DNA of 64,000 nt from Archivesica marissinica. Lineage: Eukaryota > Mollusca > Bivalvia > Venerida > Vesicomyidae. Of this stretch, positions 1-64,000 are shown piece by piece. A program made the position numbers and the translations under genes. The first letter of the stretch is position 1. Each line of letters opens with the position of its first letter. The DNA lies in assembly GCA_014843695.1 (NCBI GenBank), contig CM026400.1, positions 45,608,638-45,672,637 of the forward strand, written 5' to 3'. The notes beneath the pieces were generated by a model. That model did not search any database, had not been told where the DNA came from, and saw only the letters and a list, made by a program, of their open reading frames with translations.

Positions 1-22
1 ATGCAGGCGTAAAACCCGAAAT
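1..22 (+). mobile_element. 3' tail of a tRNA-type SINE (family 6)
   Basis: The first 22 bases match the end of the SINE copy at 55648-55790, including the run gcaggcgtaaaaccc. Only the tail is inside the window. Confidence 0.55.
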
Positions 23-122
23 ATAACATAACATATGTGTATGGGTGGATTCAGTGAATTTGCTTGTTTTTAAACATCTACCGTGTTCATGGTAACACTT
101 AAACAGGCATTTTAAAATTCAG

Positions 123-233
123 GTGAAGGACAACAGTTTTATGTGCCTGCTGAAACACAGTAAAAACTTGGAGGAATTGTATATAAACCACTGTCGTAAT
201 GTGAACAAGGTCTCTCTCAGGCAAATCTGTCAG
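123..233 (+). CDS. Internal exon encoding an FBXL-type leucine-rich repeat (partial gene)
   Basis: A 111-base open stretch lies between an AG acceptor (ttcag, ending at 122) and a GTAAAT donor at 234. Read from 123 in phase 0 it gives 37 residues with the F-box-type LRR signature: LEELYINHCRNV in the second half, preceded by SFMCLLKHSKN. Such Cys-containing repeats form the substrate-binding arc of SCF ubiquitin-ligase adaptors. No start, stop or neighbouring exon can be found up to the assembly gap at 2615, so the gene is cut by the left edge or continues invisibly. It has the same strand and repeat type as the gene at 49755-64000, but that gene's exon 7 ends in phase 2, so this is not its next exon. 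A tandem paralogue or a misplaced piece of the same gene are both possible. Confidence 0.65.
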
Positions 234-289
234 GTAAATGTGCATGGATTCGTGCAATGTGTTTAGTTTAATCATATTTGTGTGTGTAT

Positions 290-536
290 GTGTGTGTTTT
301 ACGTTTATCTATCGTCGCTGCCGGTTGCCCATTTGAGCGACGCCTCCTGAAGAGACTAGTCATTTTAGATTTTTGGAGGATAGTGCAATGATACCGACAG
401 AGACCCATTCCAGAGTCTCTTCTGGTTCTTTTACATGCACGGTGTCAAGCACCGACACGAGATCTCGGTTTAAAGTCCCATCTGAAAGACCGTTAATTTT
501 ATTATGGTCAGACTGGATTACCCGTCCAACATGTTA
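290..536 (-). mobile_element. SINE family 1 (tRNA-Thr-like head), deleted in the head
   Basis: The body matches the copies at 22076, 39326 and 45410: the CGTTTAT..CGTCGCT..CGGTTGCCCAT segment, the 'gagacccattccagagtctc' block and 'gtctttcagatgggac' read on the minus strand. Most of the tRNA-like head is missing. Confidence 0.8.
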
Positions 537-1025
537 TTTAATCATATTTTATTATAAAATCAATAGTAAATATGTCATACACATAAAGATACAATACATA
601 GCATGACAATACAAATGGTTTGGGCCACAAGTTTTAACAACATTAGACAACGGCCTGCACCAACATGTTAACCACTGGACTACAGATGCTGATCCGTGTA
701 ATGTGTGTGTGTTTTAGAGTTTATAAAGGTCTTCCCACCTGAATGCACTGTTAGTTTTAGGGGCTTGAAACCACTGTGTTGCCCGCACAACAAAGAGACC
801 TTTTATTTGAGGCTAAAAGGGTCAATTTGCCGCTCAAAGTAGAGACTATTTACCATAGAGTGAATTTTGAAGCCAAAAGTGGACCTGTGTACTGCTTGCC
901 ACTGAGATCCATAAACGTTTCGGCAGTCCCAACATGCCCGACAATTCTGCATGTATCGTAGCTTCGAGTAGTCCGGAATAGAGCCGTTGGTGATCCTGCT
1001 TGGGATCCATTGATTGTCGTCTGTT
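537..1025. other. No gene recognised
   Basis: AT-rich unique sequence. A weak tRNA-like stretch on the minus strand near 640-690 (agtccagtggttaac) may be another SINE scrap. No splice-bounded coding segment was seen. Confidence 0.4.
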
Positions 1026-1464
1026 GGGGGTACATCCTTCAGGGGGTACATCCTTCAGGGAGATACATCCTTCAGTGGGGTACATCCTTCAGGGGGTACA
1101 TCCTTCAGGGAGATACATCCTTCAGACACCCAACACCCAAACACCCAGGGGTACATCCTTCAGGGGGATACATCCTTCAGGGGGGTACATCCTTCAGGGA
1201 GATACATCCTTCAGGGAGTACATCCTTCAGGGAGGTACATCCTTCAGGGGGGTACATCCTTCAGGGAGGTACATCCTTCAGGGGGGTACATCCTTCAGGG
1301 GGTACATCCTTCAGGGAGGTACATCCTTCAGGGGGTACATCCTTCAGGGGGATACATCCTTCAGGGGGGTACATCCTTCAGGGAGGTACATCCTTCAGGG
1401 GGGTACATCCTTCAGGGAGGTACATCCTTCAGGGGGGTACATCCTTCAGGGAGGTACATCCTTT
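1026..1464. repeat. Minisatellite, 16-17 bp unit
   Basis: About 25 copies of ggtacatccttcaggg with one-base length variation, interrupted once near 1123-1148 by acacccaacacccaaacaccc. The array stops exactly where a hAT-like terminal repeat begins at 1465. Open reading frames across it are a by-product of the repetition. Confidence 0.95.
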
Positions 1465-1720
1465 AGGGCTCGAGCTAGACCCAAATTTTTGGGAGAAGTG
1501 AGAAAGCATCATCTAATGGTATTATTTAATAAATTGTAACATAATAGTGTTAAAATACACAATATGACTGTTGTGTACAATATTTGAATAGGAGTGCTCT
1601 GCAATGGCCAGTGGACAATAAATATTTTGTCTGAAAATTGTATAAAAAAAATATATATAGAGAAGTTGTCAAGGTCTAATGGGCGACTACTTCGCCCATG
1701 TTGGCGTCTAGAATAAGCCC
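1465..1720. mobile_element. Non-autonomous hAT-like element (family 'GGGCTCATTCTAG')
   Basis: The ends read agggctcgagctaga and tctagaataagccc, imperfect terminal inverted repeats. The interior (gggagaagtgagaaagc, then ggcgac-acttcgccc near the right end) matches the copies at 11421-11720 and 57692-58265. No coding capacity. Confidence 0.65.
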
Positions 1721-2007
1721 GTCCTTGTGTCCCTTGTGATATATGCCAACGATCGATTGTCCCGTGAAAAACACATGTAGAAGTGGTTGTGTCATCTTTC
1801 CTCATTGACGCTGCCATCGTTGCCGCTCGTGGTCGCTCGGATACCCAATCTTCTGATTGTTGTGGTATGGAGATGAGATGCTCTTCAGAAGGAGAGTTGA
1901 GGCGAGTCATTTACTACCTTCTCGACGTCCTTTGCTTTTCATATCCACTCCCATGATGTTTATCTGCGGAGAAATTGTAGTTAGACTAAGATTTTTTTCT
2001 TCGTAGT

Positions 2008-2102
2008 GCAGGATCTGAGTGGAGGATCTGAGTGGAGGATATGTTTTGAGGATCTGTGTTGAGGATCTGTGTTGAGGATTTGTGTTGAGGATCTGAGTGA
2101 TT
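2008..2102. repeat. Short tandem array, about 15 bp unit
   Basis: Six or seven copies of gaggatctgtgtt or gaggatctgagtg. Confidence 0.85.
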
Positions 2103-2275
2103 ACAGACCCTTCACCACTGGGTTCGAAACCCACCTGGGATTTGTCGAATTCTTTCCTGTGAGGAATCTATTCAGCTGACTTGTGGAAGGTCGGTGGTTC
2201 TACCTGGGTGCTTGAAATGCTGTTCTGAGGGGCACCAGGGGTATTCCACTAACCATATGACCTAAGCTATTGGTG
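2103..2275 (+). mobile_element. SINE family 5 copy
   Basis: Contains a B-box-like 'gggttcgaaaccca', then 'ggatttgtcgaattcttt' and 'ggaaggtcggtggttctacc'. The same order occurs inverted at 12940-13065 and 38845-38960. Confidence 0.65.
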
Positions 2276-2614
2276 CGACTTTAAGCCCCCAAAAAACAAA
2301 GGATTGCAAGGATTGTGTTTGTATTGTTTTCAGACGTGTACACGCCTGCGGTTACTGCATGCCCCTGGTATCAATTGTAAGTTACTAGTACCTTTTCTAT
2401 GCTTTACTTCCAATGAATGATCGAGTATCCTCAGTCAGAGAAATGTCTATCTTTCACTGTTTTGAAACAGTGGAAGATTGCAGGTTCTTTTCCACTGGAA
2501 TCCGTGACATTTGCCCCCCGTACATCTGCCCACAGTCCAAAAAATGGATAGGTGGACATCTGCCCCCAAGTGAAATGTAAGGTAGGACATTAGCCCCCCA
2601 AATGTTGGCTAGGA
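2276..2614. other. Unique sequence with a degenerate repeat near the gap
   Basis: No exon seen. From about 2506 a loose repeat of 'gacatttgcccccc' runs into the assembly gap. Confidence 0.4.
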
Positions 2615-3614
2615 NNNNNNNNNNNNNNNNNNNNNNNNNNNNNNNNNNNNNNNNNNNNNNNNNNNNNNNNNNNNNNNNNNNNNNNNNNNNNNNNNNNNNN
2701 NNNNNNNNNNNNNNNNNNNNNNNNNNNNNNNNNNNNNNNNNNNNNNNNNNNNNNNNNNNNNNNNNNNNNNNNNNNNNNNNNNNNNNNNNNNNNNNNNNNN
2801 NNNNNNNNNNNNNNNNNNNNNNNNNNNNNNNNNNNNNNNNNNNNNNNNNNNNNNNNNNNNNNNNNNNNNNNNNNNNNNNNNNNNNNNNNNNNNNNNNNNN
2901 NNNNNNNNNNNNNNNNNNNNNNNNNNNNNNNNNNNNNNNNNNNNNNNNNNNNNNNNNNNNNNNNNNNNNNNNNNNNNNNNNNNNNNNNNNNNNNNNNNNN
3001 NNNNNNNNNNNNNNNNNNNNNNNNNNNNNNNNNNNNNNNNNNNNNNNNNNNNNNNNNNNNNNNNNNNNNNNNNNNNNNNNNNNNNNNNNNNNNNNNNNNN
3101 NNNNNNNNNNNNNNNNNNNNNNNNNNNNNNNNNNNNNNNNNNNNNNNNNNNNNNNNNNNNNNNNNNNNNNNNNNNNNNNNNNNNNNNNNNNNNNNNNNNN
3201 NNNNNNNNNNNNNNNNNNNNNNNNNNNNNNNNNNNNNNNNNNNNNNNNNNNNNNNNNNNNNNNNNNNNNNNNNNNNNNNNNNNNNNNNNNNNNNNNNNNN
3301 NNNNNNNNNNNNNNNNNNNNNNNNNNNNNNNNNNNNNNNNNNNNNNNNNNNNNNNNNNNNNNNNNNNNNNNNNNNNNNNNNNNNNNNNNNNNNNNNNNNN
3401 NNNNNNNNNNNNNNNNNNNNNNNNNNNNNNNNNNNNNNNNNNNNNNNNNNNNNNNNNNNNNNNNNNNNNNNNNNNNNNNNNNNNNNNNNNNNNNNNNNNN
3501 NNNNNNNNNNNNNNNNNNNNNNNNNNNNNNNNNNNNNNNNNNNNNNNNNNNNNNNNNNNNNNNNNNNNNNNNNNNNNNNNNNNNNNNNNNNNNNNNNNNN
3601 NNNNNNNNNNNNNN
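2615..3614. other. Assembly gap (1,000 N)
   Basis: Exactly 1,000 ambiguous bases, the size of a placeholder rather than a measured length. It lies directly beside the 32-bp satellite, so the array probably caused the assembly break. Confidence 0.98.
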
Positions 3615-4592
3615 GTTTGATTACGGGTATATAGCTTCATTCAGCTGTTTGATTACGGGTATATAGCTTCATTCAGCTGTTTGATTACGGGTATATAGCT
3701 TCATTCAGCTGTTTGATTACGGGTATATAGCTTCATTCAGCTGTTTGATTACGGGTATATAGCTTCATTCAGCTGTTTGATTACGGGTATATAGCTTCAT
3801 TCAGCTGTTTGATTACGGGTATATAGCTTCATTCAGCTGTTTGATTACGGGTATATAGCTTCATTCAGCTGTTTGATTACGGGTATATAGCTTCATTCAG
3901 CTGTTTGATTACGGGTATATAGCTTCATTCAGCTGTTTGATTACGGGTATATAGCTTCATTCAGCTGTTTGATTACGGGTATATAGCTTCATTCAGCTGT
4001 TTGATTACGGGTATATAGCTTCATTCAGCTGTTTGATTACGGGTATATAGCTTCATTCAGCTGTTTGATTACGGGTATATAGCTTCATTCAGCTGTTTGA
4101 TTACGGGTATATAGCTTCATTCAGCTGTTTGATTACGGGTATATAGCTTCATTCAGCCGTTTGATTACGGGTATATAGCTTCATTCAGCCGTTTGATTAC
4201 GGGTATATAGCTTCATTCAGCCGTTTGATTACGGGTATATAGCTTCATTCAGCCGTTTGATTACGGGTATATAGCTTCATTCAGCCGTTTGATTACGGGT
4301 ATATAGCTTCATTCAGCCGTTTTATTACGGGTATATAGCTTCATTCAGCCGTTTGATTACGGGTATATAGCTTCATTCAGCCGTTTGATTACGGGTATAT
4401 AGCTTCATTCAGCCGTTTGATTACGGGTATATAGCTTCATTCAGCCGTTTGATTACGGGTATATAGCTTCATTCAGCCGTTTGATTACGGGTATATAGCT
4501 TCATTCAGCCGTTTGAGTACGGGTATATAGCTTCATTCAGCCGTTTGATTACGGGTATATAGCTTCATTCAGCCGTTTGATTACGGGTATAT
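3615..4592. repeat. Satellite, 32 bp unit, left block
   Basis: About 30 near-identical copies of a 32-bp unit starting gtttgattacgggtatatag. Units up to about 4155 end in cagct and units after that end in cagcc, so two variants occupy separate blocks. The array continues beyond the LINE at 7019-7146 and probably into the gap. Confidence 0.97.
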
Positions 4593-7018
4593 ACAATACA
4601 ATACAATACAATACAATAAGTTTATTGCATAAAACAGACACATGTTTATAGCAATTAAACAGTAGAAACAGGCAGTGACATGGAATTTTACAAAAGAGCA
4701 TAATTATAAGTTATTAGTATTCAAATACATGTATATGATATAAAAAGGTGTTAGGTTCGTTGTTTATTTCCAAAATATATAAATTTGGAAAGATAGTGAT
4801 TTTTTGGGATTTGCATGACAAGAGATTAATAAATTTCTGTATAGTCGGCCAGGTATGGTAATATCTTTTAATAAATTTCGATCTTAAAGTTGCATAATGT
4901 GGGCAGATTAGTATGAAATGATATTCATTTTCCAAAATTCTCGAATTACAATAAATACATAATCTTTCGTTTCGTGGCAGGTGTAGGTAACGACCACGCT
5001 CAATAGCTAAATCATGCGATGATGTTTTAAATCGTGTAAGGGCAATTCTGTATTTGTTTTCTTTAATAAAATCAAGGTAAGTTTCAAAGATAAATTCATT
5101 TTTAAACAAACTGTATGTCTCTAGACGTGCAGAGTTATTGATAGCAGTATATCAGCGTTGATAATATATGTCTAATATGCGTGATTTTATAGTATTGTAA
5201 TTAATAAGCATTCTTGACTGGTTTTGCCACAAATAGGACAGTCCGCATGTATCGATAATATTTTTTAACTGATAAGCCCAGTTCATTTTGTTGTGATAAT
5301 TTTTGTTTTCAACATCCATTTTCAACAGTTGGTAAGTTTTATAAAGTAAGGAATCTTCTGGTAAAGTCAATAATTTTAAGCAATATTTGACCATTAGTAG
5401 TTGTCTGCGTATCGACATGGGAAGACAACCAAGTTCTCCATATAGTGCATTTAGGTTTGTTGAGCGCCTTACGCATAATATTTTTCTGCAAAATGTTGAA
5501 AGTATTAATTCAACATCGGGTGCATCATGGTAGCCCCATAATTCTGCTGAATAGTTTAAAATTGGTGCGACAAGAGAATCAAACAAGCAATAAATAATTT
5601 ATGTAAAGAAAAAGAGGCGTGCTTAGCTACAAGTTTTTGTGTTCGATTCCAATTACCGTTCTTGTATAGATGAACACCTAAATATTTAAACGATTCTACA
5701 ATATCAATACGTGAATTATATATGTAAAAATCATGTCGAGAATGTCGACCATTTTCAAAAATCATAATTTTTGTTTTATTAGTATTAAGGCGTAAGCCCC
5801 ATGTATTACAATAAGTCTCAATATCGTTCAACATAGATTGTAATGCTTCAGGATCTTGCGCAAACACAACAGCATCGTCAGCAAATAATAGTAAGAATAT
5901 TTGTAGGTCACCAATGTTCATTATTCCATTCAGATCTGCATTAATATTATTTAATATATCATTCAAAAAAAATAAACACAAAATGCTACTGGACGGGTCT
6001 CCTTGCTTTACGCCAATATTCGATGTGATACAATCAGACGTGTTTGACCCATAGCGAATATACGATCGTACTACTGTATACATAGATTTTAGAGCAGTTA
6101 TAAATCTAGTGCTAACATTTGAATTAAGCAGTTTCCCCCATAAGTAAACCCTATCAATTATATCAAACATCATTTGCCAGTCCAAGTAGGCTACATAGAG
6201 TTTTTTCTTGGCAGCAAGAGTTTTACATATAAGGGCATGCAAAATAAAAATACAGTCACTAGTGGATTTATTCTTCTGAAAACCAAATTGATTATCAATA
6301 AGTGTGTCATGTTTATCAGTCCATTTTATTAATCTATTGACCAATAGTTTTGAATATATTTTTGAAATTATATTATTAAGTGTGATTCCTCAAAGTGTTT
6401 GGCTTCACGATTACCACCCTTGAATATCGGTATAATGATACCTTCTCCCCAACTTTGTGGGAAAACCCCAGAGCTAAATATAGTATTGTATAGTTTAGTC
6501 AGGTAAGGCGCGATTATATCGAACGAATACTTAAAAACTTCGGCAATTAATTGATCTGTTCCCGGGCTTTTCGAGTTATTTTGCGCGAATACAGCATTTC
6601 TTACCTCCGACTCAGTAAACTCAGTATCTAGGTCATTATCATAAATAAGAGTGTCCGTGTTTTCAAAATTATCTTGATCATGTTCTGGTTGCGAGCCGTA
6701 CAGGTTAGTAAAATGAGTAAACATATCTTCAATTGAAACATTATCTATATTTGAACCTTTTGTTTTATATTGAGCTTTTACATTTTTCCAAAATGCTTTT
6801 GGATTTGATTTAGCTAAGTTATTTATACGTTCGCTTTCCTTACGATTAAACTGCCATTTGTGCAAACGCTTTAAATTAACATAATCTCGCCTTTTACTTA
6901 GAAATATTAATTTACTTTCTTGTGTTTTGTTTCTTAAAAATGCATTTCTTGCTATATTAAATTGCTTTCTAGCAGCAATACAATCATTATTAAACCACCT
7001 CTTTCTATTTTTACTTAT
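4593..7018 (-). pseudogene. Decayed non-LTR retrotransposon (LINE) with reverse transcriptase
   Basis: The minus strand encodes, in order, an upstream linker (about 6865-6396), a reverse transcriptase with the catalytic FADD box (LLFADDAVVFA, near 5890) and VKQGDPSSSILC (near 6000), and a C-terminal zinc-knuckle segment (CIYCNSRILENEYHFILICPH, near 4920-4960). The frame is broken near 6395 and 5580, and an in-frame TGA near 5150 sits where TGG is likely. The endonuclease is missing, so the copy is 5'-truncated. The 3' end is a (TATTG)n tail. TATATA from the satellite flanks both sides (4587-4592 and 7019-7024), marking insertion into the array. It belongs to the Jockey/CR1-like side of LINEs; the exact clade is not certain. 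Not functional. Confidence 0.9.
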
Positions 7019-7146
7019 TATATAGCTTCATTCAGCTGTTTGATTACGGATATATAGCTTCATTCAGCTGTTTGATTACGGGTATATAGCTTCATTCAGC
7101 CGTTTGATTACGGGTATATAGCTTCATTCAGCTGTTTGATTACGGG
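7019..7146. repeat. Satellite, 32 bp unit, right block
   Basis: Four copies of the same unit as 3615-4592, in the same orientation, with cagct and cagcc ends intermixed. Confidence 0.95.
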
Positions 7147-7195
7147 TCTGTCAGCGTCCATTACCAGAAGTTCTTTTGACAACAGTTTCTTCTGG

Positions 7196-7587
7196 CAGGC
7201 CCGTCGCTGGGCATACGCAAGTACGCATGTGCGTATCATTGGTCTCAGAAAATGAAAAAAATGAAAGCTCCAAAAATGCAATAAAACCCCAGGGGGGAGG
7301 GGGTAGTAGGGATACATAGGCGCCGTGATGTGTGGAGTGGTGGAATAATTGAGCACATTGCAAATAGGGTGCATCTCGAAATTTAGTTTGTGCTATTTTA
7401 CATGCTTGTTTAATTGATAAGGGCGATAGATCATGTATATTATACATCTAGCCTTAGTATATACGGTTTGAACTTTAGTCCTGCACTTGTATGTTACAAA
7501 ATGCACTGAAATGCAGGATATTGCTTCATTTCAAACGAAGCATATTTGGCCGTGCGTATCATAAAAATAGCTCCAGCGACGGCCCTG
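7196..7587. mobile_element. Non-autonomous DNA transposon with 15-bp terminal inverted repeats
   Basis: Starts caggcccgtcgctgg and ends ccagcgacggccctg, a near-perfect inverted pair. The flanks share tctgg. The right interior repeats 'gtgcgtatcat', also seen inside the left end. No transposase. Confidence 0.8.
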
Positions 7588-7978
7588 TCTGGAGTGGTAG
7601 TATTATAAAAAAAATATTATAGAAGCTGTTGGTAATGTTTATAAACGCATACCTGGATTATAAAATATCTCCTTCTTGGTTTCTGTAACTAAATGCTGTT
7701 TATATCTCGCGCCATTTTGATCGCTGAAGTGATGCTGTTTTTCCAAAGGACAGGTCACTCTTATGGTCTAAGTATAACATACTGTTATACAGAGTTATCT
7801 TTAGTAGTTAATATTACATAAAAGAATGGATGTTGTGATACAGAAATTAATTTACGTCCAGCTTGGACACAAACAGTACAAAGACTCCACTTAAAAACAA
7901 AGGACGATCTTTTAAGAAATAACTGACGGGAGCTATTCTCAAATTGCTAAATTAGTCAGGAAAATAAAATTAAACGTT
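7588..7978. other. No gene recognised
   Basis: AT-rich unique sequence, nothing supported. Confidence 0.4.
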
Positions 7979-8195
7979 GTGGAAGTCGTGATAGCGCAGT
8001 GTGCGCTTCAGGTCCGGAGTTCAAGCCCCACTGGATCCAATACGATTGTGCCCTTAGGCAAGGCATTTAAATTCCACATGCCTCTTCTCTCTCCTTCATG
8101 GCGATGGATTCCATCAGGAATGAGGTCTCGAGAGTGATTCATATACGTTGAAAGAACTTGTTTCGCAATCGAGCTAAAATAAATTTGTATAAAAG
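7979..8195 (+). mobile_element. SINE family 2 (tRNA-Leu-like head)
   Basis: The head 'gtcgtgatagcgcagtg', a B-box-like 'agttcaagccc', and the tail 'cgcaatcgagctaaaataaa' match the full copies at 28711 and 57741. It is flanked by the 9-bp duplication ttaaacgtt (7970-7978 and 8196-8204). About 10 bases of the anticodon region are deleted. Confidence 0.88.
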
Positions 8196-8344
8196 TTAAA
8201 CGTTATATATACCGTATCCACAGTTTCATCAAAATTCATTTGCACATGCACACGCACACACACACGTAGCCAAAATCAGTAATCCCAGTTCCTAACAAGG
8301 ACTGGACTGGTTTAATAACACCCTTGCTTAACCCATATTCCATA

Positions 8345-8412
8345 CTGACGGATCTGTAGGTCAGTGTTTAACACGTTGGACTGGTAAGCCAGGGATCGCA
8401 GGTTCGAACCTA
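8345..8412 (+). mobile_element. tRNA-Thr-like SINE head fragment
   Basis: Matches only the first 65 bases of SINE family 1 (A box, 'ggactggtaagccaggg' anticodon arm, B box 'ggttcgaacc'). A free-standing tRNA gene is unlikely because acceptor pairing is not kept. Confidence 0.6.
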
Positions 8413-8455
8413 AATCTCTATGAAGGAAAGGGATATACGTTGTTCTGATCTTTAT

Positions 8456-9063
8456 TTAAAGCAGCATTACATCGTAATAAAGGATGTTTTGGGTAAAATA
8501 TATATATTAATGTGTGTGTGTTTACAAAAATCGAAATAGTCGCTCAGAAACGATAAAATTCCAATAAATTTAAACCGTCGTATATGCGAATTTGTTTATC
8601 AACAAACGAAATGTAAACACGCACAGCGCGCATGCGTGAAACAACAGAGGATGTAGAAAACAACGTATATATTTTGAACATGAAATACTATCTATCTATC
8701 TCCCTCTAATGTCGAACCCCTCGCGGGGATGTAGAAATATCCCTAAAGACTTTGCTAACAGAGGTATGAATCAACATCTCAAGTAATTTAATTAAAAAAG
8801 ACAACGTGGGACAAATGGGGACGATGCATTCCGAATGTAAACAAGTGCGGCGATGCATTCCGGTTGTAAACAAGTGCGTGACCGATCGACTCGGAAAGTC
8901 CTACTTTCGGTTTCGAGTTTGTTTTATCGCCAAAAAAACAGTCTACCAAATGAACACAAGCATACAAATTATAATGTTAGAATGTGTAGCAGCATTGCTA
9001 CCCATACGTGAAAATTGAATTTTTCAAATATCTTCTATTTCATACGATGTAATGCTGCTTTAA
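8456..9063. mobile_element. Non-autonomous DNA transposon with about 21-bp inverted ends
   Basis: Begins ttaaagcagcattacatcgta and ends with its inverted copy tacgatgtaatgctgctttaa. A shorter relative lies at 33284-33684. The interior has no transposase; the small open frame at 8806-9018 is not protein-like. Confidence 0.85.
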
Positions 9064-9186
9064 GCTTTATTTGAGCTTGCTGGATTACTAATGCGGTAAT
9101 CTATTTAATCTTTCGATTAAATCCATTATCATTCTGTATACAATTTAATAGATATGTACTGTACATTATGAATGAATAAATATGTA

Positions 9187-9432
9187 TTAACCCATTTGAT
9201 TCTGGATACCGTTCAAACAGTATTTGCAAAGAACATAGAGCCAGATCAGCCGCCACGGAACGTTCCGTTTGATCAGGCTCTATGCTGTTTGCTATTCAGA
9301 TGATCTTGCTAAGATACTTAGCTATGTAGCAAACAAATAGATCCTGATCAGCATGCAGCGTCACTCTGCGGCTGATCTGGATCTATGTTGTGTGCAAAAG
9401 CCTTTAAATGTATCCAGAATGAAATGGGTTAA
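9187..9432. mobile_element. TTAA-flanked MITE, family 2
   Basis: Starts TTAACCCATTTGATTCTGG and ends with its inverted copy ccagaatgaaatgggttaa. The interior is two further inverted segments ('catagagccagatcagcc' against 'gatcaggctctatgctg'). A TTAA target is typical of piggyBac-type transposition; the family assignment is inference. Confidence 0.88.
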
Positions 9433-9670
9433 ACCACTCTATGTGGAATCAGTATTGTCGTCGAGAGACGCTTCAAGCACGGAAATGGCCAAGACAAATA
9501 ATAAAACATTGCTAGTCTACTGTGCTATACAATCTTTATTTCCCTAGATATACAAGTGACTTCTATTACCCCAAATTGCAATAAGCAACCTACCGGTACA
9601 ATTACACGCATAATAATATTTTCCGAAAAAATATTTTCGGACAGTCTGATATTGCAATTATGTTAAGTGA

Positions 9671-10159
9671 TTAAACCCTTTCAACACCAAGTAACTGACA
9701 TGGACTGGTCCATGATATTGTTAGACCAATAAATGAATCAGAAAATCACATTTGGACAAGTTCATTTATCAAAATGGGTAATTATGTCTAAAAATAGTCA
9801 TATCACTGGCAAAAAGTGCAGATCCTGATGAGACGGCTCGTCACGAGCCAGCTCATCTGGATCTACACTTTTTGTAAGCCTATTTAGAGGTCTGTGGTGT
9901 CTCTATGTAGTCCCAGTAATATCTATGGAGGTGGGATAGATATGGCGACTACTTATCCACTGCATGATGGTTAAATAGCTGTCGTTTGTATGGAGATATA
10001 ATAGTATATTGACCTAAATCTCTATGAAGTCCCAGTAATATCTATGGAGGTGGGATAGATATGGTGACTACTTATCCACTGCATGATAGCTAAATGGATG
10101 TCATTTGTATGGAGATATAATAGTATATTAACCTAAATCTCTATGAAGGAAAGGGTTAA
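9671..10159. mobile_element. Chimeric MITE: family 1 left part joined to family 3 right part
   Basis: 9671-9898 is family 1 (ccctttcaacacc end, then the inverted gcagatcctgatgag segment). It breaks off at 'gtctgtggtg' and continues as two 123-bp family 3 units ('gtcccagtaatatctatgg'), ending in the family 3 end ggaaagggttaa. Both outer ends keep TTAA. Confidence 0.75.
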
Positions 10160-10311
10160 GCAACCACCTGTGCAAAGCCTGTTGTTCCAGTCTGTCGATT
10201 TTTCACTTTTTAACTTCTGGCAAAATGACATTGATATGATCAGAAACTCAATTAACGGATTGAGTGTTAAATTAAAATATATATGCATATATGACGGACA
10301 AGGCAAAATAT

Positions 10312-10715
10312 ATCCTGGGAACCATCCTCAGCCTGGGGACCGTCCCCAAACTGGGAACCGTCCTCTTTGCCCGGGAACCGTCCTCAACCTGGGAATGGTT
10401 CTCAGCGTGGGAACACTTCTTGTAGCCTGGGAACCGTCCTCATCCTGGGAACCGTCTCAGCGTGGGAACCGTCCTCTTAGCCTAGGAACCATCTCAGCGT
10501 GGGAACCGTTCTCTTGGCCTGGGAACCATCCTCAGCTTAGGGACCGTCCCCAACCTAGGAATCGTTCTCAACCTGGGAATGGTTCACATCCTGGGAACCG
10601 TCCTCACGCTGGGAATGGTTCTCGGTCTGGGAACTGTCCTCGCTTGGGGAATGCTTCTCGGCCTGGGAACTGTCCTCACCCTGGGAATGCTTCTCGGCCT
10701 GGGAACCGTCCTCCT
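10312..10715. repeat. Minisatellite, about 18-20 bp unit
   Basis: Degenerate copies of cctgggaaccgtcctcagc. The long reading frames through it are repeat artefacts. Confidence 0.93.
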
Positions 10716-11420
10716 AGCATTAGAACCATCGTCGCTATGTATCAATGCAAGGACAATATCTACAGACATAAAGGCTGAGAGTGAAATCTCCACCAGGTGA
10801 TTGAAGCATAGTCCTACATCATAACACTTTTACAACGAACATCAATACTATTATTTGGCAGTACATTAGTGATATATTACATGAATACACACAATCAACA
10901 ACAAAACTACATGCATAATCGTACAAGTATAAGTTGGGTTTCACACCTGCATCGCCACGGCGACGTTGCCTAGGAACAATAATTCGGACCACTCCACCAT
11001 TGCTTCAACACCAATACGGTTTCAGCATGCAACGCTGAAGAGTTTTCCCAGAAAGAACTTCAAGAGCTTGATTATGCTTTGGGAACAATTCCTATCCACA
11101 GAGAATTTGTCAATTTAAAATTGACGAGTTTACATTCGAAAATAATGCTTATTTCAATATTATTCAGATGCATTGTTTTCAATTTAAGTCAAAGTTTATT
11201 TATTGTAGTATTATTTACAAATAACATTAGCATTAATACAGGTATTTATCGACAGTGCATCCGCACAAAAAGCTAATTAGTTCATCTCCGCAGTTTTAAT
11301 ATGATTTCTTAATTATCCACTTGGAAATTCAAGTGCTGTATTTTAGACATTTTGAAATTCAAGCGCTGTATACTTCAGCTCTTAAAGGGGCTGGGAAAAG
11401 CCCTAAGTTGCTGATACAGC
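10716..11420. other. No gene recognised
   Basis: Mostly AT-rich. 10940-11090 is more GC-rich and has a short open frame, but no convincing family or splice pair. Confidence 0.35.
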
Positions 11421-11720
11421 AGGGGTCATTCTATGTCAGAATGTTTGTGAGAAGTGAGGAAGCGCGCAATTATGTCCTAGTGTTAGTTAATAAATATAAA
11501 AAAATAGGGTTAAAATAAAACAGTATGGCCATTCAATTTATTTGAATAGAATGAGTGCTTTATAAATGGGACAGTGCACAAAATTTGGTATGAAAATTGC
11601 AAAAAATAATTTTTTTAATTTTTAATATTTTTTTTAGGGAGAAGTGGGGCCCCCAGGGGGGGGGGGAAGTGGTCCCTAGGGCGACTATTTCGCCTAAGTC
11701 GCCCTCTAGAATGAGCCCTG
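11421..11720. mobile_element. Non-autonomous hAT-like element (family 'GGGCTCATTCTAG')
   Basis: Left end aggggtcattctatg, right end tctagaatgagccctg. The interior matches 1465-1720 and 57692-58265. 'tacag' flanks both sides. Holds a run of 12 G near 11656. Confidence 0.8.
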
Positions 11721-12111
11721 TACAGTGATGAATGCATCACACCAATGACAGGTACATGTATATGATGATTAAAGCAAGACTGTAAGCACGAGGAGATGTT
11801 GTACGTCCGCCACACTACACAACTAACATTATATATACCCACAAACCAAGTCTTTGAACTTGGACAGTTACAGCAACATCGCCCATCAATAACATACCTG
11901 ACCACTCTACCAATACCGGTAAACCCATCGCAGCAAAGACTAACAACTCCCGCAACAAAGTGCCCAACCATCAGATCTAGACATTTTGTTTCTTAGCATT
12001 AAATGTAGGTCAGGTTTTAAAGGCGCCCAACGCAACTAAACATTTTGGTTCATCTCAATCATCAAACTAAACATATGACAATGTACTAGAACTACAGAGA
12101 TGTATTTTTCG
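11721..12111. other. Unidentified sequence with opposed short open frames
   Basis: The minus strand is open from 11971 (Cys-rich, starting MVGHFVAGVVSLCCDG) and the plus strand from 11796 to 11996. Neither resembles a family I know and neither has clear splice sites. Confidence 0.25.
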
Positions 12112-12294
12112 TTTTGAGGGTTTCGCACCAACAGCTCAGCTCGCTTCTGACAACATGCAACCCGGGTTTGATCCTTGGACCGGGAAGTATGCAAGATGGT
12201 ACGGTGGTCGCCAGTTTGGACAGGTGGATTTTCTCCCACACAAATTATGCTTTTATCCGCATAAACGAGTGATTAATATATAAGTTGTTAAAAC
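12112..12294 (+). mobile_element. SINE family 3 copy
   Basis: Carries 'caacccgggtttgatccttgg' (B box), 'ggtacggtggtcgccag' and the tail 'gtgattaatatataagttg'. It ends where the TTAA of the next MITE starts. Confidence 0.78.
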
Positions 12295-12902
12295 TTAACC
12301 CGTTCCCTCATAGAAGCACCTTTTGACACCATTACCAATACGACATACATTGACAATGTAGTAGCCAAATCAATGTTCATAATAATGGTCAGAATCTCAT
12401 GTAGTCCCAGTAATATCTATGGAGGTGGGATAGATATGGCGACTACTTATTCACTGCATGATAGCTAAATGGCCCCACTGGAGCCGTTACGATTGTGCCC
12501 TTAGGCAAGGCATTTAAATTCCACATTGCCTCTTCTCTCTCCCTCGTGGCGATGGATTCCATCAGGAATGAGGTCTCGAGAGTGATTTATATAAGTTGAA
12601 ATAACTTGTTTCGCAATCAAGCTAAAATAAATTTGTATAAAAAATAAATAAATGGCTGCCGTTTGTATGAAGATATAATAGTATATTAACCTAAATCTCT
12701 ATGAAGTCCCAGTAATATCTATGGAGGTGGGAGAGATATGGCGACTACTTATCCACTGCATGATAGCTAAATGGCTGTCGTTTGTATGAAGATATAATAG
12801 TATATTAACCTAAATCCCTATGAAGAAAAGGGTTAAATGGCTGTCGTTTGTATGAAGATATAATAGTATATTAACCTAAATCTCTATGAAGGAAAGGGTT
12901 AA
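12295..12902. mobile_element. TTAA-flanked MITE, family 3, with internal tandem units
   Basis: Starts TTAACCCGTTCCCTCATAG and ends ctatgaaggaaagggttaa. The interior holds copies of a 123-bp unit ('gtcccagtaatatctatggagg' to 'aacctaaatctctatgaag'), and a SINE is nested at 12472-12646. Confidence 0.85.
12472..12646 (+). mobile_element. SINE family 2, 5'-truncated, nested in a MITE
   Basis: Starts at 'ccccactggagcc', so the tRNA head is missing, and keeps the full 3' tail. 'taaatgg' flanks both sides as a target duplication. Confidence 0.85.
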
Positions 12903-12939
12903 AATAAATAAAGTTAAGAAAGTCTCCAGTTATTATTGG

Positions 12940-13065
12940 TGGAGGAGGATCTAGGATGCCCCCTCCGAGCAGTATTTCAGGCATGAACAGGCACCTGGGT
13001 AGAACCAATGACCTTCAGCAAGCAACTTGAAATAATTTGACACCCACAGTAGGATTTGACAAGCA
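12940..13065 (-). mobile_element. SINE family 5 copy
   Basis: Inverted match to 2103-2275: 'cacctgggtagaaccaatgacctt' followed by 'tttgacacccacagtaggattt'. Confidence 0.6.
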
Positions 13066-13255
13066 GCATTGGGCAAGTGATTTGAAGTCAACGACTATTA
13101 CCATTCAGTCACGGAAATCCCTCTGTTGGATCAATCTTTCAAATAGAGTCAGGTTGCATAGAGTAAATTTAAGTAAAAGCACCCACAGAATACAAGCACA
13201 CAAAAATCTTCTGTATAAACACTGGTCCCAATTATTGAGAGTTCAGTTTCCAAAA

Positions 13256-13338
13256 CTGACTCGGCAAGTTATAAAATTTCCTTAACCGACTCGGCAAGTT
13301 TTAAAATTTTCTTAACCGACTCGGCAAGTTTTAAAATG
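13256..13338. repeat. Three copies of a 31-bp unit
   Basis: Unit: gactcggcaagttttaaaatttccttaac, with 1-3 differences between copies. Confidence 0.9.
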
Positions 13339-13607
13339 AACAGAGCATCAACTACACAATGCTTCGGTCTCGGCATGCTACTAAAGCATTCAGTATCGTC
13401 CTACACTAGCGGAATCACCAGCGCCTACACTTAAACCGGGATGACTCTCGCGAAAATATTTGCCATCACGAAAAGGGATCACTTGGAACCCATATGCCCA
13501 TTAAATGCAACATTAGAATAGGGAACAGTTTACAATGCCCAGTGTAGCTTACTGGACATTTTGTACGAACATTTTAAATAATATCTTCGATTTTTCTCTT
13601 TTTTTTT

Positions 13608-13985
13608 TAAGGTCGAGGTCACAGAGGTCATAGCCTAGGATGAGCCAACCATGAAAGCAACTTGAACTACTGTTGTACAATACACATAGAATGCTAGAGC
13701 GTACAGTCTGTGTCGATGGTGAACCTCTATTAACCAGCCACTTTCTGTGACTCCCTTGGCTGGCTCATTAAGACAGGTTTGACTGTATTTTCATTCATAT
13801 AATATTAGTTCCTAAATATATTTACGCTTATTTTCGATCTGGCTGCATTGAAAAAAAATTTTTACGGTCGAGGTCACAGTCCCTGGGGTCATAGCGTAGG
13901 ATGAGCCCTACATGAAAGCAACGTTGATCTACTGTTATACTATACACATAGAATGCTGGAGATAACGGTCTGTGCCGATGGTGGA
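13608..13985. repeat. Duplicated segment, two diverged copies about 250 bp apart
   Basis: 13608-13725 and 13860-13985 share ggtcgaggtcacag, ggtcatagc-taggatgagcc and cacatagaatgct in order. Between them lies a scrap of the CAAACCTG MITE (13720-13790). The sequence at 13785-13850 recurs at 14612-14680, so the whole 13.6-14.7 kb region has been duplicated in pieces. Confidence 0.75.
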
Positions 13986-14121
13986 CTGGTACTGGTATGA
14001 TGAAATTTGAAAATAGTGAACATACATGAGAAACATTAACATTTACTAAAAATGATTTAATGAGCGCCGATGTGCGATTCCCGACCTCTCCTAAAACAGC
14101 CTTGTGCTTGGGAAAACGTCT

Positions 14122-14314
14122 TTAACCCATTCAACACCAAGTAACTGACATGGACTGGTCCATGATATTTTTAGACCAATAAATTAATCAGTTCATTTAT
14201 CTAAAAATAGTTATATTACTTGAAAAAAGTGCAGATCCTGATGAGACGGCTCATGATCTGGATCTACACTTTTTTGTAAGCCAATTTAGAGGCCTGTGGT
14301 GTTGAAAGGGTTAA
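14122..14314. mobile_element. TTAA-flanked MITE, family 1 (internally deleted)
   Basis: Starts TTAACCCATTCAACACC and ends ggtgttgaaagggttaa. The central palindrome 'gatgagacggctcatgatctgg' has lost part of one arm compared with 20642-20883. Confidence 0.88.
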
Positions 14315-14441
14315 ACGACATCACTATGCACAATATACAAGATTCATTGTACATCTAAATTTTCGGTTAGATAGCAGAGAAATCGGTGTTTTTCTCACGA
14401 AATGAACACTCGATGCGAGTATACATTATTTATATTAAACA

Positions 14442-14614
14442 TAGTCAAACCTGTGTTAGTGGTCACCTCTATTAAGCAGCCAACCTGTATTAAGCAGCCA
14501 GTTTGCAGATTCTCAATATGTTGTTTTATTATACATTTGCCCTCTATTAAGTAGCTACCTGTGCTAAGCAGTCACTTGCTGTGACTCCCATGGCTGGCTC
14601 CAGGTTTGACTGTA
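14442..14614. mobile_element. Inverted-repeat element 'CAAACCTG'
   Basis: Begins tagtcaaacctgtgttagtgg and ends ccaggtttgactgta. The interior repeats 'ctattaagcagcca'. Relatives at 13720, 28216 and 38358. Confidence 0.75.
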
Positions 14615-14828
14615 TTTTCATTCATTTAATATTAGTTCCTAAAGATATTTACGTTTATTTTCGATCCAGCTGCATTGAAATATTACGTTGACGTTTTTAC
14701 GCTCATTGTTTCATGAAGTCGTACTGTAGTCATAGCAACATAAAAAATAAGTACATCGAGTATTGCACAGGTTTATACGTATTTAGATTGAGGCAGACTT
14801 GCATAATACATGTTATGCTAACATTTAA

Positions 14829-14980
14829 GGAATGAATCGCGGGTTAATAGTTTCCATCGGGGTATGAACTATATTGGGCATGGATAAAGTGTGTGGAGGC
14901 CAAAGGCATCCACGCTAACATTAAACACGGCCAATGTACTTCATACCCCGATGGAAACTATTGACCCGCTATTCATTACT
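14829..14980. mobile_element. Foldback element, about 50-bp inverted arms
   Basis: The left arm (14830-14879, tagtttccatcggggtatga) and right arm (14928-14979, tcataccccgatggaaacta) are inverted copies with few mismatches around a 48-bp loop. Confidence 0.85.
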
Positions 14981-15512
14981 TATATTTACATTAATTATTC
15001 ATTTTAATGACGCAACGAAAATATAGCACACTTTGCATTTAAAATCTTTTTAGTCCAGATTTGCAACTTACCGTGTCACGGTAAATAGATCATCCTTGGA
15101 GCAGCGTAAACTATAAGACACCTTTTCTAACGACGAACATTGCCTAATACGGAAATACGAATGCGCATAGCTGCAAGTGCGTGTGCAAGCTGCATATCAT
15201 TAGTTGGAAACCCTCATGTGAAATAATATGTAATCAAGGCACATACATTTATCTAAAGAAATGCAATAGCGATGTAAATATTGAAATATTAACCACAAGA
15301 TCGAAAATCGCACAACGCCGCTGCTCAAATGGAATTGATGAACACAAAAGAAAACCTGAAATAAACATATAGAATGAACAAACTTTAACTGGAATACAAT
15401 GTTGGATATACTGGCTAACATCTATACAATAAATACTAATCCTCTTATTGCCTCAAAACAACGATCTGTATAAAAATTAGTCAATGAAATGCCCTTAGAA
15501 TAGACTTGTATA
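14981..15512. other. No gene recognised
   Basis: AT-rich unique sequence. Short opposed open frames at 15181-15421 show no family resemblance. Confidence 0.35.
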
Positions 15513-16145
15513 TTAACCCATTCCCTTATAGAAACACCAGTATGCAAGATGGTACGGTGGTCGCCAGTTTGGACAGGTGGATTTTCTCAGGGTACTCCAG
15601 GTTCCTCCCACACGAATTATGCTTTTATCCGCATAAACGAGAGTGATTAATATATAAGTTGTTAAAACTTAACCCTTTCCCTCATAGAAGCACCTCTTGA
15701 CACCAATACGACATACATTGACAATGTAGTAGCCGAAACAATGTTCATAATAAAGGCTAGAATCTCGTGTAGTCCCAGTAATATCCATGGAGGTGGGATA
15801 GATATGGTGACTACTTATCCACTGCATGATAGCTAAATGACTGTCGTTTGTATGGAGATATAATAGTATATTAACCTAAATCTCATGTAGTCCCAGTAAT
15901 ATCTATGGAGGTGGGATAGATATGGTGACTACTTATCCACTGCATGATAGCTAAATGACTGTCGTTTGTATGCAGATATAATAGTATATTAACCTAAATC
16001 TCATGTAGTCCCAGTAATATCTATGGAGGTGGGATAGATATGGCGACTACTTATCCACTGCATGATAGCTAAATGGCTGTCGTTTGTATGGAGATATAAT
16101 AGTATATTAACCTAAATCTCTTGGAGGTGGGATAGATATAGCGAC
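15513..16145. mobile_element. TTAA-flanked MITE family 3, expanded and interrupted
   Basis: The TTAACCCATTCCCTTATAG end at 15513 is cut by a SINE fragment at 15539-15669, and a second family 3 end starts at 15669. At least three 123-bp units follow (15770-16120) before the copy stops without a right end. Confidence 0.8.
15539..15669 (+). mobile_element. SINE family 3, 5'-truncated
   Basis: Matches from 'gtatgcaagatggtacggtgg' to 'gtgattaatatataagttg'. The tRNA-like head is missing. Confidence 0.75.
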
Positions 16146-16255
16146 TACATGTATATATACTAGAGACTAGTTCCCTCACCGCCTCAGAAGAAAGATCTAC
16201 ATGTATATATATATACCAGAGACTAGTTCCCCCACTGCCTCAGAAGAAATATTTT
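16143..16255. repeat. Two tandem copies of a 66-bp unit
   Basis: Unit: acatgtatatatat, gagactagttccc, then gcctcagaagaaa. Each copy differs slightly. Confidence 0.8.
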
Positions 16256-16468
16256 TATATTAAAAACAAGTCCTTCAAAACTAACTCTCGAGATGGGACG
16301 TAACTAACATTGGCAGAAGTTGTGGCCCGACCTGTTTGCTTTTCTATAAATCGTCGTGTTTTTTTATCCACATTCTGTACATATGTAAAATGAATCATGC
16401 AGTAAAATAAACTGTTATAAAAATTGTATTTAGTAGGGATGGCAACGAATATTCGCTCAAACGTCCTA

Positions 16469-16712
16469 TTAACCCTTTCAACACCACAGACCTCTAAATT
16501 GGCTTACAAAAAAGTGTAGATCCAGATGAGCCGGCTCGTGACGAGCCGTCTCATCAGGATCTGCACTTTTTTCAAGTAATATAACTATTTTTAGGAAAAA
16601 AATTACCCATTTTGATAAATGAACTGATCCAAATGTAATTTTGTTATTAATTTATTGGTCTAAAAATATCATGGACCAGTCCATGTCAGTTACTTGGTGT
16701 TGAATGGGTTAA
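16469..16712. mobile_element. TTAA-flanked MITE, family 1, nested in the hAT element
   Basis: Full-length copy with TTAA at both ends and the central palindrome 'gagccggctcgtgacgagcc'. It is inserted 35 bases inside the hAT left end, so it arrived later. Confidence 0.93.
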
Positions 16713-17136
16713 TACTGGAATAGTATTCGGAAAAAATATTATATTTGCCAAATTGAAATAAACTGTCATTAAAATCATTTGAAACCATCATAAACAAATT
16801 AATTACCCCAGGATGTGTAAATAAACCATGGCAGGTTCTGTTCGTAGCCTCATCCGGCCGAAATATCTCCGAACGAAACGTCTTTTCAACGTATTGTTGT
16901 CATCTAGTAGATGTCACACAGATTGGTTTTAATTGACACTTTGTGCCATCAGATAATTACAGTAGGTGCTAAGGTAGGTAGTATTTAATTATGATGTCAA
17001 AAACTGTTTTCCTTTGAAATATTACAGACACTTTACAACAACATCCACCCCCATATATCTTAAATAATTAATTAACTGCTCAATATTACCAAAAAGTACT
17101 ATTTAAAGTATAATTTAAATGATATTGTCCTCAAAA

Positions 17137-17290
17137 ATGCCGCCCGCTCTGTCACACGTTTGGAAAGACTTCAATCGCTCTGAGAATAACAAAACTGCTA
17201 GGTGTAATCTATGCAAATTGGATTTAACATATTCGAGTACAATATCAATCTGAATAAGCATTTGAAAAAGAAACACCTGTCAACGGAAAG
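17137..17290 (+). pseudogene. BED-type zinc finger fragment of a hAT transposase
   Basis: Translation from the ATG at 17137 reads MPPALSHVWKDF then ARCNLCKLDLTYSS, the start of a BED finger (aromatic pair, C-x2-C). A stop follows at about 17250, and the HLKKKHL part continues only after a frame change. BED fingers bind transposon ends; this piece cannot work. Confidence 0.8.
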
Positions 17291-17784
17291 CAGTTCAAGT
17301 GACAATGGCTTCATTTGTGAAAACTCCCATGAATGTAGTGGCCGATAACAATAACTGAATGAGTCGTCGTCATATTTGCATGGCCTTAAAAGGAAGAAGA
17401 TAATGTTTACACGTAAAACAGAAATTAGGTTATTTTGGCACATTTTTATAAGAGTTTAGAGAGATTTTGAGTTTTTGATAGAATTCTATCGAATATTCGA
17501 AAACCTTCCAGACAGAATATTCGAAAAGTAAAATCGATATTAGTTGCCCTCCCTCGTATTTAGACTAGTCCACCAATTGCCTCACCAGACCCGGCGTGAC
17601 TAGGATTCGCAATCAGGCTAAAAGAAATTTGCATACACCTAACGTAATTGAGAGATTCCAGTCTGTTAAAGACAAAATGAACGCTGCATGAAAATAGAGA
17701 AAACTTAACAAGCATCATGACAATTTCAATAATAAAGCAACTATTGACCCTGATGAAGACAGTGGAAAATCAAAATGTTGATCC

Positions 17785-17790
17785 TTTAAT
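17785..17790 (-). terminator. Possible poly(A) signal of Flower
   Basis: ATTAAA on the minus strand, 123 bases after the stop codon. It is the common one-base variant of AATAAA. No better signal was seen nearby, and the true 3' end is unknown. Confidence 0.3.
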
Positions 17791-17912
17791 AAAAATTACA
17801 CGCAACCATTCCTGTTGTTGGTCGCAACCTTTCATGTTGTTGGTCGTGTATTCCATTAATGTTGAAACTGTTATATGAGAATCACAATGAAGATGACATC
17901 TGTGTCGGTAGA

Positions 17913-18030
17913 TCACTTCAATGAGGTGTTGCTATTCTGCAGCTGGTCCAGTCCAACTAGCCCCGCATTCATTTCTACATCCTTTTTTTGTGGTGTAAAT
18001 GTGTTCCCCGCCATTTCTTGTCGACTAGCC
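17913..18030 (-). CDS. Flower coding exon 5 (C-terminus)
   Basis: The acceptor gatttctcag precedes 18030. It completes a split AAG and encodes [11 protein letters not shown] through NSNTSLK and TGA. It follows ALGKK as in fly Flower, where the next residues also begin Ala-Ser. This tail is cytosolic. Confidence 0.9.
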
Positions 18031-21000
18031 CTGAGAAATCAAAATATTCAGTTTCATTAACTCTTTGCATGCTGGGTAAAATAAAGGCTATAAATATATC
18101 TGGGTATTACTACATAATACGTTTATCTCTTAATCGCCGATAGGGCACACACTTATATATCGGATTGGACACATTCGGCAGTATTTAACAACAGATGCCA
18201 CGAAAACTCTCATAAACTCACTCGTTACATCCAGGCTCGACTACTGTAATTCACTGTTGTACGGCGTGCCAAAAAACACTTCCAATAAATTACAAACTGT
18301 TCAAAACACAGCAGCTCGCATCATAACCAGAACATCCCGTTTCAGTCATGTAACGCCCATTCTAAAAGAACTTCATTGGCTACCAGTTCAAGAAAGAATA
18401 AAGTATAAAATACTGACTCACACATATAAAGCATTGAATGGAGAAGCACCGATTTATATGCGAAAGTTGCTTGAGGTTTATATACCAAGGAGAGTCTTAA
18501 GGTCTAAAAATGAAGCAGCTACTCTTGTGTTACCAAGAAGTCGGACTGTCACATACGGAGATAGACGTTTCATGACTGCTGCCCCAAAACTTTGGAATTC
18601 TCTTCCATCAAATCTTAGAAGTGCAACAACATTGTGTTCTTTCAAAAAGGCTTTGAAGACACACCTTTTTAAATGTCCATATGGAACATAAATATCGAAC
18701 TGTGTCTGTCCTCAATCAGGATTAAGACTGCAAATGAACACATTTTATTTAATCATTACCTATATTTTAATTGTTATAATTTTAGATCCTAATATTTTAT
18801 AGCATATTTAGAACCCATTGTAATTGTGTTTGCTAATTTTGTCTTGTTTTATCTCATTGTATGTGGAAGTTTTTATCAATATTTGTGATATTTTAGGCTG
18901 TAAAGCGCTTTTGAACGTTTTATTTTTAGATGAAAAGAGCGCTATATAAGTTTGGTATATAATAATAATAATAATAATATCTAATGGAGATAATCTCAAT
19001 AAACTATAAGCAATTGATTTATCCATTTTTCGCTTTGAACACAATAGATCTACAGAAGTATTGTATACATTCTCTACTCAATCCTGGCGACACACTGTAT
19101 ATAATAAATGACAATGTATGTACATTGTACACATATTGAAATAAAATATTAACTATGAAAAACATGGAAAATGGACATCAGCATTTGACATTGAAAAAAT
19201 GTGCAGCAGGGTTCCCACTGTCGGTCGCCAATGGTGCCAAAAAACAAATATTGGCGCTAAATTTTGTGAATTGGCCCAATTTTTTTTTTATGGGCACATG
19301 TTTTTCAAATACATGGCTTCAAATATTTATTTGTGAACTATATGGCTCTTAGTTGGCTCCAAGTTTCTTAAATTGGCTCCAGTGTTTTTCAATTGGCGAC
19401 AGAAGTGGCACAGACAGAGGAAACCCTGCACGCTATATGTCAAGGTGGAGCATTAGCAAAATGAACTATGCTTGAATACTAGCTAAATCTGTAAATCAAC
19501 TTGAATACTAGCTACATCTGTAAATCAACTTGAATACTAGCTACTAGGAATATCTGTAAATCAACTTGAATACTAGCTACTAGGAATATCTGTAAATCAA
19601 CTTGAATACTAGCTACCGGTATATCTGTAAATCAACTTGAATACTAGCTACTAGGAATATCTGTAAATCAACTTGAATACTAGCTACATCTGTAAATCAA
19701 CTTGAATACTAGCTACCAGTGTATCTGTAAATCAACTTGAATACTAGCTACTAGGAATATCTGTAAATCAACTTGAATACTAGCTACCGGTATATCTGTA
19801 AATCAACTTGAATACTAGCTACCGGTATATCTGTAAATCAACTTGAATACTAGCTACTAGGAATATCTGTAAATCAACTTGAATACTAGCTACCGGTATA
19901 TCTGTAAATCAACTTGAATACTAGCTACTAGGAATATCTGTAAATCAACTTGAATACTAGCTACATCTGTAAATCAACTTGAATACTAGCTACCAGTGTA
20001 TCTGTAAATCAACTTGAATACTAGCTACTAGGAATATCTGTAAATCAACTTGAATACTAGCTACCGGTATATCTGTAAATCAACTTGAATACTAGCTACC
20101 AGTAAATCTGTAAATCAACTTGAATACAGTTTACTAGGTAAATCAGAGAAGATGAAATACATTACAATCATTGTTATGGTTTCATATTTTGTGTCAGAGG
20201 AAAGTCCCGCGGCAAAATCACAAAAGTATACTCACTTTTTACCAAGAGCCATCATGCCATACAAAACTCCTGTACCAAACACAAGTGCACTCCCCAACAC
20301 AGTTGATGTAGAAATACATAACAAAATTGGCACTATAGCAATTCTGAAAAATAAAAGCGTTTTAACTATGCTATTTTTATTTACTAAGGATGGCAACGAG
20401 TAGCAATATTGATACTCGAGTACTCAGACACAGTTCCGATGACTTTAAAGCGACATCACATCGCAAAAATTATTATTGACAGTATTGACAGAAAATAAAT
20501 ATGTTTAAACTAAAAAATAAATTCATATATGATTTCATATAACGATCAGCCACGCTCCTGACATGGCGTCTGCTTTGGGTTATGCAGTAGTCATTCTGGC
20601 ATACAGCAATTAAGGCTAGTGCTGTGAAACAGCTACAGCAATTAACCCATTCAACACCAAGTAACTGACATGGACTGGTCCATGATATTCTTAGACCAAT
20701 AAATTAATAAGGAAATTTACATTTGGACCAGTTCATTTATCAAAATGGGTAATTGTGTCTAAAATTAGTAATATTACTGACAAAACGTGCAGATCCTGAT
20801 GAGACGGCTCGTCACGAGCCGGCTCATCTGGATCTACACTTTTTGTAAGCCTATTTAGAGGTCTGTGGTGTTGAAAGGGTTAACCAGTCGTGAAATGCCC
20901 TATCACTCCGCCCCTACGCGAAACCTCCGACAAACAAATACAATATTACTATAATGATATATGGAACTATATGGATTGAACAAGGACTATATATAGATAA

Positions 21001-24000
21001 AATAGGCCCTAATTGAATATATTATATTTAGAATTTTCCAGAAATACGCTGTAGCTATTTATGTTATGCTAGTACTACACTAAAATAATAAGATGGGTGT
21101 CAGTGGCATATAAAGCAGTAACTATTGCTGATGGATGGTCAGGATTATAGTACGTAGATATTGTGTAGCACAAAGAGTGGGAACGAGGAAATACCTGCCA
21201 TTTATTTGTATAAAACATCAATGCAACTATCAATTTCCTGTTGTATATACACACACTTTATTTCCCTCGACATACACGGATTACAAGTAAATAAACATAA
21301 ATTTATATATGAAATTTAAACAATGCCTGGCTATAATATAAATTGTTTGTTTGAACAATGTTAAATTAAAATGTTATGCTGCAGTAGATAATTCCAGTAT
21401 AAGAACAAGCTACTTGTTAATAGACAATACAAAATTATTGTGTTACAATTCAAACTATCTACTACTCTAGTATAATGTTCTACGTTCAATGATGCATATT
21501 CATGCTATTTAAAACTGTTAGCATAAGGAGACTTATAAGCCTGTTGGGCCGGGTGTTAAAATATTTCACATTATATTGAATACATGTTGTAAATTTGTTG
21601 GACACTATAATAAACAATTATCTTTGCTTATATGTCACTGGCATGAATCATTTAGAACTTATATAACTACTAAGACATTACAGATGGATATGTAGTCTAG
21701 TGGTAACATGATGGACTGGTAATCCAGGGATCGTTGGTTCGATCCCCCGTCTGACCATAAATTAACAGTCTTTCAGATGGGACTTTAAACCGAGGTCTCG
21801 TGTCGGTGCTTTACACCATGCACGTAAAAAGAACCAGAGGAGACTCTGGAATGGGTCTCTCTCTGTATCATTGCACTATCCTCCAAAAATCTAAAATGAC
21901 TAATCTCTTCAGGAGGCGTCGCTCATATGGGCAACCAGTAGCGACGATAAATAAACGTAAAACACACACAGTAAGACATTTACTGAAAATGATCCATATA
22001 ACATTGTAATAATGTAATAATTCTGTTTATGAGTTCATAATAATTAAAACAAATTTACATGTAAATTTTGTGTTTTTTTACGTTTATTTATCGTCGCTAC
22101 CGGTTGCCCATATGAGCTACGCCTCCTGAAGAGATTAGTTATTTTGGAGGATAGTGCATGATACAGACAGAGACCCATTCCAGAATCTCCTCTGGTTCTT
22201 TTACATGCACAGTGTAAAGCACCGACACGAGACCTCGGTTTAACGTCCCATCTGAAAGACTGTTAATTTTATTAGGGTCAGACGGGGGATCGAACCTGCG
22301 ATCCCTGGATTACCAGTCCAGCGTGTTACCCGTTCCACAGAGTTCCTCTGCAGAGTTTATATATATCCCCAAATAATGGTGAAGCCAGCCCATCAATTAC
22401 TAGAATGGCTTCTAATGATCCCCAATTAAATAATTGTAATTGATCCAATTGACTAGAGAATGGCTTCCAATGATCCATAACAATTGCAATTGATAAACTA
22501 GCTTCTAATGACAATTGATCCACTGAGGCATGGATGATCCATGTGTTAGTTGATATGAAATTCTTAGTAAAATACCTTCCCCAGTAAAAAAGAGTTTCAA
22601 AGTTAAAAATAAGTAAATAATGTTCCAAGTTATTATAAATAATATTTTTTGATAATGATGGGGGTTATGTCCATTTTTCCAATAAGGCAGTGGGGGTTTT
22701 CACCTAGGTGACACTGACCAGTGGGGGTATTGACTTAGGGGGTATTGTCCGGTGGGGGTATTGTCTGGACACCGTTGAGCAAACATAGAAATATTTATTT
22801 CATTGTTATTGGCAATAAAGACCATCATTCTTTTGTTCAATTTTAATTGGTGATGATATTTTACTAACTGAATGCTCCAGGCTATGTGATGCATCATATT
22901 TGAAGTGTTTAATCACAATATACCATTATACTGATTAGGGACACTCAGACTGATTGTATGTTTAGACAGCTGTCATCGACCATACTTATGAATATATATC
23001 GATAAATAGTAAAATTTACAGTGAACAAAGCATCGATACAAAGTGAAGTACATGTATTGTATAATGAAGAAACATTTCTGTGTGTGTTTGTTTTACGTTT
23101 ATTTATCATCGCTATCGGTTGCCCATATGGCAGATCTGTCTGTATTTCATTTCTGTGAGAGACATGTCACCATTGTTATCAATTGAGCCAACAAAGTATA
23201 ACATTATGTCATATAACAAGAATTATAAAACGACTACCTGCCACAGACGGATCTGTAGCCCAGTGGTAAAACGCTGGACTGGTAATCCAGGGATCGCAGG
23301 TTTGATCCCCCGTCTGACCCTAATAAAATTAACAGTCTTTCAGATCCTCCAAAATCTAAAATAACTAATCTCTTCAGGAGGCATCTCTCATATGGGCAAC
23401 CGGTAGCGACGATAAATAAACGTAAAACACACTCTGTGTAACGTTCACGACATGACACTGGCTGGAGGATCCCGCACCAACAACATTTGTGAGGTGTGGA
23501 ATAACTCCTTCATCAAGCTCATTGGCCATGCGCACCCGTCTGTGTGGCGAGCCATTGATTCTCTCCGCAAGGACCACGCCTCAGTAGCCACCCTGCTGCT
23601 ACGGGATCAGCGAGGGCAACCATCAGCTAAACGCCAAAGCCGTGCTGTGACGGATCTCCAGACCAGGCTCAAGAACATCTGTCTCGCCCGCAGCAAGGGA
23701 GAGAAGTCTGTCGAGGAGACACTCCGTGGTGCTGGACACTGTATCAGGTTCAAGTGAACCCAACAACTCTACTTGAAATTGTTACATGTATATATTGTTA
23801 TGTTTTACTTGTTGCAATAAATACTGAGAAGGAGAATAGTGGGTGTTTTGTCCGGTGGGTGTTTTGACTGGTGGGGGTTTTGTCCAGTGGGGTATTGACC
23901 TAGGGGGTTTTGACCTAGGGGGTATTGTCCGGTGGGGATTTTGTCCTACCAACTTGCTCAACAAGCATGAATATCGTTAATCTTTGTACCAATTTATCTT

Positions 24001-27000
24001 TAAATGTATCTAGCTAGTATTTTTTGTCTGTAGTCTATAAATAAAATTAAATGTTTACATACAATTAATTTCCATATCTATATCTAATAAAGGGTTAACC
24101 ATTATTTTCTAAGTATAAAACGGCAGTTTTCCCGTTATTATAATGTAGTTTTCATGGTAGCTTGTCGGAGGGAGACATGTTGTCTGGGTATGTGTGAAAT
24201 AATGATATCCGATTGGATTATTGATTAGTTTGATTGACAGGCAGCGACTGATCAATTAAGACTGATACACACAAGAACTCACTATACTAGGGGTGGGTAT
24301 TGTCACAAACTTTGATATTGCGATATTTTAATTGATATTGCAATATATATTTTAGTTTTCCAAATATTAATCTATATAATAAATTTAATATTACTTAATA
24401 CATTCTTAATAATTGCATGAAATAGGTGTATTATTTATAAAAATAAAAACATTTAAAGTAAGTTAACATGGCATGCATATGTTATTAAAGCTGGCCCGTA
24501 GCCACACTGAGGCACATCGAGGCAGTTGCCTCGGTTAAAATTTCCAAAGCAAAAAAAATGATGAAAAATTAAATAAATAAAATGCAAACAATATCCCTTT
24601 GCTGTATAAAATGTTGACTGCTAGAGAGCTGAAAAGTCAGTACATAAGTATTCGTCTAAACACCATTAAATCAGAAAACGCAGGAAATCGCTTCTACATG
24701 TATACCCCAACAATTTTAAGGGGGCACATGCACCCCGGACCCCACTAGATTGCCTCGGTTGAAATTTGCCTCTGGCTACGGTAGTGTAAAGCATTTTTCT
24801 TCTATTATAATCACATATTATCACATATATATGTATATATATGTATATCACATAAGCTTTAGTGTTACATAATTAATTAGATATATTGATATAATGAATT
24901 GCTGTCGGCATATTTGTTTATATGTACATTTATGCCACATGGGTCTGACACCTTCTGGATTTAAACAAATAAACTTCAATATCTTGAACTGTGTTCCGCT
25001 GAAGAAAATAAGTCAGAAACACAAATTACGTTACGGAAATGGACGGTACTTCCACTCATTTCGACGTATTTAACTATTGTCCACAATTCAACACCTGAAC
25101 AGCTTATAGTGTTGTTAAATTTGACAAATGTAAATATTTTGCACGTAGACATTTTAAATACAGGTATTTGAAAATATAATCGCGATATGATATTGTCGAG
25201 AAACATACCGCAATAATCGGCTTACTGCAGTACATGGATATGATATTGTCGAGAACCCTACCGTAATAATCGGCTTACTGCAGTACATGGATATGATATT
25301 GTCGAGAACCCTACCGCAATAATCGACTTACTGCAATACATGGATATGATATTATCAACAAACCTACTGCAATAATCGGTTATACGTGGTACATGGATAT
25401 CATATTGCTGAGAACCATACTGCATTAATCGGTTTTACGCGGTACATGGATATGATATTGTCGAGAACCATACCGCAATAATCGGTTTACTGCAGTACAT
25501 GGATATGATATTGTCGAGAACCATACCGCAATAATCGGTTGTATGCGGTACATGGATATGATATTGTCGAGAACCATACCGTAATAATCGGTTGTATGCG
25601 GTACATGGATATGATATTGCCGAGAACCATACCGTAATAATCGGTTGTATGCGGTACATGGATATGATATTGCTGAGAACCATACCGCAAAAACAAGCTT
25701 ACCGCGGTACATGGAGATTGATATTGTCGAGAACCATACCGCAATAACCGGTTTACCGCGGTACATGTACATTGATTATGTCGAGAACCATACAGCAATA
25801 ATCTGTTTTACGCGATACATATCAGGGCTAGCGCTGTGCTTCGCCATTTGAGCCAAAGGCTCAAAAAACGAAAATGTGGCTCAAGAAAATTCATATTTGG
25901 CTCAAAGCCTAAAAAGTATCACTTTACGAAAATCTGCAACTTTAATTTCCGTCATGGCTAAATTTAGAACACTGCATGTAAATTGCTAAAACAATCCAGA
26001 CTGGTTTAAAATGTTGCTTACTAATTTGCTTCACATGGAGAAAAAAAATTGATAATCTGTAACAGTCCAGTAAACTGGCAGCTTGGTCATTGACCTTAGG
26101 GCAATTTCTGTCTTTGTTGTGTTAGTGGTGTTGATAATTTACGACTGATTGATTTATTATCAAAACAGGCAGACAATGCATGGTTAATCTTAATGTTTAT
26201 GACACATGCTCTCATTAATGGATTCTGCTACTTCTTTGGCGAAATTGAAACAGATCAAAGGACAGTTTTAGCACATCACTGCTAAGTGCTTTAGATAATT
26301 TGTTTATGAACATGGTAATTAAGCTGATTAAAAAGGATATAAATGAGTAACTCTTTCGTAGATATATATATATGTATACAGAAATGCAATTGGTATTAAT
26401 TTCTGCTTTATTAATTATGGCTGAGAAACGTAAAGTAGAATCTGAATCTGGCAGTTCGCCAGTATCCAAAAAAGCTAAAAATACTGAAAATAGATCTCTT
26501 AAACCACAAGAAAAATTGGCAACCCTTGGTTGATTATTGACTGTGAATCTAAATCACTCTTGTGCAGTTTGTGTATTAAACATAAAAAAGGGAATTCGTT
26601 CACTGGAACTGGATGTACTGTGCTTAAAAAGGATTCAATCTCAAAACACAAACGAAGCAAAGTTAATTAGTTCATGAATTATTTTATGCATCAAAAATGG
26701 ATTCTCTTTCGAGTCTAGGAAAATCGAAAAACTGGAATGAGTACTAAAGTGTAATGAGCTAAAAGAATATAAATGTTATTGAAAAGCATAGTCCCGTAGA
26801 ATCCTTAATTAATTTCTGGCTACACTGGATGTACAACAGTTTTTTTCATAGTACATGTATTTATTTTTAGATTTTATTAGCACATTTGTGTTATTGGTAT
26901 TCCTGAATAAAAAATATTCTAAATATTCTAGTAAAATAAATAATAGTATGACTGGATTACATTGTTTTTATTTTATTTACTGGTAGATTGTGGCTGAAAA

Positions 27001-28236
27001 TTTGTTTTTAGGAAAAGCTAGGTCTGTACCTTATATAATAGACCATTTCTGAATAATAAAACTAAGAGTAGAGTTCGAGCCCCACTGGAGCCGTTAATGA
27101 TTGTGCCGTTAGGCAAGGCATTTAAATTCCACGTTGCCTCTTCTCTCTCCCTCGTGGCGATGGATTCCATCAGGAACGAGGTCTCGAGAGTGATTTATAT
27201 AAGTTGAAATAACTTGTTTCGCAATCGAGCTAAAATAAATTTGTAAAAACTAAGAGTAGAGTGGTTACGCGCGCGCACAATAATGTGAGCACGCAAGTCA
27301 GAATTATGCCATAAAAAATTTGGCTCAAGAAAATTCTAAGCCAGCGCTAGCCCTGCATATATATCGGCCACCACTAACGTATACAAGCTAGAAGATTATT
27401 GCCTCCATAATATATTCATCTACATGTATATGCAAATAAATTCTATATGAAAGTACTCACTGCAAAATTGCTCGCTACTAATGTGAGAAAATGGACTATT
27501 ATTTGTAACATTTGATATTTCGTATTACCGGTACTAACATTTTGCAGCATCTTCGAGGGAATGATATACTATCTATTGGTCACTGCCGAAAGTAATTGTC
27601 ACTGGTTTAAGGCGTTCATTTTACCAAGAAGATTATTGTTACGCGCTAGTGACGTTTTCAATTAAAGACACAGATCATCAAGGACGATATTATATCGTAC
27701 AGCTAATGAGAGACATCGGTCAGTTACTGCCCCTGAATACTCCTTAAAAGTAGTCCTATTAAGTGTTTTCCTCTGTTTTTATCGTTGTTTCCTTTGCACA
27801 ACATGCTAACAATTTGATTCTACTATCGCTTCTTATGATTATTAAATTACTATATCTCGACAGATCTCGTACAGTATATACAATGGGTACTTATTTGTAA
27901 ATCAATGCTATCAGTTAATTAACACGATTTGGATAAAATCACAATTATCATAACGCAACATCTGGTTAGGGGAAAACAGTAAAACCAAACGATTCTAACT
28001 AAAAGGACCTATTCACATTTTGGAATAAATCAGATTTATCTGCCAAGGGAGGTAATAGAAAATTGCCAAGGGAGGTAATAGATAATTAGTGTTTCTCATT
28101 GGGTCACAGTTTTCGATTAAGAAGTACATCATAGGTAATACATAAATACACGAACAGTGCAGCAATTATATTTCATGCGTCACTTATTGTACTTTTTCAT
28201 CAATTGTTTAACTGATACAGTCAAACCTGTGTTAAG

Positions 28237-28274
<38 letters not shown>

Positions 28275-31200
28275 AGGGAGTCACAAAAAGTGGCTGCTTA
28301 ATAGAGGTAAAATGTATAATAAAATAACATATTGGGAATCCTGAAACTGACTGCTTAATACAGGTTGGCTGCTTAATGGAGGTGACCACTAACACAGGTT
28401 GGCTGCTTAATGGAGGTGACCACTAACACAGGTTGGCTGCTTAATGGAGGTGACCACTAACACAGGTTTGACTGTATATTCAAACACCCCAGAAAACTGT
28501 ATCATGTATTTCACTATTTGTCAAAACTTAATTTGTGGCTATAAATGTGCTTGTGCTATTTAACCCTTAAAATGCTGAATAAATTGGAATGAATTTGCAA
28601 ACAACATAGATCCAGATCAGCCATAGCACAACGTCTCACCAGGATCCACTATCCGAAGAGCAAACAGCATAGAGCCTAATCTGGCTCTATGCTGTTTGCA
28701 AAAATGAATCTCGTGGAAGTCGTGATAGCGCAGTGGATGCGCGTTCGCTTCAGGTGCGAAAGGTCCGGAGTTCGAGCCCCGCTGGAGCCATTACGATTGT
28801 GCCCTTAGGCAAGGCATTTAAATTCCACATTGCCTCTTCTCTATCCCTCGTGGCGATGGATTCCATCAGGAATGAGGTCTCGAGAGTGATTAATATAAGT
28901 TGTAAGAACTTGTTTCGCAATCGAGCTAAAATAAATGTGTATAAACTAAGCTAAAAACGAATCTACCCGTTTCCAGCACAGTAAGGGTTAAACTTTATGT
29001 TATGTTTATGTTAAAAATTAATAATACATGTAATTCATTAAAAAAACAAACAACCTTAGTGTATGGTGCATGTATGTATGTGTGCATCGTAGATACTTAC
29101 AATGTATATAAAACACCCTTTTGCCAATATGGACGGCTTTCGGAAAATTTTCCTATATTATCAATGAAATCTAGAAACGGACAACAACATGGCGCCTCCA
29201 AAACAACTGCTACAAATCCTACACATCTGAAAGAGACAAAACAGTGTACCACTCTTAAGACTTAACCCGTTGCACTTTAGGGGCAGATAAAATCACACGG
29301 CTGTCCGATTAGCGAAGATGTTAGAGCGCTCGCTTCTCACCAATGCAACCCGGGTTCGATCCTCGGACCGGGAAGTATGTGAGATGGTATGGTGGTCGCA
29401 AGATCGGACAGGTGGGGTTTCTCCGGGTACTCCGGTTTCCTCCCACACGAATGACCACATATACGCTTTCATCCGCGCCAACAAAAGTGATTAATATAAG
29501 TTGTCAGAACTTGCTTCGCAATCGTTGTAAAGTAAATATAAAGTTTAAACAAAAACCACCTTTGCAAACAGCATAGAGCCAGAATGTGCCGTTTGATCAG
29601 GCTCTATGTTAAAATTAATAATGTGCAGTTGCAAAGTGTGACTGAGATATACCGTGCCGCGTTACATACACGTGCTGCATCATATACACGTGCCGCGTTA
29701 CATACACGTGCTGCATCACATACACGTGCCGCGTTACATACACGTGCTGCATCATATACACGTGCTGCATCATATACACGTGCTACATCACATACACGTG
29801 CCACGTTACATACACGTGCTACATCATATACACGTGCTGCATCACATACACGTGCTGCATCATATACACGTGCCACGTTACATACACATGCTGCATAATA
29901 TACACGTGCCACATCATATACACGTGCTGCATCACATACACGTGCCACATTACATACACGTGCTGCATCACATACACGTGCTGCATCACATACACGTGCC
30001 ACGTTACATACACGTGCTACATTATATGCACGTGCTGCATCACATACACGTGCTGCATCATATACACGTGCTGCATCATATACACGTGCTGCATCACATA
30101 CACGTGCTGCATCATATACACGTGCTGCATCACACACACGTGCTGCATCATATACACGTGCTGCATCACATACACGTGCCGCATTACATACACGTGCTGC
30201 ATCACATACACGTGCTGCATCACATACACGTGCCACGTTACATACACGTGCTGCATCACATACACATGCTGCATCACATACACATGCCACGTTACATACA
30301 CGTGCCACATCATATACACGTGCTGCATCATATACACGTGCTGCATCACATACACGTGCTGCATCATACACACGTGCCACATCACATACACGTGCCACAT
30401 CATATACACGTGCTGCATCACATACACGCGCTGCATCACATACACGTGCTGCATCATATACACATGCTGCATCATATACACGTGCTGCATCATATACACG
30501 TGCTGCATCATATACACGTGCTGCATCATATACACGTGCTGCATCATATACACATGCTGCATCATATACACGTGCTGCATCATATACACGTGCTGCATCA
30601 TATACACGTGCCACGTTACATACACGTGCCACATCATATACACGTGCTGCATCATATACACGTGTCACGTTACATACACGTGCCACATCATATACACGTG
30701 CTGCATCATATACACGTGCTGCATCACATACATGTGCTGCATCACATACACGTGCTGCATCATATACACGTGCTGCATCATATACACGTGCTGCATCATA
30801 TACACGTGCTGCATCATATACACGTGCCACGTTACATACACGTGCCACATTACATACACGTGCCACATCATATACACGTGCCACGTTACATACACGTGCC
30901 ACATCATATACACGTGTCACATCATATACATGTGCCACGTTACATACACGTGCCACATTACATACACGTGCTGCATCATATACACGTGCTGCATCATATA
31001 CACATGCTGCATCATATACACATGCTGCATCATATACACGTGCTGCATCATATACACATGCTGCATCATATACACGTGCTACATCATATACACGTGCCAC
31101 ATCATATACACGTGCCACGTTACATACACGTGTCACATCATATACATGTGCCACGTTACATACACGTGCCACATTACATACACGTGCTGCATCATATACA

Positions 31201-34200
31201 CGTGCTGCATCATATACACATGCCACATCATATACACGTGCTGCATCATATACACATGCTGCATCATATACACGTGCTGCATCATATACACGTGCTGCAT
31301 CATATACACGTGCTGCATCATATACACGTGCTGCATCATATACACGTGCTGCATCATATACACGTGCCACATCATATACACGTGCTGCATCATATACACG
31401 TGCTGCATCATATACACATGCCACATCATATACATGTGCTGCATCACATACACATGCTGCATCATATACACGTGCTGCATCATATACACGTGCTGCATCA
31501 TATACACGTGCTGCATCATATACATGTGCTGCATCATATACACGTGCTGCATCATATACACGTGCCACATCATATACACGTGCTGCATCATATACACGTG
31601 CTGCATCATATACACATGCTGCATCACATACACGTGCCACATCATATACATGTGCTGCATCACATACACATGCTGCATCATATACACGTGCTGCATCATA
31701 TACACGTGCTGCATCATATACACGTGCTGCATCATATACATGTGCTGCATCATATACACGTGCTGCATCATATACACGTGCTGCATCATATACACGTGCT
31801 GCATCATATACACATGCTGCATCATATACACGTGCCCCGTTACATACACGTGCTGCATCATATACACGTGCCACATCACATACACATGCTGCATATATTT
31901 TTGTAAGCCTAGTGTTGAAAGGGTTAATATCATAATATGCCTTGCTTTAAACTTTTATATTACAGCTTTTAGTCAATTAATCTATTTGTAATTGTTCTTA
32001 CAGGTGTTTGGTGGTAAATAGGTTTAAGCTAATATATGTTATATACGTTTGACTCAAAATAAGATTCTAGTATAGCGATCGATCGAAAGCTATTGTGCAA
32101 GATGGCACCAAACATAAACCCACAATATATTTACCGTACTTGCTTAAATGTAGGTAAAACACAATTGCATTTATATAAAAGAACCACCGACCGATATTCT
32201 GGCCCGTAGCTATGGGGTCGGAGGACACCCCCCAGGTCCACTTTGGCATGCACTTTATCAGAATGTTTGCACAGTTACTATAATAATATTGATGCAAGCA
32301 ACACCTGGGAATAGTTTATAAGAGGCTTTCTCTGAACTTTCTCTCTCCAATGTATGTTGTCGTTTTTTAACTATGAATAATGCAGGAAATGGCATTTCAG
32401 ACTAGATTTCAAAATGTTCAGGGTGGGGGCATATTAGACAGGTGGGTTTTCATCGGGTACACCGCATTCCTGTCACACGAATGACCACCTATACGATTTT
32501 CATCAGAGCCAACGACAGTGATTAATAACAATATACTTGTACATGTAAGACGGCAATACCTGTTTCACAACTGTTGTAAAAGAAACAAAGTTTATAGTTT
32601 TTAATACTTACATTTCCAGTATTGCCCCAACTAGACAACTTGGCGTGAACGTGAGGCATCCCACAATACCCAGTATCATAGCAACTGAAATAAATACAAC
32701 AGACAGCATAATTTGGTTTCTTGGAATATCAAGGGTCTTTCCAAAGTACATGTATGTCAGACTGTCAACAATATTATTCCAAGAGTACAAAAACTGTACA
32801 TGTATGTACGGCATTTTATCGTTGATTCTAAAATAGAATCTGGGTGTTTCACTAGTTTATATACAAATTTATTTTAGCTTGATTGCGATACAAGTTCATA
32901 CAACTTATATTATGGATGGACTCCATCACCATGAGGGAGAGAGAAGAGGCAATGTGGAATTTAAATGCCTTGTCTAAGGGCACAATCATAACGGCCCTGG
33001 CTCACTCCGGACCTTGCACACCTGAAGCGAACGCGCTACCACTGCACTATCACGACTTCCACCATTACGCTTCACTCAGGATTGAAGGGAAATTACCACA
33101 ATGACAAATCAGTATCATATCAGTGAATGCGTGTTCGCTTCAGGTGCGAACGGTCCGGAGTTTGAACCCCGCTGGAGCCATTACGAATGTGCCCTTAGGC
33201 AAGGTATTTAAATTCCACATTGCCCCTTCACTCTCCCTTGTGGCGATGGATTCCATCAGGAATGAGGTCTCCAGAGTGATTAAAGCAACATTATATCGTA
33301 ATAAAGGATGTTTTTGGTAAAATATGAATACTAATGTGTGTGTGTGTTTGCAAAAATCGAAATAAGTCGCTCAGAACCGATAAAATTCAAATAAATATAA
33401 ACCGTCGTATACGCGAATTTGTTTATCAACAAACGAAATTTAAACACGCACAGCACGCAACAACATCGGATATGCCATGTTTGTTTTCATCATTGTCGAA
33501 GTAGGACGATGCATTCCGAATGTAAATCAGGTTTCGAGTTTGTTTTATCGCAAAAAAAACACTGTACTAATTGAATATAATTATACAAATTATAATTTAA
33601 GAATGTGTAGCAGCATTGCTACCCATATGTAAAATTTGAATTTTTCAAATATCTTTTATTTCATACGAAATAGGGCTGCTTTACCAAGTGCATCCAGAAG
33701 TGGGGTGGATTCTCTGAACTCATGTATGTATGTACCATTAATGTCAAACCCCTAATTGCAGGGGACCTAGACATGTTTTCCTGGGCATGCTTAGCCGACC
33801 ATAGCGGTTAACCAGTACTAAGCAATGTGTGTGAGGTGCCTTGATCAATGACACAACATACGTGGCCTGACTGAGTATCGAACACAGACCGTTCGATTTC
33901 AAATCCGACGCTCTACCTCATTTTAGTCCAACAACAAAGCCGAGCGGCTCTACGAAGTAGTCCAAGAAGGAGATTATCCCAGGAAATCAAGCGAAGGGTT
34001 GACCTCTTGTTCATCCGGAGGTGAATCACGTGGCTCCAGAAGCCGGAGCGGATTCTCTCATTTCAGTAATAGGGGAATCTAACAGATGCCAGGGCATGGG
34101 ATCCAAGTGGGACGGTCAACCAATAGAAGCGTATCCTGAAGAAAGGCCGGCCAAGCGAAGGGTTCACCTCTGATATCAACCAGAGGTGTACCAAACGGAT

Positions 34201-35906
34201 CCAGAAGAAGGGATGGATTCTCTGAACACAATTTAGTGGAGAGGAGTGAAGATCGGAATAAGTATTCCGTTAAGCTCCGGAACAACCTGAATGGTTAATC
34301 GAGTCGGGCTGAGCTTCCGGGAGGTGGCGCTATCTATTGGATGGTTGGCACTGATCACTTTTACTGCTCTCGTTGAAGATAAACATCGGAGACTAAGTAT
34401 CGTTAGACTAACATAAAATAATGGTAACATCAATAAAAATTTGAATCCCTGATAATAGTATAGTTGTTTCTTAACATACCGCTGGTCTTGACATACCGAG
34501 GCATCCGCAATTTTTAAGAACAAGGTAAAATAACGCCACCTATCATTCTTTCCATTGGATCATTGTTGACCCAGAAATGTAAACATGTGTTGATAAACAA
34601 GAAATCATAAACTGTCAACGTAAGTGGCGAGTAATTTACTGATGCTTAGTGAATATCAAGATCTATGCAAAATTACCCCACCCCTTTATCTGATAAAATG
34701 TTCCAAATGTCCATAATATATATATTTATGTTCATTCCAACTTCGTAAAATGGCGGTCTGCTATCTGGTATTTATGAATGAAAATGTTTTGATCACATGT
34801 TTAGGTTACTACGTAATTCCCGTATTACCAAATATGGGCATAATTTTAAGGTCCGAGACGCGTTTTCTACTGAATGATTATTTTTCAAAACAGTTTTCCC
34901 ACCAAATTTAGTATTTTTTATTAAAAACAAGTTGATGTTCATATCTATGGAACTTTCTCCCGTGATGTACATCTATTGACATATGGTGATATAGCCAGAT
35001 TCCCGCATTTTATTATTCATAAAAAGTAGGCCCATCGTGGGCCTAAAGCTATTTGTTGTTTTCTGGTGGGAGATTAAAAAGATATTCATGTTGTATGTTA
35101 AAATGATAAATTTACTGCTACACTTACATATAATATAGATTAAGGTCTATATCAAATACTCACATACTTTTATTACGACTACCTTTGTGTAAACACCCAA
35201 ATCATTGCCTTGGCCATTTGCCACGGTATACTCGGAACTAGTGACTATGTAATTGCTGACACGATGGCGCCAAAAACATGATAAACACAAGTGATTCCCA
35301 ATAGTATTTCTTCTTTATGTATTTGTAATGTTGAAGTGGAGAAGTCATAGGATGAAGCAAAATGAGTTTTAAATTCAGGTACATAATAGTATATCTGTAG
35401 TTTGGTTTTTAATAGCTAATACCGCGATATACCCACAATGCATCCTATGCATATTTATTATTAATTTATTAGTTATTGTACGAACATTGTTCAGATTTTG
35501 TGTTTTTGAAATATATCTATCAATTGATACTGTACTCATGACTGATAGTCATGGTAGGTTTATTTATAGAATTAGTCATTATAAATATCCACATAATCCA
35601 CATTTATCTTCAAATGGAGGGTAATCGGTTAATGTTTGTATTTTGTTTCAATAGAGGTATTAATCCACATATTAGGAGAGACTCAGACCTCCTGAAATTC
35701 TTCATAAGTCGTAATTTACTTCTCAAATTACGACAATATCGTGTAGCAGATAATTTATTCTCGTCACGAAAACACGTGACAAATATTGAAATAAAAAACT
35801 TACCAACACCTCCCACCGTTCCAACTCCTCTTGTCAACAATTTGAACCACCAGGAAACCTGGTCGTCCTCCGCCGCTTTGTTACCTTGGTCGCCGGTTCC
35901 TTGCAT
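17913..35906 (-). CDS. Flower / CACFD1-type tetraspan membrane protein, complete in five coding exons
   Basis: Joined exons 35906-35804, 32684-32612, 29226-29101, 20343-20236 and 18030-17913 encode 175 residues, close to the 170-195 usual for Flower. All four introns are GT-AG with matching phases (1, 2, 2, 2). The start is set by an in-frame TAA six bases before the ATG. Landmarks: [11 protein letters not shown] before the first membrane segment (about 35-52), a second segment ending in the conserved VVLEAPCCC (residues 66-74, whose Glu is conserved in the family), a third segment (96-115), then [15 protein letters not shown] (122-137), the most conserved stretch. Flower sits on synaptic and other vesicles and is reported to act in calcium-linked endocytosis; in Drosophila its C-terminal splice forms signal cell fitness. 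Here only one C-terminal exon is seen. The introns are swollen with satellites and mobile elements. Confidence 0.94.
18150..18970 (+). pseudogene. 3' end of a CR1/L2-like LINE, in Flower intron 4
   Basis: From about 18160 to 18691 it encodes the C-terminal end of a LINE polyprotein: [28 protein letters not shown], then [14 protein letters not shown]. The 3' untranslated part ends 'gcgctatataagtttggtat' followed by a (TAA)n tail. It lacks the reverse transcriptase core, so it is a 5'-truncated copy. It is antisense to Flower. Confidence 0.88.
19207..19428. mobile_element. Non-autonomous hAT-like element (family 'CAGGGTTCCC')
   Basis: Starts cagggttcccactgtcggtcg and ends cagacagaggaaaccctg. 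It is full of 'attggc' motifs. An inverted relative lies at 60132-60380. Confidence 0.78.
19471..20135. repeat. Minisatellite, 27-35 bp unit, in Flower intron 4
   Basis: About 20 copies of atctgtaaatcaacttgaatactagctac. Units differ in a short linker (taggaat, cggtat, cagtgt or none), and the order of linker types repeats, showing block duplication. It ends about 100 bases from Flower exon 4. Confidence 0.96.
20236..20343 (-). CDS. Flower coding exon 4
   Basis: The acceptor tatttttcag ends at 20344 and the donor GTGAGT starts at 20235. Encodes [17 protein letters not shown] and [14 protein letters not shown], the last two membrane segments and the family's best conserved motif. Confidence 0.95.
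20384..20430. mobile_element. hAT terminal fragment
   Basis: The stretch aaggatggcaacgagtag resembles the left end of the element at 16434. No partner end was found. Confidence 0.4.
20642..20883. mobile_element. TTAA-flanked MITE, family 1, full length
   Basis: TTAACCCATTCAACACC to ggtgttgaaagggttaa, with the central palindrome gagacggctcgtcacgagcc. Confidence 0.93.
20884..21669. other. Flower intron 3, no feature recognised
   Basis: AT-rich unique sequence without repeats or exon-like segments that I can support. Confidence 0.4.
21682..21970 (+). mobile_element. SINE family 1 (tRNA-Thr-like head), nearly full length
   Basis: Has the A box, the anticodon arm 'ggactggtaatccaggg', the B box 'ggttcgatcc' and the full body to 'cgataaataaacgtaaaac'. 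'taagacatt' flanks both sides as a target duplication. Confidence 0.92.
22076..22340 (-). mobile_element. SINE family 1 (tRNA-Thr-like head)
   Basis: Minus-strand copy of the element at 21682, including B box and anticodon arm. Confidence 0.92.
22341..22675. other. Flower intron 3, no gene
   Basis: AT-rich, with loose repeats of 'aatggcttctaatgatcc' and 'caattgatcc' at 22395-22520. No exon-like segment. Confidence 0.4.
22676..22772. repeat. Short G-rich tandem array
   Basis: Degenerate copies of gtgggggtattgtcc, the same motif as the array at 23838-23945. Confidence 0.8.
23078..23130 (-). mobile_element. SINE family 1, 3' fragment
   Basis: Only the segment tacgtttatttatc-tcgct-tcggttgcccatatg is present. 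Confidence 0.7.
23247..23433 (+). mobile_element. SINE family 1, internally deleted
   Basis: The complete tRNA-like head (cagacggatctgtagcccagtgg to gatcccccgtctg) is followed by a body lacking about 100 bases between 'gtctttcagat' and 'cctccaaaatc'. Confidence 0.9.
23452..23757 (+). pseudogene. C-terminal remnant of a MULE-type transposase
   Basis: A 101-codon open stretch ends at TGA 23755-23757. It contains [21 protein letters not shown] followed by [16 protein letters not shown]. This Arg-Thr-Asn-Asn plus His-Ala-His pattern is typical of the C-terminal part of MULE (Mutator-like) transposase domains, often joined to FLYWCH fingers. The DDE catalytic part is absent, and the piece begins just after a SINE. 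It is much more GC-rich than the intron around it, which suggests recent arrival. A short exon of a host gene derived from a MULE is less likely but not excluded. Confidence 0.7.
23838..23945. repeat. Short G-rich tandem array
   Basis: Six copies of ggtgggggttttgtcc and variants, as at 22676. Confidence 0.85.
24286..25189. mobile_element. Possible hAT-type relic with a nested element
   Basis: The start 'ggggtgggtattgtcacaaac' looks like a hAT end and is followed by repeated 'gatattgcgatatt'. No clean right end is seen; the position where it would lie is occupied by the 53-bp array. Low confidence. Confidence 0.35.
24491..24784. mobile_element. Non-autonomous element with 'CCGTAGCCA' inverted ends
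   Basis: ctggcccgtagccacactgag on the left and gcctctggctacgg on the right are inverted. 'ttgcctcggtt' occurs near both ends. Confidence 0.6.
25190..25820. repeat. Satellite, 53 bp unit, in Flower intron 3
   Basis: About 12 copies, each with 'catggatatgatattgtcgaga' split over the core and 'accgcaataatcgg'. Divergence rises toward both ends. The unit includes the palindrome-like 'ctgcagtacatgg'. Confidence 0.95.
26417..26670 (+). pseudogene. N-terminal fragment of a hAT-family transposase
   Basis: Reads [20 protein letters not shown], then after a frame change [21 protein letters not shown] and [15 protein letters not shown] before a stop. This Trp/Cys-x2-Cys/His arrangement is the TTF-like zinc finger found in KIAA1586/ZNF862-like hAT proteins. 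Broken by a frameshift near 26528. Confidence 0.75.
27074..27245 (+). mobile_element. SINE family 2, 5'-truncated
   Basis: Begins at 'ttcgagccccactgg' and keeps the full tail. It is flanked by a perfect 16-bp target duplication, aaaactaagagtagag (27058-27073 and 27246-27261). Confidence 0.95.
27356..28215. other. Flower intron 3, no feature recognised
   Basis: AT-rich unique sequence. 'gccaagggaggtaatag' is repeated twice at 28037-28083. Nothing exon-like. Confidence 0.4.
28216..28477. mobile_element. Inverted-repeat element 'CAAACCTG' with an (AGCC)n tract
   Basis: Ends tacagtcaaacctgtg and cacaggtttgactgta are inverted. The motif 'aagcagcc' has grown into about nine AGCC repeats (28238-28275). 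Three tandem copies of 'ggttggctgcttaatggaggtgaccac' (split) lie on the right. Confidence 0.88.
28560..28991. mobile_element. TTAA-flanked MITE, family 2, hosting a SINE
   Basis: Ends TTAACCCTTAAAATGCTG and cagcacagtaagggttaa, with internal inverted 'gcatagagcc' segments. The SINE at 28711-28952 splits it. Confidence 0.88.
28711..28952 (+). mobile_element. SINE family 2 (tRNA-Leu-like head), full length
   Basis: A box 'gatagcgcagtggatgcgc', anticodon arm 'ttcgcttcaggtgcgaa', B box 'agttcgagccc', the 'gtggcgatggattccatcagg' body and the 'gaacttgtttcgcaatcg' tail are all present. Flanked by aaaa(t/c)gaatct. Confidence 0.95.
29101..29226 (-). CDS. Flower coding exon 3
   Basis: Acceptor ttgtctctttcag, donor GTAAGTATC. 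Encodes [15 protein letters not shown], then FIDNIGKF and [11 protein letters not shown]. It carries the conserved Glu-Ala-Pro and the extracellular or lumenal loop. Confidence 0.95.
29262..29607. mobile_element. MITE family 2 fragment split by a SINE
   Basis: Left end TTAACCCGTTGCACTTTAG at 29262. It resumes after the SINE at 29558 (gcaaacagcatagagccag). The right end is missing. It starts only 35 bases upstream of the acceptor of Flower exon 3. Confidence 0.75.
29297..29557 (+). mobile_element. SINE family 3, full length
   Basis: tRNA-like head from 'cggctgtccgattagcg' through 'gggttcgatcctcgg', the body 'ggtactccggtttcctccc', and the tail 'gaacttgcttcgcaatcgttg'. Confidence 0.92.
29648..31893. 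repeat. Satellite, 18 bp unit rich in CACGTG, in Flower intron 2
   Basis: About 125 head-to-tail copies of tgctgcatcatatacacg, with a second variant (tgccacgttacatacacg) scattered through it. Each unit junction forms CACGTG, a perfect E-box palindrome, or CACATG. Because 18 is divisible by three and the unit has no stop, both strands stay open for more than 740 codons, which does not indicate a protein. Confidence 0.98.
31897..31927. mobile_element. MITE family 1 end, remnant
   Basis: tttttgtaagcct followed by agtgttgaaagggttaa, the right end of family 1, directly after the 18-bp satellite. Confidence 0.7.
31928..32433. other. Flower intron 2, no feature recognised
   Basis: A scrap resembling a transposon end ('ctggcccgtagctatgggg', 32197) is present. 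Nothing else supported. Confidence 0.4.
32434..32595 (+). mobile_element. SINE family 3, degraded
   Basis: Matches 'gacaggtgggtttt', 'gggtacaccgcattcctgtcacacgaatgaccacc' in pieces, and the tail. It lies 16 bases from the donor of Flower exon 2. Confidence 0.75.
32612..32684 (-). CDS. Flower coding exon 2
   Basis: Acceptor ttgtatttatttcag, donor GTAAGTATT. The 73 bases encode [10 protein letters not shown] and SCLVGAILE in the first membrane region. The open frame runs on upstream of the acceptor, but phase and family length fit the acceptor chosen. Confidence 0.88.
32869..33062 (-). mobile_element. SINE family 2 copy
   Basis: Minus-strand match from the tail ('tttattttagcttgattgcg') to the head ('cactgcactatcacgacttccac'). 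Confidence 0.88.
33125..33283 (+). mobile_element. SINE family 2, both ends clipped
   Basis: Starts in the head ('gaatgcgtgttcgcttcagg') and stops at 'gtctccagagtgatta', where the next element begins. Confidence 0.85.
33284..33684. mobile_element. Short relative of the element at 8456-9063
   Basis: Same ends (aaagcaacattatatcgta and its diverged inverse) and the same 'aaccgtcgtat-cgcgaatttgtttatc' interior, with about 200 bases deleted. Confidence 0.8.
33723..33928 (-). mobile_element. SINE family 4 copy
   Basis: Minus-strand copy: 'cctgggcatgcttagccgacc', 'ggttaaccagtactaagcaatg', 'gtatcgaacacagaccgttcg' (B-box region) and 'gacgctctacc'. Confidence 0.85.
33929..34330. repeat. Two diverged copies of an unidentified segment
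   Basis: 'aagcgaagggttgacctc' (33991) and 'aagcgaagggttcacctc' (34151) each lead to 'ccagaag' and 'ggattctct'. A third partial copy of the end lies at 33690-33720. The function is unknown. Confidence 0.5.
34331..35803. other. Flower intron 1, no feature recognised
   Basis: AT-rich, largely unique. No repeats or coding segments that I can support. Confidence 0.4.
35804..35906 (-). CDS. Flower coding exon 1
   Basis: ATG at 35906, with TAA six bases upstream in the same frame and A at -3. Encodes [16 protein letters not shown] and [18 protein letters not shown]. Donor GTAAGTTTT. This is the N-terminal cytosolic region before the first membrane span. Confidence 0.92.
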
Positions 35907-36170
35907 ATTTTAAAATGTTTGATTAGTAAATTACAATTACAATTTACTCATGATCATACGATATTTGATTTTGACATATGTGTAAGACGTGGATGTTTAC
36001 ATGCCTCGTTTTGGAGATATACCGCGGGATAGGGGAAGTAAGTAGAACAACATTTAGGTTATACACCACCAAATTATATTGCATTGACTTGTCAAGTGAC
36101 CAAGTGCGTCAAAGAGTAACTACTGTCCAAATACTCATTTATTTATCTTCGCCCAGTGGTTAATCGGGGA

Positions 36171-36407
36171 AGTGGAAGTTGTGATAGCGCATTGGATGCG
36201 CGTTCGCTTCAGGTGCGAAAGGTCCGGAGTTCGAGCCCTGCTGGAGCCATTACGATTGTGCCATAAGGCAAGACATTTAATTTCCACGTTGCCTCTTCTC
36301 TCTCCCTCGTGGCGATGGATTCCACCAGGAATGAAGTCTCGAGAGTGATTAATATAAGTTATAAGAACTTGTTTCGCAATCGAGCTAAAATAAATTTGTA
36401 TAAACTA
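36171..36407 (+). mobile_element. SINE family 2, full length
   Basis: All boxes present as at 28711. 'taatcg' flanks both sides. It lies about 265 bases upstream of the Flower start. Confidence 0.93.
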
Positions 36408-36925
36408 AACTAATCGCGGCAACGTCTCAGTGAAAGCGACCCACTATGATAAACCAGTATTAACTACAGAAACGACCTATAACTTTTTTTTCCCTAAATA
36501 TTCATTAATTTCTTTTACAGTTTGTTATTGTAATTCATAAATTACACTATTACGCAAAGTTTTGTTGAACTTTTTTACGAGTTTGTATCATTTTAATAAA
36601 AAAATATGTGTACCCAATGTCTTTCCCGTGAAATCTAGATTATGATAAACGAATTACAACTACGGACACGACCAATATCAATTTTATTTTTAAACCTTCC
36701 CTAATGTAAAAAAGTAACTCCCCGGTCGTAAAAAGTCTGGCACCCCAGGCGTAGAAAAATTACCCCACCTGTAAAAATGTGATCCCCGTAAAATAATGAC
36801 TGCACTCACAATTCCATCTCTTCCGCACTCAAAAGAAGATATATATTATTTTAAGTAATATGTCGTTCGCCCGTCTGACTGTCTGTCTATACATCCGACC
36901 GTCTGTTCGTCACAGAGCATATATG
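36408..36925. other. No gene recognised
   Basis: AT-rich. 'taaaaa-gt-a-cccc' motifs recur loosely at 36710-36800, and 'gtctgactgtctgtctatac' near 36870 belongs to the repeat region that follows. Confidence 0.35.
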
Positions 36926-37565
36926 TTCAACATATCTAAATTAGGTTGGGGAATGGCCTGGTGGGGGAATACCAGTACATAAATGCACTAGGATAGGGTC
37001 TGGTGAGGTTCATCAGTGCGTAAATAGACTAATAAAGAGCCTGATGGGGAAGCCCGGTGCTTAAATAGACTTGGGAAGGTCCGGGTGGGTTACCCGGTTG
37101 CTTTGATATACTATGGAAGGGCCTGGTGGGGATTCCACAATACTTATAAAGTACCACACAAGGACTTGGTGGTGGTACTCCAATACTGAAGTATACTAGG
37201 GAATGGTCTGGTGGTGTACCCCAATTTTTATAATAACTAGGGAATGGCTTGGCGGGGTAACCCAGTGCGCATGCTTAGTTAGACTTAGGGAAGGTCCTGG
37301 CGGATTACCCTATTGCTTACATAGGCTAGAGAAGGGCCCGGTGGGGGCACATCAGTATTTAATTAGACTAGCTGGTGAAGTACCCATTACTGACATAGAG
37401 TAAGGAAGGGCCCGGTTGGGTATCTAAGTGCTTCAATAGATTTAGGGAAGGTCCATGTTGGTTAGCACATTCATTTATTAGGGCTATGTGAATGGCCTGA
37501 TGGTGTACCACAAGTACTTAGATAGACCAAGGAAAGCCATGGTGGGGTACCCCAGTACTTGTCCC
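36926..37565. repeat. Degenerate array, about 41 bp unit
   Basis: Around 15 diverged copies of 'gggaaggtcctggtggggtac' plus 'cccagtgcttaaatagacta'. Further copies lie at 38100-38340 and 38670-38760, so it is an old array broken up by insertions. Confidence 0.85.
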
Positions 37566-37599
37566 CCGTATATTCGAAGAAATATAGGGGCTTATACAT

Positions 37600-38098
37600 G
37601 TAGTAATGGTCTTCGTCCGTCTTTCCGTAACAAAAGTTGTCCGCTCTCTAACTGGAGTCACTATTGTCCAATCTTCTTCACACTTGGTCACATGTATTAT
37701 TGTCATAATATCTTGCATACGTTAGGTAAGCAGCCTGGTCGTCTTAGTAACACTCGCGTTATGGGCCTTAGGTTGTTAAAATCTTCTGATTTGGGCTATA
37801 TCCGCTCTCTAGCTGGGCAAATTATTATCCAATCTTTTTCATACTTGCTTATCAATGTTTATTGGCATAGTGTTTTGGTAATGTTCGATAACCAGTCTGG
37901 TCGTCTCAGTAACGCTTGAGTTTAAGACCATTGGATGGTTAAATGTTCCCCGATGTCCTCTCTCTGTCTGAAGTAAGTATTATCCAATATTCTTCAAACA
38001 TGGTCACAATGTTAAGTAACATAATATATCCGGCAAGTTCGATAAACAGTCTGATCGTATCATTAACACCTCAGTTATGGCCGTCGAGTAATTATTAC
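37600..38098. repeat. Three diverged tandem copies of a 155-170 bp segment
   Basis: Each has 'ctctctaactgg', 'attgtccaatcttcttca-acttgg' and 'cagcctggtcgtcttagtaac' in order. The second and third copies are more worn. Confidence 0.8.
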
Positions 38099-38099
38099 C

Positions 38100-38345
38100 G
38101 TTTTGTGACCAAACTATGGTGTGGTACACCAGTAACTGTGTTACAATTTCTTGTTATATTAGAGAAGAGACTTGTGGGATACCCCGGTACTTAAATATTC
38201 TACAGAATGCCTCTATGGGACACATCAGTACTTAAATAGACTAGGGAAATGACTGTTGCGGTACACCAGTATACAACTGGACTAGGGAGGGCCTGGTGGT
38301 ACCCTAATGCTTAAACAGACTAGGTGATGACCTGGTTGAGTCCAA
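38100..38345. repeat. Further copies of the 41-bp degenerate repeat
   Basis: 'gtacttaaatagactaggg' motifs as at 36926-37565. Confidence 0.75.
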
Positions 38346-38357
38346 CGTTCTTAGATA

Positions 38358-38672
38358 TACAGTAAAGTCTGTCTTAAGCAGCCAGTCTGGTCAACAATAA
38401 AGTCCGACAAGACTCCTGATCATTTCTTGGAAGACGGAAGATGAGGAAGTAGTGAAAGTGGCTGCTTGGCACAGGTGACTGTTTAATAGTGGTCAAATAT
38501 ATAATAAGATGCCAGTATGGGAATCTGGAGGCCGGCTGCTTAATAGTGGTGATATGCTTGTTTTCCAATCCAAATTATTTCTCTTGTAACACTTTATTCT
38601 TATATGTTATTTTCTGAATAAAAATATGTTTAAACTAATAGTGGTGACCACTATCACATGTTTGACTGTACT
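38358..38672. mobile_element. Inverted-repeat element 'CAAACCTG', long copy
   Basis: Left 'acagtaaagtctgtcttaagcagcc', split over the end, and right 'gtgaccactatcacatgtttgactgta', with 'ggctgcttaatagtgg' inside. Confidence 0.7.
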
Positions 38673-38844
38673 AGGGAAGGTCCCGATGGGGTTACACCGG
38701 TGCTTAAATAGATCAAGGAATGGTCTGGTTTGATAGTCCATTGCTTAAATAGACGCCTGTTTGTTTGTAGTTTGTTTTTTGTATATAGAGTCGCAGCAAC
38801 AGCTAAGGTTATTCAGCGACTTCCGTTTTAAGTGGTGTAGGAAG

Positions 38845-38960
38845 GTGCCCCAGGGAGGGTACCCGTGTAGAATCACCGACCTTCCGCAAGCCAACTGGAT
38901 AGCTTCCTCGCATTAAAGAATTCGACACCTCTGGTGGGATTTGTACCTACAACGGTGAGG
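38845..38960 (-). mobile_element. SINE family 5 copy
   Basis: 'tagaatcaccgaccttccg' then 'aattcgacacctctggtggg', inverse of 2103-2275. Confidence 0.7.
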
Positions 38961-39325
38961 AGCTTAAATTAGACGTAGGACTTCATTCAAGCAGATGTTT
39001 ATGTCACCAACAAGACTACTATGTGTGAGTACTAGTGGGTTTTGGCTTCCGACGGGTCTGTGTCCGATCCTCGCTGTCGATGCAGTTTTGAACCGGTCAG
39101 TTTACTTTTGATCGTATATTGGAGTGGGGTGGATTGAGGTGAGTCCTACATATATATGATGTCTCGTGTTGATCCGATGTTCTTAACATTAGCTACACAT
39201 GCTATTCTGGATGACATGTGTGTGAACAGCGTGGATTAACCTGTCAGTATGCACAAACCGATTTAAAAGTTGATGGATATCTGTTTTTATTTTGTCTATA
39301 CATGTACATATTTATTTTAACAATA
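38961..39325. other. No gene recognised
   Basis: Unique sequence, nothing supported. Confidence 0.35.
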
Positions 39326-39600
39326 CAATTCTGTGTGTGTGTGTTTATTTATCGTCGCTACCGGTTGCCCACATGAGCAAAGCCCCCTGACGATATTAGG
39401 CATTTGGGGGATAGTGCAATGACACAGAAATAGACCCATTCCAGAGTCTCCTTTGGTTCTTTTACGTACACGGTGTAAAGCACCGACACGAGCTATCGGT
39501 TTAAAGTCTCATCCGAAAGACTATGATATTAGTCATTTTAGTATGGTGTAGCGGGGGAACGAACCTGCGACCCATGAATTACGAGTCCAGCGTTACCACT
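39326..39600 (-). mobile_element. SINE family 1 (tRNA-Thr-like head)
   Basis: Minus-strand copy from 'gtgtttatttatcgtcgctacc' to 'acgagtccagcgttaccac'. Confidence 0.9.
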
Positions 39601-39655
39601 GATCCGCTATTAATTGTGTACATTACGTTTTCACATATGTACTCAAAAGCCTGCA

Positions 39656-40215
39656 CAGTTATATGGGAATAATAAAGTCTAACTGCAATGTGGAAGAAAT
39701 GCAAACATTGGTTCAATACCACGTTTACAAAACAAAGGAACACTAAAAGTCTAACTGCAATGTGAAAGAAATGCAAACATTGGTTCAATACCACGTTTTC
39801 AAAACAAAGGAACAATAAAAGTCTGACTGCAATGTGAAAGAAATGCAAACAGTGGTTCAATACCACGTTTTCAAAACACAGGAACAATAAAAGTCTGACT
39901 GCAATGTGAAAGAAATGCAAACATTGGTTCAATACCACGTTTACAAAACAAAGGAACAATAAAAGTTTGACTACAATGTGAAAGAAATGCAAACATTTAT
40001 TCATTAACTACATTAATACTAAGTTTTTACACATGTTTTCAAATCATAGGAACAATAACAGTTTGACTGCCATGTGTAGGAAATGCAAACCGCTCGCCCA
40101 AAAGTTCAAACATCATCAACGGAAATGCAAACATATGTTTCGGCATCACGTTTCCACATATTTACTGAAAATACTAAACAGTTACGTTACAAAGGAACAA
40201 ATTAAAGTCTGAATG
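39656..40215. repeat. Satellite, 72 bp unit
   Basis: Four good and about three worn copies of 'aagtctgactgcaatgtgaaag', 'aaatgcaaacattggttc' and 'aataccacgttttcaaaac'. The unit is 24 codons long, so the minus strand stays open over 141 codons; a repeat artefact. Confidence 0.95.
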
Positions 40216-41030
40216 GCATGTGAAAGTTGTACTCTAGCCAGTTCAGCTCTTTGCCATACATTGAATACACGTAGACTGTGGTAGTAGTAATTGTTACAAA
40301 CGCAATGATCTCCACCTCAGTGTCCCAAGTTTCATCCGTTTCCATCTTGGACGATTGCAGATATTGCTTTACTGGTTCACGTGTGACATGTCGCATTGTG
40401 TTCTGTTTTCTTTCATGAATGATATGTGTCTCTCACTACACTGTGAACATTTTGTACTCCAAATTCAATGTAACCTAGTGTTCTAAATAGACAATTTCCA
40501 TCTCCTCTCATAGCAACCAGGTCATTATATTGTCGCTGTACCATACCAGGCCTTTCCCCGCAGTCTAGGACTATTTATGTACTAGGGTACCATATTTTAG
40601 CACAGAATTACCCACAAATCACATATAATGCAGTTAACTGACAGGGGCGTAGCTAGTTATTCCGATGTGCATGCCGAAAAGGCTAGGCTGGTTTGGGGAC
40701 AATCCCTGATCATGTGGATCCCATTAAAATCGTATCCAACTGTTGACCACACGCCACCACACTATGTATAGGATATAAGCCGAAAACGATCAAATATGTA
40801 AAATATTGGACTGTGTGTGGCGCGTTGCGCCGAAGACAGTACCAATATTTTACATATTGGATCCGTATTTTACATATTGGATCTTACTGAAAACACACTT
40901 ATTTAACAAGATCCTACTAATTAAAATTGTTAATTTCGTACATGTAGGATTTAATGTAATACTCTGGCATTTTGACGGCAGTCTAATATTAGTAATAATG
41001 TATGACTACATGACAGTGTTTTAAGTAGAG
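40216..41030. other. Spacer downstream of the zinc-finger gene
   Basis: Contains a transposon-end scrap (caggggcgtagctagtt, 40644) and a small hairpin at 40793-40858 (atatgtaaaatattgg / ccaatattttacatatt). The 3' untranslated part of the zinc-finger gene should lie here; no clear AATAAA was seen. Confidence 0.4.
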
Positions 41031-42566
41031 CTAACCAACGTGTGTAAGCACATGATTTGCCATTTCCTCATATGGAAGTATCATGTTGCATGTATCACAA
41101 ACGTACTGAGCCATTTTTTTTCTGTGACTACGCACGTGCTGACCTAATGTTTTCTTTTTCATGAATCGATCTTCGCAAATGTGACACTGGTACTGTCGCG
41201 TTGTACTGTGCAATCGCATGTGTTTTTTTAATTTTTCTGCGTTTTGAGACGTTTTCAAACAAATTGTGCATGTGTTGTTGCTTCCAGCCACGTGCTTACG
41301 TCGGTGATGTCTTAAATGCGCCCATTGGTTAAACGACTTTTGACATATTTGGCAGATATATTTTATTGTCTTTTCATGTCTCGCATGCATAATCATGTGA
41401 TTTTCAAGGTGAATATACTTCTTAAAACCTTTTAGACATAACTTACATCGATTGTCTTTTGTGTGCATATTCATGTGGAGTTTTAGATATTTGCTATCGC
41501 GGAATGAGACGTGACAAATACCACATGTGTTCAGTCTTTCCATGTGGACCTTCATATGAGCTTTTAAATAAGTAAACGCAAACGTCTTGTCGCACAATTT
41601 GCATGGAGTCATTTCCACAACACTATGTCGTAATATATGTTTTTTCAGTGACATTTTAGTCTTAAATATCTTCTTGCATATATCACACATGTATTCCTTT
41701 GTTTCAGAATGTGTCCGTTTATGTATTGTCAGGTTAGATGGATAGGCAAAGGCCTTGTTACATATTTCACAAACATGATCGCGTATTCCTGTATGGGTTT
41801 TCATGTGAAGTGTCAGATGTTGTTTGACAAGAAATGCCTTACTGCACACGGTACACATATGGTGTCTTTCTCCAGTATGAATAAACATGTGTCTTTTCAA
41901 GTAACTCTCATGTATAAACGATTTGTTACAGACACTGCAACCCACCCTGTTACCTCTATGCTTTGCAATGTGTACCGGCATAAAACCAGTACTAATTGAA
42001 CGCTTACAAATATGACAAGTTGCCATATTAACGCCTGTATGCATCCTGCCGTAGTGACGTTTTAGACAGTTTGCAGTAACAAATACTTGCTTACATCTGC
42101 TACAAGCATGTGTTCGTTCTTGCGTATGACGTAGCTGGTGCTGTTTTATGTCTATAAATGATTTCTTACATACTGGACATTCTTGGCGTCGATTTGGTTC
42201 ATGTATTCTCTTATGGTCCGTTAGCTGATAGTTTAGTCTAAACGATTTATCGCATACGTTACAGCAATAATGGCGCTCTCCGGTATGAATTAGCATATGT
42301 GGTTTCAAATGCTCTTTGCGTTTAAAAGTTGAATGGCAAACTGGACACTTTTGATTTCTGACTTCTGAATGACAATGCATATGTGTCCTAAGATTCGATT
42401 TAGATTTATATGTATTATTACAAATCGTACAGGAATATGGTCGTTCATTACTGTGAACGATTGCATGCATTTTGAGGATTTTTGCTGATTTAAAAGATTT
42501 ATCGCACGTACAACATGTATGCTTCCGTGTTGTATTCACTGTCAGTCTCCTCATGTCGGTTTCCAT
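41031..42566 (-). CDS. Poly-C2H2 zinc-finger protein, 511 residues
   Basis: One uninterrupted reading frame encodes a short N-terminus (METDMRRLTVN) and 18 C2H2 fingers filling residues 18-509. Many follow C-x2-C-x12-H-x3-H with TGER/TGIR-type linkers (after fingers 3, 8 and 9); others have divergent linkers. Fingers 5, 7, 12 and 18 are one to three residues short. No KRAB, BTB, SCAN or ZAD domain is present. The start is supported by an in-frame TGA six bases upstream. A good acceptor (gtcacatttcag, ending at 42579) lies 12 bases upstream of the ATG, so a 5' non-coding exon is likely. Such proteins are usually nuclear DNA-binding factors; the target cannot be read from the sequence. With no damage in 511 codons it looks like a live gene. 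Confidence 0.92.
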   Translation of the reverse strand: METDMRRLTVNTTRKHTCCTCDKSFKSAKILKMHAIVHSNERPYSCTICNNTYKSKSNLRTHMHCHSEVRNQKCPVCHSTFKRKEHLKPHMLIHTGERHYCCNVCDKSFRLNYQLTDHKRIHEPNRRQECPVCKKSFIDIKQHQLRHTQERTHACSRCKQVFVTANCLKRHYGRMHTGVNMATCHICKRSISTGFMPVHIAKHRGNRVGCSVCNKSFIHESYLKRHMFIHTGERHHMCTVCSKAFLVKQHLTLHMKTHTGIRDHVCEICNKAFAYPSNLTIHKRTHSETKEYMCDICKKIFKTKMSLKKHILRHSVVEMTPCKLCDKTFAFTYLKAHMKVHMERLNTCGICHVSFRDSKYLKLHMNMHTKDNRCKLCLKGFKKYIHLENHMIMHARHEKTIKYICQICQKSFNQWAHLRHHRRKHVAGSNNTCTICLKTSQNAEKLKKHMRLHSTTRQYQCHICEDRFMKKKTLGQHVRSHRKKMAQYVCDTCNMILPYEEMANHVLTHVG

Positions 42567-42689
42567 TGTTCAACCAAACTGAAATGTGACAATAAGATCA
42601 TTTTATTTCTAGGATATCTCAATTCCAGGAATTTGCTGTGATAAATGGGTTATTGCAAATGCAATACAGCCACAATCGTACACACTTAT

Positions 42690-42866
42690 GGTGCGCCGTT
42701 TTGGTATTTATGGATATACATAAATAGATTGATGGATATCCATTTTTCGATATCCATAATTAGATATATGGATGTCCGTAATTCCAATCTATTTATGGAT
42801 ATCCAATATTTGGAAATAATCTGGATACCCATAAATAACGAATAAATAGCAAAACGGCGCCCCACC
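42690..42866. mobile_element. Palindromic MITE with 'GGTGCGCCGTTTTG' ends
   Basis: ggtgcgccgttttggtattt on the left, and aatagcaaaacggcgccccacc on the right is its diverged inverse. The interior repeats 'atggatat-cat' in both directions. A solo end occurs at 46022-46052. Confidence 0.85.
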
Positions 42867-43059
42867 TTATATATGTCAAAGTTGCATGTGGCCTATCTAT
42901 ACAATCAGCTGCCTAAGATCACAGTATGATAATCTATCTACCTGTAGGTTAATCCGAAATAGAACGTTTAGTGGTGGAAGTCAATAAAAGGGAGATAACA
43001 CGTCTTGCATTAATATACTATTTTTGTTGTCTATGCAGGTTATTACACCAACCTTTTAC

Positions 43060-43375
43060 TTGATACACCCATGCGTTCGTGCGTAGGTGTGTGTTCCATT
43101 TAGGTGAAACCCCTTATGCACAGGGACTGCCTAGACATGTTTCTTCCTGGACAGGCGTAGGCATGTATGTTCCATTAATGTCAAATCCCTAATTGCGAGG
43201 ACCTAGACCTGTTTTCCTGGGCATGCTTAGCCGACCATAGCGGTTAACCAGTACTAAGCAATGCGTGTGAGGTGCCTTGATCAATGACACAACATACGTG
43301 GCCTGACTGAGTATCGAACCCGGACCGTTCGATTCCAAATCTGACGCTCTACCATTGGACCACGGACGCCACACA
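43060..43375 (-). mobile_element. SINE family 4 copy with duplicated tail
   Basis: The full tRNA-like head on the minus strand ('ggcgtccgtggtccaatggtagagcg' split by the anticodon arm, B box 'gggttcgatac') is followed by the body. The tail 'gtatgttccattaatgtcaaa' is partly repeated at 43090-43140. Confidence 0.88.
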
Positions 43376-43477
43376 GACCTATTAAATAGAATAGCTGTCA
43401 TTTTGACAGTCTATATCCGTTATGTCAAAGTCGGTTATGTTGAATTATCCGGTTATCTCGAAGTGGGATCAAAGTCC

Positions 43478-43585
43478 CGTTTCAGACACTATCATTTTTG
43501 AAGTCGGATCAAAGTCCCATTTCAGACACATTATCATTTTAGAAGTCGGATCAAAGTCACATTTCAGACACTATCATTTTACATA
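43478..43585. repeat. Two to three copies of a 43-44 bp unit
   Basis: 'gaagtcggatcaaagtcccatttcagacac' and 'tatcattttt', repeated with small changes. Confidence 0.85.
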
Positions 43586-43603
43586 CAACTGGATCTGTTC
43601 AAT

Positions 43604-43772
43604 AGCTATTATCACAGAACTTGAAATGTTATCCATAAGCCACCAAAAGTCTCTTACCTATATCCTAGGACACCCCCCTCCCTCTATTAAAAAGGGGGTG
43701 TCCTAGGATATAGGTAAGAGACCTTTGGTGGCTTATGGATAATATTTCAAGTTCCTGTGCTATTATCAAATT
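43604..43772. repeat. Long near-perfect hairpin, arms about 70 bp
   Basis: The left arm (43606-43677) and right arm (43693-43768) are inverted copies with a 15-base loop. The inner about 55 bases, including tcttacctatatcctaggac and its inverse, show only a handful of mismatches. Confidence 0.95.
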
Positions 43773-43802
43773 AGGTAGCTATGTTGTTGTTGTTGTTGTT
43801 TA

Positions 43803-45409
43803 TCGTTCCGTCCTATATAGAACAACCTCTAGTCGAGTAGATGATAAAGACTGTCACCGGTAATAATCCATCACCAGACTAACACACTGCTGCCGCAGTG
43901 AATTTTTAAACACCACCGTATTTGTAAATGTATTGAAATATCTTGCTATCTATTTATTCCCACAGGGATTTGGCTCGTTTGTGGGTACACGTATATAAAT
44001 TGATAACTTTTCTTGTACCCCCAAACACGCCGAATCCCTGCGACCCCTGTGTTCAAATCTATGTCGGTACGGAAATTGAGTACGATCAATATTGTGTACG
44101 AAGATAGTTCTTCACAAAGGAGGTTTGCAGCAAAATCAGTGCACAGACAAATGTATTATTTACAACTGTTGTGGTACAATATACTCAATAATTTCGTTAC
44201 CTCGGTTGATATATGTGTGTTAAACATTTATATATGGTATAGTAGCACATTAAAGTCGGACATACAAACGCATCCACGTGGAATTTGGGAACTTTATGTG
44301 ATATTTGGAAACTTCCTTGTGCAAATCTAGCAACATTCAATGATTTTATTAACAGCTATAATACATGTAAAACTATACATTTTCTGGTAGATCTCATCAA
44401 ACCATTTGCAAAAATGTATAGTTTAACTTTGTTACACCACAAATTTTGAAATTAATGGACTTGTAAATGATGAAAAATTGCAGTCGGAAAAGGCTTGATT
44501 TTCAATTTCCTAAAAAAGTTGACCCCAGCTTATTACTTGATCATGACACGGTATTCTACATAGTAGTCAGTGTTATTTTCTTCTATAAACATTTCTCTAC
44601 TGTTCTGTAACAATTTTATGCACACAGTACTTACAACACACTTAAAAATTAATATAGTTTTAATATACCGACTCGTAACCGAGTACGAATGAACGGTGTA
44701 CGGTAACCGAGTACGAATGAATGGTGTACGAACAGCCATTTTGATTTTATAAAATTGCAAATACAAGCTAATTAATCTTCAATCAGCGCAAATGCATATT
44801 TGCATTTATTCCAAACCACAATACCGTATCTATTTATACCTCAATCAAGCTTGAGAGAAGGACACACTTTGCAATATTTTAATGTTTTTGTTACTCTGCA
44901 TGAATTACGATTCGGGACGGCGGAAGTGGAATAATGGTAATGGTTAAGTTTGATTACTTCCCATGTCCGGTGAGGCTTGTCATGTCACTCGGATGCAAGC
45001 CAAATAAACAGGATATACGTTAAATTGCATTCTTGGAAGTGCCCAGAATGAAAAGAATACTGATATATCTATTATAAAATACCAATTTCATTAGCGTATA
45101 TGGCCGTTTTGGACACATTTATGATATTTGAAATTTTCACTTTCGGTTTTGAACTGTAAATATATACTGCGTAACAGCCAAATGGGCATATACGCCATAT
45201 TTGGTCATATCTCCTCCCACTTATGCAAATATTTCAATTGGAAAGCCTTTGCTCTGGTCATACAAGACCGTAATATTTTGGGGTCAGTTTTTTATCGGAA
45301 CACCGATTGCGCAATAATGCGCAGTAAAGATGCGTGGTGGTTGCTAGCAAATCGTCCTATGTTCATGGGTTAGGGATTACTCAATTTACTGCCAATACAT
45401 TATTACAGA
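43803..45409. other. No gene recognised
   Basis: Mostly AT-rich. A small inverted pair (cagggatttggc-cgtttg / caaacacgccgaatccctg) lies at 43972-44042, and 'accgagtacgaatga' is repeated at 44676 and 44707. Open frames at 44013 and 45128 lack family features. Confidence 0.35.
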
Positions 45410-45675
45410 CGGATATATAGTCCAGTGGTAACACGCTGGACTGGTAATCCAGGGATCGCAGGTTCGATCCCCCGTCTGACCATAATAAAATTAACAGTCT
45501 TTCAGATGGGACGTTAAACCGAGGTCTCGTGTCGGTGCTTTACACCGTGCACGTAAAAGAACCAGAGGAGACTCTGGAATGGGTCTCTCTCTGTATCATT
45601 GCACTATTCTCCAAAAATCTAAAATGACTAATCTCTTCAGGAGGCGTCGCTCATATAAATAAACGTAAAACAAAC
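45410..45675 (+). mobile_element. SINE family 1 (tRNA-Thr-like head), full length
   Basis: The head (agacggatatatagtccagtgg, with anticodon arm ggactggtaatccag) could fold as tRNA-Thr, but it runs straight into the shared SINE body, ending in 'aaataaacgtaaaac'. Confidence 0.93.
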
Positions 45676-45879
45676 AAACAATACATTATTGTATATTTCA
45701 TTACTGCCTCTATCGTTAACGATGTCATGCATGTCGTTTTTTCTTTCTTCTACTGCCAATCAATGATTTTGGATTATTATTGGGAGGTCAGTAACTATGT
45801 TGTGGCAGAGAGTAGACCATCCGCATTTCTGGATAAGACTCAGCTCTCCAGACTTCAACTGTTCAACCTCTGTAACTGT

Positions 45880-46012
45880 AAGCGACTAAAATGACCAAGC
45901 AAAGAAACGGCGGAAAACTTAGTAACCACGACGAGGGAGTCAAATCCACAACCTTCCGAACACTAGTAGGATAGGTCTAGATACCAACTGAGCTAGCCGG
46001 GCCGATGTTCTA
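45880..46012 (-). mobile_element. SINE family 7, tRNA-like head
   Basis: The minus strand reads cggcccggctagctcagttgg (A box) and ggttgtggatttgactccc (B box). Single copy in this window. Confidence 0.65.
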
Positions 46013-46285
46013 CCATCCATACATAACAAATAAATAGCAAAATGGCGCCACATATATATGTGCAAAACGGAGATGTATGGTACATGTATGCATTGTCTCA
46101 GGAAAACACCTTCAAGAGATAGGGATGAGCATGTAATATATTTCAGGGCACTTGTTTTATCCTCCAATACAGTTAAGTGTCTTAGCCACCTATTTACCTT
46201 ATTGCAAAAGTTACCCTTTGAGAGCTGTAACTTTGTCATTGTATGATTTATAAATATTTTAATTGAATGTCCTACTTTATATAGT
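46013..46285. other. No gene recognised
   Basis: Contains the solo MITE end at 46022-46052 (aaatagcaaaatggcgccac). Otherwise unique. Confidence 0.4.
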
Positions 46286-46527
46286 CCGCATCCGTGATCG
46301 AGTGGTTAAGGACGCTGACTTGTATACCACTGCAACCTATCATCACTGATGGGCACGGGTTCGAGTCCCGCTCAAACCATGTCTATTTATATGAAAAAGT
46401 TTGCAGTTTCTAACGGAGGTTGGTGCACCAAATACTGGTAATACTTGCATGTCTAGGAACGGTGTTGTTAGGTAAACTACCCGTCTCTCAAATGTGCAAC
46501 CGGTAGCGACGTTAAACAAATTTAAAT
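46286..46527 (+). mobile_element. SINE family 6 with long-variable-arm tRNA-like head
   Basis: The head runs gtccgcatccgtgatcgagtgg to cacgggttcgagtcccgc (46287-46384), class II tRNA-like. The body 'tttctaacggaggttggtgcacc' matches 55648-55790, and it ends in an A-rich tail. Confidence 0.88.
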
Positions 46528-46746
46528 AAAAACAAAATTCACAACAATCATATTCATGGCAGAACCCTAACCCTAGACAGGGGGGGGGGGTTGTCCGTAT
46601 CCCAACATGGACATTTAGCAGCATGGCTGATGTATGCATTCTAATGTTGTTTCTGTTTGTGTTGATTTTGGAGAAATGTTTCATGACCTTGAGGTCTACA
46701 AGTTAAATAAACTTAAATAATAAAAAATACTTTGCATACATGTAAG

Positions 46747-46909
46747 TCACACATGCTCGCTTCTCACCAATGCAACCCTGGTTCAATCCTCGGACCGGGA
46801 AGTATGTGAGATGGTACGGTTGTCGCCAGATCGGACAGGTGGGTTTTCTCCGGGTACTCCGGTTTCCTCCCACATGATTGACCACATATATGCTTTCATC
46901 CGTGCCAAC
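46747..46909 (+). mobile_element. SINE family 3, left half (interrupted by a LINE)
   Basis: Head and body as at 29297, stopping at 'atccgtgccaac'. The right half resumes at 49552. Confidence 0.92.
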
Positions 46910-49551
46910 ATTGTGATTCATTTGAACCTTGAGAAGGACGGGAGGAAGTTGTGGAGGCTCACGAAACAGCTAAATGATGAAGAAAATAGCAGACAGAAAA
47001 TCACGTTGGATGAGGATGGGAAACTGTTGACCGGCAAAGAGACTGCAGACTGTCTCGTCAAAGCCTACCAGAAAGAGGGCAACATCAAAGTCACACGCCA
47101 ACAGCAAAGAGAGGCACGGAAAGAACAGAAGGATAGAAGTAAAAGACATACGGAACAAGACTCCATGAAACTTCCACTTACATACCAGGAACTGTACACA
47201 GCGCTCAGACAACTGAAGAAGAGAAAGTCACCAGGACCTGATGGAATCTCCAATGAGATGCTAACTCATCTTGAATGCTCAGCCATGCTGAAACTTCTTG
47301 ACATCTTCAATATTAGCTGGGAAGAAGGCATAGTTCCGCAGATCTGGAAGGAAGCCACCGTTATCCCAATCTACAAGAACGGCAAGGATAGAAAGAAAGC
47401 TTCCAGCTATCGCCCTATTAGTCTCACTTGCTGTGTGATCAAGACAATGGAGAGGATAGTTAACAAGAGACTCATGTGGTACCTTGAGACAGAAAACCTC
47501 CTATCCAAGGAACAAGCAGGATTCCGACAGTTCAGATGCACAGAGGACCAGGCAACATACCTCGCTCAGGAAGTGGAGGATGCATTCCAAGGCCAGAAGG
47601 TAGTTTTTGCAACCTGGATAGACCTCCAGAAGGCTTTTGACAAAGTCTGGACTGATGGGCTGCTGGTCAAGATGCAACGATGCGGAATTGCCGACAATAT
47701 GCTCCGATGGACCAAATCCTTCCTACACAATCGCAGAGCCAGAGTACTTGTTGACAACCAGAAGAGCAAGAAATTCCTCATCCGACACGGTGTTCCTCAA
47801 GGAGGAGTGATCTCGCCTACGCTGTTCCTCATCTTCATCGATGACTTGCTTGCAGAGCTGCCACATGGTATCAAAGCAGCACTCTATGCTGACGACTTGG
47901 TTATGTGGTGTGTTGAAGAACATGCAACGACTGCCACATACAGAATGCAGATGGCCGCAGACAAGCTCACAGCATGGGCAGAAGACTGGTGCATCTCTAT
48001 TAATAAGGAGAAGTCGTCAACCACACTCTTCACACTTTCCACCAAACAGAAAGCTGGAACCATCAAAGTCGGAACTGCCTTGAAGACGGACAACGAGCCA
48101 ACATACTTGGGGGTGACATTTGACAGACGGCAGACATGGAAGCCACATATCCAGAAAGCAGAGGCCAAAGCCAAGCGCAAGCTTGCAATCCTTTGGAAGC
48201 TTGCTGGCACCACATGGGGTGCCAATGATCACATCTTGAAGACTATTTACCAATGTGTGGTCAGGCCTCACCTGGAATATGGATCCACCGCCTGGACAAC
48301 ATCAGCCAAGATCAACCAACAGACACTTGACAAGGTTCAGAACAAGGCTCTCAGGCTGATCACAGGTACAATGAAGAGCACTCCAATCAAGGCCATGGAG
48401 AAAATTACTTTCATCCAGCCACTGCAAGAACGTCGCGACACAAGAATTCTTCTACAGACAGAGAAGTTTCGATGTCAGGAAGAACAACCGATGAAGCAGA
48501 GAGTTGAGGCACTAACGAAGAATCGTCTAAAGCGAAGCAGTTTCATCCACCAGTCCAAGCAGCTTGCTCGAAAGCACACCAGCCATCTCCCAGCCAAGAC
48601 ATTGCCTCCAACGCCATTTCTATCCAAGCCATGGTTGACTAGCGATGAATCCAAGGTTACCATCTGCAGTACAATCCCATACATGACATCCAGAGATAGA
48701 CAACATGATGACGTCAAATGTGCCCTCACACTAGCACACATCGACAAGAGTTATCCTGGAGAAGCATGGATACAAGTCTACACAGATGGTTCAGCCACAA
48801 AAGCAGTAGCAAACGGAGGAGCAGGAGTGTATGTCCGACACCCAGATGGACACACACAGTCAGTTGCTCTACCTACTGGAGTACACTGCAGCAACTATTG
48901 GGCAGAAGTACAGGCCCTTGAAACAGCAGCATCTCTAGTACACAACACTGTGGAGTGTGCCCAGGTTGTCTTCCTGACTGATGCGCTCTCAGTTCTGGAT
49001 GCCCTGTCTAACAACAAAGAACCCCACCTGATGGAAGTCCTTCGAACAATCAGCGTAACTGAAAGAACTGTCCTCCAGTGGGTACCTGCACACATAGGCA
49101 TCCCTGGCAATGAAGCCGCTGACCAGCTTGCCAAGCAAGGTTCTACCGAGAGGCAACCAGACAAAGATTTGACTTACAAGGAGAAATGCACCATAATCAA
49201 ATCTGCATCAAAGCCAACAGTCGAGAAGGATGACTACCACCTTCTCACCAGACAGGAGCAAGTCACGATATTCCGGCTTAGAACAGGGCATAACCGCCTG
49301 AACTTCCATTCCATATGTGTCGGAAGCTTGGATTAGCTCCATCAACTGCCTGCAGCTGCAACGTAGGGGACCAGACTGCAGAACACATCCTCCAGGAGTG
49401 TCCCAATCTTCATGGGCTGAGGAAAACAACCTGGCCAACAGATACTTCTCTCCAGACGAAGTTACATGGCTGCCGGGAGGATCTGAGGAGGACGGCCCAT
49501 TTCGTGTTTGCTGCCGGCTTGTCCATGTGATTCGCGAACGACAAGAAGAAG
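46910..49551 (+). pseudogene. I/Nimb-like LINE with reverse transcriptase and RNase H, 5'-truncated
   Basis: One frame stays open to the stop at 49336 and encodes a reverse transcriptase (LKKRKSPGPDGISNEML near 47215, HGVPQGGVISPTLF near 47785, catalytic ALYADDLVMW near 47885) and then RNase H (QVYTDGSA near 48775, WAEVQALETAASL near 48900, WVPAHIGIPGNEAADQLAK near 49080). A one-base frameshift near 49310 separates the final zinc-knuckle segment (CSCNVGDQTAEHILQECP). The endonuclease is missing. The open frame starts inside SINE sequence, so its first Met is not the element's own. RNase H after the reverse transcriptase points to the I group. It ends in aagaag. The target duplication atccgtgccaac (46898-46909 and 49552-49563) proves insertion into the SINE. 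Confidence 0.93.
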
Positions 49552-49627
49552 ATCCGTGCCAACGAGGGTTATTAATATAAGTTGTTAGAACTTGTTTCGC
49601 AATCGTTGTAAAATAAAGAATGTTTAA
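49552..49627 (+). mobile_element. SINE family 3, right half
   Basis: Repeats 'atccgtgccaac' and continues with the family tail 'gttagaacttgtttcgcaatc'. Confidence 0.92.
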
Positions 49628-49684
49628 ACTTAAGGGACCCAACCACTTGACTGTTTTATAAAATACATAATTTTTGTTTTTCAG

Positions 49685-52600
49685 TTGCACACAACCATTT
49701 TTATCTAAGAATAGAGTGTGAAAATCACACTGCTTTGGAAAGTGTACTCTAAGAATGGATTGTGATGAGAATGTCAGTAAGAGAGACAACAAGCTGACAG
49801 ACTTTAACATTCACAGGAAGATTTTTGTGGGAAATATCAGTTACAGAGTAAGTCTCAACTCAATTAATATCAGTTACAGAGTAAGTCTCAACTCAATTAA
49901 TATCAGTTACAGAGTAAGTCTCAACTCAAATAATATCAGTTACAGAGTAAGTCTCAGCTCAATTAATATCAGTTACAGAGTAAATCTCAACTCAAATAAT
50001 ATCAGTTACAGAGTAAGTCTCAACTCAATTAATATCAGTTACAGAGTAAGTCTCAGCTCAATTAATATCAGTTACAGAGTAAGTCTCAACTCAATATCAG
50101 TTACAGAGTAAGTCTCAGCTCAATTAATATCAGTTACAGAGTAAGTCTCAACTCAGATAATATCTGTTACAGAGTAAGTCTCAACTCAATTAATATCAGT
50201 TACAGAGCAAGTCTCAACTCAATATCAGTTACAGAGCAAGTCTCAACTCAATATCAGTTACAGAGTATGTCTCAACTCAATTAATATCAGTTACAGAGTA
50301 TGTCTCAACTCAATTAATATCAGTTACAGGGTAAGTCTCAACTCAATTAATATCAGTTACAGAGTAAGTCTCAACTCAATTAATATCAGTTACAGAGTAA
50401 GTCTCAGCTCAATTAATATCAGTTACAGAGTATGTCTCAACTCAAATAACATCAGTTACAGAGTATGTCTCAACTCAAATAACATCAGTTACAGAGTATG
50501 TCTCAACTCAAATAACATCAGTTACAGAGTAAGTCTCAACTTAGATAATATCAGTTACAGAGTAAGTCTCAACTCAAATAACATCAGTTACAGAGTAAGT
50601 CTCAACTTAGATAATATCAGTTACAGAGTAAGTCTCAACTCAAATAATATCAGTTACAGAGTAAGTCTCAACTCAATTAATATCAGTTACAGAGCAAGTC
50701 TCAACTCAATTAATATCAGTTACAGAGTAAGTCTCAACTCAATATCAGTGCATGGCAGTTACTTGGTGTTGAATGGGTTAATATGATGCACCAGTGCATG
50801 GCAGTTACTTGGTGTTGAATGGGTGCACCAGTGCATGGCAGTTACTTAGTGTTGAATGGGTGCACCAGTCCATGTCAGTTACTTGGTGTTGAATGGGTGC
50901 ACCAGTCCATGTCAGTTACTTGGTGTTGAATGGGTGCACCAGTCCATGTCAGTTACTAGGTGTTGATTGGGTGCACCAGTCCATGTCAGTTACTTGGTGT
51001 TGATTGGGTGCACCAGTCCATATCAGTTACTTAGTGTATTTCATCCTGACTTTCACTTGTATGATGCTTTCTTCAGGTCAAGTCCAGGAAGTTGTCACGG
51101 TTCTTCAGTAAGTTTGGACCGGTTGAGTACTGCTATATTGTTAAAGACCATATCAAGAAATGGTCCCGCGGGTATGTTTTCCTGTCTTGTTTCACATTTT
51201 ATGAATATGAGTTGTGTCGGTTGAATCGGCAAATTAATTTTTAATAACATTTTGTTCACTTAAACATTTTCTATGTGGCGCATCTTAAACTCTGAGCTTA
51301 ACTGTCTTACAGACCGTAAGCTGGACATTCAAAATTGTGAGAAGCTTGTGGTATTCAAGGGAGAATTGTGTTGTATACAAGGGAGAACTTTGTGGTATTC
51401 AAGGGAGAAGTTTGTTGTATACACCAGGAGAAGTCTGTAATATACATGGGAGAAGATTTTGTATATCAGCTAGAGTTAGTTGTATACATGGGAGAAGTTG
51501 GTGATACACAAGGGAGAAGTTTGGGGTATACAAGGGAGAAGTTTGTGGTATACAAGGGAGAAGTTTGTTGTATACAAGGGAGACGTTTGTGGTATACAAG
51601 GGAGAAGTTTATGGTGTACAAGGGATAAGTTTGTGGTATTCAAGGAAAAAGTTTATGGTATACAATGGAGAAGTTTGTGGTATTCAAGGGAGAGGTTTGT
51701 GGTATTCAAGGGAGAAAGCGAGAAGTTTGTGGTATTCAATGGAGAAGTTTGGGGTATACAAGGGAGAAGTTTGTGGTATTCAAGGGATACGTTTATGGTA
51801 TATAATGGAGAAGTTTGTGGTATACAAGGGAGACGTTTGTGGTATACAAGGGAGACGTTTATGGTATACAATGGAGAAGTTTGTGGTATTCAAGGGAGAG
51901 GTTTGTGGTATTCAAGGGAGAAAGGGAGAAATTTGTGGTAGGTATTCAATGGAGAAGTTTGGGGTATACAAGGGAGAAGTTTGTGGTATACAAGGGAGAA
52001 GTTTGTTGTATACAAGGGAGAAGTTTGTTGTATACAATGGAGACGTTTGTGGTATTCAAGGGAGAAATCTGTAATATACAAGGGAGAAATCTGTAATATA
52101 CAAGGGTGGCATACAGTAGTTTTTGGGCTTAAATTAGGGAGAAGTTTCAGACAAGAGTTCTCAATCTATGCTATGGTTAAATGATTCTTCTTGGGCTTAA
52201 GATAGGAAGAATTGAGAAAGCCGAGCAATGACTTACCCTTTGCATGCTAGCGGCAGATAAACTCATTTTTGCAAACAGCTTAGAGCCAGATTAGAGAGCG
52301 ACTGTGCTGTTTGCTATTCGGATAGTGGAGATAAAACACTTGGGTGAATAGCAAACAACATAGATCCCGTTACGCCGCCCACTGCTGATCTGGATCTATG
52401 TTGTTTGCAAATGTGATTTTATTTACTCAGCAAGCAATGGGAGGGTTAAAAATGCACTTTTGTCAATGCTTTGCTTAACCCTTTCAACACCACAGACCTC
52501 TAAATTGGCTTACAAAAAAGTGTAGATCCAGATGAGCCGGCTCGTGACGAGCCGTCTCATCAGGATCTGCACTTTTTTCAAGTAATATAACTATTTTTAG

Positions 52601-55600
52601 AAACAAAATTACCCATTTTGATAAATGAACTGATCCAAATGTAATTTTGTTATTAATTTATTGGTCTAAAAATATCATGGACCAGTCCATGTCAGTTACT
52701 TGGTGTTGAATGGGTTAAGACCCGTTTTCAAAAATAGCATGTCTTCCGTAAAGCGTTATCGAAATAAATTTTATAGGAATATCATGGGCAGTTTTAGTCA
52801 TGTGCCAACTTTTATGTAATTCTGCAAATTACAAATGTGCAAATATCACACCCATATTTATAGCCTCATCAATCACAGTTTTGCATCGTTGAACCCAAAC
52901 CCCCGTTTCAGTCGATCGTTTTGTGGAAATCTGTGCAACGAAACAGTTCTACCGTCCACAACTTTACCACGATATATTCCTTTGCATATGCAACAATATT
53001 TCTATGACCGTTTCTTTCCTCTATCAGTATTTATTATGTAAATTTAAGCAAAAGTTGGCTAGCCCAGCCTGTTAGTTTGTGAATATTGAAAGCAGAATAG
53101 TAGTCCCCGGAAGTTGCGGGTACCTCTTCGCACATGCACACTTGCCACAATGGGAGATAATTCGCAAGGGAGACTACCTATTTTCGGGAAAGGCCTATAG
53201 GTGCTGCGTTGTTCGGTGTATATATGTAAGGAAAAGTTAGTGCAATTTGTGTGATATATATATATATATGAAGATGATGTGTGAGTACCTCATGCCTGAT
53301 TCAGGATTGCATTTGTGACATTTGGAGACGAGGAATCTATGCATAAAGCTCTCCAAGCATCGGAAGATGACCTCTACTTCGATCAGAGGTATATTCCTGA
53401 AATCTTTTGAATATTATTCATTTATTGCCTAACTACATGTTCCAAACCTCAACTTCGATCAGAGGTATCCCTGAACTATTTTGACTATTATTGAGAAGTT
53501 ATTATTTCTTATTTGGCAGCCCTAGCCGACCCATGTAGCCCTAGCCAACCATGTAGCCCTAGCCAACCCATATAGCCCTAGCCAACCCATGCAGCCCTAG
53601 CCAACCCATGTAGCCCTAGCCAAACCATGTAGCCCCAGCCGACCCATATAGCCCTAGTCAACCCATGTAGCCCTAGTCGACCCATGTACATGTAGCCCTA
53701 GCCAACCCATGTAGCCCTAGCCGACCCATGTAGTCCTAGCCGACCCATGTAGCCCTAGCCAACCCGTGTAGCCCTAGCCGGCCCATGTAGCCCTAGCCGA
53801 ACCATGTAGTCCTAGCCAACCCATGTAGCCCTAGCCAACCCATGTAGCCCTAGCCAACCCATGTAGCCCTAGCCAACCCATGCAGCCCTAGCCAACCCAT
53901 GTAGCCCTAGCCAACCCATGTAGTCCTAGCCAACCCATGTAGCCCTAGCCAACCCATGTAGCTCTAGCCAACCCATGTAGTCCTAGCCAACCCATGTAGT
54001 CCTAGCCAACCCATGTAGCCCTAGCCAACCCATGTAGCTCTAGCCAACCCATGTAGTCCTAGCCAACCCATGTAGTCCTAGCCAACCCATGTAGCCCTAG
54101 CCAACCCATGTAGTCCTAGCCAACCCATGCAGTCCTAGCCAGCCCTAGCCAACCCATGTAGTCCTTGCCAACCCATGTAGTCCTTGCCAACCCATGCAGC
54201 CCTAGCCAACCCATGCTGCCCTAGCCAACCCATGTAGCCCTAGCCAGCCCATGTAGCCCTAGCCGACCCATGTACATGTAGCCCTAGCCAACCCATGTAG
54301 CCCTAGCCAACCCATGTAGTCCTCTAGCCAACCCATGTAGCTCTGGCCAACCCATGTAGTCCTAGCCAGCCCATGTAGTCCTAACCAACCCATGTAGTCC
54401 TAGCCAACCCATGCAGTCCTAGCCAACCCATGTAGTCCTTGCCAACCCATGTAGTCCTTGCCAACCCATGCAGCCTTAGCCAACCCATGCTGCCCTAGCC
54501 AACCCATGTAGCCCTAGCCAGCCCATGCTGCCCTAGCCAACCCATGTAGCCCTAGCCAGCCCATGTAGCCCTAGCCGACCCATGTACATGTAGCCCTAGC
54601 CACCCATGTAGCCCTAGCCGACCCATGTAGCCCTAGCCAGCCCGTGTAGCCCTAGCCAGCCCGTGTAGCCCTAGCCAGCCCGTGTAGCCCTAGCCAGCCC
54701 GTGTAGCCCTAGCCAGCCCGTGTAGCCCTAGCCACCTGTAGCCCTAGCCGCCCGTGTAGCCCTGGCTGGTAGCCCTAGCCAGCCCGTGTAGCCCTAGCCA
54801 ACCCGTGTAGCCCTAGCCAGCCCGTGTAGCCCTAGCCAGCCCGTGTAGCCCTAGCCGACCCATGTAGCCCTAGCCGACCCATGTAGCCCTAGCCAACCCA
54901 TGTAGCCCTAGCCAGCCCGTGTAGCCCTAGCCAGCCCATGTAGTCCTAGCCGACCCATGTAGCCCTAGCCGGCCCATGTAGCCCTAGCCAACCCATGTAG
55001 CCCTAGCCAGCCCATGTAGCCCTAGCCAACCCATGTAGCCCTAGCCGACCCATGTAGTCCTAGCCAACCCATGTAGCCCTAGCCAGCCCATGTAGCCCTA
55101 GCCGACCCATGTAGCCCTAGCCAGCCCATGTAGCCCTAGCCAGCCCATGTAGTCCTAGCCAGCCCATGTAGCCCTAACCGACCTATGTAGTCCTAGCCAG
55201 CCCATGTAGCCCTAGCCAGCCCATGTAGTCCTAACCAGCCCATGTAGTCCTAACCAGCTCATGTAGTCCTAGTCAGCCCATGTAGCCCTAGCCAGCCCAT
55301 GTAGCCCTAGCCAGCCCATGTAGCCCTAGCCAGCCCATGTAGCCCTAGCCAGCCCATGTAGTCCTAGCCGACCCATGTAGTCCTAGCCAGCCCATGTGGT
55401 CAACCAGTGCTAAATAGTGTGTTTGGCTTATGAAGATTGTATGCATGTCGTTACCCAGTATCGAGCACAGTGCATCTCTATCTGAAATTGGATGCTCTAC
55501 CACTACACTATAGATACCGTACAACGGCAATAACCACTGTGGATTCTACAAACTTAGAAATTCTTAGTTTGGGGGAAATAATCACCCTTAGCTACCTCAT

Positions 55601-58600
55601 GTCTCCCTATACATGTACTTACCTCACGGATGATGATTTCTTTTAATGAAAAAGTTGGCAGTTTCTTACGGAGGTTGGTGCACCAAGTACTGGTTAACCG
55701 CTGGAGCCTGCTCAGGAAAGGTGTTGTTAGTAAACTGCCCACTGGCGATATAGCCCAAAATGGTGCTGATGCAGGCGTAAAACCCAAACAAACATTTATT
55801 AGACAGATGAGGGTGAAACCGGCAGAGCTTTCTACGAAGGCTACCTACTGGCAAGACCGTCCACCAACTGATGATGATGATGATGACAGTGGTGATGAGG
55901 AAGTCATGGAAGAGAATTTCAAATTAGACCATACCCCTGAGGATACTGTAAATATCTGCATAGTATTCACTTAGGGGAGGGGGGGTGTTCATATTGCAGT
56001 TTTCATGAAAAACTTTTTGAGACACTTGCCCGAAGGCTTGAAAAATTTACTTGCCCGAATGAACTTCTAGGTGCCCATATATTTGCAGAATTTTACCCGC
56101 TTATTGGCGGTTAAATGTATAGTAGTATATGTAGCATAATGTGGCATATCATGCATTTATTAGTAATACTTATAATATGGCCATATGAGTAAACAATGTA
56201 TAAAGACAAACTAATGTTTTATTATTATTAATATTTTACGATTGTTCAATCATTGCGACTGGAAGCTACGTTTTCTTTTTGCTTCATACTCTGTTTTTGA
56301 TGACGCCTGTCATTCAGATGGCCGTGTCTTCCCCGGCTTTGCGCCCTCGACATATCGCAAGAAACCCGACATGTTTCCATGCAGTTGTTTTCATTTGTTA
56401 ACAGGAAATGACCTAAGCAGTATCGGATCGTTTCGCCCTAATTCCCGTTCGCACCGGGTTGTTTCGCCATAAACATAGATATCGGGCAGAATGTGTGAAA
56501 ATAGTCTGGAGGTGGGTCGTTTCACCCCAGAATTATAGATTTCGTACTGAGCGACACGACGCGTGATTTTTTTAAAACAAATTTGATGATATAATGCATC
56601 GATCGGCCGAGATGTCAGTAAGCAAAAACGCGAATTTACACCTGTCCGCTCTAGACGACTTTCAATTCCGGTGTAAACAATTCGTAATTGTAAAGAATTT
56701 AGAAAAACATTTCTACTGTCCAGTTTATTACAGGGGCCTCCGTGGTCTAAAGCGCTGGCTGTGAGATCACTAACCTCTCACCGCGGTGGTTCGAGTCCCG
56801 GGTAAAACCCCAATTAATAAATAAAACAAATTAATAAAAAAAAAACAGGTGCCCGTCGGGCATGTGAGATTGCAAAATTTACACGTCCGTCCCGATTTCT
56901 ACACGTCTCGGGCATCGGGCACCCGGATAATTTCGCAGACTGATATTGTATATTTTCACTGTTGACGATTGTAAAGTTGGTAGTTGTTGTGGCATTCCTT
57001 ATGTATTATTAGTTTAAGCACATTCTTTTTAGCTTGATTGCGAAACAAGTTTTCACAATATTACCGTAGTTTAATCACTATTGAGACCTCTCATTCCTGA
57101 TGTAATCTATCGCTATGACGGAGAGAGAAGAGGCAATGTGGAGTTAGGTGCACAAGGACACCACCATTGTGGTTGTGACAGGGCTCAAACTCGTAGCCTC
57201 CTGGTTTAAATTTTTAATAACGATTATATTAATCACTCTCGTTGGGTCGTATGAAAGCATATATGTGGTCATTTGTGTGGGAGGAAACCGGAGTACCCAG
57301 AGAAAACTCACATTTCCGATCTGGCGATCACCGTACCATCTCACATAGTTCCCGGTCCGAGGGTTTTCTTGGTATTCCCGAGTCGCAGTGTGTTATAAAC
57401 AATCTGTTTATGAGATTTTCTTCTTGTTTTTTTAGGAACACCCGGATTCTCCGTGTCCGGTAAACAGTGTATTTGATGATGTGCTGTTGCGGATATTCAC
57501 CCTGCTCTCCTGGAAGGAACGTATGGCGATAGAGCGTGTCTGCTGGCGATGGAAACACCTCGTACAGAGAACATGGGTCTCCCAGAAACATCTGCACTTC
57601 CAAAATATATTTAGACAGTTTCAAGGTATTTTTGTTTTTACTGCCAATTAAATGTAATTTGACTGGAATTGCTTTGGCATTGCTTTACACGCCACACATT
57701 CTAGGTCAGAATTTTTGGGAGAAGTGAGAAAGCGCGTGATGTCGTGGAAGTCGTGATAGCGCAGTGGATGCGCGTTCGCTTCAGGTGCGAAAGGTCCGGA
57801 GTTCGAGCCCCACTGGAGCCGTTACGATTGTGCCCTTAGGCAAGGCATTTAAATTCCACGTTGCCTCTTCTCTCTCCCTCGTGGCGATGGATTCCATCAG
57901 GGATGAGGTCTCGAGAGTGATTTATATAAGTTGAAATAACTTGTTTCGCAATCGAGCTAAAATAAATTTGTATAAACTAAAGCGCGTGATCGCGTCCTTT
58001 AATGGTGTTCTTTAATATACTTCTGCAAAATAGGGTTAAAATGCACAGTACAACCATTAAATACAACATTTGAATAGACGGAGTGCTTTATAATGGGCCA
58101 GTGTATCTTACTAGACAAAATTTTGTTTGGAAATCGTAAAAACCAAAAAAAAGGGAGACTTTTAGGGAGACTTTTTTTAGGGAGAAGTGGGGCCCCCAGA
58201 GGGCGAAGTCAGGGTCCCTAGGGCGACAATTTCGCCCACATCGCCTTCTAGAATGATCCCTGCCACATGGTTGCATTTTACCCATGTACTGTATTTACCT
58301 GTTTAGGAGGCCATGTGTAGTTACCGTGTACCCAGGTATTTTACAATTGTGAAGATTGTGTGCATGATATGCGAGGATAGTGGTAAGCTATTTAACCCTT
58401 TCAACACCACAGACCTCTAAATAGGCTTACAAAAAGTGTAGATCCAGATGAGCCGGCTCGTGACGAGCCGTCTCATTAGGATCTGCACTTTTTGCCAGTA
58501 ATGTTATTATTTTCAGACAAAATTACCCATTTTGATAAATGAACCGGTCCAAATGTAATTTTCTTAATAATTTATTGATCTAAAAATATCATGTACCAGT

Positions 58601-61600
58601 ACATGTCAGTTACTTGGTGTTGAATGGGTTAACTATCAGTCCATGATCATACAGTGCCAAGTAGTTATGTGGGTGAGCAAAGTGGTTAATCTAAAGGGTG
58701 CGGTGCGTCATAAAACCCCAACCTAAAATATACAGTCGTGATAGCGCCTTTGATTCAGGCAGGAAAGGTCCAGAGTTCGTGCCCCGCTGGAGCCGTTACG
58801 ATTGTGCCCTTAGACAAGGCATTTACATTCCGCACTGCCTCTTCTCTCTCCCTTGTGGCGATGTATTCCATCAGGAATGAGATCTCGAGAGTGATTAATA
58901 TAAGTCGTAAGAACTTGTTTCGCAATTGAGCTGAAATAAATTTGTATAAACTAAGACATACATGTACATTTAAATGATAGCGTGGGGCTTAACGAAAACC
59001 AATTTATCTGCCCTGATCTATATACACATAGAACATTTTCGTACTACAAGTAAAACCACAAACACTAGTATAAAACCAGGGGGATATAAATGTCTATATT
59101 GCAATATATTTATAGGGATTTTCTAGAGCGGAATGGCAGGGTACACCATCCTGCCCTTTATAGCCCCATCCCTTTGCCCATTAGCCCCGCCCCATTTACC
59201 CATTAGCCCCGCCCCTTTACCCCCGCTCCTTTACCCATTAGCCCCGCCCCCTTTACCCCTTAGTCCTGCCCCTTTACCCATTAGCCCCGCTCCTTTACCC
59301 ATTAGCCCCGCTCATTTACCCATTAGCCCGGCCACGTTTCCCATTAGTCCCACCCTGTTACCCATTAGCCCCACCCCTTTACCCATTAGCCCCACCCCTT
59401 TACCCATTAGCCCCACCCCTTTACCCATTAGCCCCACCCTCCTGCATTTGTTTTAGAACTTGTCCACCCTTTTCACCAATATGTACTGCCTTACTGCCTC
59501 TTTCATCAATCACCGTAATTTAGCAAAATGTTCTCTGGGCTAACCCCAAAATACCCCCTCCCGCACAATATCGCTGCTCAAAATGCACCCTACCCCTTTT
59601 CTGACCCACCCTGCCCTTTTCTGACACCCTGTGATTTTTCTGATCCACCTACCCTTTTTCTGACCCACCCTACCATTTACTGACCCACCCTACCCTTTTC
59701 TGACCCACCCTGCCATTTTTCTGACCCACCCTGCCATTTTTCTGACCCACCCTGTCCTTTTTCTGACCCACCTTGTCCTTTTTCTGACCCACCCTGTCCT
59801 TTTTCTGACCAACCCTGCCATTTTTCTGACCCACCCTGCCCTTTTTCTGACCCACCCTGCCATTTTTCTGATCCACCCTGCCCTTTTTCCACTCTAGAAT
59901 AAACCCTATATTTAGCTGTTTATCCTCCATCCAGGTCTGAGCGACAAGATGTTAAACTCTCTTCTTCTGAGATGTGGACAATACTTGGAATCTCTCGATT
60001 TATCAGCATCGCCCAGATTTCTCACAGACTTTTCCATGGATATCATAGGTAAAGGTTTGTAACCCTGCCTCCCTCAGAGGTATGGCAGGACTTAGCTCTA
60101 ATCTGTACTCTCTGCATAGCATGTGGAGTCACAGGGTTCCCTCTGTCTGAATTTTTGTCTGCACAACTTCTGTCACCTATTGAAAAAAACTGGAGTCAAC
60201 TTGAAAATCTTGGAGGCAACTAAGAGCCATATAGTTTACAGATAATTATTTGTAGCCATGTATTTGACAAAACATGTGCCCCCCCCCCCCCCCCCCCCCA
60301 AAGATTGCGGCACAAATTTTCGTCAATTCACAAAATGTAGCACCAGTATTTGATTTTTGTCGCTGACAGCGGGAACCCTGAGTCTGCTTAATGGTAACGT
60401 AGACATATACATAGTTTATTAAATTTCAGTTAGGCTTTCAAGCCCATGAGGACATACATACATATTAATTATTTACAGTTAGCGAACATAATGCATACAT
60501 TATATACAAATCAATGTGAGCTCCCACAATCATAGCCATGTATATTTATTTCTATGTGTAAATACATGTAATATTTATCGGATATGTGTCTTATGAGTAA
60601 AGCAAAACAGTTCTTTATTTCTAACACGGAGAAGGTCAAAAGACGCAACAAAAACAAACATACAAAATTTGTAAGTTGTAACATATATTGAAAGTTGTTA
60701 ATTAATATCAAAATGTAATTGTGCCTACACTTGTGTAAATGTTGCAAACTTGTATAACATGGCCGATCAGTAAACCCCTCGATCAGTAAACCCTTCTATC
60801 GGTAACCCCTTCCATCAGTAAACCCTTCTATCGGTAACCCTTCCATCAGTAAACCCTTCTATCGGTAAACCCTTCCATCAGTAAAGCTTGCGATCGGTAA
60901 CCCCTTCCATCAGTAAACCCTTCCATCAGTAAACCCTTCCATCAGTAAACCCTTCAATCAGTAAACCCTTCCATCAGTAAAGCATGCGATCGGTAAACCC
61001 TTCCATCGGTAAACCCTTCTATCGGTAAACCCTTCCATCAGTAAAGCCTTCCATCAGTAAACCCTTCCATCAGTAAACCCTTCCATCAGTAAACCCTTCC
61101 ATCAGTAAATCCTTCCATCAGTAAACCCTTCCATCAGTAAACCCTTCCATCAGTAAACCCTTCCATCAGTAAACCCTTCCATCGGTAAACCCTTCCATCG
61201 GTAAACCCTTCCATCAGTAAACCCTTCCATCAGTAAACCCTTCCATCGGTAAACCCTTCCATCGGTAAACCCTTCCATCAGTAAATCCTTCCATCAGTAA
61301 ACCCTTCCATCAGTAAACCCTTCCATCAGTAAACCCTTCCATCGGTAAACCCTTCCATCAGTAAACCCTTCCATCAGTAAACCCTTCCACCTGTAAACCC
61401 TTCTATCAGTAAACCCTTCCATCAGTAAACCCTTCCACCTGTAAACCCTTCCAGCAGTAAACCCTTCCATCAGTAAACCCTTCCATCAGTAAAGCCTTCC
61501 ATCAGTAAAGCCTTCCATCAGTAAAGCCTGCGATCGGTAAACCCTTCCATCTGTAAACCCTTCTATCGGTAAACCCTTCCATCAGTAAACCCTTCCATCA

Positions 61601-64000
61601 GTAAACCCTTCCATCAGTAAACCCTTCCACCTGTAAACCCTTCTATCAGTAAACCCTTCAATCAGTAAACCCTTCAATCAGTAAACCCTTCCATCAGTAA
61701 ACCCTTCCATCAGTAAACCCTTCCATCAGTAAACCCTTCCATCAGTAAACCCTTCCATCGGTAAACCCTTCCATCAGTAAAGCCTGCGATCGGTAAACCC
61801 TTCCATCAGTAAACCCTTCCATCAGTAAACCCTTCCATCAGTAAAGCCTTCCATCGGTAACCCCTTCCATCAGTAAACCCTTCCATCAGTAAACCCTTCC
61901 ATCAGTAAACCCTTCCATCAGTAAACCCTTCCATCGGTAAACCCTTCCATCAGTAAACCATTCCATCAGTAAAGCCTTCCATCAGTAAAGCCTGCGATCG
62001 GTAAACCCTTCCATCTGTAAACCCTTCTATCGGTAAACCCTTCCATCAGTAAACCCTTCCATCAGTAAACCCTTCCACCTGTAAACCCTTCCATCAGTAA
62101 ACCCTTCCATCGGTAAACCCTTCCATCAGTAAACCCTTCCATCAGTAAACCCTTCCACCTGTAAACCCTTCTATCAGTAAACCCTTCCATCAGTAAACCC
62201 TTCCACCTGTAAACCCTTCCAGCAGTAAACCCTTCCATCAGTAAACCCTTCCATCAGTAAAGCCTTCCATCAGTAAAGCCTTCCATCAGTAAAGCCTGCG
62301 ATCGGTAAACCCTTCCATCTGTAAACCCTTCTATCGGTAAACCCTTCCATCAGTAAACCCTTCCATCAGTAAACCCTTCCATCAGTAAACCCTTCCACCT
62401 GTAAACCCTTCTATCAGTAAACCCTTCAATCAGTAAACCCTTCAATCAGTAAACCCTTCCATCAGTAAACCCTTCCATCAGTAAACCCTTCCATCAGTAA
62501 ACCCTTCCATCAGTAAACCCTTCCATCGGTAAACCCTTCTATCGGTAAACCCTTCCATCAGTAAAGCCTGCGATCGGTAAACCCTTCCATCAGTAAACCC
62601 TTCCATCAGTAAACCCTTCCATCAGTAAAGCCTTCCATCGGTAACCCCTTCCATCAGTAACCCTTCCATCAGTAAACCCTTCCATCAGTAAACCCTTCCA
62701 TCAGTAAACCCTTCCATCGGTAAACCCTTCCATCAGTAAACCATTCCATCAGTAAAGCCTTCCATCAGTAAAGCCTGCGATCGGTAAACCCTTCCATCTG
62801 TAAACCCTTCTATCGGTAAACCCTTCCATCAGTAAACCCTTCCATCAGTAAACCCTTCCACCTGTAAACCCTTCTATCAGTAAACCCTTCAATCAGTAAA
62901 CCCTTCCATCAGTAAACCCTTCCATCAGTAAACCCTTCCATCAGTAAACCCTTCCATCAGTAAACCCTCATCAGTAAACCCTTCCACGTAAACCCTTCCA
63001 TCGGTAAACCTTCTATCGGTAAACCCTTCCATCAGTAAAGCCTGCGATCGGTAAACCCTCCATCAGTAAACCTTCCATCAGTAAACCCTTCCATCAGTAA
63101 AGCCTTCCATCAGTAAACCCTTCCATCAGTAAACCCTTCCATCAGTAAACCCTTCCATCAGTAAACCCTTCCATCAGTAAACCCTTCCATCGGTAAACCT
63201 TCCATCAGTAAACCCTTCCATCAGTAAACCCTTCCATCAGTAAACCCTTCAATCAGTAAACTCTTCAATCAGTAAACCCTTCTATCGGTAAACCCTTCCA
63301 TCGGTAAACCCTTCCATCAGTAAACCCTGCGATTGGTAAACCCTTCCATCAGTAAACCCTTCCATCAGTAAACCATTCCATCAGTAAACCCTTCCATCAG
63401 TAAACCCTTCGTATATACAGGGAAGTACTGCCCGGATATCCGGGAGCTGGATATTTCTGCCGTGAAGATAACGGACGTCTCCGTGAGAAACCTCGTCTCC
63501 AGGTGTACAAACTTGCACAAAGTCAAGTTGAAACGATGCCTCCATGTTACAGATAATGGGTATGTTCGTCTGTCTGTGTGTGTTTGTTGTCCGTCTGTCT
63601 GTGTGTGTTGTCCGTCTGTCTGTGTGTGTTGTCCGTCTGTCTGTGTGTGTTGTCCGTCTGTCTGTGTGTGTTGTCCGTCTGTCTGTGTTTGTGTCATAAT
63701 TGATTTAATTGGGTGTATGATCAGTTTCATGGTGGTATGTTTGTTGCAAGGCGCACATATGATTTATTTCATGATAAATATGATTGATTTTGTGATAAAT
63801 ATGATTGATTTTGTGATAAATATGATTGATTTCATGATAAATATGATTGATTTTGTGATAAATATGATTGATTTTGTGATAAATTGATTTCATGATAAAT
63901 ATGATTTGTTTCATGATAAATATGATAGATTTCATGATAAATATGATTGATTTCATGATAAATATGGTTGATTTCATGATAAATATGATATATTTCATGA
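49685..64000 (+). CDS. RRM / F-box / leucine-rich-repeat protein (EEED8.10-like), 5' part, seven coding exons, runs off the right edge
   Basis: Exons: 49755-49847, 51077-51171, 53305-53388, 55803-55947, 57436-57625, 59935-60048 and 63421-63559. They join in phase (0, 2, 2, 0, 1, 1) to 286 codons plus two bases. Domains: RRM at residues 21-97 (RNP2 KIFVGN, RNP1 RGIAFVTF, last strand RQMRVKPA), an acidic linker with six Asp (114-119), F-box at about 147-185 (NSVFDDVLLRIFTLLSWKER, CWRWKHLV), then LRRs (YLESLDLSAS, IRELDISAVKITD, LHKVKLKRCLHVTDNG). F-boxes bind Skp1 in SCF ubiquitin ligases and LRRs choose substrates; the RRM suggests RNA binding. From memory the same order occurs in C. elegans EEED8.10. 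The start is the first ATG after an in-frame TGA (49719-49721), A at -3 and G at +4; an acceptor ending at 49684 implies a 5' non-coding exon. The C-terminal LRRs lie outside the window. Confidence 0.9.
49755..49847 (+). CDS. RRM/F-box/LRR gene, coding exon 1
   Basis: 31 codons ending in RKIFVGNISYR, the first RRM strand (RNP2). The donor AGA|GTAAGT at 49848 is also the first repeat of the 33-bp array. Exon 2 continues as VKSRKLSRFFSKFG, exactly as an RRM helix 1 should, so the first donor is the canonical one. Confidence 0.92.
49833..50745. repeat. 33-bp array made of the exon 1 end plus its splice donor
   Basis: The unit aatatcagttacaga|gtaagtctcaactcaatt contains the last 15 coding bases of exon 1 and the donor. 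About 28 copies; most keep GTAAGT, several have GTATGT, three have GCAAGT and one has GTAAAT. The first nine donors are spaced in multiples of 33, so they are in one frame without a stop. A 29-bp unit near 50090 then shifts the frame and a stop follows at 50109-50111. Confidence 0.97.
50746..51040. repeat. Array of about 37 bp units derived from a MITE family 1 end
   Basis: Seven or eight copies of 'gcaccagtccatgtcag' plus 'ttacttggtgttgaatggg', which equals the right end of MITE family 1 (compare 52677-52714). It follows the 33-bp array directly. Confidence 0.93.
51077..51171 (+). CDS. RRM/F-box/LRR gene, coding exon 2
   Basis: Acceptor tgctttcttcag, donor GTATGT. Encodes VKSRKLSRFFSKFGPVEYCY and IVKDHIKKWSR: RRM helix 1, strand 2 and the loop before RNP1. 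Ends in phase 2. Confidence 0.93.
51346..52110. repeat. Minisatellite, 22 bp unit, in intron 2
   Basis: About 34 copies of aagtttgtggtatacaaggg plus ag, with variants (ttgttg, attcaa, agacg). It contains duplicated blocks, e.g. around 51650-51730 and 51860-51950. Confidence 0.96.
52232..52449. mobile_element. TTAA-type MITE, family 2
   Basis: Left end ttaccctttgcatgctag (one A lost), right end gcaagcaatgggagggttaa, inner inverted 'tttgcaaacagcttagagcc' and 'tagatc-gatctatgttgtttgc'. Confidence 0.82.
52475..52718. mobile_element. TTAA-flanked MITE, family 1, full length
   Basis: TTAACCCTTTCAACACCACAG to gttacttggtgttgaatggg then TTAA. Almost identical to the copy at 16469-16712. Confidence 0.95.
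52719..53304. other. Rest of intron 2, no feature recognised
   Basis: AT-rich unique sequence with a short (TA)n run near 53255. The acceptor catgcctgattcag ends it. Confidence 0.45.
53305..53388 (+). CDS. RRM/F-box/LRR gene, coding exon 3
   Basis: Encodes IAFVTFGDEESMHKALQAS and EDDLYFDQ, completing RNP1 (RGIAFVTF) with the split Gly. The donor GTATAT is weak, and a second copy of this exon end and donor lies 76 bases downstream. Confidence 0.93.
53371..53500. repeat. 76-bp tandem duplication of the exon 3 end and splice donor
   Basis: cctctacttcgatcagaggtat at 53371 recurs as cctcaacttcgatcagaggtat at 53447, each followed by a diverged 'cctgaa-tattttga-tattatt'. Use of the second donor would add 76 bases and reach a TGA. 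Confidence 0.92.
53515..55390. repeat. Satellite, 19 bp unit, in intron 3
   Basis: Nearly 100 copies of agccctagccaacccatgt with gacc, aacc and agcc variants in blocks, plus occasional 'acatgtac' insertions. At its right edge it passes without a break into SINE family 4 sequence. Confidence 0.97.
55391..55515 (-). mobile_element. SINE family 4 fragment
   Basis: 'ggtcaaccagtgctaaatagtg', 'ccagtatcgagcacag' and 'ggatgctctaccactaca' match 33723-33928 inverted. The array to the left occupies the place of 'catgcttagccgacc'. Confidence 0.8.
55648..55790 (+). mobile_element. SINE family 6 (body only) abutting exon 4
   Basis: 'ggcagtttcttacggaggttggtgc' (start) to 'gcaggcgtaaaacccaaac' (end), as at 46393-46527 and 1-22. 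Only 12 bases separate its end from the exon 4 boundary. Confidence 0.82.
55803..55947 (+). CDS. RRM/F-box/LRR gene, coding exon 4
   Basis: Acceptor aacatttattag, weak in pyrimidines. Encodes QMRVKPAELSTKATYW (RRM end), then PPTDDDDDDSGDEEVMEE, an acidic linker, and KLDHTPEDT. Donor ACT|GTAAAT, phase 0. Confidence 0.9.
55948..56731. other. Intron 4, mostly unannotated
   Basis: 'cttgcccgaaggcttg' and 'cttgcccgaatgaacttc' are loosely repeated near 56030. A partner region with 'ggcatcgggcacccgg' lies near 56910. Possibly ends of an unrecognised element. Confidence 0.35.
56732..56848 (+). mobile_element. SINE with tRNA-like head and A-rich tail
   Basis: ggcctccgtggtctaaagcgc (A box) and ggtggttcgagtcccggg (B box), followed by an (AATAAA)-rich tail ending in ten A. 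Single copy here. Confidence 0.75.
57027..57200 (-). mobile_element. SINE family 2, degraded
   Basis: Minus-strand tail 'ttagcttgattgcgaaacaag', body 'gagagagaagaggcaatgtgg' and a worn head. Confidence 0.78.
57213..57363 (-). mobile_element. SINE family 3 copy
   Basis: 'gtgtgggaggaaaccggag' and 'gatctggcgatcaccgtacc' inverted. Its head end lies about 70 bases upstream of exon 5. Confidence 0.88.
57436..57625 (+). CDS. RRM/F-box/LRR gene, coding exon 5 (F-box)
   Basis: Acceptor cttgtttttttag, donor GTATTT. Encodes PVNSVFDDVLLRIFTLLSW, then KERMAIERVCWRWKHLVQ and a helix to the first LRR. Has the usual F-box pattern (Leu/Ile pairs, Val-Cys-x-x-Trp) for binding Skp1. Confidence 0.94.
57692..58265. 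mobile_element. Non-autonomous hAT-like element (family 'GGGCTCATTCTAG') with nested SINE
   Basis: Left 'cacattctaggtcagaat', right 'gccttctagaatgatccctg'. The interior matches 11421-11720. The SINE at 57741-57978 interrupts it. Confidence 0.78.
57741..57978 (+). mobile_element. SINE family 2, full length
   Basis: All tRNA-like boxes and the tail are present. Perfect 12-bp target duplication aaagcgcgtgat (57729-57740 and 57979-57990). Confidence 0.96.
58392..58632. mobile_element. TTAA-flanked MITE, family 1, full length
   Basis: TTAACCCTTTCAACACCACAG to ttacttggtgttgaatggg then TTAA, with central palindrome. Confidence 0.94.
58733..58955 (+). mobile_element. SINE family 2, head partly deleted
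   Basis: 'gtcgtgatagcgc' joins directly to 'ttcaggcaggaaaggtcc', then body and tail as in other copies. Confidence 0.9.
59150..59445. repeat. Minisatellite, about 20 bp unit, in intron 5
   Basis: About 14 copies of cctttacccattagccccgc. Confidence 0.95.
59578..59890. repeat. Minisatellite, about 22 bp unit, in intron 5
   Basis: About 14 copies of ttttctgacccaccctgcc with ccttt or cattt variants. It ends 45 bases before exon 6, so its pyrimidine-rich units form the upstream part of the 3' splice region. Confidence 0.95.
59935..60048 (+). CDS. RRM/F-box/LRR gene, coding exon 6 (LRR)
   Basis: Acceptor cctccatccag, donor GTAAAG. Encodes LSDKMLNSLLLRCGQYLESL, then DLSASPRFLTDFSMDII, one FBXL-type repeat. 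Phase 1 on both sides. Confidence 0.93.
60132..60380. mobile_element. Non-autonomous hAT-like element (family 'CAGGGTTCCC') with a 21-C run
   Basis: Ends cagggttccctctgtctg and gacagcgggaaccctg. It is an inverted relative of 19207-19428. A tract of about 21 C lies at 60289-60309. Confidence 0.82.
60381..60770. other. Intron 6, no feature recognised
   Basis: AT-rich unique sequence before the 16-bp array. Confidence 0.4.
60771..63412. repeat. Satellite, 16 bp unit with a 48-unit higher-order repeat, in intron 6
   Basis: About 165 copies of catcagtaaacccttc and variants (gcctgcgatcgg, cacctg, cagcag). The variant order from about 61383 to 62050 is repeated 768-784 bases downstream (for example the rare ccagcag at 61451 and 62219, gcctgcgatcgg at 61526 and 62294). 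The array runs to within 8 bases of the exon 7 acceptor. Confidence 0.97.
63421..63559 (+). CDS. RRM/F-box/LRR gene, coding exon 7 (LRRs)
   Basis: Acceptor cgtatatacag lies directly after the 16-bp array. Encodes KYCPDIRELDISAVKITD, then VRNLVSRCTNLHKVKLKRCL and HVTDNG, two FBXL-type repeats. Donor GTATGT, phase 2. The next exon is beyond the window. Confidence 0.93.
63568..63690. repeat. Minisatellite, about 21 bp unit, beside the exon 7 donor
   Basis: Six copies of ccgtctgtctgtgtgtgttg, beginning within ten bases of the GTATGT donor. Confidence 0.95.
63755..64000. repeat. Satellite, 16-18 bp unit, continues past the window
   Basis: About 14 copies of gataaatatgattgattt with catgataa or gtgataa variants. 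Confidence 0.95.

Follow-up and report, generated by a model that had tools for sequence, protein, structure and literature searches.

A minisatellite made of splice donors is already known from the human gene IFI6 (6-16, G1P3), where it was reportedly described by Turri et al. in 1995; its unit is 12 bp long. According to the introduction of an IFI6 paper (PMC4526556), two downstream repeats of IFI6 act as donors, giving rise to three mRNAs. The array described here, from the clam Archivesica marissinica, can by analogy be assigned to the same kind: both minisatellites lie at an exon-intron boundary with a donor in each unit, and in the clam the array begins at the exon end, its donors have GT in 25 of 28 copies and GC in the remaining 3, and the first downstream donors (donors 2 to 8) preserve the reading frame. 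The two differ in unit length (33 bp in the clam, 12 bp in IFI6), in belonging to an unrelated gene and another phylum, and in that the use of downstream donors has been shown for IFI6 whereas the clam array is known from DNA.

Other described systems share single features with this locus. In human segmental duplications, internal tandem repeats with an average unit of about 30 bp lie at exon-intron boundaries (PMC2812944); there, as here, growth of a minisatellite across an exon boundary alters gene structure, but those repeats give rise to novel introns in recent paralogs, whereas the clam gene is single-copy and conserved, with its original junction intact. In potato RdRp, an intron arose when a segment spanning an intron-exon boundary was duplicated in tandem (PMC4974935), so that splice signals were copied by tandem duplication in both cases, but a single acceptor-side duplication made a new intron in potato, whereas in the clam there are many donor-side copies belonging to an existing intron. 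In C. elegans, the CeRep25B minisatellite lies near alternatively spliced regions (PMC4039745); it too is an intronic minisatellite tied to splicing, but by a statistical association of intronic motifs, whereas the clam donor array is built from a junction. The available portions of reports on earthworm metallothionein intron repeats (PMC12783039), DDX3Y (PMC3039753) and the hard-clam genome (PMC7831173) contained no closer parallel.

The window, that is, the whole stretch of 64,000 nucleotides analyzed, is C15:45608638-45672637 (contig CM026400.1) in an assembly comprising 1.54 Gb in 2,808 contigs. Seven exons at 49755-63559 belong to a gene for an EEED8.10-like RRM/F-box/LRR protein, with the domains in that order and full-length homology; several homologs bear the name of C. 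elegans EEED8.10. The closest homologs among the matches listed were those of Mercenaria mercenaria, 78% identical, and of Ruditapes philippinarum, 74% identical, which aligned over 96-98% of the query. The features of the locus are as follows.

49755..49847, + strand, coding exon 1; 31 codons ending in ...KIFVGNISYR, open from the ATG to the donor and aligned with homologs
49833..50743, + strand, junction minisatellite found by TRF; 28 donor copies, 33-bp unit (three units of 29 bp), GTAAGTCTCAACTCAATTAATATCAGTTACAGA
49848..49853, + strand, donor 1 (GTAAGT); read as the ancestral donor from the homolog alignment
49881..50084, + strand, donors 2-8; the exon would end at bases 49880 to 50078, frame kept, +11 to +77 residues
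50108..50732, + strand, donors 9-28; donor 9 frame-shifted, donors 10-28 past a stop at 50109
50787..51037, + strand, second intron 1 array with a 37-bp unit; matches the 3' end of a dispersed element at 52676-52718 and 58590-58631
51077..51171, + strand, exon 2 (VKSRKLSRFFSKFGPVEYCYIVKDHIKKWSRG)
53305..53388, + strand, exon 3 (end of the RRM)
55803..55947, + strand, exon 4 (linker); start set by homologs
57436..57625, + strand, exon 5 (F-box)
59935..60048, + strand, exon 6 (LRR)
63421..63559, + strand, exon 7 (LRR); the gene runs on past the window

A start of exon 4 at 55662, which adds 47 residues, was ruled out by the homologs. The Pfam scan was run on a gene model that still held these surplus residues, and in that model RRM_1 was matched at 1.9e-16 and the F-box and LRR stayed under their cut-offs. 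The 30 kb that follow the window yielded none of the gene's remaining exons. Exon 1 is likely preceded by an acceptor ending at 49684 (TTTTTGTTTTTCAG).

An earlier note on this DNA had proposed that a minisatellite of about 28 copies was built from the exon-intron junction, each 33-bp unit holding the last 15 coding bases of exon 1 (NISYR) and the donor, and both statements were borne out. TRF returned a single array, scoring 1500, that spans 49833-50743 in 28.0 copies of period 33, and the unit listing gave 27 complete units and 28 donor copies. The unit consists of the last 15 coding bases of exon 1 and the first 18 bases of intron 1, and the exon tail (AATATCAGTTACAGA) is an exact match to the array copy. 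These 15 bases of exon 1 are at the same time the first exon-derived copy of the array. Units 8, 12 and 13 are 29 bp long and the rest 33 bp; together with the second, 37-bp array, the junction array makes up 93% of intron 1. When the whole 1.54-Gb assembly was searched, exon 1 with the array was found in one place, the sole further match (72%) being to an unrelated array on C6. This match runs over repeated frames and belongs to another array, with a 40-bp unit; kinship between the two arrays was rejected and the likeness put down to chance. The C6 array itself (L009:1010-3165, about 55 copies) has a first copy that reads as a coding exon end including a stop codon. The predicted RNA structure of 49755-50200 turned out to be nothing unusual (-71.7 kcal/mol, against -75.4 +/- 5.2 in 50 shuffles). 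Recursive splice sites with a zero-length exon were also considered and rejected, because one base separates TTACAG from GTAAGT in the window units and AG is therefore not directly before GT; CAG/GTAAGT is present in some other arrays, unlike the window units.

The 28 donor copies comprise 19 GTAAGT, 5 GTATGT, 1 GTAAAT and 3 GCAAGT. Donors 1 to 8 are open and in register, so that the in-frame addition of residues foreseen in the earlier note holds for donors 2 to 8; the count of in-frame donors is eight and not nine as had been stated, the 29-bp spacing between donors 8 and 9 putting donor 9 out of frame. The loss of frame that had been placed after a 29-bp unit near 50090 was thus found at donor 9, but it is not lasting: register is regained from donor 14 onward, and it is the stops at 50109, 50142 and 50175 that block all donors from the tenth on. 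Altogether, 20 of the 28 donors lead to a frame shift or a stop, 19 of them lying downstream of a stop. A simple duplex calculation gave -8.8 kcal/mol for the pairing of donor 1 with the U1 5' end, a stronger value than for any of the gene's six other donors (-1.6 to -7.8 kcal/mol), and it was equaled or surpassed by only 1.0% of the 3,522 other GT sites in the window, so that donor 1 is predicted to be strong.

We then asked which donor the protein family reflects, using 38 homologs out of the 120 among the matches listed, 37 of them with a full RRM. None of the 38 had extra residues at the NISYR junction, which argues that donor 1 is the ancestral donor, the one that makes the family protein, in agreement with the view of the earlier note that it is the normal one. 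Nor were repeat-encoded residues, as in a coding VNTR, present at the junction in these 38. A bryozoan homolog (P0035) has one extra residue, one position beyond the junction. A Mytilus gene model (P0031), which is without the following exon, leaves the family directly after NISYR, and this suggests that the intron position is old. Modeled with AlphaFold2 (mean pLDDT 85), the Tegillarca homolog has strand 1 at residues 13-17 and helix 1 at residues 25-32, and the junction follows residue 22; the insertion point thus falls, as had been proposed, in the loop between RRM strand 1 and helix 1, and an insert made through donors 2 to 8 would lengthen the RRM loop after RNP2.

The copies were examined for signs of selection. 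Conservation of the donor hexamer did not exceed that of the remaining intron-derived columns (9/162 versus 19/324 substituted cells, p = 1). Exon-derived columns were less substituted than the rest when counted by cell (6/405 versus 28/486, p = 0.0007), although cells share descent and are not independent; by column, the difference was not significant (3/15 versus 7/18, p = 0.28). Intact GTAAGT was commoner early in the array, in 10 of the first 11 donors versus 9 of the later 17 (p = 0.049). There was no synonymous excess among the variants, 2 of 10 variant types being synonymous versus 20 of 99 possible single changes, a share as expected. Adjacent units were more alike than distant ones (mean of 1.81 versus 2.19 differences, permutation p = 0.02), and the 27 units fell into 13 distinct types, as local duplication predicts. 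For the downstream copies, we saw no convincing sign of selection. Two nominal signals (exon-derived cells, early GTAAGT) count against a neutral reading, and constraint could explain the former.

The genome is unusually rich in minisatellites. With a period of 7-100 and at least 3 copies as the definition, 62 separate arrays were counted in 14 stretches of 10 kb taken arbitrarily from C15 and C6 (L016-L029), where minisatellites covered 0-85% of the sequence (mean, 45%). Units are mostly locus-specific, only 21 of 108 arrays sharing a unit with another, and GTRAGT is not enriched in them (4/108 arrays versus 4.9 expected from shuffles). At an array density of about 0.45 per kb, chance alone would place roughly 1.5% of splice sites within a 33-bp seed, so that an occasional array on a junction is to be expected in this genome. 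An array was found within 10 bp of 3 of the 13 splice sites of the RRM/F-box/LRR gene.

Several other repeats were seen in and around the gene. A 16-bp array (60766-63410, about 166 copies) stops 10 bp short of the exon 7 acceptor, and a second one (63563-63692) begins 3 bp after that exon; a 21-bp pyrimidine-rich array (59586-59889), ending 45 bp before the acceptor of exon 6, has in each unit a CTGAC that we take to be branch-point-like. The dispersed element (52485-52718 and 58395-58632) has similar inverted ends of the TTAACCC-TTCAACACCA type; amplification of its 3' end has given the 37-bp array in intron 1, and an array at C1:11259873 has a unit similar to that 37-bp unit. An open frame of 870 aa (46724-49336), which immediately precedes the gene and shares its strand, reads by eye as the reverse transcriptase of a non-LTR retrotransposon.

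To look for further arrays of this kind, the genome was searched with a pattern of three CAGGTAAGT at short spacing, the reversed (scrambled) pattern serving as a control. Overlapping matches numbered 1590+787 for the donor pattern and 644+969 for the control. A preference of minisatellites for donors was not read from this raw excess, because matches within one array are not independent and the separate groups show the reverse: among the matches listed (C1), there were eight donor groups in 0-55.5 Mb versus six control groups in 0-16.4 Mb. There is thus no sign that donors are over-represented in arrays, distinct donor arrays being fewer per Mb than control arrays. Edges were retrieved for all eight listed donor groups on C1. 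The 5' edge was readable in seven of the eight, the group at 27 Mb and one copy of the pair at 16.8 Mb being hidden by N, and in six of these seven (at 10.36, 16.80, 31.44, 40.63, 51.37 and 55.55 Mb) it held an apparent coding exon-donor junction with the exon tail in the unit. The further apparent junction arrays on C1 are the following.

L030, 34-bp unit
L032, 36-bp unit
L033, 20-bp unit
L037, 42-bp unit
L039, 28-bp unit
L041, 38-bp unit

The first unit of L041 is cut short, but its gapped alignment to the array unit scored 17, against a shuffle maximum of 8. Three of the six exons are supported by Pfam (Mito_carr, 2e-5; zf-C2H2, 5e-9; Na_H_Exchanger, 1.9e-16), while the exon readings of L009, L030, L032, L033 and L040 gave no Pfam match. 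In PDB, L037 had no match and the best match of L030, HMG-box BBX, was not significant (E = 0.53); L030 may be BBX-like, and L033 may resemble an acyl-CoA synthetase. About 19 kb separates L036 from L037 (C1:16.782 and 16.802 Mb), two donor arrays with a 42-bp unit that are almost identical and represent either a segmental duplication or unmerged haplotypes. With the window included, the unit was a multiple of three in three of seven junction arrays, as expected by chance, and the three 29-bp units of the window also break any such rule. The exon readings show that apparent junction arrays recur in this genome; a preference of arrays for junctions does not follow, because a search for perfect donors favors real junctions. 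In the open-license literature searched, no precedent was found for such recurrence within one genome.

We consider it probable that the locus is a near-neutral mutational array seeded by duplication of a junction, one of a recurrent class, with donor 1 as the main donor. Minisatellites, which are everywhere in this genome, would sometimes engulf an exon end; here the seed would have been a tandem duplication spanning the junction of exon 1 and intron 1, with 15 exon and 14-18 intron bases, and growth may have proceeded by local unequal exchange or replication slippage inside the intron. The transcript would then offer 28 near-identical donors. Donor 1, nearest to the upstream exon end, would be the main one by exon definition; low-level use of donors 2 to 8 would lengthen the RRM loop by 11-77 residues, and donors 9 to 28 would yield frame-shifted or prematurely stopped mRNAs, removed by nonsense-mediated decay. 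Such an array would be close to neutral, tolerated since the first copy keeps the gene intact. The older, intron-centric rule of donor choice would favor the last donor, a choice that would yield a stop and decay. In a human survey, the 5' site nearest across the exon was preferred where donors of equal strength lay in long introns (Carranza 2022, PMC9225289). Every possible intron from the donors of this array is at least 350 nt long, so that exon-centric proximity predicts use of the upstream donor. By analogy, IFI6, in which downstream repeats are used, may be a counterpoint to this reading.

It is this precedent, with its two downstream repeat donors in use (PMC4526556), that together with the open, in-frame donors 2 to 8 and the little-substituted exon-derived part (by cell count) would favor a selected isoform generator, in which several donors vary the loop between RRM strand 1 and helix 1 in 11-residue steps. 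We regard such a generator as quite unlikely: the aligned homologs are all free of an insert, the frame shift or stop follows from most of the donors, neither donor nor peptide is conserved in excess, and in only a minority of the junction arrays is the unit a multiple of three. The suggestion in the earlier note of a length-variable protein generator is therefore left without support in its selected version, the more so as 19 of 28 donors lie past a stop. An unlikely reading, too, is a putative U1 landing pad or decoy, in which the 25 GT donors would recruit U1 snRNP and so reinforce exon 1 definition, tune the speed of splicing or suppress early polyadenylation, single sites mattering little; the pairing of donor 1, at least as good as that of 99% of the other GT sites and better than that of the other donors of the gene, agrees with it, but the donor columns are no more conserved than the rest. 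That the array was collapsed, expanded or misplaced in assembly, or that exon 1 is misannotated and unused, is highly improbable. Other arrays of the assembly do border N gaps (L036, L038), but the array at issue is 0.9 kb long, varied in its units and in unbroken sequence with the seven exons of a conserved gene, and exon 1 encodes the conserved RRM strand 1.

If the near-neutral reading holds, the locus would illustrate how minisatellites can remodel exon ends through mutation. Work on the spliceosome's choice between equal donors, by nearness across the exon or across the intron, usually relies on two sites in a minigene or on natural sites that are unequal. In this gene, a single transcript would carry 28 near-identical donors and one acceptor; the conserved protein requires donor 1, and the gene is therefore a direct test of the exon-centric against the intron-centric rule. 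Other genes seem similar, with other unit lengths, and would provide repeated natural experiments. It is a doubtful but conceivable extension that junction-built minisatellites form a genome-wide class in the clam lineage, with hundreds of genes or more bearing rows of donors from their own exon ends; splicing would then have to choose the first donor systematically, and array length may serve as a heritable, rapidly mutating control of isoform ratio and mRNA decay.
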